DNA from: Pyrinomonadaceae bacterium
GTDB lineage: Bacteria > Acidobacteriota > Blastocatellia > Pyrinomonadales > Pyrinomonadaceae
Length of the DNA: 64,000 nt
Direction: 5' to 3'
Assembly: GCA_025054715.1 (NCBI GenBank)
Contig: JANWYH010000001.1
Location: 246,001 to 310,000 of the forward strand
How positions within the stretch are numbered: the first letter of the stretch is position 1; each line of letters begins with the position of its first letter. Below, one piece after another: positions 1 through 64,000 of the stretch. A program made the translations under genes and the position numbers. The notes below the pieces were generated by a model. The model did no database searches, was not told the DNA's origin, and was given only the letters and a program-made list of their open reading frames with translations.

Positions 1-1
1 A

Positions 2-916
2 GTTAGGCGTGGTGACATTTTGGATATTCTTGATGAGGTGACACATGAGAAGGTTAAGTGGTATCGTGTCAGAGCATATGACGATGACGCGACGGAAGGC
101 TGGATCGAAGCACAGAATGTTATAGTCGGCAGTCTTCTTGAAAAATCAATAAAGCTAGCCGAAGAAGACAAAGAAATTGAAGCACAGGCACAGGGACAAC
201 TTAGAGCCGCAGCAAAATTGAGGCTTTCGCCTGAGCTTCGAGAAGATAACGTTCTTTTAACGCTAGAAAAGAAGGGAGAAACTCAAATAGTCTTCGATAT
301 AATTGCATGGAAATTCGTTCCAAAGCAAGATTTAGTAGATGGGGATGAAAGTCGAAAAAACGAGGAAATAGAAGAAGCAAAGCGAGAGAAAGAAGTGGAA
401 ACAATAGATGAGAAATATGACATCTGGTACAAGGTTCGGTTGAATCGGTCTGTTTCTCCGGCACCTGCCGGGTGGATATTTGGAAGACAAGTGGATTTAT
501 TAATTCCTCAAGACATAATGTATTACCAATATCAAGGAAAGCGTTTTGTGGCATGGCGTCGTATTGATTCATCAGAAACTAGTGATTCTGGACGCACAAT
601 AAGACCGGGCAGCTGGATTGTCCTATCTCGTAGTAATACTGTAAAGGCTGAATCAGCCGAGCAAGAACCCGATTTCGATCAAATTTTAGTCTTTTATTAC
701 GATAAATACAGCGGCACTCATGCTACGGTTTATCGAAGCGGCGAGGTTTGGGGTAAACTTCCCCTAACCATGGGCGGACAAGGGCTGAATAAAACTTTTA
801 CGGTCAGAATTCGCAATAACAACGGCGAACTTGAAGAGAAAACCTTTGTAATTTTCAAAAACGTTAGGGGACACCTACAAGTTACGCCACCGTCTGATGT
901 TCCAAAGGGCAGATGA
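2..916 (+). CDS. SH3-domain protein, C-terminal part (5' end outside window)
   Basis: The reading frame is open to the left edge of the window (V-R-R-G-D-I-L-D...), so this is the 3' part of a longer gene. A TTG at 20 is available but would start inside a domain. Two SH3b-like modules are visible: one at the left edge (GDILDILDEV ... WYRVRAY ... GWIEAQNV) and one around residues 140-165 (WYKVRL ... AGWIFGRQVD). A charged, probably helical linker rich in E, K and R lies between them. Bacterial SH3b modules usually bind peptidoglycan or mediate protein contacts, so an envelope location is likely but unproven, because the N-terminus and any signal peptide are missing. The stop lies 7 bp from the convergent rph stop. 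Confidence 0.6.
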   Translation, partial: VRRGDILDILDEVTHEKVKWYRVRAYDDDATEGWIEAQNVIVGSLLEKSIKLAEEDKEIEAQAQGQLRAAAKLRLSPELREDNVLLTLEKKGETQIVFDIIAWKFVPKQDLVDGDESRKNEEIEEAKREKEVETIDEKYDIWYKVRLNRSVSPAPAGWIFGRQVDLLIPQDIMYYQYQGKRFVAWRRIDSSETSDSGRTIRPGSWIVLSRSNTVKAESAEQEPDFDQILVFYYDKYSGTHATVYRSGEVWGKLPLTMGGQGLNKTFTVRIRNNNGELEEKTFVIFKNVRGHLQVTPPSDVPKGR

Positions 917-923
917 TACTGAT

Positions 924-1649
924 TTATTGAAGTTTTGCAAGAGAGAGTCTTTGAATTTCTATAAGTTCGGAAATGCCTTTTTGAGCGAGTTTTATCATTT
1001 GGTTCATCTGCTCTATGTTAAATGGTTGCAATTCTGCAGTTCCTTGAACCTCGACAAAGTCTCCTTTTCCGGTGCAAACTACGTTCATATCAACTTCTGC
1101 CGCCGAGTCTTCTTCATAGCAAAGGTCTAAAAGAAGACAGCCTTTGATTATTCCAACGCTCACTGCTGCGACTTCTGAAATTATAGGGCTTTCTTTTATG
1201 GTTTGGCTCTTAAGTAGTCTATTACAAGCAATAGCCAGGGCTACAAATCCGCCAGTGATTGCAGCACATCTAGTGCCGCCATCAGCCATTATAACGTCAC
1301 AATCTATTGTTATTTGTCTTTCGCCTAATTTAGCGAAATCAACTGCGGCGCGCAGACTCCTGCCTATGAGCCTTTGGACTTCTTGGGTTCTTCCGGAAAG
1401 TCTCTGTATTTCCCGCTGAGTTCTGGTTTGAGTTGCGCGTGGAAGCATCGCATATTCTGCTGTTATCCAACCCGTTCCAGTACCTCTTAAAAATGGTGGG
1501 ACTTTTTCTTCTACAGTTGCAGTGCAAATGATCTTTGTTCGTCCCATTTCAATTAACGCTGAGCCTTCTGCGTAGGGCAATACATTTGGCGTTATCTTTG
1601 TTTTCCTCAACTCATCAAATGCTCTATTGTCGCTTCTTTTGTAACTCAT
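924..1649 (-). CDS. rph: Ribonuclease PH
   Basis: This is RNase PH, a phosphorolytic 3'-5' exoribonuclease that trims the 3' tails of tRNA precursors. The 241 residues match the family's usual length. The N-terminus carries the typical [11 protein letters not shown] opening, followed by the arginine-rich [19 protein letters not shown] segment that forms the phosphate and hexamer surface, and [19 protein letters not shown] in the core. Its ATG overlaps the murI stop as ATGA, so translation is probably coupled to murI. Because ssrA lies just upstream of murI, a tRNA-processing enzyme shares a transcription unit with a tRNA-like RNA. Confidence 0.95.
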
Positions 1650-2548
1650 TTTTGACCTTGAGAAAATTTATGAGTTTTTAATCCATCTTCTCCGAGGAAT
1701 TCTACTTCTTCAAGTTTTGTTGGCGGGCTTCCCAAAAATCTTTCAGCTACTTTTGCAAATCTTTTCGCTGCGTCGGTTACGTAGAAATGATCCAGATCGT
1801 CGCAGATGTATCTCTTTTTTTTGGGCGGATGATTATTTTCCAAGCCTTCATTTTGCAAAATTCTCCTTACTTCTTCAGCACAAGCTTCGCCTGAGTCAAC
1901 TAGCTGAACGCTATCGCCGATGACCTTTCGGATTGTATTTTTAAGAATCGGATAGTGTGTGCAGCCTAAAACAAGAACATCTGGATTAAAAAGAACAACT
2001 TCTTTTAGGTATTTTCTTGCTATGGACAGGGTTTCTTCTTCTTCAGCCCAACCTTCCTCTGCCAACGGGACAAATAAAGGACATGCGACCTGGATTATTT
2101 CGGCTTTACTTGAAACTTGGCGAATTGCCTTCAAGTATGCATTGCTTTGCACAGTGGCCTCAGTGGCTATAATTGCAATTTTTGGGTAGGCTTTGTCTTT
2201 GGTTAATTCTACGGCTTTTCTCGCACCGGGGCCGATGACTCCGACAGCAATAAGACCAATATTTTCTCGTATTTTTGATAAAGCGATCGCCGAAGCCGTA
2301 TTACACGCGACGACAAGAAGCTTTATTCCGCAAGATGCAAGAAACTGAGCGTTTTCTATAGCATACCTTTCTACGGTAGCAAGTGACTTCGTTCCGTAGG
2401 GAACGCGAGCGGTATCGCCTAAGTAGATGAAATGTTCATTTGGAAGGTGTTTATGTAAAGCTTTATAAACGGTCAAGCCTCCAACGCCACTATCGAAAAT
2501 TCCTATGGGCAAAGTTTTCAATGAGTTTATCTCGACTTTTTGTTCCAT
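1646..2548 (-). CDS. murI: Glutamate racemase
   Basis: Glutamate racemase interconverts L- and D-glutamate and supplies D-Glu for peptidoglycan. Family signatures are [13 protein letters not shown] near the N-terminus, VACNTASA with the first catalytic Cys and LGCTHYPI with the second. The frame stays open upstream to 2746, but that part is the antisense-free body of tmRNA read as protein. I chose the ATG at 2548 ([10 protein letters not shown]), which has an AGAGAG ribosome-binding site 6 nt upstream. That site begins right after the encoded CCA of tmRNA, leaving only 12 nt between tmRNA and the start codon. The protein is 300 residues, slightly longer than the family average, with an extra C-terminal tail. 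Confidence 0.95.
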
Positions 2549-2560
2549 TATATACTCTCT

Positions 2561-2921
2561 TGGTGGAGGCGGTGGGAATCGAACCCACATCCAAGAGTTG
2601 TGACCAGAGGATCCTACACGCTTAGTCAGTTTGTTAAGTCTCGTTCGTGAAGACACCAAACTGACAAAGCTCTTCACGAACCAGCCTGTCTTGATTCGCC
2701 CAAGCGTCTCAGGCGGCAACGCGAGGGCTAGCCTGAAAATCGTCACGCCTTTTCATCGGTCTCAGGCTAACCGATGAAGAGACGGCTGCTTTTCAATTAA
2801 GCAGCAAGAGCCAATTCTTGGTTGGCATTTGTATTTCTTTCGGTTCTTTTACGGGTCACCGAAAGCAAACCCGACGTGCATCCTGCTGACCTACAAACTC
2901 CTGTCGAAGCCTTTCGCCCCC
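2561..2921 (-). ncRNA. ssrA: Transfer-messenger RNA (tmRNA)
   Basis: On the minus strand the 5' end reads GGGGGCGAAAGGCTTCGACA and the 3' end closes as a tRNA-like half with GGTTCGATTCCCACC, ending in an encoded CCA. The length of 361 nt is typical for a one-piece tmRNA. The tag frame ends at a TAA around 2799 and encodes ...T-N-A-N-Q-E-L-A-L-A-A, with the usual ALAA degradation end. tmRNA rescues stalled ribosomes and tags the incomplete peptide for proteolysis. A promoter is visible just upstream, and murI begins 12 nt after the CCA. Confidence 0.97.
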
Positions 2922-2933
2922 AGACTGATTTTC

Positions 2934-2962
2934 ATTATACAAAGAAACAATCTTCGATTCAA
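2934..2962 (-). promoter_or_regulatory. Promoter of ssrA
   Basis: Reading the minus strand, TTGAAT (2957-2962) is followed after 17 bp by a perfect TATAAT (2934-2939). The -10 ends 12 bp before the first base of tmRNA, consistent with a start at or just before the mature 5' end. It probably also drives murI and rph, since no terminator is visible between tmRNA and murI. Confidence 0.75.
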
Positions 2963-3720
2963 GGTTTTCTTTATCGACTATCTCGTGAGCTTCAAAAGCA
3001 AATGCATAAACCTTTTAGTCTCTTCGTTAATTTGACAAGAGACCTTCTGAACTTTTTGAGAACTTCAGCGCATTGGAGATTTGAATTAGAAAATAGATAA
3101 CTGATTTATGCTCAAATCAGCATGTCTTTCAGGTAGATAAGATGCTTTGAAAGCGAGCAGACGAAAGTGTTGTTTTGTGAGTCAAAGGTGCAAGCTCTTT
3201 ACTGTTTGCCACTTGAGCAAGCCTTGCGTGAAGTATATCAGCTCATTAAAGGACAGCCTTTGTCAATCACCCTTTCCAAATCCTAAAGAGTTGACCACTC
3301 TGGAAAAGCATTTTTGTCAATGGGCAGCGGTAAACTCATCCCCTATTGACTACCCGGGTGTTTCTTGTCTCTCCATTCGCTTTACAGCAAATTAATGACT
3401 TCCTCTAATCACTTATCACCTGTTCTCAATATAGCAAAAGTCTGCATTCTGAGAAATACTCTTTGCTCATCTAGCCGATCATCCGAAAAGCATTTTCCCG
3501 AATTGACTAAAACGACAAAACTACTATCAGGAATGATTAAAAGATTGGTGTAGCTTTGCAAAAAGTTTACAAGTTTAGTATTGATCCGTCATTACCGAGC
3601 TGTCTTTTTTCTAGCCCGACTAGCTTGCCTACTTTATAGTGGCGAAGGATTCTTTCGCTCGTGTATTATCGCGTATTAGAATTGTCAGGATTCTTATCTT
3701 TAACTTCAAAGCCTTCAAGC
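2963..3720. other. Gene-poor region, no convincing gene
   Basis: About 760 bp between the ssrA and riboswitch promoters. Several short open frames exist, but none has protein-like composition, a ribosome-binding site or a recognisable motif. One modest inverted repeat is present (GTCAAT-GGG, 3316-3324, with CCC-T-ATTGAC, 3341-3350). The stretch could hold an unrecognised small RNA or decayed coding sequence; I cannot support either. Confidence 0.5.
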
Positions 3721-3750
3721 TTGACAAAAAGGCGTCGGTTTTCTTATTCT
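3721..3750 (+). promoter_or_regulatory. Promoter of the riboswitch-htpX-terC unit
   Basis: A perfect TTGACA (3721-3726) is followed after 18 bp by TATTCT (3745-3750). The predicted transcription start, near 3757, falls at the first base of the riboswitch closing stem, as expected for a leader RNA. Confidence 0.75.
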
Positions 3751-3756
3751 AATAAC

Positions 3757-3856
3757 TGCAAGGGGAGTAGATAGCCTGAAAGGGTTCGGTAAAGTCGTCA
3801 ACACGATTGCCTCTGAAAGGGCAATCCGCTTTACCGAAGAATCATCGAGACCTTGC
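3757..3856 (+). ncRNA. Manganese riboswitch aptamer (yybP-ykoY family)
   Basis: The conserved core is present in order: GGGGAGTAG after the 5' closing strand, AAAGTCGTCAACACG, and CGAGACC at the 3' end. Helices: P1 GCAAGG (3758-3763) with CCTTGC (3851-3856); a perfect 10-bp helix TTCGGTAAAG (3785-3794) with CTTTACCGAA (3829-3838); and GATTGCC (3805-3811) with GGCAATC (3820-3826) capped by a GAAA-containing loop. This family senses Mn2+ and often precedes Mn2+ exporters, and a TerC/Alx-type gene follows here. Assignment is by motif and pairing, without a covariance-model search. Confidence 0.92.
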
Positions 3857-3907
3857 GTCAAGATTGCTTACGCTTTGTAAGTCATTTTGATGCAAGGCCT
3901 TTTTATT
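3851..3907 (+). terminator. Riboswitch-controlled intrinsic terminator
   Basis: CCTTGCGTCAA (3851-3861) pairs with TTGATGCAAGG (3887-3897), with one G-T wobble, followed by CCTTTTTATT. The left arm starts with the same CCTTGC that closes P1 of the aptamer. The two helices are therefore mutually exclusive: ligand-stabilised P1 should prevent terminator formation and switch htpX-terC on. The ribosome-binding site of htpX lies just downstream at 3911. Confidence 0.85.
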
Positions 3908-3922
3908 ATAGGGAGGAAAAAT

Positions 3923-4768
3923 ATGCTCAACAGATTAAAGACAGTAGCTTTGCTTGGATTTCTGACAGCATTGTTCTTGTTTATTGGTAATTTGTTGGGT
4001 GGTTACATTGGCTTGGTAATTGCTGCCGTTCTAGCAGCTTTTATGAACTTTGGTGCATATTGGTTTTCAGACAGGATTGTTCTTAGAATGTACAATGCAA
4101 AGGAAGTCGGAAGAAGTGAAGCTCCCGAACTTTATGAGATGATTGCCGAACTTTCGAAAGCGGCAAACATACCTATGCCGAGAGTTTACATAATACCTGA
4201 AGAGTCACCGAATGCTTTTGCGACAGGGAGGAACCCAAAAAATGCGGCTGTTGCAGTTACAGAAGGCATCTTGCAACTTCTCGATAGAAAAGAACTTTAT
4301 GGAGTACTTGCTCACGAAATAGCTCACATAAAGAACCGTGACACGCTTATAATGACGGTTGCAGGAGCACTGGCTGGTGCGATTAGCTTTCTTGCTGATA
4401 TGGCTTTTTGGAGCTCGATCTTTGGAGGATCTGACGATGAAGAAGGTTCAAATCCAGTAGTTGGTATTTTAGCCATGATTGTTGCGCCTTTGGCAGCAAT
4501 GCTGATTCAGTTTTCCATTTCTCGTTCTCGTGAATTTATTGCTGATGAGACGGGGGCGAGATTAAGTGGCGATCCACTTGCTCTTGCCTCAGCCCTTAGG
4601 AAAATCGAAGCGTGGTCACAAAGAATTCCAATCCACAGCGGCAATCAGGCAACTTCACATCTTTTTATCGTAAATCCGTTTTCTGGAATGAGCTTAAGCA
4701 GGCTGTTTAGCACACATCCTGCGACAGAAGAAAGAATCAAACGTTTAGAGGCTATGAGGATTGTGTAA
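3923..4768 (+). CDS. htpX: HtpX-type membrane zinc metalloprotease
   Basis: HtpX is an M48 metalloprotease of the inner membrane with its active site facing the cytoplasm, involved in membrane protein quality control. The 281 residues carry two N-terminal membrane segments (about 5-25 and 28-50), the zinc motif HEIAH near residue 130, two further hydrophobic stretches (about 145-165 and 180-200) and a downstream SREFIADE glutamate region. The start is set by GGGAGG at 3911-3916, 6 nt from ATG 3923; an in-frame upstream ATG would lie inside the terminator hairpin. It is first in an htpX-terC operon behind the Mn2+ riboswitch, an unusual regulatory partner for HtpX. Confidence 0.93.
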
Positions 4769-4770
4769 CG

Positions 4771-5751
4771 ATGGAGATACTTTTTCCTTTTGCTGATTAT
4801 TGGTGGTTTTACATGACTTTCACTTTGTTCGTTTTGTTGATGCTTGCGCTTGACTTAGGAGTGTTTCACCGAACGGCGCATGAAGTTTCTTTCAAGGAAG
4901 CAACCATTTGGAGCGCAGTCTGGGTCATCTTGGCATTGTTGTTTAATGTTGTTTTATATTATTACGCAAGTAGTAAATTTGGAGCCGAGATTGGACGGGA
5001 AGTTTCGCTCGAATTCTTAGCGGGCTACATAGTGGAGAAGTCTTTATCGGTTGATAACATTTTCGTTTTTGTTGTGGTTTTTTCGTATTTTGCTATACCT
5101 GCAAAGTATCAGCACAGAGTTTTATTTTATGGGATTCTTGGAGCACTAGTTTTCCGCGCTCTTTTCATCTCGGCAGGGGCCTGGCTGATGCAATTCAAGA
5201 TAGTTGTATATTTCTTCGGTGTGCTTTTGATTTTTACTGGTATCAAGATGATCCTTTCGCTTGAAAAGGAAATTGAGCCTGAAAAGAATCCTGTTATTAA
5301 GCTTTTCAGGCGGTTCGTTCCTGTTACTTCAAGACTAGAAGGGCAGAACTTCTTTATACGCAAGGACGGAAAGATATTTGCAACACCGCTTTTCATCGCA
5401 CTGCTCTTTTTGGAATTAACCGACATAATTTTTGCAATTGATAGCGTTCCTGCCATATTTGCTTTGACAAAAGAGCCGATGATTGTTTACACGTCAAACA
5501 TATTTGCTATCCTGGGTTTGAGAGCAATGTATTTTATGCTAGCTGGAGTAATTAATAAGTTTCACTACTTAAAGTATGGGCTTGCTGTTGTTTTGATATT
5601 CGTCGGACTAAAGATGGTATGGCTTAACGAAGCCTTTGGTGGTAAATTCCCAATATCATGGTCACTAGGATTCATAGCAACGGTTGTTTTCGTTTCGATA
5701 CTCTTTTCTTTGATCTTCCCAGCTAGAGAATCGGCTACTTTGAAAAAGTAG
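4771..5751 (+). CDS. TerC/Alx family membrane protein (probable Mn2+ exporter)
   Basis: A polytopic membrane protein of the TerC/Alx family, with about nine hydrophobic segments. The acidic residues that mark the family are present in EKSLSVDNIFVF (about residue 90) and ELTDIIFAIDS (about residue 215). Family members tied to yybP-ykoY riboswitches, such as E. coli Alx, handle manganese, so Mn2+ export is the best guess. It follows htpX with a 2-nt gap and shares its Mn2+-sensing leader. The 326 residues match the Alx type. Tellurite resistance, the origin of the family name, is not implied. Confidence 0.9.
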   Translation: MEILFPFADYWWFYMTFTLFVLLMLALDLGVFHRTAHEVSFKEATIWSAVWVILALLFNVVLYYYASSKFGAEIGREVSLEFLAGYIVEKSLSVDNIFVFVVVFSYFAIPAKYQHRVLFYGILGALVFRALFISAGAWLMQFKIVVYFFGVLLIFTGIKMILSLEKEIEPEKNPVIKLFRRFVPVTSRLEGQNFFIRKDGKIFATPLFIALLFLELTDIIFAIDSVPAIFALTKEPMIVYTSNIFAILGLRAMYFMLAGVINKFHYLKYGLAVVLIFVGLKMVWLNEAFGGKFPISWSLGFIATVVFVSILFSLIFPARESATLKK

Positions 5752-5757
5752 CCTTAA
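5733..5757 (+). terminator. Terminator-like hairpin spanning the terC stop codon
   Basis: GGCTACTTT (5733-5741), loop GAA, AAAGTAGCC (5745-5753), then TTAATTG. The 9-bp stem is perfect, but the T tract is short. The TAG stop codon (5749-5751) lies inside the right arm. Likely the end of the htpX-terC transcript. Confidence 0.5.
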
Positions 5758-5867
5758 TTGTCGAGGCGAGTGATGATTCCTTGACCAGTTTATAAGTTCG
5801 AGATTTTATTTTCTCGTTCAATAAGCCGACTTGCTGCTTCATCGCCGCTTAATTGCGCTTTTTAGGG

Positions 5868-6410
5868 CTACTGACTTGATTCTTGAGCTTTTGGTTTATA
5901 ATAGGCGTTACCTTTTTGTTTAAGCTTTGCTTCTTGAGCAAGCTTTGTCAAAACTGAATTTAGAAGTTTTTCGTCCTCTACTTTGAAATTTACAATGCCT
6001 TTCGCGTTTACGTCCGGGTCGTCAAAGTGTATTACTAGATAGTGGCGTTTTTCTTTCACCAGACTGCCCAGAATGCCGAAATAAGGAACAACGCCTATGA
6101 CCTGACCAGTTCTTGAAACTACTGCTTTTGAATTTGGATAAGCAATTGAAATCGATGAATAAGGAATGCTAAATTGCTCTTTACCTTCTCGATTGTAGAA
6201 AGCCAATCTTTCGTTCGCCTTATCAAATCTTAAACTTCCTTCCTGCTTCCTGCTAAATCCAAACATGCCACCTTCGTATTTTGCGTTTACAGAATCAGGA
6301 GCTGGAGGTGTTTTTTCTATTTGATTAGCTGGAATTTCAGGCCTTTGTGCATTCATGCTCGAAAAGCAAAGAGTTAACGAAAAGAGCATTGTAAGCAAGT
6401 TTTTCATCAT
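5868..6410 (-). CDS. Exported protein of unknown function
   Basis: I do not recognise a family. The 180 residues begin with a clear signal peptide (KNLLTMLFSLTLCFSSMNA, cleavage probably after the last A). A proline-rich linker follows, then a compact mixed region with alternating hydrophobic residues suggesting a small beta-sandwich or PH-like fold (SLRFDKANERLAFY ... FSIPYSSISIAYP ... RHYLVIHFDD). The C-terminus is lysine-rich. Two adjacent ATG codons could serve as start. It lies 21 bp downstream of the HAS-barrel gene on the same strand, so it may be the last gene of that operon or stand alone. Confidence 0.7.
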   Translation of the reverse strand: MMKNLLTMLFSLTLCFSSMNAQRPEIPANQIEKTPPAPDSVNAKYEGGMFGFSRKQEGSLRFDKANERLAFYNREGKEQFSIPYSSISIAYPNSKAVVSRTGQVIGVVPYFGILGSLVKEKRHYLVIHFDDPDVNAKGIVNFKVEDEKLLNSVLTKLAQEAKLKQKGNAYYKPKAQESSQ

Positions 6411-6431
6411 ACAAATCTATTGACGATTGTT

Positions 6432-7001
6432 CTACAAATTTTGTTGTATAGTCATGGCTTTACGTAAAACTTCAAGACAATCTTTTTCGTCGCTACTAGC
6501 AAAGTTTTTGAGCTTTTCTATTATGATTTCAAAAAGAGGCAAAGCGAATTCTCCTGCATGGGGTTTTAGGTGTGAAAAGTATCCTATTTTTAATTTGCCA
6601 TCTGACCGATGAAAGTGTTCGATTTCTTTTTCGCTAGCTTTGAAAACATCTGCGCCGAATGAGATAGACTTTGGGGCGATTCCTTGCAGAACTTTGTCTT
6701 GTTCGAGTGTGCCTAGAATTAAGATTCTTATCAGCGTAGCGCATGTATTTATTTGGTCTGGGGTAAATATCTCTCGTGCTTGGTCTGGGAAAGATATTGG
6801 TGACATAAGTGAATTATTTGGACTTTGAAGAACAGTGTCAAAAATTATGCCGAAAAAGCTCTCAGCCTCAGCTGATATCTTGACAAAGTTTCCGAAGGCG
6901 AAATCTTCTTTTGACGGCGGATTCTCGACTTCCCGTTTTTCTATGACTTTTCCTACGTAAATCGTGTGTGACTCAGAATGAACTATTCTTGCTATTAGCA
7001 T
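6432..7001 (-). CDS. HAS-barrel-like protein without ATPase domain
   Basis: This 189-residue soluble protein opens with MLIARIVHSESHTIYVGKVI, and the first 60 or so residues (GNFVKI ... FFGIIFDTV) resemble the HAS-barrel that forms the N-domain of the DNA motor HerA. The rest is mainly helical and lacks Walker A and B motifs, so the RecA-like motor domain is absent. It is the last gene of a minus-strand operon containing NurA, the usual partner of HerA, which supports the domain guess. The gap to the zinc-ribbon gene upstream is 3 nt. The family assignment is an inference from pattern; no profile search was possible. Confidence 0.6.
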   Translation of the reverse strand: MLIARIVHSESHTIYVGKVIEKREVENPPSKEDFAFGNFVKISAEAESFFGIIFDTVLQSPNNSLMSPISFPDQAREIFTPDQINTCATLIRILILGTLEQDKVLQGIAPKSISFGADVFKASEKEIEHFHRSDGKLKIGYFSHLKPHAGEFALPLFEIIIEKLKNFASSDEKDCLEVLRKAMTIQQNL

Positions 7002-7004
7002 AGA

Positions 7005-7418
7005 TCAGAACTTAACAGTTTTCGGTATCAAATACAAAAGCCACCAGAGAAGGATTTGTGCAGAGAAAAGTAGCAAACTTAGCGTAAAGCAGATAAGCGC
7101 CAGCTTTTTACCTGCTGTATTTTGCTTTTTGTAAGAAACTGCAAATGCGTAGCTAACAGATAGTAAGGCTAAGGGGAGAAAAATTATTCCAAGATAAGGA
7201 ACTAAAGAATATACAAGGCAAGCGAGCGCTATTTCTGATGCGGTATTTTTATTTTCCTGAAAGATGTTCTCCAGATTGTTTTCAATTAGCGTTTTTCCAT
7301 GTAAATGATATGAGGAGCGAAGAAAATCAAGGGGTTGGTATTCTTCTGAAAGAGTTTTACCACAGACAATGCATGTTTTTTGCGAAGTCATTTCAATTCC
7401 GCATATAACGCATTTCAT
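7005..7418 (-). CDS. Zinc-ribbon membrane protein
   Basis: A 137-residue protein of unknown function. The N-terminus has two CxxC knuckles (CVICG and CIVCG, about residues 3-20) that look like a small zinc ribbon. A soluble stretch and two transmembrane helices (about 62-88 and 103-128) follow, an arrangement seen in small membrane-anchored zinc-ribbon proteins. Its ATG overlaps the nurA stop as ATGA, so it is translationally coupled to the nuclease. It might tether the AAA+/VWA/NurA products at the membrane, but that is speculation. Confidence 0.75.
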   Translation of the reverse strand: MKCVICGIEMTSQKTCIVCGKTLSEEYQPLDFLRSSYHLHGKTLIENNLENIFQENKNTASEIALACLVYSLVPYLGIIFLPLALLSVSYAFAVSYKKQNTAGKKLALICFTLSLLLFSAQILLWWLLYLIPKTVKF

Positions 7419-8623
7419 AGAAGAAAGCCTCTACTTGCGAGTTTGGTAAGAGATTTTCTAGATATTTCTGTTTTCAGAGTCGGTATGATTGAAGACCTTT
7501 CAAGAGCTTCCAATAGACGCTTTGTTTCGGACTCTTTGATACAAGCCATTTCATCGGCACTAGATAGACAGTAAGGATAGGCTTTTCCTACGATACATTC
7601 TGCCATTACGACCTCTATAGTTTCATCCAAGTATCCTTCATCGAAAACCCATGATGGTATGTCTAGTCTTACAGGGAAACCGTTCTCTGATACTCTTAGG
7701 TAAACAAAGCCTATCGGTAAATCATTTGTTTCGTTTTTTTGAAATAAGTCGCGTCTTCTCGATCGAAAGAAGATGGTTCTATCACCCCAATTTTCTAGGA
7801 GTTTTAGACCATAAATCAAGAGAGAATCATCAAGTCTGATTTTCTCTCCTTCATAGGAGGAGTCGTCGCAGGAATCGAAGAAGGATAAAAGTTCATGTGA
7901 GTTGCTGCGATCAATGTAACCTACGACTGGCACCTTCGCCTCTTTGGACAACTCAACTAGTTCATTTACAAGGTTTATAATGTTTTCTTGAATTTGCCTT
8001 CTTGGTAGAGAGATAACAAAGGCACCGTCGAAAAAGACGACTGGCATTCGCTCTCCTTTTTCTTCCCAGCCTTTTTTCGAGTTGACAAATTCTTTTGCTT
8101 TTTCTATCTCTCGGCTAAAGCGTTTTTGTCCAATATAAGTCTCGGCACTCATTTCTTTACTTTGATTATCGAGTATTTCTTTTGGTGTTATAATTAGGAC
8201 GTCACTATCTTTTTCAAAGCTTGGGGGTGATGTGTGATGATTGACAAACCAGCCTGTTTGAACTATACCTACCGGCAAATTTAGTTGTTTACCGATGAAA
8301 TCCTGTCCTCCGTCAACGGCGAAAGTGGTGCGTTTAGAAAGAACATCCTTTGCCCATCCGAGGGCTTGTTCAAGATTACGCCACTCTTTACTTTCAGGAA
8401 AAGGGACTTTGAAGTCATTTCGTAGTTCTAATTCTTCTGATGGTATAGCTTCGCAGGGTTCTTTGTTTTCGATTTGATGGGTAATCTCTTTTAGGCTTTT
8501 TTGAGATTGAGTTTTGAGGATTCTTTGATAGTTTTCGAGAACCTTATCTTTCTCTTTCAAAAATTCTTCTATCTCTGGTACTATTTCTTTTAATTTTTCC
8601 AAGACCTTATTATTATCGAGCAT
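7415..8623 (-). CDS. nurA: NurA-family DNA end-processing nuclease
   Basis: NurA is a Mn2+-dependent nuclease that, with the HerA translocase, resects DNA ends in archaea and some bacteria. The 402 residues start with about 90 coiled-coil-prone residues. The NurA core follows: TTFAVDGGQDF (about 120) with the first metal aspartate, VVFFDGAFVISLP (about 215) with the second, and VVGYIDRSNSHELL (about 255), typical of the family. A C-terminal aspartate/glutamate-rich region completes the domain. It starts 4 nt after the VWA gene and overlaps the zinc-ribbon gene. No herA is present in the window. Confidence 0.85.
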   Translation of the reverse strand: MLDNNKVLEKLKEIVPEIEEFLKEKDKVLENYQRILKTQSQKSLKEITHQIENKEPCEAIPSEELELRNDFKVPFPESKEWRNLEQALGWAKDVLSKRTTFAVDGGQDFIGKQLNLPVGIVQTGWFVNHHTSPPSFEKDSDVLIITPKEILDNQSKEMSAETYIGQKRFSREIEKAKEFVNSKKGWEEKGERMPVVFFDGAFVISLPRRQIQENIINLVNELVELSKEAKVPVVGYIDRSNSHELLSFFDSCDDSSYEGEKIRLDDSLLIYGLKLLENWGDRTIFFRSRRRDLFQKNETNDLPIGFVYLRVSENGFPVRLDIPSWVFDEGYLDETIEVVMAECIVGKAYPYCLSSADEMACIKESETKRLLEALERSSIIPTLKTEISRKSLTKLASRGFLL

Positions 8624-8627
8624 GATA

Positions 8628-9932
8628 TCACCTCACTCGAGTAGTTTTTCGACTTAAGAAATCCATCAGCACAAACTGAGTCAGATTATAGGGATTGGCA
8701 AAATAAGCTTTGCCGCGTGTCATTGCGGTCATTTTTTTAACAAACTCAACTAAATACCAATCGCTTGCCAGCATGAATGTATTTATCATTATACCGGATT
8801 TTCTACATGCTTGAATCTGTTTGAAAGTTTCAGCCATGACAAATGGGTCGTTGCCTAGAGAATTCTTGTACAAGAACCTTTTTTCAACTCGCAGATAACG
8901 GTGAAGTCTCGTTCGGGAGATGGTTTCTTTATCAATAAAAGCAGCTGTCGGCTTTCCGTCAGTTATCATTACGATTTGTTTCATTTGTTTTCTTTGGGAA
9001 TTGAGAATTTGCCTTGACAAACGCAAACCTTCTGCCGTATTTGTATGGTACGGACCTACTTGAACTGTTGCTAGCTTTGCAAGTGGCAATTCTTCGGCAG
9101 AATCGTGAAAAAGGACTATGCGGAGCGAATCGCCTGGGTATTGAGTCCTTATCAGATGAGCAAGTGCTAAGGCTACCTTTTTTGCAGGTGTGAATCGGTC
9201 TTCTCCGTAAAGTATCATCGAATGCGAACAGTCAAGCATTACGACTGTTGCACAAGAAGAAAAGTATTCTTGCTGGCGCACATGTAGGTCTTCATATTCG
9301 AGATCGATTGGAAATTTGAGACCATTTCGCTTTATTGCAGAAAGAAGAGTTGAGTTCAGATCGAAGTTTGTCGTATCTCCGAACTCGTATTTTTTTGCAT
9401 CCAGGCATGCTTCAACACCGGTGTCAAGAAACTGCGTTTCATGGCGTCCAAAAGAAGATTTTCCAAGCGAGCCAAGTAATTTTTGCAAAGTTTTATATCC
9501 TAGAAAGTCGAGCCCTTTTTGGGTTAGCTGGAATTTTATTTTTCTAGGAAGAGGTTTTTCGATTCTGCCTAATCTTTGATGATTTATTTGTTTCTGTTCT
9601 GACGGTTGAACGTTGAGACTTAAATACCCTTCTTCGATCAAGCGTTCAATCAAGCGATTTATTAGCTCTTCTAGAAGAGAGCCCTTGAAATTGCCGTTAT
9701 TTTCATTCAGCATTCTTTCAACGTCGTGTTTTGTGAGAATCTCTTGTTCAAGTAGTGCCTGTAAAATTGCTTGTCGCAAAGCATCTAATGACGAATCAAA
9801 ATTCGGTTGAAAAAACCACGAACCTCGAAATCCTGAATCTAGGAGAAAATCACTTAGAGCCTGCATTAGGTCGCCCAAGTTTACTGCCGAAACGTCGAAT
9901 CCTTGAAATTTCGAATAACGGATGAACTTCAT
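8628..9932 (-). CDS. VWA-domain protein, partner of MoxR-like ATPase
   Basis: A 434-residue soluble protein with a helical N-terminal half and a C-terminal von Willebrand A domain. The metal-binding MIDAS motif is intact: DCSHSM (about residue 235), the threonine region around TNTAEGL, and [11 protein letters not shown] proteins encoded next to MoxR/ChlI-type AAA+ ATPases act as adaptors that hand substrates to the ATPase, for example in cofactor insertion or complex remodelling. Here the ATPase lies 18 nt upstream and NurA 4 nt downstream, so the substrate may be a nucleic-acid processing complex. No signal peptide is seen. Confidence 0.85.
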
Positions 9933-9950
9933 TTGTACTTTAGCTCCTTT

Positions 9951-11414
9951 CTAATTGTATCCTTCAATGTCAGTAAAATCTTCGTAAATCATACCGTGTC
10001 GATCTCTTCTGGTTTTAGTTACGGCTTCATAACCACCTTCTTCGTTACGCGAGATTTTGTTTTGTGCATATAGTCCTTCTAAAACGAATTCACAAGCCGA
10101 TACGAGTTTTTCTCTTTCGCTTTTATCAATTTCAAGTGGTAGCATGACGGTTTCAATTAATTCGGGAATTTCGCTCAGTAATTCAAGGCATTCTGCGGTT
10201 GAAGCTGAATCACTCAGCAGAATTTTGTTTCCTTGATCAAACCACTGAACCACGCGGGAAAGATCTATTCCTAAGAAGAACCTTTCAAAAATTACGCCAC
10301 AGGCACGTTTTATAAGGTCCTTGACTAGTTTTTCTGCACCGATAAGCTCGCCTTCATATTCAAGCTCAATTTTGCCCGTCATCGCAGGCAAAGCGGCGTA
10401 AACATCAGCAATTCTCGGGACTATCTTTGGCTCTGCTGTAAACAGAGCCCGCCGTTCAGCATTTGAAATTACGGTTTCTAGAGTTGTTATAGGAAGTCTT
10501 TGAGATACGCCCGAGCGTTTATCAATCCTTTGGTCATCACGAGCTTCGAAAGCAATCTGTTCTACAAGCTCGAAAATATATTCGGGAATTTCGATTTTTA
10601 GTCCGTCTCGATTTATCCATGCTTCTTGTTTAGTGATCTCTGTGCCGATCTGCAATGTTTTCGGGTAATGTGTGTGAATTTCAGCACCGATTCTGTCCTT
10701 TAGTGGCGTGATTATTTTGCCACGGGCAGTGTAATCTTCCGGATTTGCCGAGAAAACTAGCATAACATCAAGAGCTAATCTTACGGGATAGCCCTTTATT
10801 TGAATGTCGCCCTCTTGCATTATGTTGAAAAGTCCAACTTGAATTTTACTTGCAAGATCAGGTAGTTCATTTATTGCGAAGATGCCTCGGTTTGCTCTCG
10901 GCAAAAGTCCAAAGTGCATTGTAATTTCGTCGCTTAGAATGTGCCCGCCTTTGGCGGCTTTTATTGGGTCAATATCGCCAATTATGTCTGCAATTGTGAC
11001 ATCGGGCGTCGCAAGTTTCTCTATAAATCTTTGCTCACGGGAAATCCACTCGATTTTGGTATCGTCCCCATAAAGCTCAATCTGTCTCTTTGCATAAGCA
11101 GAAATAGGTTTAAGCGGATCATCGTTAACTTCAGACCCAGCGATAATAGGTATTTCTTCATCAAGCAAGTCGGTAAGTTGCCTTATAATTCTGCTTTTTG
11201 CTTGCCCGCGAGTTCCAAGAAAAATGATGTTATGCTTTGCTAAGATGGCGTTTATTATTTGAGGGATAACGCTTTCGTCGTATCCTACGATGCCTGGAAA
11301 AAGTCTTTCGCGGCGCTTTATCTTTTCAATTAGATTGGCGCGCATTTCATCTTTTACCGAACGGGATTTGTAGCCAGATAATTTTAACTCTCCTAAGGTT
11401 TGCGCCTTTCTCAT
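9951..11414 (-). CDS. MoxR/ChlI-like AAA+ ATPase
   Basis: A 487-residue AAA+ ATPase of the magnesium-chelatase-I/MoxR supergroup, often mis-called a sigma-54 regulator. Motifs in order: Walker A GTRGQAKSR (about 70), ILSDEITMHFG and GIFAINELPDL (Walker B, about 185), sensor-1 VFSANPED (about 220), and an arginine-finger region PLKDRIGAEIHTHYP. A lid domain with RSGVSQRLP follows, then a long C-terminal helical extension. It is first in the operon with the VWA protein and NurA. The start codon has no Shine-Dalgarno, but TAAAAT (11421-11426, minus strand) lies only 6 nt before the ATG, suggesting a leaderless transcript. Confidence 0.88.
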   Translation of the reverse strand: MRKAQTLGELKLSGYKSRSVKDEMRANLIEKIKRRERLFPGIVGYDESVIPQIINAILAKHNIIFLGTRGQAKSRIIRQLTDLLDEEIPIIAGSEVNDDPLKPISAYAKRQIELYGDDTKIEWISREQRFIEKLATPDVTIADIIGDIDPIKAAKGGHILSDEITMHFGLLPRANRGIFAINELPDLASKIQVGLFNIMQEGDIQIKGYPVRLALDVMLVFSANPEDYTARGKIITPLKDRIGAEIHTHYPKTLQIGTEITKQEAWINRDGLKIEIPEYIFELVEQIAFEARDDQRIDKRSGVSQRLPITTLETVISNAERRALFTAEPKIVPRIADVYAALPAMTGKIELEYEGELIGAEKLVKDLIKRACGVIFERFFLGIDLSRVVQWFDQGNKILLSDSASTAECLELLSEIPELIETVMLPLEIDKSEREKLVSACEFVLEGLYAQNKISRNEEGGYEAVTKTRRDRHGMIYEDFTDIEGYN

Positions 11415-11477
11415 AGCAACATTTTACCCAAGGCTTTAGTGAAAAGATAGAAATTTTGTGTAAAAATCTCAATACTT

Positions 11478-12074
11478 ATGGAAGTAAACTTCGGTAAATA
11501 TTCAGACGGTCTTGTGCCAGTCGTAGTTCAAGATGTTGAAACCTTGCAGGTTTTAATGTTGGGGTTTATGAATCGCGAAGCATTTGAAGAGACGAGGAGG
11601 ACTGGTAAGGCAGTTTTCTATTCTCGTTCTCGGCAGAAGCTATGGGTGAAGGGCGAAACAAGCGGAAGCTTTCTGTTGGTTAGGGAAATTCTAATTGACT
11701 GCGATTCTGACACTATCTTGTTGAAGGTTAAGTCTTTAGGTAATGTCTGTCATACGGGAGCTGAGACTTGTTTTAATGAAAAGTCTGATTTGCGTAAAGT
11801 TTTGTTTGAATTGGAAAATTTGATAAGAGAGCGCCGAGAGCAGATGCCATCGGGTTCTTACACGACAAAGCTTTTTTCAGGCGGTATTAACAAAATAGCT
11901 CAAAAATTTGGCGAAGAGGCTGTTGAACTAATAATAGAAGCTAAGGATGAAGATATTGAGCGTTTCAAGGCGGAGGCAGCTGATTTAGTTTATCATTTTC
12001 TAGTTCTTCTTGCTGCTAAAGAAGTTAGTCTCGCAGATGTCTTACAGGTTTTGAAAGAACGCAAAAGACAGTAA
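11478..12074 (+). CDS. hisIE: Bifunctional phosphoribosyl-AMP cyclohydrolase/phosphoribosyl-ATP pyrophosphatase
   Basis: A fused HisI-HisE enzyme catalysing steps 2 and 3 of histidine biosynthesis. The HisI half (residues 1-105) has SRQKLWVKGETSG, the metal-binding DCDSDTILLKV and CHTGAETCF. The HisE half (about 110-198) has QKFGEEAVELIIEAKD and EAADLVYHFLVLL. The length of 198 residues is normal for the fusion. No other his genes are adjacent; it stands alone ahead of gyrB and is separated from it by 33 nt. The upstream gap of 63 bp is shared with the divergent AAA+ gene, and no clear ribosome-binding site precedes the ATG. Confidence 0.95.
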   Translation: MEVNFGKYSDGLVPVVVQDVETLQVLMLGFMNREAFEETRRTGKAVFYSRSRQKLWVKGETSGSFLLVREILIDCDSDTILLKVKSLGNVCHTGAETCFNEKSDLRKVLFELENLIRERREQMPSGSYTTKLFSGGINKIAQKFGEEAVELIIEAKDEDIERFKAEAADLVYHFLVLLAAKEVSLADVLQVLKERKRQ

Positions 12075-12092
12075 GTTGTTGCTAGATGCTGA

Positions 12093-15636
<3,544 letters not shown>

Positions 15637-15637
<1 letters not shown>

Positions 15638-15924
15638 TGGCAAACCTTCAGAAAAGATTACCTGACAACGTTGCTGGTAAGTTTTATGTTGATTCAACGT
15701 GCATAGATTGCGACGTGTGTCGAGATACTGCGCCGGCAAATTTCAAGCGTAACGATGAGCATGGATATTCTTATGTCTATAAGCAGCCAGAAAATGCTGA
15801 AGAGGTTGCCCTTTGTGAAGAAGCAATGAGAGCCTGCCCTGTCGAGGCGATAGGCGACAATGATTTAACTCTTCTCAGATTGCAAGAAAAGCGTAAAATA
15901 TCATGCACAAAAGCTCAAAATTAG
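15637..15924 (+). CDS. [4Fe-4S] ferredoxin
   Basis: A 95-residue small ferredoxin with one cluster site: CIDCDVC (CxxCxxC, about residues 22-28) and ACPVEAI (about 70) supply four cysteines. It belongs to the monocluster type found in many Gram-positive and deep-branching bacteria. The ATG at 15637 overlaps the last base of the nadA stop (TGATG); a GTG one codon earlier is also possible. The last 24 nt of the gene run antisense through the end of thrC. Confidence 0.88.
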
Positions 15925-17193
15925 ATCCTTTACTTTCAGGTGATCAACATCAATCTCTATGCTTTCCTTATGACGCGAAAGCAGATTTTTGAGTTTTTCG
16001 GGTATTTTAAGAACGTCATTTCCGAGAATTTTTACTACAACATCAAATTTTGCAGGGTGAGCCGTTTCCAAAAAGAAGCCTTTGGAGTGACTTTGCTCTA
16101 GGTACTTTTCCAAGGCTGCGAAGCCAACAGCTCCGTGTGGATCGAGAATATAACTAAAGGTTTGATATACACGTTTGATTGCTTGGACAGTTTCTTCGTC
16201 CGAAATGCTTACGGCGTGCAGTTTAGTTTTAAGCTTTTTAAGATCGTTTTTGAAGATTTCCATAATGCGAACAAAGTTTGACGGTAAAGCTATGTCCATT
16301 GCGGTTGAGAGAGTTTCTATTGCTGGTTTTATTTGCATTTTGCCGGTTTTTAGAAATCTTGGTATCGTATCGTTTGCATTACATGCAGCTATAATTTTCT
16401 CGCAAGGTAGTCCCGAAAAATGAGCGAAAACTAGAGCGCAGAGGTTTCCAAAGTTGCCACTCGGCACGGATATCACGGGTGCAGACGTTTCTTGCCATTG
16501 CTGGTAGGCAAATACGTAATAAAATTGCTGAGGAAGTAGCCTCGCTATATTGATAGAATTTGCTGAAGTCAAATAAAAACGCCGACGAAGTTCATCATCA
16601 TTCAGCAAAGTTTTGACTAACCTTTGGCAGTCATCAAAATTGCCGTTTACTTCGATTGCTTTGATATTTCCACCAAGGCTAGCTATTTGCAATTCCTGAA
16701 TTTGCGAGACTTTGCCTTTTGGGTAGAGAATGAAAACCACTGTGTTTTCAACCTGCCAAAAGCCGTCGGCTACCGCGCCGCCGGTGTCTCCTGAGGTTGC
16801 AACAATTACAACGATTTTTTTATTCAGCTTCTTGCTGAAGTATCTAAGGCATCGGCTCATAAACCTGGCACCAACGTCCTTAAAAGCCAGTGTATTCCCG
16901 TGAAAAAGCTCTAGAACACTGATTGAGTCGCTAAGTTTTACAAGAGGAAAGTCAAAATTTACGGTTTCAGCGCATATTTGAAAAAGTGAATCTTCATCTA
17001 TCTGATCGCCGACGTAAGGTTTAATGATTCTAAAAGCTAACTCTTCTTTTGTTTTTTCATGGAAATCTTTCCAGAAATTGAATTTTGGGATCTGTTCAGG
17101 AAAATACAAACCACCATCTTCGGGCTGACCCTTTAATACAGCTTCGCGGAATGATACATGTTTTGATTTGTGATTTGTGCTAAAGTATCTCAT
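15901..17193 (-). CDS. thrC: Threonine synthase
   Basis: PLP enzyme converting O-phosphohomoserine to threonine. The N-terminus (YFSTNHKSKHVSF ... PEDGGLYFPEQIP) is typical of the family, the PLP lysine sits in NTLAFKDVGARF (about 108), and SGDTGGAVADGF follows. The length of 430 residues fits the bacterial class. It is divergent from thrB, with only 5 bp between the two ATG codons, so its promoter and ribosome-binding site must lie inside the thrB coding region if the transcript has a leader. I see no good Shine-Dalgarno there. Confidence 0.95.
   Translation of the reverse strand: MRYFSTNHKSKHVSFREAVLKGQPEDGGLYFPEQIPKFNFWKDFHEKTKEELAFRIIKPYVGDQIDEDSLFQICAETVNFDFPLVKLSDSISVLELFHGNTLAFKDVGARFMSRCLRYFSKKLNKKIVVIVATSGDTGGAVADGFWQVENTVVFILYPKGKVSQIQELQIASLGGNIKAIEVNGNFDDCQRLVKTLLNDDELRRRFYLTSANSINIARLLPQQFYYVFAYQQWQETSAPVISVPSGNFGNLCALVFAHFSGLPCEKIIAACNANDTIPRFLKTGKMQIKPAIETLSTAMDIALPSNFVRIMEIFKNDLKKLKTKLHAVSISDEETVQAIKRVYQTFSYILDPHGAVGFAALEKYLEQSHSKGFFLETAHPAKFDVVVKILGNDVLKIPEKLKNLLSRHKESIEIDVDHLKVKDLILSFCA
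17163..17191 (+). promoter_or_regulatory. Candidate leaderless promoter of thrB
   Basis: TTGATT (17163-17168), 17 bp, TATCTC (17186-17191), lying within the 5' end of the divergent thrC gene. The expected start point is at or within a base of the thrB ATG at 17199, which would make a leaderless mRNA and explain the missing ribosome-binding site. The -10 is only a 3 of 6 match. Confidence 0.4.
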
Positions 17194-17198
17194 TAGAA

Positions 17199-18125
17199 AT
17201 GCGATGCGTAAAGGTTAGGGCGCCTGCTACGATTGCCAATGTAGTTTGTGGTTTTGACTGCATTGGATTTGCCGTTGAGAATCCATTTGATGAGATTTCT
17301 GTAGAATTGATAAATGAAAAGACTGTTAGGATCGAGCATATAGATAATTTTAACCTGCCGACAGAAGCTAATAAAAATGTTGCTGGCAGGGCACTGTTGG
17401 CAATGCTCGAAAAAGTAAGTCTAAAAAAAGGATTCAAGGTAACTATAAAGAAGGGAATGAAGCCAGGAAGTGGCATAGGTTCAAGTGCAGCTAGCGCAAT
17501 TGGTTCAGTTTTTGCGGCGAACGAGCTTTTAGGAAAGCCTTTCAATAGTAATGATCTGATAGAATTTGCTCTTGAAGGAGAGTTCTTAGCTTCTGGGTCG
17601 AAACACGCCGATAACTTGGCACCTTGCCTTCTCGGGGGGTTCGTTTTGGTTCGCTCTGTTGAGCCTTTAGATATTGTAAGGCTTAATTCACCGAAACTGT
17701 TTGTTACGATAATTCACCCGCAGATAGAAATTAAAACGAGCGAGGCTAGAAGTGTCCTGCCCGAAAGGATTTCTTTAAAAGATGCTGTGTCAGCATGGGC
17801 GAATGTTGGTGCTTTGGTAGCTTCGCTTGAAAAGAAAGATTACGAACTTTTGGCGAGAAGTTTGAAGGACAAAATCATTGAGCCCGTTAGAAAACGCTTC
17901 ATCCCGAAATTCGATGAGATGAAGCAAGCTAGTCTGATGGCAGGAGCAATCGGTGGTGGTATAGCGGGGTCAGGACCGAGTGTTTTTATGTTGAGTAAAT
18001 CTGAGGGCATAGCAAGGAAGGTCGAGAAGGCAATTGCTGAAGTCTTTGCTTCGACTGGTATTGATTTCAAAACTTACGTATCAAGGCTGAGCAGTTGTGG
18101 TGTAGTAGTAGAAGAATTTTCTTAA
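17199..18125 (+). CDS. thrB: Homoserine kinase
   Basis: A GHMP-family kinase that phosphorylates homoserine, giving the substrate of the adjacent ThrC. Motifs: N-terminal VRAPATIANVVCGFDCIG, the phosphate loop PGSGIGSSAASAIG (about 90) and the C-terminal AIGGGIAGSGPSVF glycine loop. The 308 residues are normal. The start at 17199 is fixed by the conserved N-terminus, because the next ATG is out of frame. It sits back-to-back with thrC, so both enzymes of the last two threonine steps are encoded from a 5-bp start-to-start interval. Confidence 0.94.
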   Translation: MRCVKVRAPATIANVVCGFDCIGFAVENPFDEISVELINEKTVRIEHIDNFNLPTEANKNVAGRALLAMLEKVSLKKGFKVTIKKGMKPGSGIGSSAASAIGSVFAANELLGKPFNSNDLIEFALEGEFLASGSKHADNLAPCLLGGFVLVRSVEPLDIVRLNSPKLFVTIIHPQIEIKTSEARSVLPERISLKDAVSAWANVGALVASLEKKDYELLARSLKDKIIEPVRKRFIPKFDEMKQASLMAGAIGGGIAGSGPSVFMLSKSEGIARKVEKAIAEVFASTGIDFKTYVSRLSSCGVVVEEFS

Positions 18126-18151
18126 CAGTCTTTTTTGCATAGTGTTAAAAT
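18122..18151 (+). promoter_or_regulatory. Promoter of fur
   Basis: TTAACA (18122-18127), 18 bp, TAAAAT (18146-18151). The -35 overlaps the thrB stop codon. The ribosome-binding site GGAGTGAG precedes the fur ATG. Confidence 0.55.
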
Positions 18152-18173
18152 AACGATTGTGGAGTGAGAAAAG

Positions 18174-18686
18174 ATGAAAAGAGAGGAATTCACTGAAGAA
18201 AAGGAAATTTTCGAGCAGCACATACGAAAAAAAGGATTAAGGCGCACAGCGCAGCGGGATTTGATCTTGGAGATATTTCTTCGCACCGAAGATCATCTTT
18301 CAAGTGAAGACTTATATTGGCTTGTTCAAAAGGAAGATCCTAGTATAGGCTATACGACTGTTTATCGAACATTAAAACTTTTAACTGAAGCTGGATTAGC
18401 TCGGGAAGTCCGGTTTGGAGATGGCAAAACCTATTACGAACATCACTACAAACATCAGCATCACGATCACATGATCTGCACAGAATGTGGAAGGGTTATA
18501 GAATTTTACTCTCCTGAAATTGAGGCATTGCAAGATGAAATGGCTGCTAAATACAACTTTAAGCCCATTTACCACAATTTGAGGATTTTAGGGCTTTGCG
18601 CTGAATGTCAAGAAAAGGCTCAGGAAGTAATCACAGCTTCCGGAGCGCAGCCGAAAGTCCGAATAGTAGGGAGAGTTATAAAATGA
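18174..18686 (+). CDS. fur: Fur-family metal-dependent repressor
   Basis: A 170-residue Fur/PerR/Zur family regulator. The N-terminal winged helix contains [13 protein letters not shown] and the recognition part [11 protein letters not shown] (about 62-72). The dimerisation domain has the histidine-rich [15 protein letters not shown] and two CxxC pairs (CTEC, CAEC) for structural zinc. The HHDH motif followed by CTECG is typical of Fur proper, but Zur or PerR cannot be excluded by eye. The C-terminal tail is extended ([14 protein letters not shown]). Its stop overlaps the start of a [2Fe-2S] ferredoxin gene, linking a metal sensor to an iron-sulfur protein. Confidence 0.9.
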
Positions 18687-19234
18687 GCGAAGAAGTCGAA
18701 ATCAAATTTGAGCCCGACGAAATAAGTGGACTTGTTGCCGTAGGTAGCTACTTGATTGATGCCGCTTTAAGGCTTGGAGTCAATATAGCTTCAGATTGTG
18801 GTAGAACTGGTAGTTGTGATTCCTGTCGAGTGTTTATCAGTAAGGGGCAGGACTTGCTGTCAGAGCCAACTAGTGCGGAAAAGCAGGTTCTAACTATTGA
18901 AAAAATACAAAAAGGTGAGCGTCTTTCGTGTCAGACTAAATTAATTGCAGCAGGCGAGCTTGTGGTCGTAAGACCTGAAAAGAAGATGAATGGTAGAGCT
19001 CCACAACCGAACGCCTTTGAAAGGTTTCGCAAGGAATTTTACGATATGCCGCTTGAGAAAAAAATAGCTTCTTTGTTGGAGCTGGAAATTATAACTTTGG
19101 GCGAAACGTTGAATTTTGTGTTGAACTCTCCATTCAAGGTTTTTGACATGTTGATAGGAGTGATGGCAGAACTAGGCTTGAAGATCGAAAAAGAAGAGAA
19201 AAATCAAAAGAAACCACCTGAGCATAGGCAGTAA
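18683..19234 (+). CDS. [2Fe-2S] ferredoxin with helical C-terminal extension
   Basis: The N-terminal 100 residues form a plant/adrenodoxin-type [2Fe-2S] ferredoxin: [13 protein letters not shown] (CxxxxCxxC, about 38-48) and LSCQTKL for the fourth cysteine. A mostly helical extension of about 80 residues follows, ending in a basic tail, and does not match a domain I know. The start at ATG 18683 is set by the overlap with the fur stop (ATGA); the frame is open further upstream only because it overlaps fur. The coupling suggests iron-linked expression. Partner and function are unknown. Confidence 0.85.
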
Positions 19235-19235
19235 A

Positions 19236-19976
19236 ATGGCTGATATAGAAAAAAAGAAAAAGGCGGAGTCCCTTAGAGAGAAGGTTCAGTATGGATTGAC
19301 TTTAGTGGCGATAAGCACTATGCTTGTCGCAATTGGGTTCCCTTTTTTTATAGTGGTCTTCTTTGGATTGTTTGGTTTTTTGCTTTGGAAAGTTTTTTCG
19401 CTTCCATCAGCAAAGGATTTGCAAGAGGTTTTCGAGTTTTATCTAACGGCTAATGAGATTTTGCGAGATGATGAAAGGCGATGGTTTGGATTTGAAATTC
19501 AGGACGCAATAAGTCAAGGTGAGTATCTTCTAAAACTTTTCCCAGAATCTTCGGCACCGCCTTTGCTCTATTTTACCGTAGGTGCGCTTTATTACAGGAT
19601 AGGAAATTATGGACTAGCCGAAAAGTATCTTTCCCAGGTTATAGAAAGAGCTGAATTCGACGAGCTCAGTTACTTAAATCCTTCTGAAGAGTTGAGAAGC
19701 TATACGAAAATCCTGCGAAAAATCGAAAATGAACCGACAGAAGCACCGTTAACTTCAGCTGCAGTTAGGGCTTTGGAAAGAGCGCGTCGTCATAGAGGAC
19801 TGAAGATGCTAGAAGAATCTAGAAGAAGGTTACTCGAGATGCGAGTTTCTGATCAACAGAAAGCTCTTATGGAAACAACAAAGAGTGAAGTCTTGCAAAA
19901 GAGGAGAGAAGCTAGACCGTCTCAACCAAGAAAGAGTATTTCAGAGCTTCTTCATGATATTTACGATGGGCAGTAA
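19236..19976 (+). CDS. Membrane-anchored TPR-like protein
   Basis: 246 residues, no named family recognised. A cytoplasmic N-terminus rich in K is followed by one long or two short membrane segments (about 22-55). A helical region then resembles two tetratricopeptide units (LLYFTVGALYYRIGNYGLAEKYL, about 125-150 in pieces). The C-terminus is very basic (ARRHRGLKMLEESRRRLLEM). It begins 1 nt after the ferredoxin stop and is followed 36 nt later by mlaE, so it may be a scaffold for either neighbour. Confidence 0.75.
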   Translation: MADIEKKKKAESLREKVQYGLTLVAISTMLVAIGFPFFIVVFFGLFGFLLWKVFSLPSAKDLQEVFEFYLTANEILRDDERRWFGFEIQDAISQGEYLLKLFPESSAPPLLYFTVGALYYRIGNYGLAEKYLSQVIERAEFDELSYLNPSEELRSYTKILRKIENEPTEAPLTSAAVRALERARRHRGLKMLEESRRRLLEMRVSDQQKALMETTKSEVLQKRREARPSQPRKSISELLHDIYDGQ

Positions 19977-20012
19977 TTTTCAAAATTTCGAAAGCAGAGA
20001 CTAAAATTCTAT

Positions 20013-20783
20013 TTGATGAGTTTTTTACAGCAAGGGCTTTACGAACTTCAAGAGCTAACGCTTCTGACTTTCAGAGCCTTCTACCGTTTAAGGAAAAAGC
20101 CTCGTTATTTCCGTGAGGTGATTCAGCAAATAGACATCATAGGTGTTGGCTCGACTCCGATAATTTTGCTTACAGGTTTTTTTACAGGAGCAGTCTTGGT
20201 GTTACAGAGTTTTCAGATTCTTGCTTACTACGGTGCACAAAGTCAAGTAGGTAGGATGGTTACGTTTTCGCTTTTTCGCGAGCTGGGACCGGTTTTAGCC
20301 GGACTTATGGTTGCCGGAAGAATAGGCTCTGCGATTACCGCAGAACTCGGTTCGATGGTTGTCTCACAGCAAATAGACGCAATGCGAGCTTTAGGAACTG
20401 ATCCGGTTAAAAAACTAGTTGCACCACGTATAATAGCATTGCTTGTTGCGCTTCCGCTTTTAACCGTAGTTGCTAATGTCTCGGGAATAATCGGCGGCGG
20501 AATCACCTCAAAGTACATTTTTAATCTCGATACCACCGTGTTTATTTCTTCGGTTCTGGATGCGATCACAACGAAAAATATAATCGTTACCTTGGTAAAA
20601 CCTTTCTTTTTTGGTTTGATTATCGGAAGTGTTGCTTGTTATAAAGGTTTGGGGACTACTGGAGGCACGGTTGGTGTAGGAATTTCCACCACCAGGTCTG
20701 TCGTCTTGTCATCAATTGTGATAATAATTGCAGACTTTTTCCTAACCCGAGCCTTGCAGAACATCCTAGGGATAGATTTCTAG
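20013..20783 (+). CDS. mlaE: MlaE-type phospholipid ABC transporter permease
   Basis: Permease of the MCE/Mla system that moves phospholipids between inner and outer membranes. The 256 residues contain five to six hydrophobic segments, and the family hallmark [14 protein letters not shown] followed by [13 protein letters not shown] (about 105-135). The C-terminal [14 protein letters not shown] motif is also typical. It is directly followed by mlaF (1-nt gap). No MCE-domain (mlaD) gene follows here, so the substrate-binding component must be elsewhere. Confidence 0.93.
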
Positions 20784-20784
20784 A

Positions 20785-21624
20785 ATGAGTCAAGTAAATC
20801 CCTTTGAAGAGAGAATGTTTCCGGCCATAGAGTTTCGTGATGTTTATCTATACTATGATGATAAGAAAGTCCTAGATGGCATAAGCTTTACCGTCCGAAA
20901 AGGCGAAACCAAGATTATCTTGGGAAGATCCGGCGGAGGAAAATCCACGATAATAAAGCTAGTTTTAGGATTGATAAAGCCGGATTCAGGAAGAATTCTA
21001 ATTGATGGTGAAGATATAACTGACTATACCGAACCTGAAATGATGAGGGTTCGTCAAAAGATTGGTATGGTTTTTCAGGAAGGTGCGCTTTTCGATTCGC
21101 TATCCGTTTATGACAATGTAGCTTACAAACTTCACGAGCAAGGATTACCAGAAGAGATTGTCGAAGAAGAAGTCCGAAAGATGCTTCGTTTTGTTGACTT
21201 AGAAGATGCTATCGACAAAATGCCGAGTCAACTTTCAGGCGGAATGCGAAGACGCGTCGGAATAGCTAGAGCTTTAGTCGGACATCCAGAAATAGTTCTT
21301 TTTGATGAGCCAACAGCAGGACTTGATCCGCCTACAGCAAGAACCATCTGCGAACTAGTAGTAAAACTTCGTGATTTGGAAAATGTCTCTTCTATATTCG
21401 TAACTCACGAAATGCAAAACATAGAATATCTAAGCTCTGAATACGCCGTTATAAACGAAAAAGGAGAAGTTGTATTTGAAAAAGAAGGTGAAAAGCTCTG
21501 CCTTATAAACACAGAAATAATGATTTTGCGAGAGGGAAAAATCATCTTCAGCGGAAAGGATGAACAGCTAAAAAAAGCGGCAACAACAGACCCATACATT
21601 AGAAGGTTTTTGCACGGAAGATAG
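20785..21624 (+). CDS. mlaF: MlaF-type ABC transporter ATPase
   Basis: ATPase of the Mla/MCE phospholipid transporter. Walker [10 protein letters not shown] (about 50), Q-loop [16 protein letters not shown], signature [15 protein letters not shown] (about 152), Walker [14 protein letters not shown] and H-loop VTHEM. After the H-loop there is an extra stretch of about 30 residues ([15 protein letters not shown] ... EGEKLC) that standard MlaF proteins lack; it may be a lineage-specific insertion. The start at 20785 is 1 nt after mlaE; ATG 20815 is an alternative. The C-terminus ends IRRFLHGR, as in the family. Confidence 0.92.
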
Positions 21625-21733
21625 AGTCTTTTTAGAATTGGAACCATTTGTAAGTGAATAGTTAAGCCTTAGGGGTTGTTTTGGTAGAGTAGAGATGTAT
21701 CGCCGAAAAATCAATCAAGTCCTCGATTTATAT

Positions 21734-22345
21734 CTATTTCGGTTCTGGATAAGGCACAAAACAGCGTCGGCAACGAGCTTCGTATTTATCTGCTGCTCCT
21801 ACTTCGATTCTTTCTGTTGAAGCTGAAATTCTCTGCGAATAATTTGCCGTCGCACCGCATTTCATACAAATAGCATGAGTTTTAGTTATGAATTCTGCTA
21901 TGGCAAGAAGTTGTGGCATTGGTTCAAAGGGTTTTCCTGTGTAGTCCTGATCCAGTCCTGCGATAATGACTCTTTTACCTCTATTTGCAAGATCATTTGC
22001 TGCGCTAACTAGCTCCATATCGAAAAATTGACCTTCGTCAATTCCTACTACTTGTGTATCAGGTTCGATAAGAGACATCATTTCGGCTGTGTTAGACACG
22101 GGTTTTGATATGTGCGATAAGCCGGAGTGAGATATGATTTCGTCAACTGAATATCGGTTGTCAATTTTTGGCTTAAAAACTTGAACTTTTTGTTTAGCGA
22201 TTTGAGCTCTTTTAAGTCTGCGTATTAGCTCTTCACTTTTTCCCGAAAACATCGATCCTACAATGACTTCTATCCATCCGACTCGTCCATTTTCTTTCGT
22301 TAAAAATTTTTCTCTATCGTCACCGTAAACAAACTCTTCAATCAT
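21734..22345 (-). CDS. tdk: Thymidine kinase
   Basis: Type II thymidine kinase of the salvage pathway. P-loop [19 protein letters not shown] (about 33-51), [10 protein letters not shown] for the catalytic Glu and Walker B, and two CxxC zinc pairs near the C-terminus (CMKC, CRRC). I chose ATG 22345 ([10 protein letters not shown]), giving 203 residues. The frame continues upstream to 22495, but that portion overlaps the 3' end of the VWA gene and has no family similarity. An additional start closer to the P-loop cannot be excluded. Confidence 0.92.
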
Positions 22346-22385
22346 ACTGAAAAAATTAGCATAAGAACAAATGAAAATCACTTTT

Positions 22386-23288
22386 TCATCGGCTTTTGGT
22401 TTTTTGGGAAATTGGTTTTGTACTAAAACCTTTTCTATGACGAACTTGCAAGCCCTCTCTTTGTATTTTGACTTGAATTGAATACCATTTCCCATCCATC
22501 TGAGAGGGTGGTGGCGAAAATGTGAGCGTATATTGTTTACCTAGTTCTTCTACGATTTGTTTGAAGGCTTCTTGAAGAGTAATCTTGGGAGAAATGGCTA
22601 TGAATCTGCCGCCAGATTTTTCAGCAAAATTTTTTAGAACGGCTTGATGAATAATTCGGTCCTTTCCTGCTTCAGGCGAGGACATATCAACCGTGTAAAT
22701 CATCACGTTTGCTTCTAAAGCGGCTTGCAAAGCTTTTTCGGCTGAGCGCTTGCTGAAGGTATCGGCTCCATCGGAGATGACAATTACAGCTCGGCGTAAC
22801 TCGCTTCTCTTAGAAAGCAACACGCAGGCTTCGTAAATTGCATCGTTTAGTATTGTCATTCCCTTTGCTTCTAAGTCAAAAATTGAGTCTTCCACATCGC
22901 GGCTGTTAGAAAAGTCTTGTATAAGGTGCATCTTTGAATCGAAATTAAAAATTGCAACCGTATCTTCATCCCTTATTTCCTGCAAAAACTTTATCGCTGC
23001 CGAGCGAGCGAGGCTTGTTTTATTTTCCATGCTTCCGGAAGTGTCTATCAAGATGACTGCTGCAAAGGGAGTTTCTTCTGTTGAAAAAGATGCGATTTTT
23101 TGAGGTTCGCCCTCTACGAAGATAGTAAAGTCTGTTTCTTTAAGCCCTGATACAGGGTTGCCTGCTTTATCGGTTACAAAAGCATTTACCACTACGATGG
23201 GAGATTCTATAAGGATTACTTCATCGTCTTGAGAAAATGAAGCGATTGCAAAAAACAGTATTATCAGGCTCGAGAGTTTTGTCTTCAC
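22386..23288 (-). CDS. Exported VWA-domain protein (VWFA-related)
   Basis: 300 residues with a short signal peptide ([15 protein letters not shown]). A small beta domain follows ([18 protein letters not shown] ... [11 protein letters not shown]) and then a VWA domain with an intact MIDAS: DTSGSM (about 87), a threonine in [10 protein letters not shown] and ISDGADTF. This architecture is abundant in Acidobacteriota under the name VWFA-related domain. The function is unknown; cell-surface adhesion or envelope sensing is usually suggested. It overlaps the preceding exported coiled-coil gene by 4 nt, indicating coupled expression of the two. Confidence 0.85.
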
Positions 23289-23815
23289 CTTCTTAGCTTT
23301 AGCAAAACTTGAATTGACTTGATTACATTTATGAGTTCGTTTGATATTTCTATGGCGGTTACAGAGATAGCAAATCTCGAAGTCTTTTTCAAGATAGAAA
23401 GAAGTTTTTTAGAGCCTTCTTTGAGAAATTCGAGTTTTTCTTTGATGGAAACGTTTTCGGTTATTTTTTCTTCATCATCTTCTCCGCCGAGATAATCTCT
23501 TATTTTTTTTGCTGCTTTTTCAACTCGTTCTAGTTTTTTTTGATCCTCTTCGGTTAAAGACTCTTTTTGCTCGTAAGATGATAAGACTTCCTGACTTAAG
23601 CTGACTGCTTCTTCGGCTTTTTGTAAAAGCTCATCGAATTTCTTTTTTTCTTCTTCAACTCTTCTTCTTTCGATGGTTTCTTGTATTCCTTTGGGTAGGT
23701 CTTCTCTTTGGCGTGAGCGATCTCCGGGCGAACTTTCAAGATTTTGTCCAAAGGTAAGACAAAGCGTAGTGAAGAAAAGTAAAACCAGAAGCTTACTTTT
23801 GATTATCGCTTTCAT
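23285..23815 (-). CDS. Exported coiled-coil protein
   Basis: 176 residues. The signal peptide is clear (SKLLVLLFFTTLCLTFGQ). The mature part is highly charged with heptad-like patterning (ERRRVEEEKKKFDELLQKAEEAV ..., about 48-75, and 90-115), indicating coiled coils, followed by a C-terminal amphipathic helix ending in KLRR. No family recognised. It is sandwiched, with overlaps at both ends, between another exported protein and the VWA protein, so the three probably act together in the envelope. Confidence 0.78.
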   Translation of the reverse strand: MKAIIKSKLLVLLFFTTLCLTFGQNLESSPGDRSRQREDLPKGIQETIERRRVEEEKKKFDELLQKAEEAVSLSQEVLSSYEQKESLTEEDQKKLERVEKAAKKIRDYLGGEDDEEKITENVSIKEKLEFLKEGSKKLLSILKKTSRFAISVTAIEISNELINVIKSIQVLLKLRR

Positions 23816-24410
23816 TGTTGAGATTTATACCAATTTTTTCTGCAAACTTTCTCAAAAAATCTTCTTCGGCCTGGCCACTTGACTGCAAAGTTGTCCATTC
23901 AGAGCTGACGCCACTTTCGGTTCTTCCTTCAATCTTTGCAATTACGGAAACATAGTTCCTTATGCCATCAATTGACTGAACTTCTATCGTTAAAGTATAT
24001 CTCCCGCGAGTCCAGATGCTGTTCAAATCGGGTAAAATGGCATAGCGGTTAAGCTCATTAGCAGTTATGACGGAGCCTTTTGCAAAAACAAATGGTTGAG
24101 TTACTATCAAGCCTTCGCTTTTCCTTGAGGATGCCTCATCAACAATAAGCTTCATCTCATCGAGAGTTTCCATTATATTTTCAATTAGAACATCTCGACG
24201 TGCTACAACAGTTAGAGGGTTTGGCAGGCGTTCCTTTACTTTTGTCTTTCCTTTACCAAAGTCAAAACTTCTTCCAACATCGTTAGGTCTCGAGCCAATT
24301 CTATCAGAGTCAGCTCTTATTTGTTTAGTTTGCGTATCAACTCCTTTTTCTTGCTGAGCGAAGATAAAGGAAGAAAGTAGAACTACGGCTATTAAAAGTC
24401 TTATTGTCAT
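23793..24410 (-). CDS. Exported protein of unknown function
   Basis: 205 residues starting at ATG 24410 with a typical signal peptide (IRLLIAVVLLSSFIFA). The frame is open upstream to 24500, but the extra residues are hydrophilic and precede the signal, so I excluded them. The mature part has a basic linker followed by an alpha/beta region (RYTLTIEVQSIDG ... YVSVIAKIEGRTESG) that resembles a small periplasmic beta domain. No family is recognised. Its last 23 nt overlap the coiled-coil gene, making it the first of a three-gene exported cluster. Confidence 0.75.
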   Translation of the reverse strand: MTIRLLIAVVLLSSFIFAQQEKGVDTQTKQIRADSDRIGSRPNDVGRSFDFGKGKTKVKERLPNPLTVVARRDVLIENIMETLDEMKLIVDEASSRKSEGLIVTQPFVFAKGSVITANELNRYAILPDLNSIWTRGRYTLTIEVQSIDGIRNYVSVIAKIEGRTESGVSSEWTTLQSSGQAEEDFLRKFAEKIGINLNNESDNQK

Positions 24411-24530
24411 GTCGTTTCTAATGTTTTTATGATGCAATCTATAAAATAAGCTGTTGCAAGACTCAATGTCTATTTTAGAAAAAGTTTTTGGCTCTGACAA
24501 TCTTTTGAATGTTAGGGAATGACTTAAAAC

Positions 24531-24974
24531 TCAACTCGGAGGATGAGAGGAAATAATGTGTTTGTTTTCCGGTTCGGCTAGAAGCAAGTTTTTGTAGTGT
24601 TCGGGAAGAGTTCTTACTCTTTTTAGAGAGTCAGTTACTACGTGAAGGGTCTCTCCTTCTGCTATTACTGTATTGTCTGCTTCTCGAAGTATCTGATAGA
24701 CAAATCTAATTGAACGGCTTTTTATTTCGCCTATCTTTGTGCGAATCACAAGATCATCTTCATAAAAGGCAGGAGCTTTGTATCGGCAGTAAACCTCCGC
24801 CACTATAAGCCAAGCGTTATCTTTTTCTTCCATTTCTTTGTAGGAAAATCCGCGTGCACGGCAATAGTCGCTACGCCCTATTTCAAACCATATAGGATAA
24901 TTCGAGTGATGAACGATTCCCATCTTATCGGTTTCTGCGTAGCGGACCCTGATTTTTGTTTCATGCCAGTCCAT
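24531..24974 (-). CDS. Hotdog-fold acyl-CoA thioesterase (YbgC/4HBT type)
   Basis: 147 residues with the 4-hydroxybenzoyl-CoA thioesterase signature VRYAETDKMGIVHHSNYP, containing the catalytic aspartate (YAETD) and the hotdog helix, followed by the IRTKIGEIKSRSIRFVYQI beta strands. YbgC-like enzymes hydrolyse short acyl-CoA or acyl-ACP and often link to the Tol-Pal envelope system; no tol genes are adjacent. The start is ATG 24974 (MDWHETKIRVR); the open frame above it reads through tRNA-Gln. The ATG lies 6 nt from the CCA end of the tRNA. Confidence 0.9.
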   Translation of the reverse strand: MDWHETKIRVRYAETDKMGIVHHSNYPIWFEIGRSDYCRARGFSYKEMEEKDNAWLIVAEVYCRYKAPAFYEDDLVIRTKIGEIKSRSIRFVYQILREADNTVIAEGETLHVVTDSLKRVRTLPEHYKNLLLAEPENKHIISSHPPS

Positions 24975-24980
24975 AAAAGT

Positions 24981-25054
24981 TGGCTGGGAGACAGGGACTC
25001 GAACCCCGATTTCTTGAGCCAGAGTCAAGCGTCCTACCATTAGACGATCTCCCA
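24981..25054 (-). tRNA. tRNA-Gln (anticodon CUG)
   Basis: A 74-nt cloverleaf on the minus strand, with CCA encoded. Acceptor TGGGAGA pairs with TCTCCCA, anticodon stem CTTGA/TCAAG frames the loop CTCTGGC with anticodon CTG, and the T arm is CGGGG-TTCGAGT-CCCTG. The discriminator is G, as in glutamine tRNAs. A promoter is visible upstream, and the thioesterase gene follows after 6 nt. Confidence 0.95.
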
Positions 25055-25071
25055 GCTTCTTTCAAAGATAA

Positions 25072-25100
25072 AATTTACGCATGTCTTTGCGCTTTGTCAA
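25072..25100 (-). promoter_or_regulatory. Promoter of tRNA-Gln
   Basis: On the minus strand: TTGACA (25095-25100), 17 bp, TAAATT (25072-25077). The start point would be about 10 nt before the tRNA. The downstream thioesterase is probably on the same transcript. Confidence 0.65.
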
Positions 25101-25419
25101 ATTCAAAACTTATAAGCTGCCTTGCTACTTTGCAAAAGCCTTTTAGAATGGAGCTGAAATTTGTTATTACAGCTTATCAGTGAAAAGGGGGCCCCCACAT
25201 CCGTTATTTCTTATCTTTAGTTAGTAAGAAAATATTTGCTCGTGTTTACCGAGCCGATGAGGTTCAGTCCCTAAAGATTACGGTTAGCGTAAAGGGAACA
25301 ATCGTAAGAAAGGAAGACGGGAAAGTCTGATAGCTAGAGCAAAAAAGGTTCTTTGCATCGCAAAAGAGAGAAGGCAGAATTGTGTCATTATTTTGAACCG
25401 TAAATTAGCGAATCGGGGT
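25101..25419. other. Non-coding stretch with possible structured RNA
   Basis: No gene is visible. Several complementary segments cluster here: a GGGGGCCCCC palindrome (25187-25196); TTTGCTC (25235-25241), which could pair with GAGCAAA (25337-25343) to close a multibranch element; an alternative local hairpin GCTCG (25238-25242) with CGAGC (25250-25254) that would compete with it; an inner TCCCT...AGGGA pair; and CTTTGC-ATC-GCAAAAG further on. It matches no riboswitch family I know. The strand is unclear, although the tetR promoter follows on the plus strand. Confidence 0.35.
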
Positions 25420-25461
25420 TTGACAATTAAGATAAGATAGATTTAAAATACGAACGTTCGT
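25420..25461 (+). promoter_or_regulatory. tetR promoter with overlapping operator
   Basis: TTGACA (25420-25425), 18 bp, TAAAAT (25444-25449), immediately followed by the perfect palindrome ACGAACGTTCGT (25450-25461) over the predicted transcription start. The ATG of tetR is at 25470. The same 12-mer occurs again ahead of the TonB receptor, which strongly suggests autorepression. Confidence 0.8.
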
Positions 25462-25469
25462 TCAAGTAG

Positions 25470-26132
25470 ATGCCCAAGTTAGACGAAAAGGTTATCGTTA
25501 AAAAAAGAATGGCAATAGCTCGAGCAGCGAAAGAGCTTTTTATAAGGCAGGGGTTTCATGCTACCTCAATGCGCGACATTGCGCGACGTGCAAGAGTGTC
25601 GCTCGGAAATCTCTATAACTACTTTGAGACAAAGGAAAGCATTTTTGAATTTATTATCAATGATTATGTCGAGGTCATAAATGGCAAACTGAAGAATATT
25701 TTAGATCAGATTGACGAACCGCTTGAGCCGAGGAATTTGAGGTTTCTCGGTGATAAGATAGGCGAGCTTGTGAACGAACATTCGGATTTTTGGTTGTTGA
25801 TGTATATTGACGTTCTTGAATTCAGAAATCGTCATTTTCGGAAGATGTTTGATGGGTTGGCAGAAAACTTTCGCCGTAGATTTTCTGATAAATTCGAGGC
25901 GATAAGGCAAAGAGGTGACCTGAGAGTTGGTGTTGATCCAGCTTGCGTGTTCACGGCGGCATATATGCAGTTTTTTAATTACTTTCTTGTTGAAAAACTT
26001 TTCGGTGGCAATCAGCATTTAGGTCTTAGTGATGGACAAGCGCTTAATTTTTTAACAAAACTTTTTTGCTATGGCTCTCTAAGCTCGCAAAAACTTGCGG
26101 AACTGAAAAGGGAATTTATTTTTTCAGGATGA
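25470..26132 (+). CDS. TetR-family transcriptional repressor
   Basis: 220 residues. The N-terminal helix-turn-helix is canonical (AAKELFIRQGFHATSMRDIA, then RRARVSLGNLYNYFETKESIF). The C-terminal ligand-binding half is helical and variable. The gene is flanked by two copies of ACGAACGTTCGT, one over its own promoter and one ahead of the TonB receptor, so it probably represses itself and the downstream lipid cluster. TetR proteins next to acyl-CoA ligases and hydratases often respond to acyl-CoA, which is the likely effector here. The start codon lies 8 nt after the operator, with no strong Shine-Dalgarno. Confidence 0.92.
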   Translation: MPKLDEKVIVKKRMAIARAAKELFIRQGFHATSMRDIARRARVSLGNLYNYFETKESIFEFIINDYVEVINGKLKNILDQIDEPLEPRNLRFLGDKIGELVNEHSDFWLLMYIDVLEFRNRHFRKMFDGLAENFRRRFSDKFEAIRQRGDLRVGVDPACVFTAAYMQFFNYFLVEKLFGGNQHLGLSDGQALNFLTKLFCYGSLSSQKLAELKREFIFSG

Positions 26133-26180
26133 GTCAACAGATTCCAGTAGGTTTTGTGATAGTCTTTTACAAAGATAAAA

Positions 26181-26192
26181 ACGAACGTTCGT
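26181..26192. promoter_or_regulatory. Second TetR operator, ahead of TonB receptor
   Basis: ACGAACGTTCGT, identical to the site at 25450-25461, here extended to an 18-bp palindrome AAAACGAACGTTCGTTTT (26178-26195). It lies 33 bp before the TonB receptor ATG (26225), in a promoter-like AT-rich stretch, where bound repressor would block transcription. Confidence 0.8.
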
Positions 26193-26224
26193 TTTTATTA
26201 AGTTTCGTAAAAAGGAGAAAGGAT

Positions 26225-29200
26225 ATGCGGGTTATAGGGTTGATTTGTTTGTTATCTTTAATGAGCGTTTTGAGTTTTGCTCAGACGGGGCAAGTCAGCG
26301 GAATAGTAACGGATCAAAACGGGGCTTTTGTTCAGGGAGCTTCCGTGAATTTAACAAGTTCGAGTGCAGGTTGGACGCGCCAAACGGTAACAAATTCCGA
26401 AGGCTTCTATTCGTTTCAACTTGTGCCGCCGGGAAAGTATAAAATTGAGGTTGAAGCGAATGGATTTGAAAATTATGAGGCTGATGTAGTCGTGAACATT
26501 ACCGAAACTACATCTTTGAATGTGCGGCTAAGTGTAAAGGGTAGCAAAGAAGAGGTAGTTGTTACTGCTGAAGCACCGGTTTTACAGACTGAGACATCAC
26601 AGCATGGACGGGTTATTACGGGCGAAACCTTGAGACAGTTACCATTGCCTACGAGAAATTTCCAACAACTTCTTACGCTTTCAGCTGGGGCGCAGAACTC
26701 TTTATCGAACAATACGGAGCTTGGGCGTGGCGATACCGTAATCAGCGTAAATGGACAGCGTACAACTTCTAATTCCGTGAGAATAAACGGAATCGATGCA
26801 AATTCTATAGGAACGAATTCTACACCGAACATTGCCGTTCCGGCGACTGATAGCTTACAAGAGTTTATTGTTCAAACCTCTCTTTATGACGCTTCGAGTG
26901 GAAGAAATTCGGGCGGTAATGTCGAAGCTGTAACAAAAAGTGGAACGAATGAATTTCGAGGCAATTTGTATTATTTCTTGCGTAATAAGTCGCTTAATGC
27001 CAATGATCCGTTTTTGAAAGCTTCTCGGATTGAACGTCCTGTTTTAGATCGACATCAATTCGGAGGGACTTTAGGTGGCAGAATCGTTAGAGACCGAGCC
27101 TTTTTCTTTGTTTCCTATCAAGGCACTAGAGAAAAAAACGGAGCTTCGCTTACAAATAGTCTAACTTTTCCTGTTATTCCAACTGGTTTGACAGATACTA
27201 ATCGCACAGTTACTGGACTGGCGGCTACTTTCGGCGTAAATGCAGCTTTCATAAGTCCAGTTGCTGTTGCTATCTTGAATGCAAGACTTCCAAATGGACG
27301 ATTTGCCATACCCTCTTCATCTGTGCCAAATAGGACTGCATCGCTACTTGGAATTACTCAACCGCAGTCAGGGTTATCGAGATTTCGGGAAAATCAGGCA
27401 AATGTAAATGGTGATTTTAACTTTACCTCTAGACACTCTCTATCGGCAAAGTTTTTCATAGCTGATAATCCCACCTTCCAAGCAAATTACAATTTTGCAG
27501 GACTCGGAAACGGTGTGAATCAACTGATAGGTTTTGGTGGTGACCTCACGATAAAACAAAAGCTATACTCGATTACAGATACATATGTTTTTTCCCCCAG
27601 TCTGGTTAATCAGTTACGTTTTGGATTTAATCGAATTCGTGTGACTAGTTTCCCTGAAGAACCTTTTACAGCTTCGCAATTTGGAATGACAACTCCATTT
27701 GCAAATCTCTATTCGGGTGCGCCAACGCTTTCCTTTAATGGCAGTGACGCACTTTTTGTTTTTGGTTCATCTCCGCTAGCAGATCAGTCTTCGAGAATAA
27801 ATGCTTACAGCATAGCGGATACACTTTCTTGGACTGTAGGTAAGCACAGGGTTCGTTTTGGAGCAGAATTTCGTTTTTCGCAGGTTAAGTTTTATTTTAA
27901 TGCCTTTACTCGCGGTCAAATAATATTCACCGATACGGTAACCATTGTAGGTGGAACACCTGTTGTGACAACTGCGTTTCAGAATTTTCTACAAGGCATT
28001 GGGACTTCACTTCAAGGTTCAGGCGTTTTTGATAGATACTTTAGAGTAAAGGATTTCAGTGGTTTTGTTCAGGATGACTGGAAGGTAACTAAAGATTTGA
28101 CGATAAACATCGGCTTAAGATATGACTTATTCGGACTTCCGGTTGAAGATCAAGGGCGATTAGTAAATTTCCTGCCTGATCAATTACGCATCGGTAGCAC
28201 TACTGCGCCTGCACCGCCGCCGAATGGATTTGTTCAGGCTTCGGGCGGTAAGCTTGCCGGTGTGCCGACAGTTGAGAAAACTCTTGTGCCAGTTGACAAG
28301 AATAATTTTGCGCCAAGAATTGGTTTTGCTTATAGAATCTGGGGAGATGACAATTTAGTTTTACGTGGCGGTTATGGAATCTACTACGATAGGTTCTCGA
28401 CTCGTTACGCAAACACACAGCTTTTTAACTTCCCATATTTTGCTCTTGGTGTAGGTTTGGTAAATTCGCTGGTTGCGCAGCCGAATCCTATCTTCCGTTC
28501 AATATCGAATCCATTCGTGCCTCTTCCATCGCCTTCGCAATTTCCTACGGCTGTGACCGTTCCATCTCCGCTTTCATCTACGGTGCCTGTTGTGGGCGTG
28601 CCGATAGCTGGTATCTTTGTTGATCCAGATTTACAAACTCCTTATGTTCAGCAGTATAGCATTGGCGTTCAGGGGCGTTTTGCAAAAGACTATGTTTTCG
28701 ATATTAGCTATGTTGGAAACCGCGGAACTCATCTTTTGCAAGTTATAACGCTGAATCAGCCTGTTTATAATCCTTCGACGGGGACTTTTACGCCTAGACT
28801 TGCTCCATCGAACGTTCTGTCTGCGAATAAGAATGTAACTGGTGGGATGCAGCAGGTGCAGACGACTTCCGTTTCATCTTACAATTCTTTGCAGATGTCT
28901 TTAAGTCGAAGGTTTGCTAGTGGGCTACAATTTTTAGCAGCATACACCGTTGGTCGTTCGGTTGATTATTATTCAGGTTCGGCAGTTAATGAGCTAACGA
29001 ATATGCCCGGCGATCAATTTAATTGGCGACTCAACCGTGGTTATTCAGACTTTAACCGTAAGCACCGGCTCGTAATTAGTGGTGTTTATGATATGCCTCG
29101 TCTGGTTGGAGATGAAAATCCAGCAAAATGGTTTCTGAATGACTGGCAGGTTGCCGGAATTGCTGTATTTCAGTCTGGCTTGCCTTTTTCGATAATTGAT

Positions 29201-29608
29201 TCAAACGGAACAACAATCATTCAACGTGCTAACTTTAACCCAAGTTTTTCTGGTTCGATCGAAGGCTCTGGAAGCGTTTCAAAAAGGCTCAACCAGTATT
29301 TCAACACGTCGGCTTTTGTAACTTCACGTTCTGGCACGGCGACTTTCGATCCGAACAATCCTTTTGGTAATACTCCAAGAAACTTTCTGTTCGGTCCAGG
29401 ACAGAAGAATATTGATATTTCTTTCATTAAGTTCATCCCGTTTGATGAACGTTTCAAAGGTGAGCTGAGAGTAGAGCTCTTCAATGCTTTTAATTGGGTA
29501 AACTATGCGAATCCGGGCAATCTCATTGGAACGCCGACCTTTGGTCGAATAACTTCGGCAAGCACGGGACCGCGGGTCATTCAGCTTGCATTCAAACTAG
29601 GCTTTTGA
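26225..29608 (+). CDS. Oar-like TonB-dependent outer-membrane receptor
   Basis: 1127 residues from ATG 26225, which has an AAGGAG ribosome-binding site. Order: signal peptide (LICLLSLMSVLSFAQ), carboxypeptidase-regulatory-like beta domain (GQVSGIVTDQNGAFVQGASV ..., about 20-105), plug (VVTAEAP ... RQLPLPTRNFQQLL), then a long beta-barrel rich in aromatic-ended strands. It ends with the typical GPRVIQLAFKLGF, a terminal-Phe barrel signal. This Oar/CarboxypepD_reg architecture is highly expanded in Acidobacteriota. The ligand is unknown, but the TetR control and the downstream fatty-acid genes suggest a lipid or other hydrophobic substrate. The frame upstream of 26225 overlaps tetR and is not coding. 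Confidence 0.9.
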   Translation: MRVIGLICLLSLMSVLSFAQTGQVSGIVTDQNGAFVQGASVNLTSSSAGWTRQTVTNSEGFYSFQLVPPGKYKIEVEANGFENYEADVVVNITETTSLNVRLSVKGSKEEVVVTAEAPVLQTETSQHGRVITGETLRQLPLPTRNFQQLLTLSAGAQNSLSNNTELGRGDTVISVNGQRTTSNSVRINGIDANSIGTNSTPNIAVPATDSLQEFIVQTSLYDASSGRNSGGNVEAVTKSGTNEFRGNLYYFLRNKSLNANDPFLKASRIERPVLDRHQFGGTLGGRIVRDRAFFFVSYQGTREKNGASLTNSLTFPVIPTGLTDTNRTVTGLAATFGVNAAFISPVAVAILNARLPNGRFAIPSSSVPNRTASLLGITQPQSGLSRFRENQANVNGDFNFTSRHSLSAKFFIADNPTFQANYNFAGLGNGVNQLIGFGGDLTIKQKLYSITDTYVFSPSLVNQLRFGFNRIRVTSFPEEPFTASQFGMTTPFANLYSGAPTLSFNGSDALFVFGSSPLADQSSRINAYSIADTLSWTVGKHRVRFGAEFRFSQVKFYFNAFTRGQIIFTDTVTIVGGTPVVTTAFQNFLQGIGTSLQGSGVFDRYFRVKDFSGFVQDDWKVTKDLTINIGLRYDLFGLPVEDQGRLVNFLPDQLRIGSTTAPAPPPNGFVQASGGKLAGVPTVEKTLVPVDKNNFAPRIGFAYRIWGDDNLVLRGGYGIYYDRFSTRYANTQLFNFPYFALGVGLVNSLVAQPNPIFRSISNPFVPLPSPSQFPTAVTVPSPLSSTVPVVGVPIAGIFVDPDLQTPYVQQYSIGVQGRFAKDYVFDISYVGNRGTHLLQVITLNQPVYNPSTGTFTPRLAPSNVLSANKNVTGGMQQVQTTSVSSYNSLQMSLSRRFASGLQFLAAYTVGRSVDYYSGSAVNELTNMPGDQFNWRLNRGYSDFNRKHRLVISGVYDMPRLVGDENPAKWFLNDWQVAGIAVFQSGLPFSIIDSNGTTIIQRANFNPSFSGSIEGSGSVSKRLNQYFNTSAFVTSRSGTATFDPNNPFGNTPRNFLFGPGQKNIDISFIKFIPFDERFKGELRVELFNAFNWVNYANPGNLIGTPTFGRITSASTGPRVIQLAFKLGF

Positions 29609-29616
29609 AGACTTTT

Positions 29617-29643
29617 GCAGGCTAGTTTCAAAAGCTAGCCTGC
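29617..29643 (+). terminator. Strong hairpin between TonB receptor and KASIII genes
   Basis: GCAGGCTAGTTT (29617-29628), loop CAA, AAGCTAGCCTGC (29632-29643), with one G-T wobble; followed by CCCTTTG. A 12-bp stem without a long T tract: it may attenuate transcription or protect the receptor mRNA, lowering expression of the downstream enzymes relative to the receptor. Confidence 0.6.
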
Positions 29644-29656
29644 CCCTTTGATCTAT

Positions 29657-30646
29657 ATGAAAAGAGCAAAGCTAATAGGAACAGGAATTGCCGTTCCTGA
29701 AAGAGTTTTAACAAACGATGAGTTGAGTCGAATTTTAGGCGAGGACATAAATGATTTTGTTTTGAACACGCTTGGGATTTCTGAAAGGCGCATTCTGAAC
29801 GAGAATGAAAGTGTATCTGATATTGCTAGTGAGGCTTCTAAAAATGCTTTGGAAAACGCAGGATTAGATGCAACTGAGCTTGATCTGATAATTTTAGCAA
29901 CCGACACGCCTGAATATATTTCACCTGCAACATCCGTAGTCGTTCAGCATCGAATAGGAGCCGTAAATGCTGGAACATTTGACGTAAATTGCGCTTGCGC
30001 TGGGTTCGTTACGGCTTTTGACATGGCTTGTAAATACATTGCTGCAGACAGCAAATACAGAAATGTTCTCGTCATAGGCGCTTATGCTATGAGTAAATTT
30101 GTTGATTGGAAAGAGAAAAAAACGGCTACAATCTTTGCTGATGGAGCAGGTGCGGTCATTCTCCAGGCTGCGGAAGAAGATGTAGGACTTTTGGCTTCGA
30201 GGCTTCGTGCTGACGGCAGCTATCATGATTTTCTTGGAGTTTTTGCCGGTGGAACGAAATATCCGATTGATGAAAAGGAATTAAGAGAAGGCTATAGAAC
30301 AAAGGTGCGTTTTGCGAAAAAATATCCGCCCGAAGTGAATATAGTGGGCTGGCAGGAAATTGTTGCAGAAGTTCTAAATGATGCCTGTCTTACGAAAGAT
30401 ATGATCAAGCTGTTTCTTTGGACGCAGGTAAATCTTTCAACAATAAAAACTGTAATGAGCGAGATGAATTTACCGATGGAGCGAACTCACACGGTTATGC
30501 AGAAGTGGGGATATACTGGTTCGGCCTGCATACCGATGGCTTTGCATGATGCTATTCAGGCGGGCAAAATTGTTCGAGGTGATAATATCTTGATGTGTGC
30601 CTCAGGTGGTGGGTTGAACATGGCAGCGGTAGTTTTTAGATTCTAG
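29657..30646 (+). CDS. Atypical ketoacyl-ACP synthase III-like enzyme
   Basis: 329 residues of the FabH (KASIII) thiolase fold. The nucleophile Cys is in place (NCACAGF, about 112), and FADGAGAVIL and ASGGG loops are normal. The other two catalytic residues are changed: the PHQAN histidine is threonine (WTQVN, about 250), and the GNTSAA asparagine is tyrosine (WGYTGSAC, about 282). Decarboxylative condensation is therefore unlikely; acyl transfer or a non-decarboxylating reaction is more plausible. The start is ATG 29657 (MKRAKLIGTGIAVPE). Next comes an acyl-CoA ligase 8 nt later, so it probably uses activated acyl chains. Confidence 0.85.
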   Translation: MKRAKLIGTGIAVPERVLTNDELSRILGEDINDFVLNTLGISERRILNENESVSDIASEASKNALENAGLDATELDLIILATDTPEYISPATSVVVQHRIGAVNAGTFDVNCACAGFVTAFDMACKYIAADSKYRNVLVIGAYAMSKFVDWKEKKTATIFADGAGAVILQAAEEDVGLLASRLRADGSYHDFLGVFAGGTKYPIDEKELREGYRTKVRFAKKYPPEVNIVGWQEIVAEVLNDACLTKDMIKLFLWTQVNLSTIKTVMSEMNLPMERTHTVMQKWGYTGSACIPMALHDAIQAGKIVRGDNILMCASGGGLNMAAVVFRF

Positions 30647-30654
30647 CTTTTCTT

Positions 30655-32307
30655 ATGAGTCTTGCAGGAAACATTTATAGCTTATTTCGCACTCAAACTG
30701 CAAAGTATTCTGAAGAAGCAGTATTTTATCGCCGTAAGGATAACTACTGGAAAGAGCAGACATGGGCTGAATTCGAAGAGCAGGTTCACAGCTTTGCCTG
30801 TGCACTCTTGGCTTGTGGGCTTACAAAAGGTACTTCTTTGGCTATTCTGGCTGGGAACATTCCAGAGTGGACGATTGTTGACATTGCAACGATTGCTGCA
30901 GGTGGAGTTGGCGTAGGCATCTATCCGACTAGCTCTCGAGAGCAAGTAGAGTATATCGTTAACCACTCTGACGCTCAGTTTGCTTTTGTTGACAGCGCAG
31001 AGCAATTTGAAAAGCTCATTAGTGCAAATTGCCCCAAGCTTAAGAGAATAGTCACTTTAGAGCGAATCGAAAGCTCAAAAGCCGTATTCTTTGAGGATTT
31101 TCTTTCATTTGGTAGATCATATCTTAAAGAGCTTTTGTCGGAAGTAGAGCGCATAGGCTATGAAGCAAAGCCTGAGGACATAGCAATAATGGTTTACACT
31201 TCAGGAACGACCGGTAAGCCCAAAGGAGCGATGCTTTCACATCGTTATGTGCTTAATTCTGTTGAATCTTTAAGGCTTTCGGTTCCGATTTTTCACAACG
31301 ACGTTACGCTTTCATATCTGCCGGCTTGTCATGTTGCTGAGAGAATCTCTGGCATATACAATCGTCTTTACAACGGCACAGCGGCTTATTTTGTTGATGA
31401 CGTTTCAAAGCTTTATGAATACATGCTTGAAATAAAGCCTACCGTTTTTGCTTCATTGCCGAGATTTTTTGAGAAAATTTACGCTCGAATCATTTCAGAG
31501 CACGGCGTAAAACCAGACCCAAAAACGGTAAGAGACGCTTTCGGTGGAAGAATAAGATTGCTTACATCTGGCGGAGCGCCTTTGCCTTTGGAGGTAGCAG
31601 AATTTTTTGCTTCTGCCGGACTTCCAATTTTGCAGGCTTATGGGCTTACGGAAAACGTGTGCGTTGCTTTTAATACTTTTGAGAGCTACAAAATCGGAAC
31701 AGTCGGAAAGCCCATGCCGATGTGTCAGGTGAAAATAGCACCTGATGGAGAAATTCTTGTCAAGAGTGAAATGATGTTTTCAGGTTACTACAAAGACCCA
31801 CATAAGACTAAAGAAATGTTCGATGAAGAAGGCTGGCTTAAAACCGGAGACATAGGAGAGATAGACGAAGATGGCTTTTTGAAGGTAACTGGTAGAAAAA
31901 AAGAGATTATAGTTTTGTCAACTGGTAAAAAGGTTGCTCCGCTATTTATTGAAAGTGCTGTCAAAGAAAATCATCTTGTAAGCCAATGCTTTCTTTACGG
32001 TGACGGACGAAGTTATTGCGTTGCATTAGTTACACTCAACGAAAACGAGGCTAAACTCTTCGCGGGGTCAAAAAATACAAACCTTGATGAGCTTACAAAA
32101 AATGAGGGCATTCTGAATTCGATACGGCGAACAATCGAACAAGTAAACAGTCGTGTCTCTTCTTCCGAGCAGATAAAGAAGTTTTTGATTTTGCCAAGGG
32201 ATTTTTCTATTGACTTAGGTGAAATCACTCCGACAATGAAGCTAAGACGCGAAGTCATAGCAGAAAACTTCAAAAGGGAGATAGAAAAGCTTTATGAATC
32301 GTCGTAG
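30655..32307 (+). CDS. Long-chain acyl-CoA synthetase
   Basis: 550 residues of the ANL superfamily, FadD15/FAA1-like. The P-loop YTSGTTGKPKGAML (about 182), AYGLTEN, and GWLKTGDIGEIDEDGFLKVTGRKKE (in pieces about 396-420) are intact, so it should adenylate a fatty acid and form its CoA thioester. The C-terminal sub-domain keeps a lysine-rich loop. It is encoded 8 nt after the atypical KASIII and overlaps the hydrolase by 14 nt. Chain-length preference cannot be read from sequence. Confidence 0.92.
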   Translation: MSLAGNIYSLFRTQTAKYSEEAVFYRRKDNYWKEQTWAEFEEQVHSFACALLACGLTKGTSLAILAGNIPEWTIVDIATIAAGGVGVGIYPTSSREQVEYIVNHSDAQFAFVDSAEQFEKLISANCPKLKRIVTLERIESSKAVFFEDFLSFGRSYLKELLSEVERIGYEAKPEDIAIMVYTSGTTGKPKGAMLSHRYVLNSVESLRLSVPIFHNDVTLSYLPACHVAERISGIYNRLYNGTAAYFVDDVSKLYEYMLEIKPTVFASLPRFFEKIYARIISEHGVKPDPKTVRDAFGGRIRLLTSGGAPLPLEVAEFFASAGLPILQAYGLTENVCVAFNTFESYKIGTVGKPMPMCQVKIAPDGEILVKSEMMFSGYYKDPHKTKEMFDEEGWLKTGDIGEIDEDGFLKVTGRKKEIIVLSTGKKVAPLFIESAVKENHLVSQCFLYGDGRSYCVALVTLNENEAKLFAGSKNTNLDELTKNEGILNSIRRTIEQVNSRVSSSEQIKKFLILPRDFSIDLGEITPTMKLRREVIAENFKREIEKLYESS

Positions 32308-33160
32308 AGTAAAAGGCTTCGTTTTAATAATTTTTCTTGCTTTCTGCCTAAACGCTTTTGGGCAGTTGCAAGAAAAGTTTGTGACAATTTTCGGCGCGAA
32401 GATTCGGTATATTGAAGCTGGCGAGAATAATCAACAAAAAGTTATTTTGCTTCATGGGCTTGGTTCAAGTGCCGAAGCTTGGCAAATGAATGTTAGACGA
32501 TTATCCGAGAAGTTTCATGTGTTTATTCCTGATCAGGTTGGTTTCGGCAAGTCTGACAAGCCTTTTTTGAAGTATCGTGTGGCAACTTATGTTGATTTTC
32601 TCGATAAATTCATGTCTGAACTTAAGATTGAGAAAGCTCATATTATCGGAAATTCGATGGGTGGTTGGATTGCGGCGTTAATGGCTTTGAAATATCCTGA
32701 CAAGGTTGAAAAGCTTGTTTTAGTGGCTCCCGCAGGACTTCTACCAGAGCGGATAGATGAAATGCGAGTTTATCAGCTTAATAATTCAACTCGCGACGAG
32801 ATACGCGATAACATGAAGCGCATCTTTGCTAGTCCGCTTTTGCAAAACAACGAAGCTCTAGTAGATCAGTTTCTCACGCAAAGAGTCTTGTTTAATGATG
32901 GCTACACGATTTCAAGTCTTATTGAATCAATTCGTCGCAAAGAGGATTTTCTAAACGGGAAGCTGAATCAAATTAAAAAGCAGACTCTGATAATTTGGGG
33001 AAGACAAGATGGTCTTCTGCCGGTAAGCGATGCTTACGTTTTTAATAAAGAAATCGCTTCGTCAAAGCTTGTAATTTTCGATAACTGCGGGCATGTTCCG
33101 CAGCTTGAAAAAGCAGAGGATTTTAATCGGTTGGTCGAAGAGTTTTTAATTTCAAAGTGA
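32294..33160 (+). CDS. Exported alpha/beta-hydrolase
   Basis: 288 residues. A hydrophobic N-terminus (VLIIFLAFCLNAFGQ) looks like a signal peptide, so the enzyme probably acts in the periplasm. Oxyanion loop LLHGLGSS, nucleophile elbow GNSMGGW (about 118), acid around WGRQDGLLP and the catalytic His in DNCGHVPQLEKAE (about 270) form a complete triad. The family covers esterases, lipases and haloperoxidase-like enzymes. Its start overlaps the ligase end. It may release fatty acids from lipids taken up through the TonB receptor, for activation by the ligase. Confidence 0.88.
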   Translation: MNRRRVKGFVLIIFLAFCLNAFGQLQEKFVTIFGAKIRYIEAGENNQQKVILLHGLGSSAEAWQMNVRRLSEKFHVFIPDQVGFGKSDKPFLKYRVATYVDFLDKFMSELKIEKAHIIGNSMGGWIAALMALKYPDKVEKLVLVAPAGLLPERIDEMRVYQLNNSTRDEIRDNMKRIFASPLLQNNEALVDQFLTQRVLFNDGYTISSLIESIRRKEDFLNGKLNQIKKQTLIIWGRQDGLLPVSDAYVFNKEIASSKLVIFDNCGHVPQLEKAEDFNRLVEEFLISK

Positions 33161-33170
33161 GGCTTTCAAG

Positions 33171-33566
33171 ATGAAGTTGAAAATCGGAGACAAGTTTTCG
33201 AGACAGAAGAAAATTTCCGATGATGTGATTAGGAAATTTGCTGAGTTTTCAGGTGATTATAACCCGATTCATCTTGACGAAGAATTTGCCCGAAAAACTC
33301 GCTTCGGAAGGCGAATTGCCCATGGCATGATTACAGGTGCTTTAATTTCTGCCGTATTGGGAGATGAGCTTTCTGAAAAGAGTGTAGTTTATCTTTCTCA
33401 GACTCTTAACTTCGTTAAACCTGTTTTTGTTGACGACATTGTAACCGTGACTGCGACTGTGACAGATATTCGAGAAGATAAGCCAATAGTTACTCTGGAA
33501 ACTATTTGCACAAATCAAAGTGGCGAGATCGTAGTAACTGGTCAAGCAAAAATAATGGTTCTTTAG
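33171..33566 (+). CDS. MaoC-like (R)-specific enoyl-CoA hydratase
   Basis: 131 residues of the MaoC hotdog family. The hydratase signature is complete: SGDYNPIHLDEEFA with the catalytic Asp and His, then RFGRRIAHGM. Small single-domain members (PhaJ type) hydrate trans-2-enoyl-CoA to (R)-3-hydroxyacyl-CoA. It follows the alpha/beta-hydrolase by 10 nt, within the TetR-linked lipid cluster. Confidence 0.9.
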   Translation: MKLKIGDKFSRQKKISDDVIRKFAEFSGDYNPIHLDEEFARKTRFGRRIAHGMITGALISAVLGDELSEKSVVYLSQTLNFVKPVFVDDIVTVTATVTDIREDKPIVTLETICTNQSGEIVVTGQAKIMVL

Positions 33567-33579
33567 CGAGAAGAAGGAA

Positions 33580-34808
33580 ATGCTGAAACAAGAAAATAGC
33601 TGGTATGCATGGTACGTTCTTTTTTTGCTGACTTTTGTTTATGTGCTCAATTTTGTTGATCGCACGATAATTCTTTACTTATTTCCCCTTATCAAAAGGG
33701 AATTCACTTTTACGGATTTGCAGCTTTCACTTCTCGGCACAACGGCATTTGTCATATTTTACACGACACTTGGAATTTTTTTCGGTAGGTTAGCTGATAG
33801 AACTTCAAGGGTGCGAATAATAGCTTTTGGTCTGGCTTTGTGGAGTTTATTTACTGGTTTGACCGGCTTTGCTTGGGATTTTTGGAGTATTTTTTTCTGT
33901 CGCGTAATGGTTGGTATTGGAGAGGCGACTTTAGGGCCTGCTGCGATTTCTTTGCTTGCCGATTATTTTCCGCCATCGAAAAGGGCAACTGTAACTAGCA
34001 TCTATTCGATGGGAATTGCCTTGGGAGCTGGCTTTGCAGCATTTTTTGGTGGTTTGATTGGTGAAGTTTATGGTTGGAGAGCCGCATTTTACCTTCTGGG
34101 ATTTCCGGGTGTTTTAGTCGCAATTTTTGTGTATCTAATTCGTGAGCCCACAAGAACTTCCGATAGCAGCGTGATTCATCATTCTTCAAATAATTGGCGA
34201 GCTCTGGTTACAAATAAAGCCTTTATTTTGCTTTGCTTAGGATATGCTTTTTTAGGTCTTGCAACTAACAATCTTTCCATTTGGGGGGCAACCTTTTACA
34301 ATCGGCTTCATGGGTTTGATCTAAAGACAATAGGATTTTGGGGTGGTTTATTGACGCTTCTCGGCGGAATACCCGCAACAATTTTCGGTGGACAAATAGC
34401 AGATTTTTTTAGGCAAAGAGTAAAAGGAGGGAGAATGCTTTATGGCAGTTTAGTTTGTCTTCTTTGTGTGCCGTTTTGGATTTTGTGGCTTACAACTGAT
34501 GAGCCTTTTTTGATTTTGCTTGCAAACGGAGTTTTGCTTTTTTTGTCGCTTTCGTGGTTAGGTGCGGCGGCAGCGGATGCAACGGAAATCGCTGGTTCTA
34601 ATCTTCGAGGTCTTGCTACGGCTATTTACTTTTTCAGCGTTAATATAGCCGCTTATCTTGTAGGTTCTAACCTGATAGGCTATTTGAGCGATCTTTTAGG
34701 CGCGACGGACAATCCGGGGATGATGCGATATTCTCTTGCTGTTTGCCCTATCTCATGTCTTTTAGGTGCGACTTGCCTGTGGTTAGGCAGTCAGTTGATA
34801 CAAAAAAA

Positions 34809-34821
<13 letters not shown>
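33580..34821 (+). CDS. Spinster-like MFS transporter
   Basis: 413 residues with 12 predicted membrane helices. The first loop GRLADRTSR and the segment GIGEATLGPAAISLLADYFP and KRATVTSIYSMGIALG match the Spinster branch of the major facilitator superfamily. Its animal members carry lysophospholipids or sphingolipids, and bacterial ones are poorly known. Placement at the end of a fatty-acid gene run supports a lipid-like cargo. The last 13 nt of the gene, including its TAG stop, overlap the 3' end of the oppositely oriented tRNA-Val. Confidence 0.88.
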
Positions 34822-34885
<64 letters not shown>

Positions 34886-34894
34886 GCAATTATA

Positions 34895-34923
34895 AAAATA
34901 CATAAATACGATTTGACAGTCAA
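34895..34923 (-). promoter_or_regulatory. Promoter of tRNA-Val
   Basis: Minus strand: TTGACT (34918-34923), 17 bp, TATTTT (34895-34900). A perfect TATAAT at 34889-34894 also exists but would start transcription inside the tRNA. The interval between bioD and the tRNA is only 42 bp. Confidence 0.5.
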
Positions 34924-34927
34924 GTTT

Positions 34928-35641
34928 CTAAAAGCAATCGTCGCATCTTTCGATGATAGATTCAATATAAACACCCTTTTGGACGGTTTCAGCAATTTGT
35001 TCTACAGTTTCGAGCTGAGCAGTTAATGGGACTTTTCCCAAAACGGGAAGCTGGCATAGCTCCTCTAACATTTCAGGATTTGTTTGCTCTGCTACATCCG
35101 TGGTTTGAGAATTGAAACCGGAAATTACGATGCCAATGATTTTAAGTCCTTTGCTTCTTGCATAATGAGCAGTCAAATAGGTGTGATTTAAAGTGCCGAG
35201 TTGAGGACGCGAAACTATAAGAATTGGAAGCCCTAGCTCCAAAGCTAGATCTGCCATAGTGTAGTTTTCTCTTATTGGCACGCTTATTCCGCCAGCCCCT
35301 TCTACAATTACGAATTCATAATTTCCTGTTAAGTATGCCCATGATTTTTGAATTGCATCAAAATCAACTGGTCTTGTTTCGCGTCTTGCTGCTACGAGTG
35401 GGGCAAGCGGTTCAGCATATCGGCAAGGCACAACCCATTTTCTATCGCCTTCGATTCGAGCAGCCTCAGCTAAAAGCTTACCGTCATGGGGAAGCTCTGC
35501 TTCTAGCTCGCAACCTGTTTCTATAGGTTTCATAACACCAACCTTGATGCCACGTTCATACAGAAGCCTCGCTATGCCAACGGCTACTATTGTTTTGCCT
35601 ACGCCAGTGTCAGTTCCTGTTACAAAGAATCCTCTTCTCAT
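34928..35641 (-). CDS. bioD: Dethiobiotin synthetase
   Basis: BioD closes the ureido ring of biotin using CO2 and ATP. P-loop FVTGTDTGVGKT at the N-terminus, KPIETG substrate loop, and EGAGGISVPI. The 237 residues are normal. Its ATG overlaps the bioA stop (ATGA). It is the last protein gene of the bioB-bioF-bioZ-bioA-bioD run, and tRNA-Val follows. Confidence 0.95.
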   Translation of the reverse strand: MRRGFFVTGTDTGVGKTIVAVGIARLLYERGIKVGVMKPIETGCELEAELPHDGKLLAEAARIEGDRKWVVPCRYAEPLAPLVAARRETRPVDFDAIQKSWAYLTGNYEFVIVEGAGGISVPIRENYTMADLALELGLPILIVSRPQLGTLNHTYLTAHYARSKGLKIIGIVISGFNSQTTDVAEQTNPEMLEELCQLPVLGKVPLTAQLETVEQIAETVQKGVYIESIIERCDDCF

Positions 35642-36981
35642 AGTTTTGATAAATCGTCTCGGGTTAAGTAGAAGCTTTTTAGCAGAATATGTGTCATTTG
35701 TTCAAGTTCTAGGTTTGTAGCAGTGAGTGGAGGCATAAAGATTAAGACGTTTCCGATTGGACGAACTAGTAAACCTAGTTCGCGGGCTTTGTTTGCAACA
35801 AGCCAGCCTGCTTGCGACTCATAAGAAAATGGTGTTTTTTGCTTTCGATCTCGGACAATTTCAATTCCAATCATGAATCCTGCTTGTCGGATTTCGCCGA
35901 CGAAAGGTTCTTCGGCAATTGGAGCAAGCATTTTTGATAATGCCTCAGCCTTTTCAGGTAAGGTAGGAATTAGTTTTTCGAGTAAGTCAATGTTTACTAT
36001 CGAAACAGCTGCGCCCAGGGCATTACCAGCGTAGGAGTGGCCATGAAAGAAGCTTTTTTTGAAGTCATCGCTCAAGAAAGCCTCGAAAATTTTTTCTGTT
36101 GTTAGTGTTGCTGCAACCGGAAGATAACCGCCTGAGATTCCCTTGCCTAGACACATTAGATCGGGCGAGACATTTTCTTTGTTGCAAGCGAACATAAACC
36201 CGGTTCGACCGAATCCTGTTGCTACTTCATCTACAATTAAAAGCACTTCGTAGCGGCTACAAAGCTTGCTAAGCTTACTTAAAAATCCGTCTGGTGGAAC
36301 TATGATGCCACCAGCACCTTCTATCGGTTCTACTATAACCGCGGCGATTTCATCTGCTCTCTCCTGCAGTGTTTTTTCTGCTGCATCGAGACTTTCTCTT
36401 AAAGGATCGTCGGTTTTGCTACGGTAAGGATAAGGGTAAGGAACGCGCGGATGGTCGGGTAGCAGGCTCGTAAATGCCCAATGAAAAAGTTCATCAGGTG
36501 AAACTCCAACGGCTCCTAGAGTGTCTCCGTGATAGTTATTTTCAAATCCAAGGATGAGTTTTTTTGTGCCCTTACCTAAGTTTGCCCAGTATTGGACTGC
36601 AATTTTGATTGCCGCTTCGACTGCACCAGCTCCATTGTCGGCGTAGAAAACACGTTTTAATCCTTTTGGTGCAATCTCAATAAGTCGCTTTGCGAGCACC
36701 GTTGCTGGCAAATTGCTCATGCCTAGTAACGTAGAGTGAGCGATTTGATTGAGTTGTTCTTTTATAGCTTCATCAAGTTTTGCGACTCGGTGACCATGAA
36801 CATTAAGCCATATAGATGCTGTCCCATCGTAATACCAGCGTCCTAAAGAATCCTGGACACGAACACCTTCTCCACGCACAATGATCAAGGGCTCTTTCAT
36901 TAGGTATTGTTTCATGTGCGTAAAGGGATGCCACAAGTACGTCTTATCCCATTCGACCAGTTCTTGATGCGAGTAGTTCAT
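35638..36981 (-). CDS. bioA: Adenosylmethionine-8-amino-7-oxononanoate aminotransferase
   Basis: PLP aminotransferase (class III) that converts KAPA to DAPA. N-terminal WHPFTHMKQY is the BioA hallmark; GAGAVEAAIKIA, NNYHGDTLGAVGV, VDEVATGFGRTG and the PLP lysine in LGKGISGG (about 279) are all present. The 447 residues fit BioA. It is separated from bioZ by 6 nt and overlaps bioD. The amino donor, SAM or lysine, cannot be decided by eye. Confidence 0.95.
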   Translation of the reverse strand: MNYSHQELVEWDKTYLWHPFTHMKQYLMKEPLIIVRGEGVRVQDSLGRWYYDGTASIWLNVHGHRVAKLDEAIKEQLNQIAHSTLLGMSNLPATVLAKRLIEIAPKGLKRVFYADNGAGAVEAAIKIAVQYWANLGKGTKKLILGFENNYHGDTLGAVGVSPDELFHWAFTSLLPDHPRVPYPYPYRSKTDDPLRESLDAAEKTLQERADEIAAVIVEPIEGAGGIIVPPDGFLSKLSKLCSRYEVLLIVDEVATGFGRTGFMFACNKENVSPDLMCLGKGISGGYLPVAATLTTEKIFEAFLSDDFKKSFFHGHSYAGNALGAAVSIVNIDLLEKLIPTLPEKAEALSKMLAPIAEEPFVGEIRQAGFMIGIEIVRDRKQKTPFSYESQAGWLVANKARELGLLVRPIGNVLIFMPPLTATNLELEQMTHILLKSFYLTRDDLSKL

Positions 36982-36987
36982 AACTTA

Positions 36988-37950
36988 CTACCATTCTAAC
37001 ACAATAGCTGCTGACACAAGTCCAGCACCGACAGCCGTTAAAAGTAGTTTGAATCCCGGTTTTAATAGGTTTTGTTGATAGGCAAGATCAAGAGCTATCG
37101 GTATTGTAGCAGCTGAGCTATTTCCATAGTTTTCCAAGATACAGACGGTTCGTTCAGGTGGTATGCCTAAAAAGCGGCCGGTTTCTTGAATTATTCTTTT
37201 GTTTGCTTGATGAGGAATCCAAAGGTCTATCTGCGAAATGTTTATGCCTGCTGACTCAACGGCTTTCTTACTTGCGTAAGTCATCATTCGAACCGCTTGA
37301 CGGAAAAGTTCCAGACCGCTTTGCATTTGCATAAAGTGCAATCCCTGCCGAATTGCTTCTGTTGATATAGGATTACGGCTGCCGCCTGCTTTTATCAAAA
37401 TTTTGTCGTAGCGACTTCCATCAGCTCCTAGATAAGTACCCAAAAAGCTTTCTCCTGGAGTTAAAACTACGGCACCGGCGCCGTCAGCAAAAAGCGTTAC
37501 GGTTGAAGGATCATTCGGATTGGTGCGTTTTGATAGAACATTTGAGGCAATTACTAAAATGGGTTCATTCAGCCATTTTCCATAAGCTTCTCCCATAGCT
37601 AACGCATAAAGAAAGCCTGCACAGGCGGCGGCTAAATCAAATGCTCCGGCATGTTTTAATCCGAGGCGGTAGGCTACCTCCGGTGCAGTAGGAGGCAGTG
37701 GGTAATCTGGTGTGCTGGTTGCCAGTATGAGTAGCTTGATGTCTTCAGGATCAAGACCAGCATCATTGATTGCTTTTTGACCTGCTTTCACAGCAAGGTC
37801 TGAGGTTGCTTCTTCTGGTGAAGCACATGGACGGAAGCGAACACCAGTTCTTCTTAAAGCCCAACCATGCTCCAATCCGAGAAGCTGCTCGGTTTGTTCA
37901 TTTGATATAAACTTTTCTGGAATAGCTGAGCCGATTCCTTTAATTTTCAT
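36988..37950 (-). CDS. bioZ: BioZ-type ketoacyl-ACP synthase III
   Basis: 320 residues of the KASIII fold with an intact Cys-His-Asn triad: AACAGF (about 110), IPHQANKRII (about 250) and NYGNSSAATIP (about 279). Housekeeping FabH fits the sequence equally well, but its position inside the biotin operon, overlapping bioF by 11 nt and preceding bioA by 6 nt, points to BioZ. BioZ makes a pimeloyl-ACP precursor by extending glutaryl-CoA, known from Agrobacterium and relatives. No bioC or bioH is nearby, consistent with a BioZ route. Compared with the atypical KASIII at 29657, this one is catalytically complete. Confidence 0.8.
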   Translation of the reverse strand: MKIKGIGSAIPEKFISNEQTEQLLGLEHGWALRRTGVRFRPCASPEEATSDLAVKAGQKAINDAGLDPEDIKLLILATSTPDYPLPPTAPEVAYRLGLKHAGAFDLAAACAGFLYALAMGEAYGKWLNEPILVIASNVLSKRTNPNDPSTVTLFADGAGAVVLTPGESFLGTYLGADGSRYDKILIKAGGSRNPISTEAIRQGLHFMQMQSGLELFRQAVRMMTYASKKAVESAGINISQIDLWIPHQANKRIIQETGRFLGIPPERTVCILENYGNSSAATIPIALDLAYQQNLLKPGFKLLLTAVGAGLVSAAIVLEW

Positions 37951-39097
37951 CTTGATTGGGAAATGATTCTACAACGGTCTCGATTTGTTCTGTCGAATGA
38001 ACTGCAATAGGTGCAAGTCTTATTCGACTCGTTCCAAGTGGAACGGTTGGCGGACGAATTGCAGGAGCATAAACTCCATGCTCTTCAAGCTGTTTTGCTA
38101 AATTAACCGCCTTTTCAGCTTCTCCTACAACGACGGCTAACATAGGTGCTTCATGGTGCCCTAAAATCTTGTAACCTTTTTGCTTTAGTTCTGTTGTCAG
38201 TTTTCTTCTGTAATTGCTAATTGAATGTCGTCGCCATTCTTCTTTTTGCGCTATTTTCAGTGCTTCTATGGCAGCTGCGGCTAGCGTAGGTGACAAGCCT
38301 GTGCTATAAATAAATGACCGCGCTCGTTGAATCAAAAACTCGATGAGCTTTTTGCTTCCCGTGACAAAGCCACCTTGAACGCCTAATGCTTTTGACAAAG
38401 TTCCTATTTGAATCGGAACACGATCTTCTAGCTTAAAGTATGAAACAGTGCCTTTTCCTTCTGGTCCAATTACACCTGTTCCATGAGCGTCATCCACTAT
38501 TAAAGTTGCGTCATACTTCTCGCAAACCCTTACAATATCTGACAATGGTGCTATATCGCCATCCATGCTGAAAACTCCGTCGGTTACGACAAAGCGTTCA
38601 CCACGGGATGGGTTTTCAGATAATTGTTTTTCAAGGTGATTAACGTCTAAATGCCGAAAGTATCGAATGTTTGCTCCAGAAAGGCGAGCACCATCGCGCA
38701 AGCTGGCGTGGACAAGCTCATCAAGATAAATATAATCTCGTGGCGTTGCGAGCGCTGTTAAAACACCTAAGTTTGCAGCGTATCCGCTTGAGAAAACAAG
38801 CGACGCTTCCGTTTGCTTAAATTCGGAAATTTTCTCTTCAAGCTCTTCATGGATTGGAAAGTTACCTGCAAGAAGACGCGATGCACCTGAACCTACACCC
38901 CATTTCTCTAAAGCTATTTTAGAAGCCTCTATGAGGCGGCGGTCGTTAGCTAGGCCAAGATAATCATTTGAAGCGAGGTTTATAAGTTTCTTTTGACCGA
39001 TTAGAATTTCGCCGTTTTTTCTCTTAACAGCTCGTAACTGTCGTTTTAGATGACGATTTTCGAGTCGGCGTAGTTTTTCATCTAGTTTTGATTGCAT
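37940..39097 (-). CDS. bioF: 8-amino-7-oxononanoate synthase
   Basis: PLP enzyme condensing a pimeloyl thioester with alanine to KAPA. Signatures: NLASNDYLGLA, SGASRLLAGN, VDDAHGTGVIGP, and the PLP lysine in GTLSKALG (about 238). The 385 residues are usual. It follows bioB by 5 nt and its stop lies inside the first codons of bioZ. The alpha-oxoamine synthase family also holds KBL and SPT, but the biotin context decides. Confidence 0.93.
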   Translation of the reverse strand: MQSKLDEKLRRLENRHLKRQLRAVKRKNGEILIGQKKLINLASNDYLGLANDRRLIEASKIALEKWGVGSGASRLLAGNFPIHEELEEKISEFKQTEASLVFSSGYAANLGVLTALATPRDYIYLDELVHASLRDGARLSGANIRYFRHLDVNHLEKQLSENPSRGERFVVTDGVFSMDGDIAPLSDIVRVCEKYDATLIVDDAHGTGVIGPEGKGTVSYFKLEDRVPIQIGTLSKALGVQGGFVTGSKKLIEFLIQRARSFIYSTGLSPTLAAAAIEALKIAQKEEWRRHSISNYRRKLTTELKQKGYKILGHHEAPMLAVVVGEAEKAVNLAKQLEEHGVYAPAIRPPTVPLGTSRIRLAPIAVHSTEQIETVVESFPNQDEN

Positions 39098-39102
39098 AGG
39101 AA

Positions 39103-40083
39103 CTAAAGCTGTGCAATAAGTCCCAAATCCTCAAGCATTTGCCAATCGTCTTCAGCCTTTTGTCCTTTTTCTGTTAGGTAGTCACCAAGGAAAAGGCTAT
39201 TTGCGATGAGCATAGCTAGAGGCTGGAGCGTTCGTAGATGAATTTCACGCCCAGCTGAGGCGCGTATCTCTGCCTTTGGATTTGTAAGGCGAAAAATGGC
39301 AAGCACGCGCAAACATCGCCAAGGAGTTAAAGTCTTTGTTGTTTTTCCATTGCCAAGCGGAGTTCCTTTGATTGGAATTAGAAAGTTTACCGGTATTGAT
39401 TCAGCCTCAAGTTCTCGTAGTGAATAAGCAAGATTAACTATTTCTTCATCTGACTCGCCCATGCCGATTATCACTCCGGAGCAAAGCGAAATGCCAGCTT
39501 GTTTGATCGTTTGAGCAGTTTGCACACGGTCGGCGTAGGTGTGGGTCCTTGTGATTTTATCATAGCGCTCGGCAGTTGTATTGATGTTATGGTTGTAGGC
39601 ATCTACGCCGGCTTCTTTGAGGAGCTTTGCCTTTGCCGGATCGTCAATTATTCCCATGCAAGCACAGATTTCAATTGGTATTTCGGCTTTAATTCGGCGT
39701 GTAGCTTCAGCTACTCGTTCTATGTCTCGCCAAGTCGGACCTCTCATCGCTGTAACGATGCAGAAGCGATTGGCTCCTTTGCTAAAAGCCTCGCGTGCTT
39801 TTTCGACGATTTCTTCAACACTCATCATCGGATAGCGATTGATCTGACTTTGAGCGTGACGCGATTGCGAGCAATAACCACAATCCTCAGGGCAATAGCC
39901 ACTTTTTGCATTCAGTAGCACATTAACTTTTACTCTATTGCCAAAAAATGCTCGGCGAACGCGCCATGCTGCATCTACAAGTAGCAGAGTTTCTTCATCT
40001 TCAAACCTCAATAGCGCAAGTGCTTCCTCGTATGTAGGTGGTTCGTTTTTGATAGCTCGTTCGACTATCTGATTTAGGTCCAT
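39103..40083 (-). CDS. bioB: Biotin synthase
   Basis: Radical SAM enzyme inserting sulfur into dethiobiotin. The radical SAM cluster motif is CPEDCGYC (CxxxCxxC, about 63), followed by SQSRHAQS, YNHNINTTAERY and the later INFL-type segment VNFLIPIKGTPLG. Length 326. It is first of the bio genes, 28 nt after the glyQS stop, with no separate promoter obvious, so biotin genes may be read from upstream. Confidence 0.95.
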   Translation of the reverse strand: MDLNQIVERAIKNEPPTYEEALALLRFEDEETLLLVDAAWRVRRAFFGNRVKVNVLLNAKSGYCPEDCGYCSQSRHAQSQINRYPMMSVEEIVEKAREAFSKGANRFCIVTAMRGPTWRDIERVAEATRRIKAEIPIEICACMGIIDDPAKAKLLKEAGVDAYNHNINTTAERYDKITRTHTYADRVQTAQTIKQAGISLCSGVIIGMGESDEEIVNLAYSLRELEAESIPVNFLIPIKGTPLGNGKTTKTLTPWRCLRVLAIFRLTNPKAEIRASAGREIHLRTLQPLAMLIANSLFLGDYLTEKGQKAEDDWQMLEDLGLIAQL

Positions 40084-40111
40084 AAGGAAAATCTATCAAG
40101 AAAAACTTTAA

Positions 40112-41518
40112 TTATCGAGTTTCTCCTAAGCGCTTTTTTAAATATTCCTTAAGCTGTGATACATTTACTCGTTCCTGCTCCCAAGTATCTCTATCTCGAA
40201 CAGTTACAGCGTTATCTTCGAGTGACTGATGATCAACGGTAATGCAAAATGGAGTTCCGATTTCATCTTGTCTTGCGTAGAGTTTACCAATTCCTGCCGT
40301 ATCATCATAAACGGCGCGGAAATCTCCCATCAAATCTTTTTTTATAGCTTTTGCCATCGAGACTATTTCTGGCTTGTTCTTAGCTAAAGGCAAAACGGCA
40401 ACCTTTATTGGTGCAAGTGCAGGATTTAACTTCAAAATGACGCGCTTTTCTCCCTTTTCGCTTATTTTTTCGGAGTAAGCATCCATCATTACGGCAAGGA
40501 CTGTGCGATTTACGCCTGCGGCAGGTTCGATGCAAAAGGGATAGAATCTTTCATTAGTCACAGGATCGAAATAGGACAAATCTTCGATAGAATCGGGATT
40601 TATTCTTTTTCCTCCTGAATCCAGCGCTTTTTTCGAGTGCTGTTTAAGGTCATAATCGGTTCTGTTTGCAATACCCATTAGCTCGTCAAATTGGGCTTCT
40701 TCTGTTTCTCTTTCGGGAAAGAAGCGATATAAGATGTCAACACATCGAACGGCATAATGAGCAAGTTCGTCTGATGTTTGCTCATGTAATCGAAGATTTT
40801 TCTCGCTTATTCCTAAGTCCTTGAACCATTGAAAGAATGCGTCAATCCATTCCTGATGAATCCGTGTGGCGTCTTTCGGATGGCAGAAATACTCCATTTC
40901 CATCTGTTCGAACTCGCGCATTCTAAAAATAAAGTTTCCGGGAGTAACTTCGTTTCGGAAAGACTTGCCTATCTGCGCAATCCCGAATGGAAGCTTGCGG
41001 CGCGTCGTATCGAGGACGTTTTTGAAGTTTATGAAAATACCTTGTGCTGTTTCGGGTCGAAGATAAACCAAAGCATTTGGGTCGTCCTCTGAAGAAACTG
41101 CGCCGATGGTAGTTCTAAACATCAGGTTGAACTGCCTCGGTTCGGTTAAGTCGCATTCCTTGCTTTCACCAACTGAAGCATCTGGTTGTTTTGGGCAGGC
41201 AAATTCTTTAAGCTTATCTGCTCGGAATCTGCCTTTGCAGTTACGGCAATCAACCAAAGGATCATGAAAGGTTGCTTCATGACCGCTGTATTTCCATACC
41301 AAGCGATTTTGTATTATGCAGGTGTCAATTCCTTCAATGTCATCTCGTTCATAGACCAACCAGCGCCACCATTTAGCTTTTATGTTATTGGCTAGCTCGA
41401 CGCCTAAGGGACCAAAATCCCAAGCACTGCTGAGTCCACCGTAAATCTCAGATGCAGGAAACACGAAGCCTCTACGTTTCGATAAATTAACTATGGTTTC
41501 GATGTTCGGAGCCGACAT
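40112..41518 (-). CDS. glyQS: Glycyl-tRNA synthetase (homodimeric type)
   Basis: Class II aminoacyl-tRNA synthetase of the single-chain, eukaryote/archaeal-like type (468 residues) rather than the alpha2-beta2 type. N-terminal RGFVFPASEIYGG, the CxxC ... C zinc-like part (DCRNCKGRF, KEFACPKQ), motif 2 FRNEVTPGNFIFRMREFEQME and motif 3 around AAGVNRTVLAVM are visible, with an anticodon-binding C-terminal domain. It lies 47 nt after tgt in a long minus-strand run. Confidence 0.95.
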   Translation of the reverse strand: MSAPNIETIVNLSKRRGFVFPASEIYGGLSSAWDFGPLGVELANNIKAKWWRWLVYERDDIEGIDTCIIQNRLVWKYSGHEATFHDPLVDCRNCKGRFRADKLKEFACPKQPDASVGESKECDLTEPRQFNLMFRTTIGAVSSEDDPNALVYLRPETAQGIFINFKNVLDTTRRKLPFGIAQIGKSFRNEVTPGNFIFRMREFEQMEMEYFCHPKDATRIHQEWIDAFFQWFKDLGISEKNLRLHEQTSDELAHYAVRCVDILYRFFPERETEEAQFDELMGIANRTDYDLKQHSKKALDSGGKRINPDSIEDLSYFDPVTNERFYPFCIEPAAGVNRTVLAVMMDAYSEKISEKGEKRVILKLNPALAPIKVAVLPLAKNKPEIVSMAKAIKKDLMGDFRAVYDDTAGIGKLYARQDEIGTPFCITVDHQSLEDNAVTVRDRDTWEQERVNVSQLKEYLKKRLGETR

Positions 41519-41565
41519 AACTGTAAAATTTGAATTTTACCAGTCAAGACTCGATTCAGAAAAAT

Positions 41566-42777
41566 TCAATTTTGACTTTCACGTCTTAAACCTTCAAGAG
41601 TTTTTCTTTTGAATTCGTTGAAATCACCTTTGATAATTGCTTGACGAGCCTGCCTCATCAAGTTTAGAAAGAATGCAAGGTTGTGATGAGAAATCAGAAT
41701 TGCCACAAGCATTTCGCCGGATTGATAAAGATGTCTCAGATAGGCTCTGCTGTAGCGAAGGCATACCGAGCAAGCACAGTTCGGGTCGAGTGGTTCAGAG
41801 TCGGTTGCATATTTTGCATTTCTGATGTTGATCTTGCCAAAAGAAGTAAAAGCGCTACCTGTTCGACCATTTCTCGTTGGCAGAACACAATCAAACATAT
41901 CAACGCCATGCGAAACCGCTTCAAGCAAATCTTCAGGCGTGCCGACGCCCATCAGATAACGAGGTTTATCTTCTGGCATTTGCGGAGCGATGAATTCTAA
42001 AATCTCATACATTACACTCTTCTCTTCACCAACGCTTAATCCACCGATTGCATAGCCGTCGAAGCCTATTTCGACGGTTCTGTCTAGACTTTCTTTTCTG
42101 AGTTGAAGGTAGCCTGCTCCTTGAATTATACCAAAGAGGGCTTGACGGCCGCTTAAATCTTGACAACTTATGAAACCGGTGTCTGCCCCTTCGTCTTGAA
42201 GCTCAAGAAATCTTTTTTTCGATCTTTCTGCCCAGTTAAGCGTAAGTTCTAAGCTTTTTCTTGCATTTTTGAAGTCAATCTTTCCGGGCGGGCATTCATC
42301 AAAAGCCATTACAATATCTGCTCCAAGTGCAGCTTGAATCTCCATTGAGATCTCAGGTGACAAAAATTTCCTGCTTCCGTCTATGTGAGAACGAAACTCT
42401 ACACCGTCTTCTCTAATTTTTCTGAGCTCGGCTAGACTAAAAACCTGAAAACCGCCTGAGTCCGTAAGTAACGATCTTTGCCACGATGAAAACTTATGAA
42501 GCCCGCCGCAAGCTCTTATAATTTCAATGCCAGGACGCAAAAAAAGATGATAAGTGTTGGCGAGAATTATCCTAGCATCAAGCTCATTTTCTAGACATTC
42601 AAAGCGTATGCCTTTTACTGTGCCTTGTGTTCCTACGGGCATGAAAACAGGGGTTTCTATGAGACTGCGTCTTGTTTGTAGAACTCCGGCGCGGGCGTTG
42701 CCGTCCTTGGATATTACTTGCCAGCTTATAGCCCTGCCTTTTTCGCTGCGAAATTGAGAACTCAACCGAGTGACCAT
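41566..42777 (-). CDS. tgt: tRNA-guanine transglycosylase
   Basis: Tgt exchanges guanine-34 for preQ1 in tRNAs with GUN anticodons. Motifs: TPVFMPVGTQGTVKG, LTDSGGFQVFSL with the catalytic Asp, LMGVGTPEDLLEAV, the nucleophile Asp in DCVLPTRNGR, and zinc ligands CACSVCLRYS ... H near 315-345. It is 403 residues, slightly long owing to N- and C-terminal extensions (start ATG 42777). The flanking genes yicC and glyQS also act on RNA. Confidence 0.95.
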   Translation of the reverse strand: MVTRLSSQFRSEKGRAISWQVISKDGNARAGVLQTRRSLIETPVFMPVGTQGTVKGIRFECLENELDARIILANTYHLFLRPGIEIIRACGGLHKFSSWQRSLLTDSGGFQVFSLAELRKIREDGVEFRSHIDGSRKFLSPEISMEIQAALGADIVMAFDECPPGKIDFKNARKSLELTLNWAERSKKRFLELQDEGADTGFISCQDLSGRQALFGIIQGAGYLQLRKESLDRTVEIGFDGYAIGGLSVGEEKSVMYEILEFIAPQMPEDKPRYLMGVGTPEDLLEAVSHGVDMFDCVLPTRNGRTGSAFTSFGKINIRNAKYATDSEPLDPNCACSVCLRYSRAYLRHLYQSGEMLVAILISHHNLAFFLNLMRQARQAIIKGDFNEFKRKTLEGLRRESQN

Positions 42778-42807
42778 TTAATGCCTTCGATTATAGCACG
42801 AAAAGAG

Positions 42808-43674
42808 CTACTCGACGTTTTGAACTTGTTCACGAATTTTTTCCGTTTCATTCTTTATGTCTAAGGCTAGTTGCTTGATGTTTATGTTTGTGGTTTTCGA
42901 TAAAATTGTATTTGCTTCTCGGTTAAGCTCCTGTGCTAGAAAGTCGAGTTTTTTGCCGATGTTTCGATCTTCTGAACTGATTATGCTTCGCATTTGAAGA
43001 ATATGGCTCTTAAGTCTCTCGTTTTCTTCACTTATATCTGACTTTTCTGCAATATAAGCGATTTCTTGAAAAAGACGTGCTTCATCTAGTTCAACAGAAA
43101 CTAACTCTGAAATTCTCTTTGATAGATACTGAAAATGGTCTTTCAGGGCTTCTTTTTTGATTTCGTCAATTCTCTGAGCTAAAAGCTCTATTTTATCAAG
43201 GCTTTTGGATATTACTTCTTCTGTAGCCTTTCCTTCTTGTTTTTGCATTTTTTCTAACTGTTTTAGAGCCTGGTCGAGTGTTTGAAAGACTGCCAAGCGA
43301 AACTGCTCGTCGATTTCTTCATTTGCCGGCAGGATGGCGTAAGGAAGTCGGGCTATAGTGTTTAGATCCATCGTGCCGTCAATCTTGTATTCCTCTTTTA
43401 TTTTGCTCATCACGCTTAAGAAACCTTCGATTAGAGAGTGATTTATTTCAAAGATAGTAGGCTTATTTTTTTTGTAGTTTATGCTGATCTCTACGGAGCC
43501 ACGCATCAATTTTTTAGCTACAGTTTTTCTTATTTCTGCTTCCAGAGAGTTAATTTCCTGAGGCATTTTCAGAACGATATTCAAGAATCTATTGTTTACG
43601 CTTTTTATTTCAACAAAGACATGATAGTTTTTATCCGCAAAAGAGCCTCTTCCAAATCCGGTCATTGAACGCAT
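42808..43674 (-). CDS. yicC: YicC-family endoribonuclease
   Basis: 288 residues with the diagnostic N-terminus [10 protein letters not shown] and the C-terminal RREANTILSKT-like motif (NREANTILSKTTNINIK in two overlapping parts, about 262-278). YicC proteins are structure-specific endoribonucleases that influence small-RNA turnover; some are annotated as stress-induced. I chose ATG 43674, which overlaps the purK stop (TGATG); a TTG one codon earlier is also open. The central region is a long coiled coil. Confidence 0.92.
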   Translation of the reverse strand: MRSMTGFGRGSFADKNYHVFVEIKSVNNRFLNIVLKMPQEINSLEAEIRKTVAKKLMRGSVEISINYKKNKPTIFEINHSLIEGFLSVMSKIKEEYKIDGTMDLNTIARLPYAILPANEEIDEQFRLAVFQTLDQALKQLEKMQKQEGKATEEVISKSLDKIELLAQRIDEIKKEALKDHFQYLSKRISELVSVELDEARLFQEIAYIAEKSDISEENERLKSHILQMRSIISSEDRNIGKKLDFLAQELNREANTILSKTTNINIKQLALDIKNETEKIREQVQNVE

Positions 43675-44816
43675 CAAAGTTTCTCCTGTGAGAGATTTCG
43701 TCGAGCCTGAACAACGGTTTTTAGAGCTACTTCGGGCGAATCTGCCAGTGCTGTAAGATGACCCATTTTTCTACGTGGACGAGCTTCAGTTTTTCCATAG
43801 ATGTGTAGCTTCAAGTTCGGGTGTTGTAGCGCTTTCGGCCAATCTGGTTCGCCATCTCGCCAAAGATCGCCGAGCAAGTTTGCCATAGCAGCAGGTTTAT
43901 ACATTTCGGTTGAGCCTAAATTTAAGCCACAAACAGCACGAAGTTGCTGTTCGAATTGCGACGTAACACAGGCATCAAAGGTAAGATGACCTGAGTTATG
44001 TGGTCTCGGTGCGATCTCATTAACGATAACTTTTTCATTCTTGGTTAAGAAAAATTCTACACAGAGAGTTCCAACGTAGTCGAAGATTTCGGCAATTGAT
44101 CGAGCGATTTCTATTGCTTCGGACTTAATCCGTTCCGAAATGGGTGAAGGCGCAAATGAAGTGTCCAATATGTGATCTTTATGTTTATTTTCTATTACGC
44201 CGTAGTGCGAGAAATTACCTTTTTGGTCACGGGCGCAAACAACCGATATTTCTTTCTGAAAGTCTATAAAAGCTTCCAAAATACCTTCTTGACCTTTCAG
44301 ATTTTGAAAGGCTTTTTCGATTTCTGCTGGAGAGTGGATTTTAGTTTGCCCTTTACCGTCATAACCGAATCCAGCAGTTTTGAGAACACAAGGAAAGCCA
44401 ATTTTTTCTGTGGCTGTATTCAGGTCTTCCAAAGTTTTGATGTGAAAAAAATCAGCATGAGGAAAGGCATTTCTGCGAAGGAAAGTTTTTTCTCGTAGTC
44501 GATTTTGTGTCGTGTAAAGGATTTCAGCCTTCGGGTGAACGTCGGCATATTTGGAGGCAATTTCAATGGCTTCTACCGGGACATTTTCAAATTCAAATGT
44601 TATTACGTCAACGCTTTTTGCAAATTCTCTTATGCTTGCACTGTCTAGATAGTCAGCAGTGGTTTCAATGTTCGCGACTTGACCGGTTGGCGTATCCTTA
44701 TCGGGCGAGAAGGTATGAACTCGATAACCCATTTTTCGGGCTTCTATGGCAAACATTCTGCCAAGCTGACCACTTCCAAAAATTCCTATTGTGGCACCGG
44801 GTAAAATCTGCTTCAT
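43674..44816 (-). CDS. purK: N5-carboxyaminoimidazole ribonucleotide synthase
   Basis: ATP-grasp enzyme of purine synthesis, converting AIR plus bicarbonate to N5-CAIR. N-terminal [38 protein letters not shown] and [12 protein letters not shown] (about 262) are all PurK signatures. It starts inside the end of purE (4-nt overlap) and its product is the PurE substrate, so the pair is coupled. Length 380 residues, usual. Confidence 0.96.
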
Positions 44817-45304
44817 TCTAGCCTTGATTCTAAAACTTCTTGGGTTTGATTTTGTCTGAAATTTTTGAGTTTTTTTCTAAGTTCTGGTCTTGAATTTGCT
44901 AGAATCGAAATAGCTAAAAGAGCAGCATTTTTGGCTCCAGCCGTCCCTATGGCAAGCGTTCCTACGGGAACTCCCGCAGGCATTTGAACGATAGAAAGCA
45001 GAGAATCTAAACCGCTTAAAGCTTTGCTTTGAATTGGCACGCCTAAGACGGGCAACACAGTCTGAGATGCACACATTCCGGGAAGATGTGCTGCTCCACC
45101 TGCACCTGCGATTATGACTTCGATCCCGCGTTCTTCTGCTGATTTTGCAAATTCAAAAAGTAAATCTGGTGTTCTGTGTGCCGATACAATCCTGCATTCA
45201 TGTGGAATATCGAATTTGCTTAAAATTTCAGAAGCTTCCCGCATGGTTTCCCAGTCGGATTTGCTTCCCATTATTACGGATACGAGTGGTTTTTCACCTG
45301 ACAT
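44813..45304 (-). CDS. purE: N5-carboxyaminoimidazole ribonucleotide mutase
   Basis: PurE shifts the carboxyl group of N5-CAIR to give [35 protein letters not shown] and [17 protein letters not shown] are the class I PurE signatures. 163 residues, normal. It opens the minus-strand run that ends with the biotin genes; a terminator hairpin separates it from fusA. Confidence 0.96.
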
Positions 45305-45353
45305 AACAACAAAGCTTCATTTTGTTCTTATGAAGATTGGTTGTCAATATGTA

Positions 45354-45393
45354 AAAGCCATTCGAAGGACTGGGATGAATCCTGAATGGCTTT
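45354..45393 (-). terminator. Hairpin downstream of the EF-G-like gene
   Basis: AAAGCCATTC (45354-45363) pairs perfectly with GAATGGCTTT (45384-45393) around a 20-nt loop, starting 8 nt after the fusA-like stop. On the minus strand it ends GGCTTTTACAT, a short T tract. Probably the end of the fusA transcript before purE. Confidence 0.6.
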
Positions 45394-45400
45394 GTTTGAG

Positions 45401-47503
45401 TTAGTCTTCTTCTTGGGCTTTTATTCTTCCATCAGCACGTGCCTGTTCTACAACTTTCGGAACGAGATTAGCTGGTAAGAAGTCATAATGAGAAAATTGC
45501 ATGTGATATGAGCCTCTTGCTTGAGTTATTGAGTTTAGTTTGGATTGATAGTCGAGCATTTCAGCAAGAGGCACTTGAGCTTTGATTACTTGCTGTTTGC
45601 CACGCATTTCCATTCCTTGAACGCGCCCACGTCTTGAATTTAAGTCGCCTATAACGTCACCGGCAACTTCCGGCGGGCAGGAAACTTCAACGTCCATTAT
45701 CGGCTCAAGCAAGGCTGGTTTTGCCTTTTCCATAGCAGCACGAAAGGCTTTTCTGCCGGCCGCTCGAAAAGAGAATTCGTCTGAGTCAACGCTATGGTAA
45801 CTTCCGTCAATCAGAATTACTCTAAAGTCAACGACAGGATAACCAGCAATGGCGCCGGTTTGAGCCGCTTCGAGTATCCCTTTTTCAACTGCTGGGCGAA
45901 AGTTTTGTGGGATTGCACCACCGAAGATTTTATCAACGAATTCAAAACCAGCTCCTCGAGGCAGTGGTTCAAATATGCATTTGCAATCCCCATATTGACC
46001 GCGTCCGCCTGTTTGTTTTTTGTGTTTTCCTTGAACTTCGACTGTTTGAGTTATGGTTTCTTTGTAAGGCACTTTCGGAGGATGAAGCATGACTTCGACG
46101 TTGTATCGGCGTTTAAGCTTTGCAACTACGGTTTCGATGTGAAGCTGCCCCGTTCCGCTCAGTATAAATTCTTTGGTCTGCGGATCGCGTTCAAACTTTA
46201 GACTTGGGTCTTCTTCTAAGATTTTGTGCAAAGCAGATGAGATTTTTTCTTCGTCTGCTCTTGATTTTGGTTCAATTGCAAATGAAATTGCCGGTTCAGG
46301 ATAAGTCACTTTTGGATAGTAGATGACGTTTGCTTTATCGCATAGAGTATCGCCTGTTTGCGTATCTTTCAATTTGACAACAGCTACTATATCGCCTGTG
46401 TGAGCTTCGTTAATTTTTTCTAAGTTTTTGCCTTGAATGTAGTGTATCGAGCTTATTTTTTCTTGCGTGTCGCGAGTCGAATTGTAAACGATAGAATCAG
46501 GAAAAAGCTTCCCTGAAATTATTTTCACTAGGTTGATTCTTCCTGCAAACGGATCGGCAATGGTTCGGAAAACGTAGGCTGAAAAAGGCTCAGTATCGGA
46601 ATACTTGCGTTGAACGCGCTCGCCTTGTTCTTCTGGATTTGAAAAGCCGTATTCAGCTTCATGAGTAGCTGGATTTGGAGCAAACTCTACAATGTGATCT
46701 AACAGAATTGAAATTCCTACAAGCGTATTCGCTGAAACTGCATAAACCGGGCAAAGACGGCTATTTGCTATGGCCTTTGCAAGGTTCGGATATATGTCCT
46801 CGTCTTCTAAAGTTCCGTTTTCAAAATACTTTTCCAAGAGTGCGTCATCTGATTCAGCGACTAATTCAATTAGTCTTTCGCGCGTTTTGTCAACTATTTC
46901 TCTACCTTCAGAAGGTATCGGAATTTCTTTTGGTTTACCGTTTTGATCAAACTCATAGGCTTTCATGTGAACGACGTCAACAACACCTCTGAAATTTGCT
47001 TCCGCACCGATTGGTAAGGTGAAGGGAACGATTGAACGAGCAAAAGTTTGAGTTGCTGTATCAAGTGCATGACCGAAGTCAGCTCTTTCCTTGTCGAGTT
47101 TGTTTATGACCATGAAACGTGGCAGCAGGAATTCATTTGCGTATGCCCAAGTTTTTTCGGTTTGAACTTCTATTCCGTTTACCCCATCAACGACAACTAA
47201 TGCACAATCAGCGACTCGAAGAGCAGGTCTTGAATGTGCGACAAAAGCGGCGTATCCAGGTGTGTCCAACAAATTAAGCTTTACTCCTTTGTATTCCAAA
47301 TAAGCAAGATTTGTGTTTAGAGTGATTTTTCTCTCGATAGAGTCTTCTTCATAGTCAGTTACAGTTGTTCCTTCATCTACCTTTCCAAGGCGCGGGGTCA
47401 TTCCAGAAACATAAAGCATGGAACTAACTAGTTGAGTTTTGCCTGCGTCGCCGTGACCTATTAAGGCTAGATTTCTTATTTTTTCTGTGGAAAATACTTT
47501 CAT
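45401..47503 (-). CDS. fusA2: Elongation factor G-like GTPase (EF-G2 type)
   Basis: A 700-residue EF-G paralogue. The GTPase domain has an atypical P-loop GHGDAGKT (standard EF-G has GHVDHGKT), then LLDTPGY and NKLDKE. Domains II-V follow, with TGGRGQYGDCKCIFEPL and PVVDFRVILIDGSYH. The P-loop change is typical of the second EF-G group, whose roles include ribosome recycling or stress translation. No rpsL, rpsG or tuf is adjacent, which supports a paralogue rather than housekeeping fusA. An AGGAGA ribosome-binding site lies upstream. Confidence 0.85.
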   Translation of the reverse strand: MKVFSTEKIRNLALIGHGDAGKTQLVSSMLYVSGMTPRLGKVDEGTTVTDYEEDSIERKITLNTNLAYLEYKGVKLNLLDTPGYAAFVAHSRPALRVADCALVVVDGVNGIEVQTEKTWAYANEFLLPRFMVINKLDKERADFGHALDTATQTFARSIVPFTLPIGAEANFRGVVDVVHMKAYEFDQNGKPKEIPIPSEGREIVDKTRERLIELVAESDDALLEKYFENGTLEDEDIYPNLAKAIANSRLCPVYAVSANTLVGISILLDHIVEFAPNPATHEAEYGFSNPEEQGERVQRKYSDTEPFSAYVFRTIADPFAGRINLVKIISGKLFPDSIVYNSTRDTQEKISSIHYIQGKNLEKINEAHTGDIVAVVKLKDTQTGDTLCDKANVIYYPKVTYPEPAISFAIEPKSRADEEKISSALHKILEEDPSLKFERDPQTKEFILSGTGQLHIETVVAKLKRRYNVEVMLHPPKVPYKETITQTVEVQGKHKKQTGGRGQYGDCKCIFEPLPRGAGFEFVDKIFGGAIPQNFRPAVEKGILEAAQTGAIAGYPVVDFRVILIDGSYHSVDSDEFSFRAAGRKAFRAAMEKAKPALLEPIMDVEVSCPPEVAGDVIGDLNSRRGRVQGMEMRGKQQVIKAQVPLAEMLDYQSKLNSITQARGSYHMQFSHYDFLPANLVPKVVEQARADGRIKAQEED

Positions 47504-47680
47504 ACGGGGCAGAGTCTCCTTTCTTTCAAAACTTCAAGTTCGTGAAACTTATAGTTAATTTATATGAAACATTGCCTTTACACAAGCTGATAAACTCTTA
47601 TAGCAAAATTTGCTTCCTAAAATGTCCTATTGATTAAGTTTGATGATAGAATTTGGTAATAACGAAGGAGATCAAGAATA

Positions 47681-49441
47681 ATGAGACGAGCAATCAGCTT
47701 TTTCGTTTTATTTGCTTTTTTTGTTCAAGGCAGTTTTGTCATACCAGCACAGGATATAGTAATGGGCGAAGAGATAACTTTTGCTTCTAGCGTTTTTATA
47801 TTACGTTCGTCTAACAAATCTCAAAAGAAATTTGCTCCGGGGAAGACAAAAGTAAGAAAGCGTAGCTCTTCAAGTAAGGTAAGAGAGCAGATAGCCTACA
47901 AGATTTCGCCAAAGTCTCCGACTAAGACAAGACAAACGCAGAGTGAAAAAGCCTCTCGCGACATAGCCTCCGCAGCGATGGCGCTACTTGAGAAAGGTGA
48001 GTATGAAACGGCGATAGACTATTTTATACAGGCAATTAGTCTCGACCCGAAAAATCAAGATGCAAAAATCGGCTTAAGCCGAGCTTATACGGTTAAGGCA
48101 AATCAATTTCTTGACAGCAAAAGACTTGATCGAGCCGAATACTTCTACAAAGAAGCTATCAAATACGACGCTAATAATGCTGCAGCTTACGCTGGGCTTG
48201 GCGAGGTTTACGAAGAATTAGAGCGACGAGATGAAGCTCTTAAAAATTATGAGAAAGCACTTTCAATCAATCCGCAACTAGAAGACCTTTATCTGACGGT
48301 TGGCATTTTGTATCTTGAAAAGGGTGATCTGGCGAAAGCCGATGAATATATTTCAAAGGCAGCAGTGAAGAGTGAAACAGCCGAGACAAAGTATCTAAAG
48401 GGTGTTGTTTATTATAGGTTGGATAAATACCAAGAGGCTTTAGCTACGCTTAATGATGCCGTCCGTCTTGATCCTAATAATGCCGAAGCATATTACTATC
48501 TAGGGGAGACTTATGATCGTCTAAATCGGGAGCAGGAAGCTCTTGATTCATATCGGCAGGCTACTCGGCTAAATCCAAATTTCTTTGAAGCTTGGTTTGA
48601 TATGGGCGTGATTCTTTATAATCGCAATCGCTACGAAGATGCAATTGAGGCTTACAAAAAGGCGATACAGCTAAGGCCTGATTATGGCGAAGCTTATTTG
48701 AATCTAGCAAATGCCCTTCGTAAAACGAAAAAATATCAGGAAGCCGTTAGCTATTATGAAGTTGCAGCTAATTTTATCAAAGATGATGCAGACCTTTATA
48801 GCGAGTGGGGCTTCTGTCTGGCAGTTCTAGGAAAATGGAACAATGCAATAGAAAAACTAACTGCTGCTACCAATGTTTCTGCCGATTCAGTAGATTATGC
48901 AAATCTTGGATGGGCTTATTATAACTCCGCACAAGAAGACTTGAGAAACAAACGAGATGCTCAAGCCCGGGAAAAGCTGTTAAAAGGCAAAGAAGCTTTA
49001 CAAAGGGCTGTTCAACTTAATCCGAGACTCGCTCCAGCATTTTTGAACTTGGGCATTACACTTACCGATTTGGGCGAGTATGAGTTTGCAGTGCAAGCGC
49101 TCAGTCGTGCTGTTGATTTAAGAAAAAGATGGATATTTGCAATCAATGAACTCGGTATAGCTTATAGGAAACTCGGTAAACTCGATCTGGCTGTAAAGCA
49201 CTTCCAAGAGGCTTTGCAAATAGATCAAAATTTTGTTCCTGCTCTTTATAATCTCGGTGAAACAGAGGCAAGACGAGGTAATAAAAAAGAAGCTCAAAAA
49301 GCACAAGAAAGGCTTAAAAAACTAAATCCAGAACTTGCAAAACAGCTAGATATAATAATTTCTGCCGGCGTGCTCAAGGAAGACTTGAAAAAAGACTTGA
49401 AAGACGATCTTAAGAGAAAACTTCCCATTAGGGTGCCGTAA
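47681..49441 (+). CDS. Exported TPR-repeat protein
   Basis: 586 residues with an N-terminal signal peptide (ISFFVLFAFFVQGSFVIPAQ). A basic linker (KKFAPGKTKVRKRSSSSK) precedes an array of about a dozen tetratricopeptide repeats from about residue 95 to 560, for example AYAGLGEVYEELERRDEALK and AYYYLGETYDRLNREQEALD. TPR arrays mediate protein contacts, here in the periplasm. The C-terminus is highly charged, with a DLKKDLKDDLK repeat. The ribosome-binding site AAGGAGA precedes ATG 47681. No partner is apparent from its neighbours. Confidence 0.9.
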   Translation: MRRAISFFVLFAFFVQGSFVIPAQDIVMGEEITFASSVFILRSSNKSQKKFAPGKTKVRKRSSSSKVREQIAYKISPKSPTKTRQTQSEKASRDIASAAMALLEKGEYETAIDYFIQAISLDPKNQDAKIGLSRAYTVKANQFLDSKRLDRAEYFYKEAIKYDANNAAAYAGLGEVYEELERRDEALKNYEKALSINPQLEDLYLTVGILYLEKGDLAKADEYISKAAVKSETAETKYLKGVVYYRLDKYQEALATLNDAVRLDPNNAEAYYYLGETYDRLNREQEALDSYRQATRLNPNFFEAWFDMGVILYNRNRYEDAIEAYKKAIQLRPDYGEAYLNLANALRKTKKYQEAVSYYEVAANFIKDDADLYSEWGFCLAVLGKWNNAIEKLTAATNVSADSVDYANLGWAYYNSAQEDLRNKRDAQAREKLLKGKEALQRAVQLNPRLAPAFLNLGITLTDLGEYEFAVQALSRAVDLRKRWIFAINELGIAYRKLGKLDLAVKHFQEALQIDQNFVPALYNLGETEARRGNKKEAQKAQERLKKLNPELAKQLDIIISAGVLKEDLKKDLKDDLKRKLPIRVP

Positions 49442-49528
49442 AAAGAAAGCTTCCAGAGACGCTGCACGAGTTTGTTGATTTTATTTTTGGTTGAAAGCGA
49501 AGAATTGCCTCTTATATATAGAGTCAGC

Positions 49529-49557
49529 TTGTTTTACTCTATGGTGGGCGATAAAAT
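49529..49557 (+). promoter_or_regulatory. Promoter of murB-carB
   Basis: TTGTTT (49529-49534), 17 bp, TAAAAT (49552-49557). The expected start is about 18 nt before the murB GTG codon. Confidence 0.5.
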
Positions 49558-49581
49558 TATGGCTTCAAGCTTTTTAGATAG

Positions 49582-50673
49582 GTGACAGAGGGGATTGAAA
49601 AGAAACTGCAACGTAACGTTCCGCTAGCTCCACTTACTACGATGCGCGTAGGTGGAGCGTCACGTTTTTTTCTTTCAGTAAAAAGTGAAGAAGAGCTTTC
49701 AGAGGCTGTAAAATTCGCTGAAAATGAAGAACTTGAGATATTCATTCTGGGCGGTGGTAGCAATGTTCTAATATCGGATGAAGGTTTCGACGGCTTAACT
49801 ATAAGCCTAGAGTTTGATGCGATAAAAAAACTTCACATGCAGAAGAATCAAGCTTTAGTTTATGCGAGTGCTGGGAGATGTTGGGATGAATTTGTTAAGT
49901 TTTGCGTAGAGCAGAATTTAGCAGGTGTTGAATGTTTAAGTGGTATTCCAGGTAAGGTCGGAGCTGTGCCAATTCAAAATGTTGGAGCTTATGGGCAAGA
50001 GGTTTCGGAAACGATCCGAGGTGTTAGAGTTTTTGACCTAGAAACAAAGCAAATCTACGAGCTTACAAAGGAAGAGTGCCGTTTTGATTATCGAAGTAGC
50101 ATATTCAACACGATTTACAAGGATAGATTCATTGTTCTAGGAGTTTCGTTTTGTCTAAAGGAAGGTGGCTCGCCGAAAATAGTTTATAAGGATTTGATAG
50201 ATATTTTTGGTGATAAAAGCGCAGTTTCTTTGAAGGAGGTTCGTGAAGCAGTCATTCGGATTCGTCGTCAGAAGGCAATGGTGATTGACGAGAGTGAGCC
50301 GAACTCACGTAGCTGTGGTTCATTTTTCAAAAATCCAATTTTAACCAAAAAGGAATTCTGCGAAGTTATTGAGCGAACGCAAGCTTTAGGCGTTAAGAGC
50401 GTTCCTAGCTTTATAGTTGGGCATGATGCGGTTAAAATTCCGGCAGCTTGGCTTATAGAAAGAGCTGGGTTTTACAAAGGCTATCGGTTTAAAGGTGCCG
50501 GAATTTCAGAAAAGCACGCTCTGGCTTTGGTAAATTTTTCAAATGCTACTGCTTTGGATATTTTAAATCTCGCTGAGTTAATTCGGGACCGGGTAAGAGA
50601 GAAGTTTGGTGTAGAGCTCGTTCCAGAGCCAGTTTTTGTCGGGTTTAAGAAAGTGGTTTCTATGAAGATTTGA
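49582..50673 (+). CDS. murB: UDP-N-acetylenolpyruvoylglucosamine reductase
   Basis: FAD enzyme making UDP-MurNAc for peptidoglycan. [60 protein letters not shown] and the catalytic serine in [11 protein letters not shown] are present; the insert typical of type I MurB is kept. The 363 residues start with GTG at 49582, since a stop codon lies one codon upstream and no ATG occurs until well inside the protein. carB follows 29 nt after the stop. Confidence 0.94.
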
Positions 50674-50702
50674 CTTTAAGATATAATCACAAAGAACGAA
50701 AA

Positions 50703-53700
50703 ATGCCTAGGAGAACAGACATTAAAAAAGTTTTGATAATTGGTTCAGGTCCTATAATTATAGGTCAGGCTTGTGAGTTCGATTATTCGGGTTCACAAGC
50801 TTGTCGGGTGTTAAAACGAGAAGGTTTTGAAGTCATTCTTGTAAACTCAAATCCTGCAACGATAATGACCGATCCAGAAATGGCTGATCAGACCTATATT
50901 GAGCCACTAACTTTCGAATCACTTGTGGCAATAATTGAGAAAGAAAAGCCTGATGCGCTTTTGCCGACAGTTGGCGGGCAAACTGGCTTGAATCTTGCAG
51001 TGGAGCTTTACGAAAAAGGCGTTCTTGAAGAAAATGGCGTCAAGTTGATAGGGGCAAATGTTGAGGCAATCAGGATAGGTGAAGACCGTGAGCTTTTCAA
51101 AAAGGCAATGGAAGAGGTAGGAATTCCGGTTCCTCGTGGTGGGTTTGCTCACAGTCTTGAAGAAGCGAATCGAATAATTGCAGATATTGGTTATCCTGCG
51201 ATAATTAGACCTTCATTTACTTTGGGTGGAACCGGAGGCGGAACCGCCTATAATCCTGAAGAGTTCGAGGCAATTGTAGAAAGAGGTCTTTCCGCTTCGC
51301 CCATTCATCAAGTCCTTATAGAAGAGTCTGTTCTTGGTTGGAAAGAATTTGAGCTTGAGGTGATGCGTGACCTTAGGGACAATGTTGTAGTAATCTGCTC
51401 AATTGAAAACTTCGATCCGATGGGGGTTCACACTGGGGATTCAATAACGGTTGCGCCAGCGCAAACACTTTCCGATGTTGAGTATCAGCGTTTGCGTGAT
51501 ATGGCAATTGCTTGTATTCGCAAGGTTGGTGTTGAGACGGGCGGTTCTAACATTCAGTTTGCTGTAAATCCAGAAAACGGTGATGTTAGGATAATCGAAA
51601 TGAATCCGCGAGTGTCGCGCTCATCAGCTCTTGCTTCAAAAGCTACCGGCTTTCCAATCGCGAAAATAGCGGCTCTCTTGGCCGTCGGCTACACGCTTGA
51701 TGAGATTCCAAATGATATTACAAAGAAAACTCCTGCTAGTTTTGAACCAACGATTGATTACGTAGTGACAAAGATTCCGAAGTGGGCTTTTGAGAAGTTT
51801 CCTGGGACAGAGGATGTTCTCGGAACACAGATGAAATCTATCGGTGAAGCTATGGCAATAGGACGAACCTTTAAGGAATCGCTTTTCAAGGGACTTAGGT
51901 CACTAGAAGCTGTTAAACCGCTTCGTCTTGAGAACGTTCCTGATAATGTTTTACAACGCAAGCTTGCGCGCCCGAATTCTCAGAGATTCTCCTACATAGC
52001 CTATGCCTTGCGTAAAGGTTACACGATCGAGGAAATTTACCGCCTTACAAAGATTGATCCGTGGTTTTTAGCTCAAATCCAAGAGGTGATGAACCTTCAA
52101 GCAAGAATTGAAGGCAGAAAGCTTATAGATGTCCCTATTGAAACACTACGCACTGCAAAAGAATATGCACTTTCAGATCGTCGGATAGCTTATCTGACGA
52201 AATCTACGGAAGATGAAGTAAGGCAAAGACGAAAAGATTTAGGCATTGTGCCGGTTTACAAAATGGTTGATACTTGCGCGGCTGAATTTGAATCTTCTAC
52301 GCCCTATCTTTATTCAACTTACGAAGAAGAGTGCGAAGCCAATCCGACCGAGAGGCGAAAAATAATGATTCTTGGTTCAGGACCAAATCGAATTGGTCAA
52401 GGAATTGAATTTGATTACTGTTGCTGCCACGCCTCATTTGCCTTGAGGGAAGCTGGATTCGAGACCATAATGGTTAACTGCAATCCAGAGACCGTTTCGA
52501 CCGACTATGATACTTCAGATAGACTTTATTTTGAACCTTTAACCTTCGAAGATGTAATGCATGTTTTTGAGAAGGAAAAACCTGAAGGTGTCATTGTTCA
52601 ATTTGGTGGACAAACGCCGCTAAATCTATCTGAAAAGCTACACAAAGCTGGAGTTCCAATTATTGGGACTTCTCCGGATTCGATTGATCTTGCCGAGAAC
52701 CGTGAAAGGTTCTCTGAAGTTTTGCGCGAACTTAATATTCCTCAGCCCGCAAACGGCATAGCCGTATCATTCGAACAGGCTCGTGAAGTAGCTGAAAAGA
52801 TTGGTTATCCTGTAATAGTCCGTCCGAGCTTTGTGCTTGGAGGGCGAGCAATGGCAATTGTGTATGATGAAGAATCGCTTAATGAATACATGCGTTCAGC
52901 TGTTGATGCCTCGCCTGAAAAGCCAATACTAATTGATAAGTTTCTTGAAAGAGCTGTCGAGGTTGACGTTGATGCCTTGGCAGACGAGTCGGCTATTGTA
53001 ATTGCCGGAATTCAAGAACACATTGAAGAAGCAGGTATTCATTCTGGCGATTCTTCATGTGTTTTGCCAGCGCAAAAAATTGCAGATGAACATATAGAGA
53101 CCATAAAACATTACACACGTTTGTTGGCTAGAAGACTAAATGTTGTTGGTTTGGTGAATCTTCAGCTTGCAATCAAGGATGATAGAGTTTATGTGCTTGA
53201 AGTAAATCCAAGAGCTTCACGAACAGTTCCATTTGTTGCGAAGGCTACGGGCGTTCCAATAGTAAAAATTGCTTCCTTGATCATGGCTGGCGTAAAGAGG
53301 CTATCTGAATTTAACTTACCTGAGGTTTTACCTGTTCCAAAAGTCTTCGTTAAATCGCCTGTTTTTCCATTTAAGAAATTTGAAGGAGCTGATCCGATTC
53401 TAGGTCCTGAAATGCACTCAACCGGTGAAGTCATGGGAGTTGGTGACACTTTCGGCGAAGCTTACGGGAAGGCTATGGAAGGAGCTGGTGTTAAATTGCC
53501 GCTTAAAGGTAAAGCTTTTATTTCAGTTAATGATTCTGACAAGGGCTACGCGACTATTTTGGCAAGACGACTCAAAAAGATAGGCTTTGAACTTATAGCA
53601 ACTTATGGAACAGCGCTTCGTTTTCGAGAAGTCGGTTTAGAATGTGAAACGGTTTTCAAGGTAAATGAAGGAAGACCGAATGTTACTGATTTGATAAAGC

Positions 53701-53936
53701 AAGGAGAGATTAATCTGATAATAAACACGCCGCTTGGCAAAACTTCTCACTATGACGAGCAAGCCATAAGAAAAGCGGCGTTGCAATTTAACATTCCGCT
53801 TGTGACTACAATTACAGGAGCTAATGCTTTAGTTGAAGCTATTATTTCAAAAGCTAGCCGTGAAACTGTGGAAGTTCGCTCGCTTCAGCAGATTCACTCG
53901 CCTGAAAAAGTCCTTGCAGAAGCCTCTAGAGAATAG
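50703..53936 (+). CDS. carB: Carbamoyl-phosphate synthase large chain
   Basis: CarB makes carbamoyl phosphate from bicarbonate, glutamine-derived ammonia and two ATP, for arginine and pyrimidines. The 1077 residues contain the two homologous ATP-grasp halves, each opened by a GSGP loop ([13 protein letters not shown] near residue 8 and [20 protein letters not shown] about 555), plus the MGS-like C-terminal allosteric domain. The start at ATG 50703 ([10 protein letters not shown]) matches the family; 11 additional codons upstream are open but unlikely. carA is not in the window. A bicarbonate transporter gene follows 304 bp downstream. Confidence 0.96.
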
Positions 53937-54240
53937 TCTTTCTCAAATTCAGAGTTTTGATTTTATCGAAGCAAATTGTTGTCTTTGCCCTTCGAGTTGT
54001 TTTTCGACGCTTTCAAAAAGTAAAGCAGCTCGATAGAGGTGTAACTCAAAAGTTGTAGCAGAATTTAAAATTGCTTTTTGGCTGGTCTTTTCAGCGTTTT
54101 ACATCGTTTTACATCAAAGTTAAATTTTTTGAGGCAAGTGCATAGCTTTTCTAATTCTATTCTCATACCTTACAATTACAATTTACTTTTTGAAAACCAG
54201 TAGGTGAAAATTATTAGCCGTTGAAAAGGGTTAGAGTTCG
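53937..54240. other. Intergenic stretch before sbtA, with tandem 10-bp repeat
   Basis: No gene seen. Two exact copies of CGTTTTACAT lie head to tail at 54095-54104 and 54105-54114, about one helical turn apart, as expected for a dimeric activator site. An AT-rich promoter-like part follows (TTGAAA near 54199, then TATTAG). The rest is unremarkable. Confidence 0.4.
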
Positions 54241-55212
54241 ATGAGCTTAGACGTGCTTTTGCAAAACATATTGAATCCGCCAGTTTTGATGTTTCTTCTC
54301 GGGCTTTTGGCTGTGCTACTTAAAACGGAGCTTGAAGTGCCGCAGCCACTTCCAAGGCTTTTTTCTCTTTATCTTCTTATAGCAATAGGATTGCATGGAG
54401 GTTACGAGCTTTCAAAAAGTGGTATAACCATTGAAATTGTCAAGGCTTTACTTTTGGCTATGTTTATGGCAGTGGCTGTGCCCATATATGCCTTTTTTAT
54501 ACTTAGACTAAAGTTAGATGTTCCTAATGCTGTTGCCATAGCAGCAACCTATGGTTCCATAAGTGCTGTAACCTTCATAACTGCCGGTGCATTTCTAGGT
54601 AGCATAGGTCAAAACTATGGCGGATACATGGTAGCGGCTATGACGCTTATGGAAAGTCCGGCTATTGTAATAGGTCTTGTGCTTCTAAGCTTATTTGCAA
54701 AGCAAAATGGAAACTCCTCGATAGAATGGAAGGAGGTTCTAAGAGAAGCTTTTCTAAATCCGTCGGTTTACATATTGATGGGGGCGCTTGTTATAGGCTT
54801 TGTAACTGGGGAAAAGGGGTGGAAAGCTATGGATCCGCTTTTCGGAGCGTTGTTTAATGGTATGCTTGCTTTTTTTCTACTTGATATGGGACTTGTTGCG
54901 GGGAGAAGATTGGGCGAAATAAAAAGGGTGGGAATGTTTCTTGTAATTTTCGGTGTCTTTTTGCCTGTGTTTAACGCACTTATTGCTTTATTTCTTGCTA
55001 GTTTGGCAGAGCTTGCTAAAGGAGATGCTTTTATGTTTGCTGTGTTATGTGCAAGTGCTTCCTACATAGCAGTTCCTGCGGCGATGAGACTTTCAGTGCC
55101 TGAGGCAAACCCAAGTCTATATGTGACTATGTCCTTGGCTATTACCTTTCCCTTTAACATAGCAATAGGCATTCCTTTATACTACTTCTTGATCGACGTT
55201 CTCTGGAGGTGA
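54241..55212 (+). CDS. sbtA: SbtA-type sodium-bicarbonate symporter
   Basis: A 323-residue polytopic membrane protein with about ten helices in two inverted repeats. It matches the SbtA family: N-terminal LQNILNPPVLMFLLGLLAV, LLIAIGLHGGYELS, ATYGSISAVTFITAGAFL (about 100-117) and MLAFFLLDMGLVAGRRL. Cyanobacterial SbtA imports bicarbonate for carbon concentration; here the host is not evidently autotrophic. The cytoplasmic loop is shorter than in cyanobacteria. It is followed after 4 nt by its PII-like regulator, supporting the call. Confidence 0.9.
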   Translation: MSLDVLLQNILNPPVLMFLLGLLAVLLKTELEVPQPLPRLFSLYLLIAIGLHGGYELSKSGITIEIVKALLLAMFMAVAVPIYAFFILRLKLDVPNAVAIAATYGSISAVTFITAGAFLGSIGQNYGGYMVAAMTLMESPAIVIGLVLLSLFAKQNGNSSIEWKEVLREAFLNPSVYILMGALVIGFVTGEKGWKAMDPLFGALFNGMLAFFLLDMGLVAGRRLGEIKRVGMFLVIFGVFLPVFNALIALFLASLAELAKGDAFMFAVLCASASYIAVPAAMRLSVPEANPSLYVTMSLAITFPFNIAIGIPLYYFLIDVLWR

Positions 55213-55216
55213 TGTT

Positions 55217-55510
55217 GTGAAGCCAATGAAGAAACTCGAAATAGTTATTGATAGCGTTCATCTGAACAAGTTACTAGATGCTCTTGATAAGGCAGGTGTA
55301 TCTGGTTATACGGTCTTCAAAGATGTGCTCGGAAAAGGCGAAAGAGGCTTAATGGCAGGTGATGAGCTTACGGGTGTGTTTAAAAACAATTACGTGATGA
55401 CCGTATGTTCAGAGGGCGTGGTAGAAAAGGTTGTAGAAAGCGTAAAACCACTTTTGAAGAAATTGGGAGGCGTATGTCTTGTCTCTGACGTTTTATGGCT
55501 CGAGCATTAG
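55217..55510 (+). CDS. sbtB: SbtB-like PII signalling protein
   Basis: 97 residues resembling SbtB, a trimeric PII-fold protein that binds adenine nucleotides (cAMP, AMP, c-di-AMP in cyanobacteria) and inhibits SbtA. The N-terminal strand KKLEIVIDSVHLNKLLDAL, GVSGYTVFKDVLGKGERG before the T-loop and the C-terminal GGVCLVSDVLWLEH fit. The cysteine pair of the cyanobacterial C-terminal redox extension is absent. GTG 55217 is favoured because GGAGGTGA sits 7 nt upstream; ATG 55226 is an alternative. Confidence 0.87.
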   Translation: MKPMKKLEIVIDSVHLNKLLDALDKAGVSGYTVFKDVLGKGERGLMAGDELTGVFKNNYVMTVCSEGVVEKVVESVKPLLKKLGGVCLVSDVLWLEH

Positions 55511-55763
55511 GAATAATCTGAAATTTTTGACGACATTCATTACTTTTCGAATGCTTCTACCTTATAGTCAATCTATCAAATGGCTTTTCCGTCCCTTTTG
55601 AGGCTTCGGCCCGTGTAGAGGTTCGTTAATTTAAGGCCCTACTTTATCAATCTTTTCAACAAGACTGACGAAAAGTAGAATTTTTCTGTGAAGCTTTATA
55701 AGTTAAAGAAGAGAAACTCTGAACTTTTACTAGGATTGAAGATTTATTTGATGTAGAGCGAAT
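55511..55763. other. Intergenic stretch, no gene
   Basis: 253 bp without a plausible gene. It contains a 9-bp inverted repeat TACTTTTCG (55541-55549) and CGAAAAGTA (55669-55677) around a GC-richer centre with GGCTTCGGCC, which could fold into a structured RNA. Too weak to assign. Confidence 0.3.
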
Positions 55764-56498
55764 ATGAAGATAATTTTTATTGACATAGAGACATTGCCAT
55801 TAGAGGAAAGCAAGATAGATTTTATTCGTAACAAGGTCAGCAGAAGAAATACCAACTTGTCGAGCCTAGATTTTGAGATTCAGGTTGAAAAACTTTTTCG
55901 AGAGACTGCCTTACAGGGAAGTTTAGGAAGGCTTCTTTGCATAGGTTTGATGATAGAGGAGGTTTCGATTAACTATCAGAAATCGAAAGTAGAAGATAGC
56001 AAGATCATTTTGAGACCAAGTGTTTTCGGTCAAGATAAGGAAACTCGAAAATTTCATCTGGACGAAAAGAGAACACTAGAGGGATTTTGGAATTATTTAT
56101 CTAACGCAAAACTCAATTTTGAGTTTGATTTGATTGTCGGGCACAACTTGATTGAGTTTGATTTACCTTTTATTTATCAGCGCTCTATGGTAAAAGGCGT
56201 AAAACCAACTTATGAGTTATTGAGGAATAAACCTTGGGAGCAAAGACATCTTTTTGACACGATGAAAGAATGGAAAATGGGTGTCTATGGACGGAATGTA
56301 TCGCTTGAGGATTTGGCGTTTGGATTTGGAGTTGACTGCCAGAAGGACGCCGAAGTGGACGGAAGTAAAATTTATGACCTCTATTTGCAAGACAAGCACG
56401 AAGAAATCCGAGAGTATTGTTTGAAAGATATAAGATGTATTCGCGAAGTTTACTATCGGATGAACTATTTGGAATCACCAAAATACGATGAATTATGA
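55764..56498 (+). CDS. DEDDy 3'-5' exonuclease, PolB-exonuclease-like
   Basis: 244 residues of the DnaQ-like/DEDD superfamily. ExoI: FIDIETLP at the N-terminus; ExoII: VGHNLIEFDLPF (about 125); ExoIII of the Y type: REYCLKDIRCI (about 218). All four acidic residues are visible. Stand-alone enzymes of this type (predicted PolB-like exonucleases) are thought to degrade or proofread single strands; the specific role is unknown. It is isolated, with non-coding DNA upstream and a convergent lipoprotein gene downstream. Confidence 0.88.
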   Translation: MKIIFIDIETLPLEESKIDFIRNKVSRRNTNLSSLDFEIQVEKLFRETALQGSLGRLLCIGLMIEEVSINYQKSKVEDSKIILRPSVFGQDKETRKFHLDEKRTLEGFWNYLSNAKLNFEFDLIVGHNLIEFDLPFIYQRSMVKGVKPTYELLRNKPWEQRHLFDTMKEWKMGVYGRNVSLEDLAFGFGVDCQKDAEVDGSKIYDLYLQDKHEEIREYCLKDIRCIREVYYRMNYLESPKYDEL

Positions 56499-56569
56499 CA
56501 GAATAGATTTAAGTAATAACAGCTTTATGGATCGAAACAAAATTCTTCGACCAATAGTTTGCTGATTTT

Positions 56570-57103
56570 TTAAGGATACTCCTCTGGGTCACTACTAAAT
56601 TGCCAGTAACGTTTTTTGCCTATTGAAATAACAGGTCTTTTTAAATCTTCACTAAGGTTGTCTATTCTTATCTCAGTAATGTGAAACTCTAGTACTTCTG
56701 TTTCTTTTAGTCTTTTAGTAATTTCTTTCCCGCCAACTATTTCTCTTGGACATATTCCTGGCATTTTTGACTTTTGTATCTTGCCTCCCATTATCAGGTT
56801 GCGTTCTTTAACAAGAAGGATCAATTTGTTAGTCTCGACTTTCCAGGTTCCAGCGTATCCCAACTCTCTATTAAGACATTTCATCTGACTGGCATGAAAT
56901 CTAAAGCTGCCATCACTCCAAAACCTGAAAACATTACCCCAACCGCTACCTAGCATCGGAAATTCATGCCATAGACCAACGAGCTCTTGTTTGGAGGGGG
57001 ATAGATCTTTTTCGGAATTGCCCAGAGTAACTTTCTCTTTTGAAGGGTCATAGGTAAAGCAAGAGTAAAGAAACATGGCAAGTAGAATAATTTTTGTTTT
57101 CAT
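56570..57103 (-). CDS. Small lipoprotein of unknown function
   Basis: 177 residues. The N-terminus has a lipobox LYSC at residues 12-15 after a short hydrophobic stretch, so it should be a lipoprotein anchored in the envelope. The mature part contains LVGLWHEFPMLGSGWG and FRFWSDGSFRFHASQM, then GYAGTWKVE, which resembles lipocalin-like/META-like beta proteins of the type that compare a drawn curve of short strands. No family is named with confidence. The gene is flanked by convergent and gene-poor DNA; GC content looks similar to its neighbours. Confidence 0.7.
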   Translation of the reverse strand: MKTKIILLAMFLYSCFTYDPSKEKVTLGNSEKDLSPSKQELVGLWHEFPMLGSGWGNVFRFWSDGSFRFHASQMKCLNRELGYAGTWKVETNKLILLVKERNLIMGGKIQKSKMPGICPREIVGGKEITKRLKETEVLEFHITEIRIDNLSEDLKRPVISIGKKRYWQFSSDPEEYP

Positions 57104-57243
57104 ATCTTGTTTTTCCTTTCAATCAACTATTTGCTCAAAAGAGTAGAACTTTTGCCGAGTATTTTCAACCATTTATCTCGATATGTCAAGATACTGAAAC
57201 TTAATGAGAATAGGATTTGCCTAGAAACAAGAGGTAGGCAACA

Positions 57244-57547
57244 ATGAAGAAACCAACCAGAAACCTCAACCAGACCTTGCCTTTAGAAATACAAAGAATG
57301 ATTGAATATCCGCAGCACATTTATCTTGTCTTCTATCTTGTTATCTGTCTTCTATCTCGTTATCGAGACAAACAAGGAAATTTTTAAAGGTTTCTTCCGA
57401 AAAAATACTGATGAAGCTCGAAGATATGCAGAAAAGCTGGATAGGAAGACGGTTACTTTAACCAGCGTCTCAAGGGTTCAGCTGAGAGTTTTTACTTGGA
57501 TTTTGCATTGTCTCTTTTATGAAGATAAAATCCGCATGCCTTTGTAA
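57244..57547 (+). pseudogene. Probable decayed short gene with 19-bp duplication
   Basis: An ATG at 57244, preceded by AGGTAGG, opens a frame that stops at 57390. The 19-mer TGTCTTCTATCTTGTTATC (57327-57345) is duplicated in tandem at 57346-57364 with one mismatch. Removing one copy restores a single frame from 57244 to 57547 (about 94 codons), which includes NTDEARRYAEKLDRKTV. This is consistent with a frameshift by duplication. The product matches nothing I know, and alternate frames here also look partly protein-like, so several lesions are possible. The remaining DNA to 57873 shows no gene. Confidence 0.35.
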
Positions 57548-57873
57548 ACTGAAAGAAACTTTGATGACTTTAAGTATTGGATCAATTAGCCTCTTTGACC
57601 GGTCAAGAGCGATAAAGATCAAAAGGATGCGCTTCAAAAGTGTCATGAAATTTTGGAAAAATAAGCGAGAAACCAGAGAACAAGGATATCCTTTACGAAC
57701 ACTAGATTTTACCGAAAAGATCAGACAAAACTTACAAGATTGAAATCAATCCCGTTAAGATCAAAATATAAGCAAAATGCAATTGAGGTTTTGCAATTTG
57801 CTGACGAAGCTTGACGAAGGATGCGTGGTTAGGCTTTATTTTTTTGGCATTTTATTTGCTTAAAGAAAGGGTT

Positions 57874-58752
57874 ATGAGTTTCTGGGAGAAGCTCATTACG
57901 ACTTTGAGGATGATAAAGTTCGAGCATACGCTATTTGCGCTCCCATTTGCTTTTCTGGGTGCTATTCTAGCGGCTGAAGGTTTGCCGACCTTTTGGCAGA
58001 TGTTTTGGATAACGATTGCGATGTTCGGAGCGAGATCGGCTGCTATGACCTTTAATCGCATAATTGATTTGCGTTTTGATGCTGAAAATCCTCGAACGGC
58101 TACGAGAGAGCTTCCAAGTGGTAAGCTGAGCTTAAAATTTGCCTGGGCGTTTTTAATTTTTGCAGTGATTTTATTTGAAATTGCGGCTTATGCGCTTAAT
58201 GAATTAACGTTTATTCTTTCTCCGCTGGCTTTAGGAAGCATTTTGGGATATTCTTACACGAAGCGATTTACGAGCTTATCTCATCTTTTTCTTGGTTGGG
58301 CGCTTGCGATAAGCCCAACAGCTGCTTGGATTGCGGTTCGCGGGACGATTGATTCAGAAGTTCCGTTGCTACTTTCGCTTGTTGTAATGATGTGGGTAGC
58401 TGGTTTTGATGTTCTTTATGCTTGTCAAGATTATGAATTCGACCGAAGGAAGGGGTTGTACTCTATACCGGCGCGTTTTGGCATTCGTGGAGCGCTTTGG
58501 ATAGCTAGGCTTTTTCACTTTCAGGCTTTTATAGCTTTGGTTCTGCTGTATGTTGTGACTGATTTAGGGGCTTTGGCACTTATTGGTGTTTTCTGGGTTG
58601 CGGCTTTACTCGTTTATCAACATGTTTTAGTAAAGCCGAATGATCTTAGTCGTTTGAATACTGCTTTTTTCACGACAAATGCCTTTGTAAGTGTAATTCT
58701 GCTGATTACTTTCGGCGGGGCTGTATTTCTTGCTAAAATCAGGTTTCAGTAA
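57874..58752 (+). CDS. mqnP: UbiA-family prenyltransferase (probable MqnP)
   Basis: 292 residues with about eight membrane helices. The first Asp-rich motif is NRIIDLRFD (about 63) and the second DYEFDRR (about 184), as in 4-hydroxybenzoate-type prenyltransferases. Because mqnE follows 3 nt later, the enzyme most likely prenylates the futalosine-pathway aromatic intermediate (MqnP) rather than ubiquinone's 4-hydroxybenzoate. The start is ATG 57874 (MSFWEKL), with AAAGAAAGGG upstream; an open TTG start at 57811 would add a second hydrophobic segment and has no ribosome-binding site. Confidence 0.87.
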
Positions 58753-58755
58753 GTT

Positions 58756-59859
58756 ATGAAATTCTCTTTTGATGAAAAAATAAACAAGATAGCCGAGAAG
58801 GTTGAGCGCGGTGAAAGGTTGACTTTTGAAGATGGTCTTGATCTTTTCAGGACTGAAGATTTAAACGCACTAGGTAAATTAGCTGATTTCGTCCGTCGTC
58901 AAAAGCACGGACGGGTGACATACTTTAATGTGAATCGGCATTTTAATTACACGAACATTTGTGTTGCTGATTGTAAGTTTTGCGGATTTTATCGTCGGTC
59001 TCGTCAATCTGACGCTTACACGCATACCGTAGAAGAAGGAATTGAGATTGCTAGAAAAGCGGTTTCTGAAGGGGCAACAGAACTTCACATAGTTGGTGGA
59101 CTTAACACGAAGCTACCGTTTTCCTATTACATAGAACTTTTTTCTTCGATAAAACGTGAATTTCCAAAGCTTCATCTGAAGGCTTTAACTATGGTTGAGC
59201 TTGATTTCATGGCACGTTTTTACAAGATGAAAGATGAGGATTTGATAGAAGAATTGAAACGTGCAGGAGTTGATTCTTGTCCGGGTGGTGGTGCAGAAAT
59301 TTTTGCTGAGCCGACTCGTTCGCGTATTTGTAATCACAAATGCAGTGCAGAGCGCTGGCTTGAACTTGCGGGAAAATGTCACAAAGCAGGGTTGAAGACC
59401 AACGCAACAATGCTTTATGGACACATCGAGACCATAGAAGATAGAGTGGACCACCTCATAAGGTTAAGAGAACAGCAGGACAAAACAGGCGGATTTCAAT
59501 GCTTCATTCCTCTGGCCTTTTATCCACCGGGAACTGCTTTATCACACTTGTCAGGTCCAGATGGCGTTGACAGCTTAAAAACGATTGCCGTGTCGCGTCT
59601 TATGCTTGATAATTTCGAGCATATAAAGGCTTACTGGGTGATGCTTGGAAAGAGACTCGCACAAACAGCACTTCACTTTGGAGCTAATGATCTTGATGGA
59701 ACTATCACGGAGGGAAGCGAGCTTACACAAAGCTATTCGGTTGAAAACGGCGAAGTTAAAATGACGAAGCAAGAAATCATCAAGCTCATAGAAAATGCAG
59801 GTTTCGAAGCAGTCGAACGTGATACGCTTTACAGAAAAGTCGAAAAAGTTACAGCCTGA
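58756..59859 (+). CDS. mqnE: Aminofutalosine synthase
   Basis: Radical SAM enzyme of the alternative (futalosine) menaquinone pathway. Cluster motif CVADCKFC (CxxxCxxC, about 72) is preceded by the diagnostic [25 protein letters not shown]-like [10 protein letters not shown] and [17 protein letters not shown], and the C-terminal [10 protein letters not shown], separate MqnE from its paralogue MqnC. 367 residues, as expected. It is coupled to mqnP upstream and to the acyltransferase gene, which starts at the next base. The other mqn genes are outside the window. Confidence 0.93.
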
Positions 59860-60780
59860 ATGGCAAAGAAGAGAAGTGTAGCAAGGAAGATAGCCGAATA
59901 TCTGATAGTCCGTTCGATTCTAGGATTTATCAGTATCTTCCCGATCTCGTTTTCAATGAAAATCGGGGAAGCGTTTGGAGGATTTTGCTGTTACCTTTTT
60001 GGAAGACTCAGAAGGACAGCCTTTCGTAACCTAGAACTGGCTTTACCAGAGGCGACTCTTTACGAGCGAAAGAAAATCGTAAAAGGTGTTTTTAGGTCTC
60101 TGGGGCGGCAACTAGGACTTTTTTCGCATCTTGGAAGAATTAAGCCGAGCGAGATTCTGGAAATTACTGAAATCGTAGGAAGAGAGAATCTTGATAAAGC
60201 ATATCAAGCAAAAAAAGGTGTGATAATTTTTACGGGACATTTTGGCGGGTGGGAAGTGTCGAGTTTCCTGCCAGGGCTTTTTGGATATAAGTTAAACATC
60301 ATCGTAAGAAGAATTGATAACTCGTTAGTTGAAGCATATGTGGACAAAATAAGAACAAGTTTTGGAACAGTTACGTTGGATAAGCTTAGATCATCGAGAA
60401 AGGTTTTGAGAATCCTTTCCGAAGGCGGGCTTGTCGGAATACTGGCGGATCTGAACATGCAGGAAAGAGATGGTGTGTTCGTTGATTTTTTCGGAATAAA
60501 AGCCTCGACTACTCCAGCAGTTGCAAAGCTTGCCTTAATGACAGGGGCGAAAATAGTTCCGGTTTTTATAATTTGGGATGAAAGGAAGAAAAAATATATA
60601 GTTAACATCGAACCCGAAATCGAGTACGAAAAAGGCAATGCTTCTGAAGAAGCGGTTATAAGTTTGACTCAGGTTGTTACTAAAAAAATTGAAGAGTTTG
60701 TGCGTCGCTTTCCGGATCAGTGGCTTTGGATCCACAAACGTTGGAAGACTCGTCCAGTAGGAGAGAGAAACCTATACTAG
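59860..60780 (+). CDS. LpxL/HtrB-family lysophospholipid acyltransferase
   Basis: 306 residues of the lipid A biosynthesis acyltransferase family. A hydrophobic N-terminal anchor (about 15-35) is followed by the catalytic motif HFGGWE (about 127, HxxxxE), IIVRRIDN, ILADLNMQERDGVFVDFFG, and the C-terminal WLWIHKRWK, all as in HtrB/LpxL. It probably adds a secondary acyl chain to lipid A or a related glycolipid in the inner membrane. The start codon abuts the mqnE stop. Its stop is 3 bp from the convergent Rieske gene. Confidence 0.9.
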   Translation: MAKKRSVARKIAEYLIVRSILGFISIFPISFSMKIGEAFGGFCCYLFGRLRRTAFRNLELALPEATLYERKKIVKGVFRSLGRQLGLFSHLGRIKPSEILEITEIVGRENLDKAYQAKKGVIIFTGHFGGWEVSSFLPGLFGYKLNIIVRRIDNSLVEAYVDKIRTSFGTVTLDKLRSSRKVLRILSEGGLVGILADLNMQERDGVFVDFFGIKASTTPAVAKLALMTGAKIVPVFIIWDERKKKYIVNIEPEIEYEKGNASEEAVISLTQVVTKKIEEFVRRFPDQWLWIHKRWKTRPVGERNLY

Positions 60781-60783
60781 CAA

Positions 60784-61131
60784 TCAAACAACTATTTTTA
60801 TCCAGCCGTCTTCTATTCTGACTTCGTAGGTTTCGATAGAGCATTTGGGTTTTGTGAGGCATTTTCCGGAGCGCAAATCGAATTGCCAGCCATGCCAATC
60901 ACATTCAACTATAGAGCCATAAAGACGCGAGTCCGCGAGAGGAACGCCTTTGTGAGGACAGAAGTTTTCTATAGCATAAAATTTTCCCTGAGCTTTAAAA
61001 AGTGCGATCTCGCTACCGTCGTTTAGCTGAACCGTAGCGCTACGACCTTCAGGAATGGCATCTACTCTTGCGACTGTCAAAACCTTATTCTGCCGTTTTG
61101 GCTTTCGAGGGTTATCTTTGCATTTGCTCAT
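60784..61131 (-). CDS. Rieske [2Fe-2S] ferredoxin (NirD-like)
   Basis: 115 residues forming a stand-alone Rieske domain. The two cluster boxes are CPHKGVPL (about 58) and CDWHGWQFD (about 77), each supplying one Cys and one His. This resembles NirD and the small ferredoxins of dioxygenases, but no nitrite reductase or oxygenase gene is nearby, so its partner is unknown. The N-terminal 15 residues are strongly basic. It is divergent from pepA. Confidence 0.92.
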   Translation of the reverse strand: MSKCKDNPRKPKRQNKVLTVARVDAIPEGRSATVQLNDGSEIALFKAQGKFYAIENFCPHKGVPLADSRLYGSIVECDWHGWQFDLRSGKCLTKPKCSIETYEVRIEDGWIKIVV

Positions 61132-61189
61132 AAATCAAATTCTAGCAAATCTGGTGGCTTCTTCGTTTTTTCATAGCCATATTTCAAGC

Positions 61190-61195
61190 TATAAT
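61190..61195 (+). promoter_or_regulatory. -10 box of pepA promoter
   Basis: A perfect TATAAT lies 44 bp before the pepA ATG. The matching -35 (TTTTTC, 17 bp upstream) is poor. The ribosome-binding site AAAGGAAGGAAGG follows. Confidence 0.4.
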
Positions 61196-61239
61196 TTTTA
61201 CAAAACTTCGATGTAATTTTTGAAAGGAAGGAAGGGCCG

Positions 61240-62745
61240 ATGAAGACAAAAGCATTTACTGGCAAGTTTAATGAAATTGATGCGGATAGCGTAGCTATTG
61301 CAGTTTTTAAGGACGAAAAAATAAAGGATGGAGTCTTAGAAGCACTTGACAAGCAGACGGATGGGCTAGTTTCTTCTATTTTTCAATCAGGAGAGTTTAC
61401 GGGTGAGGAGGGAGAAACTACGCTTCTTCGAGTAAAATCAGAAGGAAAAAAGAAAGTGAGAAGATTTTTACTAGTCGGAGTAGGCGAGAAGAGTGAGTAT
61501 AATTTGCCTTCCGTGGAGATTTTTGCAGGGACAGCAGCTCGCAGTTTTAGGAAATTGAAAATAAGCGATTTTGCATTATTTCCGCGCTTTGAAGGTGATG
61601 AATTAGAAGTTGCTTCGAATGCAATTCAAGGTGTTATCACAGGACTTTTCGAGCTTGATAAATACAAAACTGCCAAGAATGGTGAAGAAACTAGAATAAA
61701 TTCCGTTACGGTAGCGATCGAAGGAGCTAACAAAAAGCGAATAGAAGAAGGAATTGAAAGGGGAAAAGTAATAGGCGAGTCAATTAACTTTACACGCGAG
61801 CTTGCTAATGAACCGCCAAACATACTAACTCCAACCGAAATGGCGAAGCGAGCCGAGGTGATGGCGAAAGCCGTTGGTCTAAAATGCGAAATTCTTGACA
61901 AGGAGGACATGCAGCGATTAGGAATGGGATCGTTTTTGAGCGTAGCTGCTGGCTCCCATGAACCGCCTAAAATGATAATTCTCAAGTATGAACCGAAAAA
62001 GTCTAAAAAGGGCGAGATGCTTGCCTTCGTAGGTAAGGGAATAACTTTTGATACCGGAGGAATATCTCTAAAGCCTGCCGAAGGAATGGAAGCGATGAAG
62101 TATGACATGACAGGTGGAGGAACGGTTTTAGGCATTATGCGAGCAATAGCTCTTTTGAAGCCATCTGTGCCTGTGCTAGGAGTTGTTGCAGCTACTGAAA
62201 ACATGCCCGGCGGTAAAGCAACACGCCCGTCTGACGTAGTAAAGGCAATGAATGGAAAAACTATCGAGATATTAAATACAGATGCTGAAGGACGTCTAAT
62301 TTTAGCCGATGCTGTAGCTTATGCTGAAAAGCAAGGCGCAACTCATATTGTTGACATTGCAACGCTTACTGGAGCAGTCATAATTGCACTAGGTAACATC
62401 AATACTGGAATAATGGGCAATGACCAAGATTTCATTGACCAGATAATTCAGTGTGGAAAAGAAACCGGTGAGAAATTCTGGCAGTTACCCATTGGAAAAG
62501 AATACTCGAAAATGATCAAATCTGACATAGCAGACATAAAAAACATTGGTCCTGCAAGAAAAGCGGGAACGATTATCGGGGCAGTTTTCATACAAGAGTT
62601 TGTAGATAAAGCAAAGTGGGCTCATCTGGACATTGCAGGAACCGCTTGGGCCGATGAGCCATCTCCGCATCGGTCAAAGGGTCCGACTGGTGTTGCGATA
62701 AAGACCTTGATAAAACTTACAGAAAAGTTCCAAAACCGCAATTAG
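61240..62745 (+). CDS. pepA: Leucyl aminopeptidase (M17)
   Basis: 501-residue cytosolic aminopeptidase that removes N-terminal residues, zinc or manganese dependent. The C-terminal catalytic part is complete: FVGKGITFDTGGISLKP (about 262) with the metal ligands, YDMTGGGTVLG, ENMPGGKATRPSDV, and the M17 signature NTDAEGRLILADA (about 346). The N-terminal domain is the usual macro-like fold. A strong ribosome-binding site precedes ATG 61240. The next gene starts 34 nt after its stop. Confidence 0.96.
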   Translation: MKTKAFTGKFNEIDADSVAIAVFKDEKIKDGVLEALDKQTDGLVSSIFQSGEFTGEEGETTLLRVKSEGKKKVRRFLLVGVGEKSEYNLPSVEIFAGTAARSFRKLKISDFALFPRFEGDELEVASNAIQGVITGLFELDKYKTAKNGEETRINSVTVAIEGANKKRIEEGIERGKVIGESINFTRELANEPPNILTPTEMAKRAEVMAKAVGLKCEILDKEDMQRLGMGSFLSVAAGSHEPPKMIILKYEPKKSKKGEMLAFVGKGITFDTGGISLKPAEGMEAMKYDMTGGGTVLGIMRAIALLKPSVPVLGVVAATENMPGGKATRPSDVVKAMNGKTIEILNTDAEGRLILADAVAYAEKQGATHIVDIATLTGAVIIALGNINTGIMGNDQDFIDQIIQCGKETGEKFWQLPIGKEYSKMIKSDIADIKNIGPARKAGTIIGAVFIQEFVDKAKWAHLDIAGTAWADEPSPHRSKGPTGVAIKTLIKLTEKFQNRN

Positions 62746-62756
62746 CCTGAATTTGA

Positions 62757-62779
62757 AAGCCCGCCGGGAGCGGTTTTTT
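62757..62779 (+). terminator. Weak terminator-like element before the metallopeptidase gene
   Basis: AAAGC-CCGC-CGGGA-GCGG-TTTTTT: a 4-bp GC stem with a six-T run, ending immediately before the next ATG. The same bases contain GGGAG (62766-62770), the likely ribosome-binding site of the next gene, so the element may couple termination of pepA with control of the next gene. Confidence 0.3.
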
Positions 62780-63622
62780 ATGCGAGCTTTTGGAAATTTC
62801 CTAGCTTTTCTGCTTCTTGTATTTACGCTTTCGGCGTGCTTTTTCCGCACCGATAGATACGAGTCTGAAGATCACAAGGTTTTACCAGAGATTAAAAAGA
62901 GCGGAAAGACTTATCTTGATAAGGAATTAGACAAAGGAGATTTTATAGTCAGATACGAGCCAGCAAGAGATTTCGTCGAATACCAAGAAAAAATTCGCCA
63001 AGAAAAGCTTTTAGAAAAGGCAGCAGACAAACTGAATCAACTGCTTATCTTGCCGAAAGATATAAATATCATCCTAAAAGAATGCAATGAATCAAATTCC
63101 TCGTATGATTCACAGACTAGTTCTATTGTGATCTGTCTCAACATGGTGAGGTATTTTGAGAATCTCTTTCTTTCTGAAACTTCCGATATGGATGAAGCAA
63201 GGCAGAAAGCTTTCGATGCAATGAAATTTGTTTTTCTACATGAACTAGGTCATGCTTTGATAGATGTTTATGAACTCCCAATAATAGGAAACGAAGAGGA
63301 TGCCGCTGATAAGCTTTCGAGTTTTATATGTATAAATAAACTAGGTGAAGAAGGAATAAAAGCTGTCCTAACGGCAGCGGAAGCTTTTAGAATTGAAGCT
63401 AAAAAAAATAAGGGAGTGACTGATTTTTCAGATGAACACCTGCTTTCTGAGCAAAGATTTTATAACTCTTTATGTCTCATTTATGGCTTCTTGCCAGAGA
63501 AGTATGCCTACCTGGTGAATAACAAATACTTGCCAGCAAGTCGAGCATCCAAATGCCAAGAAGAATATGCTAGAGTTGTCAAAAGTTCTATACAGCTTTT
63601 GTCGAGTTGGCAAAAAGACTGA
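62780..63622 (+). CDS. DUF4344-like metallopeptidase lipoprotein
   Basis: 280 residues from ATG 62780. The N-terminus is a lipoprotein signal (NFLAFLLLVFTLSAC), with the Cys at about residue 20. A charged linker precedes a catalytic-looking zinc motif FLHELGHALIDVY (HExxH, about 161), followed by ADKLSSF as the likely third-ligand region. This resembles the DUF4344 putative metallopeptidases, a poorly characterised family. A few open codons upstream are not used because GGGAG lies 9 nt before this ATG. Confidence 0.8.
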   Translation: MRAFGNFLAFLLLVFTLSACFFRTDRYESEDHKVLPEIKKSGKTYLDKELDKGDFIVRYEPARDFVEYQEKIRQEKLLEKAADKLNQLLILPKDINIILKECNESNSSYDSQTSSIVICLNMVRYFENLFLSETSDMDEARQKAFDAMKFVFLHELGHALIDVYELPIIGNEEDAADKLSSFICINKLGEEGIKAVLTAAEAFRIEAKKNKGVTDFSDEHLLSEQRFYNSLCLIYGFLPEKYAYLVNNKYLPASRASKCQEEYARVVKSSIQLLSSWQKD

Positions 63623-63713
63623 GTAATTTTTTACACACTGTTAAACAAAATTTTACAATACATTGTTACCATCCTACTTTTGTGAAAATCACTAAAAAGG
63701 GAGAAAAATAAAG

Positions 63714-64000
63714 ATGAAACTCGGGAAAGTTGCGTTTTTACTTGCTTTGTGTTTCTTTTTCTCGGTTGAAGCAAGATTTCAGACTACTACGATTTTGAGT
63801 GAAGGTTTTGAAAATGGAGGCAAAACCTCCTACGCCGCTGCTAGCGTGAATTTACCTTCAGGTAGCTGGTATCTTGAAGATGCCTTGATAGGTAATACTA
63901 CCAGCGATCGGAAATTTGGAAGTTATTCCGTGCGAATGCGCAATTCTGGGGTAGTTAGAATGAATTTCAACGTTTCAGGAGCTGGAACAGTTACGATATG
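63714..64000 (+). CDS. Exported protein, N-terminal part (3' end outside window)
   Basis: Starts at ATG 63714 after GGGAGAAAAATAAAG; the frame is open to the right edge (95 codons). The signal peptide is VAFLLALCFFFSVEA, followed by ILSEGFENG and SGSWYLEDALIGNTTSDRKF, SYSVRMRNSG. This opening is like the beta-sandwich domain found at the start of secreted endonuclease or LTD-domain proteins of Bacteroidota and Acidobacteriota, but the catalytic part is beyond the window. Confidence 0.65.
   Translation, partial: MKLGKVAFLLALCFFFSVEARFQTTTILSEGFENGGKTSYAAASVNLPSGSWYLEDALIGNTTSDRKFGSYSVRMRNSGVVRMNFNVSGAGTVTI

Follow-up and report, generated by a model that had tools for sequence, protein, structure and literature searches.

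A KASIII-like clade with replaced catalytic residues, encoded in operons that look catabolic

The window, by which we mean the whole 64,000-nucleotide stretch of DNA that was analysed, encodes at positions 29657 to 30646 of the plus strand a KASIII-like protein that has kept the nucleophilic cysteine of its family and replaced the other two catalytic residues. It is best assigned to a new clade within the KASIII branch, the C-D-T-Y-S clade. We tentatively favour the reading that this protein is a non-condensing, cysteine-dependent acyl transferase built on the KASIII scaffold, and that its operon serves the uptake and breakdown of oligomers or monomers of (R)-3-hydroxyacids derived from polyesters such as poly(3-hydroxybutyrate) (PHB). 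The translated frame is open over 329 codons, with no stop, and the 329-residue product matches both Pfam domains, ACP_syn_III and ACP_syn_III_C. AlphaFold2, run with 52 clade sequences, predicted a complete KASIII fold (pLDDT 94.9) that superposes on FabH and BioZ with Z scores of 46–48 over more than 300 residues, at an rmsd of about 1.5 Å.

To map the catalytic residues, we aligned the protein with Escherichia coli FabH, whose reference sequence was checked against PDB 1hn9, and with 22 KASIII paralogues from related genomes. FabH C112 corresponds to C114 (codon at 29996–29998), H244 to T256 (30422–30424) and N274 to Y286 (30512–30514), whereas the 22 paralogues retain Cys-His-Asn. An earlier note on this DNA had read the nucleophile as retained, His as changed to Thr and Asn as changed to Tyr, and all three readings held, with Cys114, Thr256 and Tyr286 each found in 101 of 101 sequences of the wider aligned set. 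Its pairing of GNTSAA with YTGSAC was shifted by one residue, as GNTSAAS aligns with GYTGSAC, although the Asn to Tyr replacement was correctly called. Thr256 and Tyr286 align without gaps to His244 and Asn274, and should therefore point towards the active cysteine. Further clade-specific invariants, which the earlier note had not listed, are D83 (FabH T81; codon at 29903–29905), S89 (F87), F219 (M207), C291 (S279; 30527–30529) and S316 (F304; 30602–30604), of which Asp83, Cys291 and Ser316 are invariant or nearly so in the clade alignments. We found no compensating His or Asn at a displaced position in the alignments or the clade sequences, which the earlier note had named as the observation that would count against it. 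His278, the only near-invariant extra histidine in the clade, corresponds to FabH V266 and is replaced by Pro in locus L085 and by Phe in L194; it was therefore rejected as a displaced catalytic His. The loss of His and Asn nevertheless seems to be partly compensated, as Asp83 falls, in the alignment, where HMG-CoA synthases drawn from Thorarchaeota and Myxococcota genomes have their catalytic Glu, a residue whose role is well established. A second likeness to these synthases, their GNxYTGS motif, was discarded, as its Tyr comes after a retained Asn and so occupies a different position in the alignment from Tyr286.

Orthologues with 46–79% identity are found across the class. Scanning GTDB genomes yielded 468 encoded relatives, the best 80 of which came from Blastocatellia, Gemmatimonadota, Myxococcota (including Myxococcus xanthus), Chloroflexi, Marinimicrobia and several Thorarchaeota assemblies. 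These 80 are the closest relatives, retrieved with a pair of conserved peptides. One of the pair, MxKWGYTG, includes Tyr286; the second peptide and a phylum-wide profile search are independent of that residue. The profile search uncovered a distant sub-clade in other Acidobacteriota (40–47% identity) with the same C/D/T/Y/S residues. Below it, every homologue checked was Cys-x-His-Asn-Phe, and none of them was an intermediate between the two patterns. The C/D/T/Y/S residues were kept in all clade rows, this divergent sub-clade included, and a maximum-likelihood tree placed all such rows on a single branch with a support of 100/100, corresponding to one change. Because these residues are common to every member examined, the alignments indicate that the replacement is a fixed re-modelling and not decay. 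Many clade members come from metagenome assemblies, and isolates of Myxococcus, Pyxidicoccus, Hyalangium, Minicystis and Pyrinomonas are also included. One copy, in the Pyrinomonadaceae MAG CAN_BIN16 (L032:3819-4805), has a stop codon within the matched stretch, reflecting either a sequencing error or a pseudogene. In the draft genome of M. xanthus AM003 (G060), a search with the KASIII-like protein found no second close KASIII, the next-best match having only 26% identity.

The protein passed the broad PRK09352 'beta-ketoacyl-ACP synthase 3' model (268 against a cut-off of 249 bits) and failed the NCBIfam fabH model TIGR00747 (237.5 against 292.1 bits). Because it lacks two defining catalytic residues and falls below this cut-off, it should not be classified as FabH. 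It shares with FabH the fold, the length, the nucleophilic Cys at a helix start, the Gly-rich C-terminal loop and the Gln and Asn that follow the His position. It differs in five replacements (His to Thr, Asn to Tyr, Thr81 to Asp, Phe304 to Ser and Phe87 to Ser), in the loss of Arg36-Thr37, which contact CoA or ACP, and in the setting of its gene, which lies in a catabolic operon and not among genes of fatty-acid synthesis. We consider it highly improbable that this is an ordinary condensing KASIII able to work with Thr and Tyr where others have His and Asn: the full fold and the PRK09352 score would fit, but the fabH model failed, the genome retains a canonical Cys-His-Asn FabH elsewhere (G000:C20) and the clade is present in Thorarchaeota. 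These are archaea, in which, to our knowledge, type II fatty-acid synthesis is not expected.

Other known branches of the family fitted no better. The HMG-CoA synthase models scored 43.7 against 360 bits (TIGR01835) and 38.8 against 353 bits (TIGR00748), and of the Cys-His-Glu triad of these enzymes only Cys is present, with Thr for His and Asp for Glu. The OleA model PRK09258 reached 97.5 of the required 285 bits, and an OleABCD-type reading of the ligase, KASIII and hydrolase genes was set aside given this score and the FadD-like character of the ligase. The Cys-His dyad of PqsC, which works without Asn, is missing its His. CerJ and ChlB3 have His at the FabH Asn position, followed by Asp, and Tyr286 stands there instead. 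The invariant Cys114 departs from a PqsB-like pseudo-subunit devoid of catalytic residues. By residues or scores, the protein thus appears to be none of HMG-CoA synthase, OleA, PqsC, PqsB or CerJ. That it is a non-catalytic partner or scaffold, standing to another protein as PqsB does to PqsC, is barely credible: the standard triad is broken, but Cys114 and its helix are invariant, in contrast to PqsB, in which neither a triad nor a dyad can be identified (PMC4807248), and the gene is usually the only KASIII in its operon. PHROGs yielded no match, and the literature that we searched contained no description of the C-D-T-Y-S clade.

The KASIII-like gene is the third of a putative operon of seven genes, all on the plus strand. 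It is preceded by genes for a TetR regulator (25470–26132), which is also found upstream in related loci, and an Oar-like TonB-dependent outer-membrane receptor (26225–29608, with the start taken at MRVIGLI inside a longer frame). It is followed, 8 bp downstream, by an AMP-forming acyl-CoA ligase with an AMP-binding_C_3 domain (30655–32307), and then by an alpha/beta-hydrolase that is a putative exported esterase, its N terminus resembling a signal peptide by eye (32294–33160), a MaoC hydratase (33171–33566) and, as the final gene, an MFS transporter (33580–34821). From the receptor onward, the gaps are 48, 8, −14, 10 and 13 bp. The MaoC protein is of the PhaJ type, its best PDB match being the (R)-specific enoyl-CoA hydratase 1iq6 (1.1e-29), and the ligase resembles long-chain FadD enzymes most closely.

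In related loci, the KASIII-like gene is constantly accompanied by the ligase and by one or two hydrolases. The earlier note had picked out the adjoining ligase as a partner, and a ligase homologue was indeed present in 20/20 Blastocatellia clade loci but in only 1/20 neighbourhoods of FabH in those genomes. Hydrolases (16/20), TetR (13/20) and MaoC (10/20) were likewise frequent in the clade loci and found in 0/20 FabH neighbourhoods each; as the neighbour families were selected for their recurrence in loci of the clade itself, these counts show the strength of the association and are not proof of it. In relatives, a cytoplasmic hydrolase usually lies directly upstream of the KASIII-like gene; it is absent from the window genome. 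Import systems vary by lineage, comprising TonB with MFS, TonB with SSF, or a LIV-type ABC transporter with a periplasmic binding protein. In the sub-clade of other Acidobacteriota (L209–L219), the gene lies beside ligase, hydrolase and TonB genes or beside LIV ABC genes, and L212 has an additional SDR and a thiolase. The suggestion in the earlier note that the enzyme may join acyl groups to an unknown acceptor implied biosynthesis; the surroundings, with their TonB receptor, importers, exported hydrolase, PhaJ-like hydratase and polyhydroxyalkanoate (PHA) depolymerases, look catabolic instead.

The link to polyesters comes from these depolymerases and from the PhaJ-like hydratase. In Blastocatellia and Myxococcota loci, a neighbour of secreted-lipase type has the PHB depolymerase PhaZ7 as its best solved match (1e-17 and 8e-20) and as its only NCBIfam match, at 94–102 bits, below the equivalog cut-off of 450. 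In Gemmatimonadota, a neighbour passes the NCBI cut-off for type-1 extracellular scl-PHA depolymerases (285 and 290 against 150 bits), so that two unrelated PHA depolymerase families recur beside the clade. Among 60 related genomes, PhaZ7-like genes were found in 11/26 with the clade and 1/34 without it (Fisher p=0.0002, not corrected for ancestry), and 7 of the 11 lay no more than about 3 kb from the KASIII-like gene. Some loci also have PhaC-like alpha/beta-hydrolases nearby. The loci of Thorarchaeota and of sub-clade 2 showed no neighbouring depolymerase. The window genome has neither a PhaZ7-like gene nor a PhaC_N match, and so, if the polyester reading is right, it would scavenge oligomers or monomers freed by others.

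The same acyl-transfer chemistry might act on another substrate, such as the fatty acids of glycerides, plant polyesters (cutin or suberin) or hydroxycinnamate esters. The resemblance of the ligase to FadD types, the inclusion of feruloyl and acetylxylan esterases in PF10503, and one Chloroflexi locus with an enoyl-CoA hydratase and two ligases would be consistent with this. We nevertheless regard it as rather doubtful, because the two depolymerase families recur together with the PhaJ-like hydratase and because importers for small acids would be odd for fatty acids. The view that the MFS and LIV importers serve feruloyl or other aromatic acids was likewise judged weaker than the PHA reading, given the depolymerase neighbours and their scores.

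For the favoured polyester reading, we infer the substrate, direction and chemistry of the enzyme as follows. Depolymerases, whether the organism's own or those of other microbes, would free oligoesters, which the TonB receptor and the exported hydrolase would admit and trim; the inner-membrane transporter would import the products and the ligase would convert the imported acids to CoA thioesters. The KASIII-like enzyme would then form an acyl-S-Cys114 intermediate and move the acyl group between an oxygen ester and CoA. The net step would be thiolysis of the oligoester-CoA made by the ligase, saving one ATP per bond, and the PhaJ-like hydratase would channel (R)-3-hydroxyacyl-CoA into beta-oxidation. 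Asp83, with Tyr286, may act as acid/base and hydrogen-bond donors, replacing the His/Asn pair that stabilizes the enolate. In enzymes of the FabH family, acylation of the cysteine comes first; His and Asn act later, in decarboxylation and condensation (PMC4807248). PqsC without its His is acylated at wild-type speed (PMC4807248), and a Cys that has lost His and Asn would therefore fit acyl transfer. Decarboxylative condensation, which the earlier note had also disfavoured, is unlikely because the loss of His and Asn is fixed in the clade. We propose thiolysis of oligo-hydroxyacyl-CoA esters on the basis of the ligase and the polyester context; enzyme-catalysed thiolysis of PHB by CoA has precedent in unrelated enzymes (PMC3430594). 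A broader proposal, which we offer as speculation and think fairly improbable, is that the clade consists of Cys-Asp-Tyr enzymes of the thiolase superfamily that thiolyse oligo(3-hydroxyacyl)-CoA esters and supply the missing intracellular step of ATP-saving polyester scavenging in bacteria and Thorarchaeota.

The main alternative is that the enzyme makes or breaks C–C bonds, which is possible though unlikely. Asp83 would then act like the HMG-CoA synthase Glu, deprotonating an acyl-Cys or performing the reverse, with Tyr286 and Thr256 holding the oxyanion, in an aldol/retro-aldol or thiolase-like step that degrades a beta-oxygenated acyl-CoA. The alignment of Asp83 with that Glu, its invariance in the clade rows and a catabolic context with acyl-CoA intermediates are all compatible with this, and an Asp at this position could serve C–C chemistry just as well. 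However, HMG-CoA synthase, OleA and PqsC need their His for the condensation step, and this KASIII-like protein has neither His nor Asn. The HMG-CoA synthase family scores are, moreover, all far under the cut-off, and since at least one related locus has a separate thiolase, the KASIII-like protein need not be one.

Genes of this clade pass the general 'beta-ketoacyl-ACP synthase 3' model, and that name would imply fatty-acid synthesis although their conserved catalytic residues are different ones and their setting is catabolic, in Thorarchaeota as well. If the acyl-transfer reading is right, the clade would bring new chemistry to the KASIII fold, its operon would be a polyester-degradation system spread across at least three bacterial phyla and useful for work on the turnover of PHB bioplastic, and the five-residue C-D-T-Y-S signature could serve to re-annotate many such genes. 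Full-text literature searches for the use of PHB involving a KASIII gene, and for a KASIII lacking His, returned nothing relevant.

Among known enzymes, HMG-CoA synthase shares the nucleophilic Cys and an acidic residue at one alignment position, and differs in having His, Asn and Glu where the KASIII-like protein lacks the first two and has Asp for the third. PqsC of PqsBC is FabH-like and also lacks the catalytic Asn, but has His and forms a C–C bond, whereas both residues are replaced here. The proposed overall reaction (oligoester plus CoA to hydroxyacyl-CoA) can be likened to thiolysis by the Ralstonia PHA synthase and PHB depolymerase, but in this respect only, as those are unrelated enzymes of the alpha/beta-hydrolase fold. 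CerJ and ChlB3, which have a KASIII fold with Cys, offer an analogy for the proposed chemistry, as they perform acyl transfer without condensation; they do so with a Cys-His-Asp set whose His stands at the FabH Asn position (PMC9573744), where the C-D-T-Y-S clade has Tyr. Another KASIII-like family adjoins a ligase in Thorarchaeota (L078:281-1324, minus strand, and other Thorarchaeota loci; also L101:11597-12640). Where FabH has His, this family has a hydrophobic residue, and where FabH has Asn, it has His (GHMGQND), an arrangement that recalls CerJ; in the L101 copy, Ser takes the place of Cys. The top structural match of the predicted model was BioZ, a 3-oxopimeloyl-ACP synthase (Z of 47.8, 324 residues, 29% identity), tied with FabH; BioZ-type proteins retain Cys-His-Asn, unlike the protein studied here. 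The window has a second KASIII-like gene (36988–37950, minus strand), located between bioF and bioA in a bioB-bioF-KASIII-bioA-bioD set. Its product retains Cys-His-Asn and is probably an enzyme of the BioZ type, with a PRK05963 score of 360 bits against a cut-off of 437.
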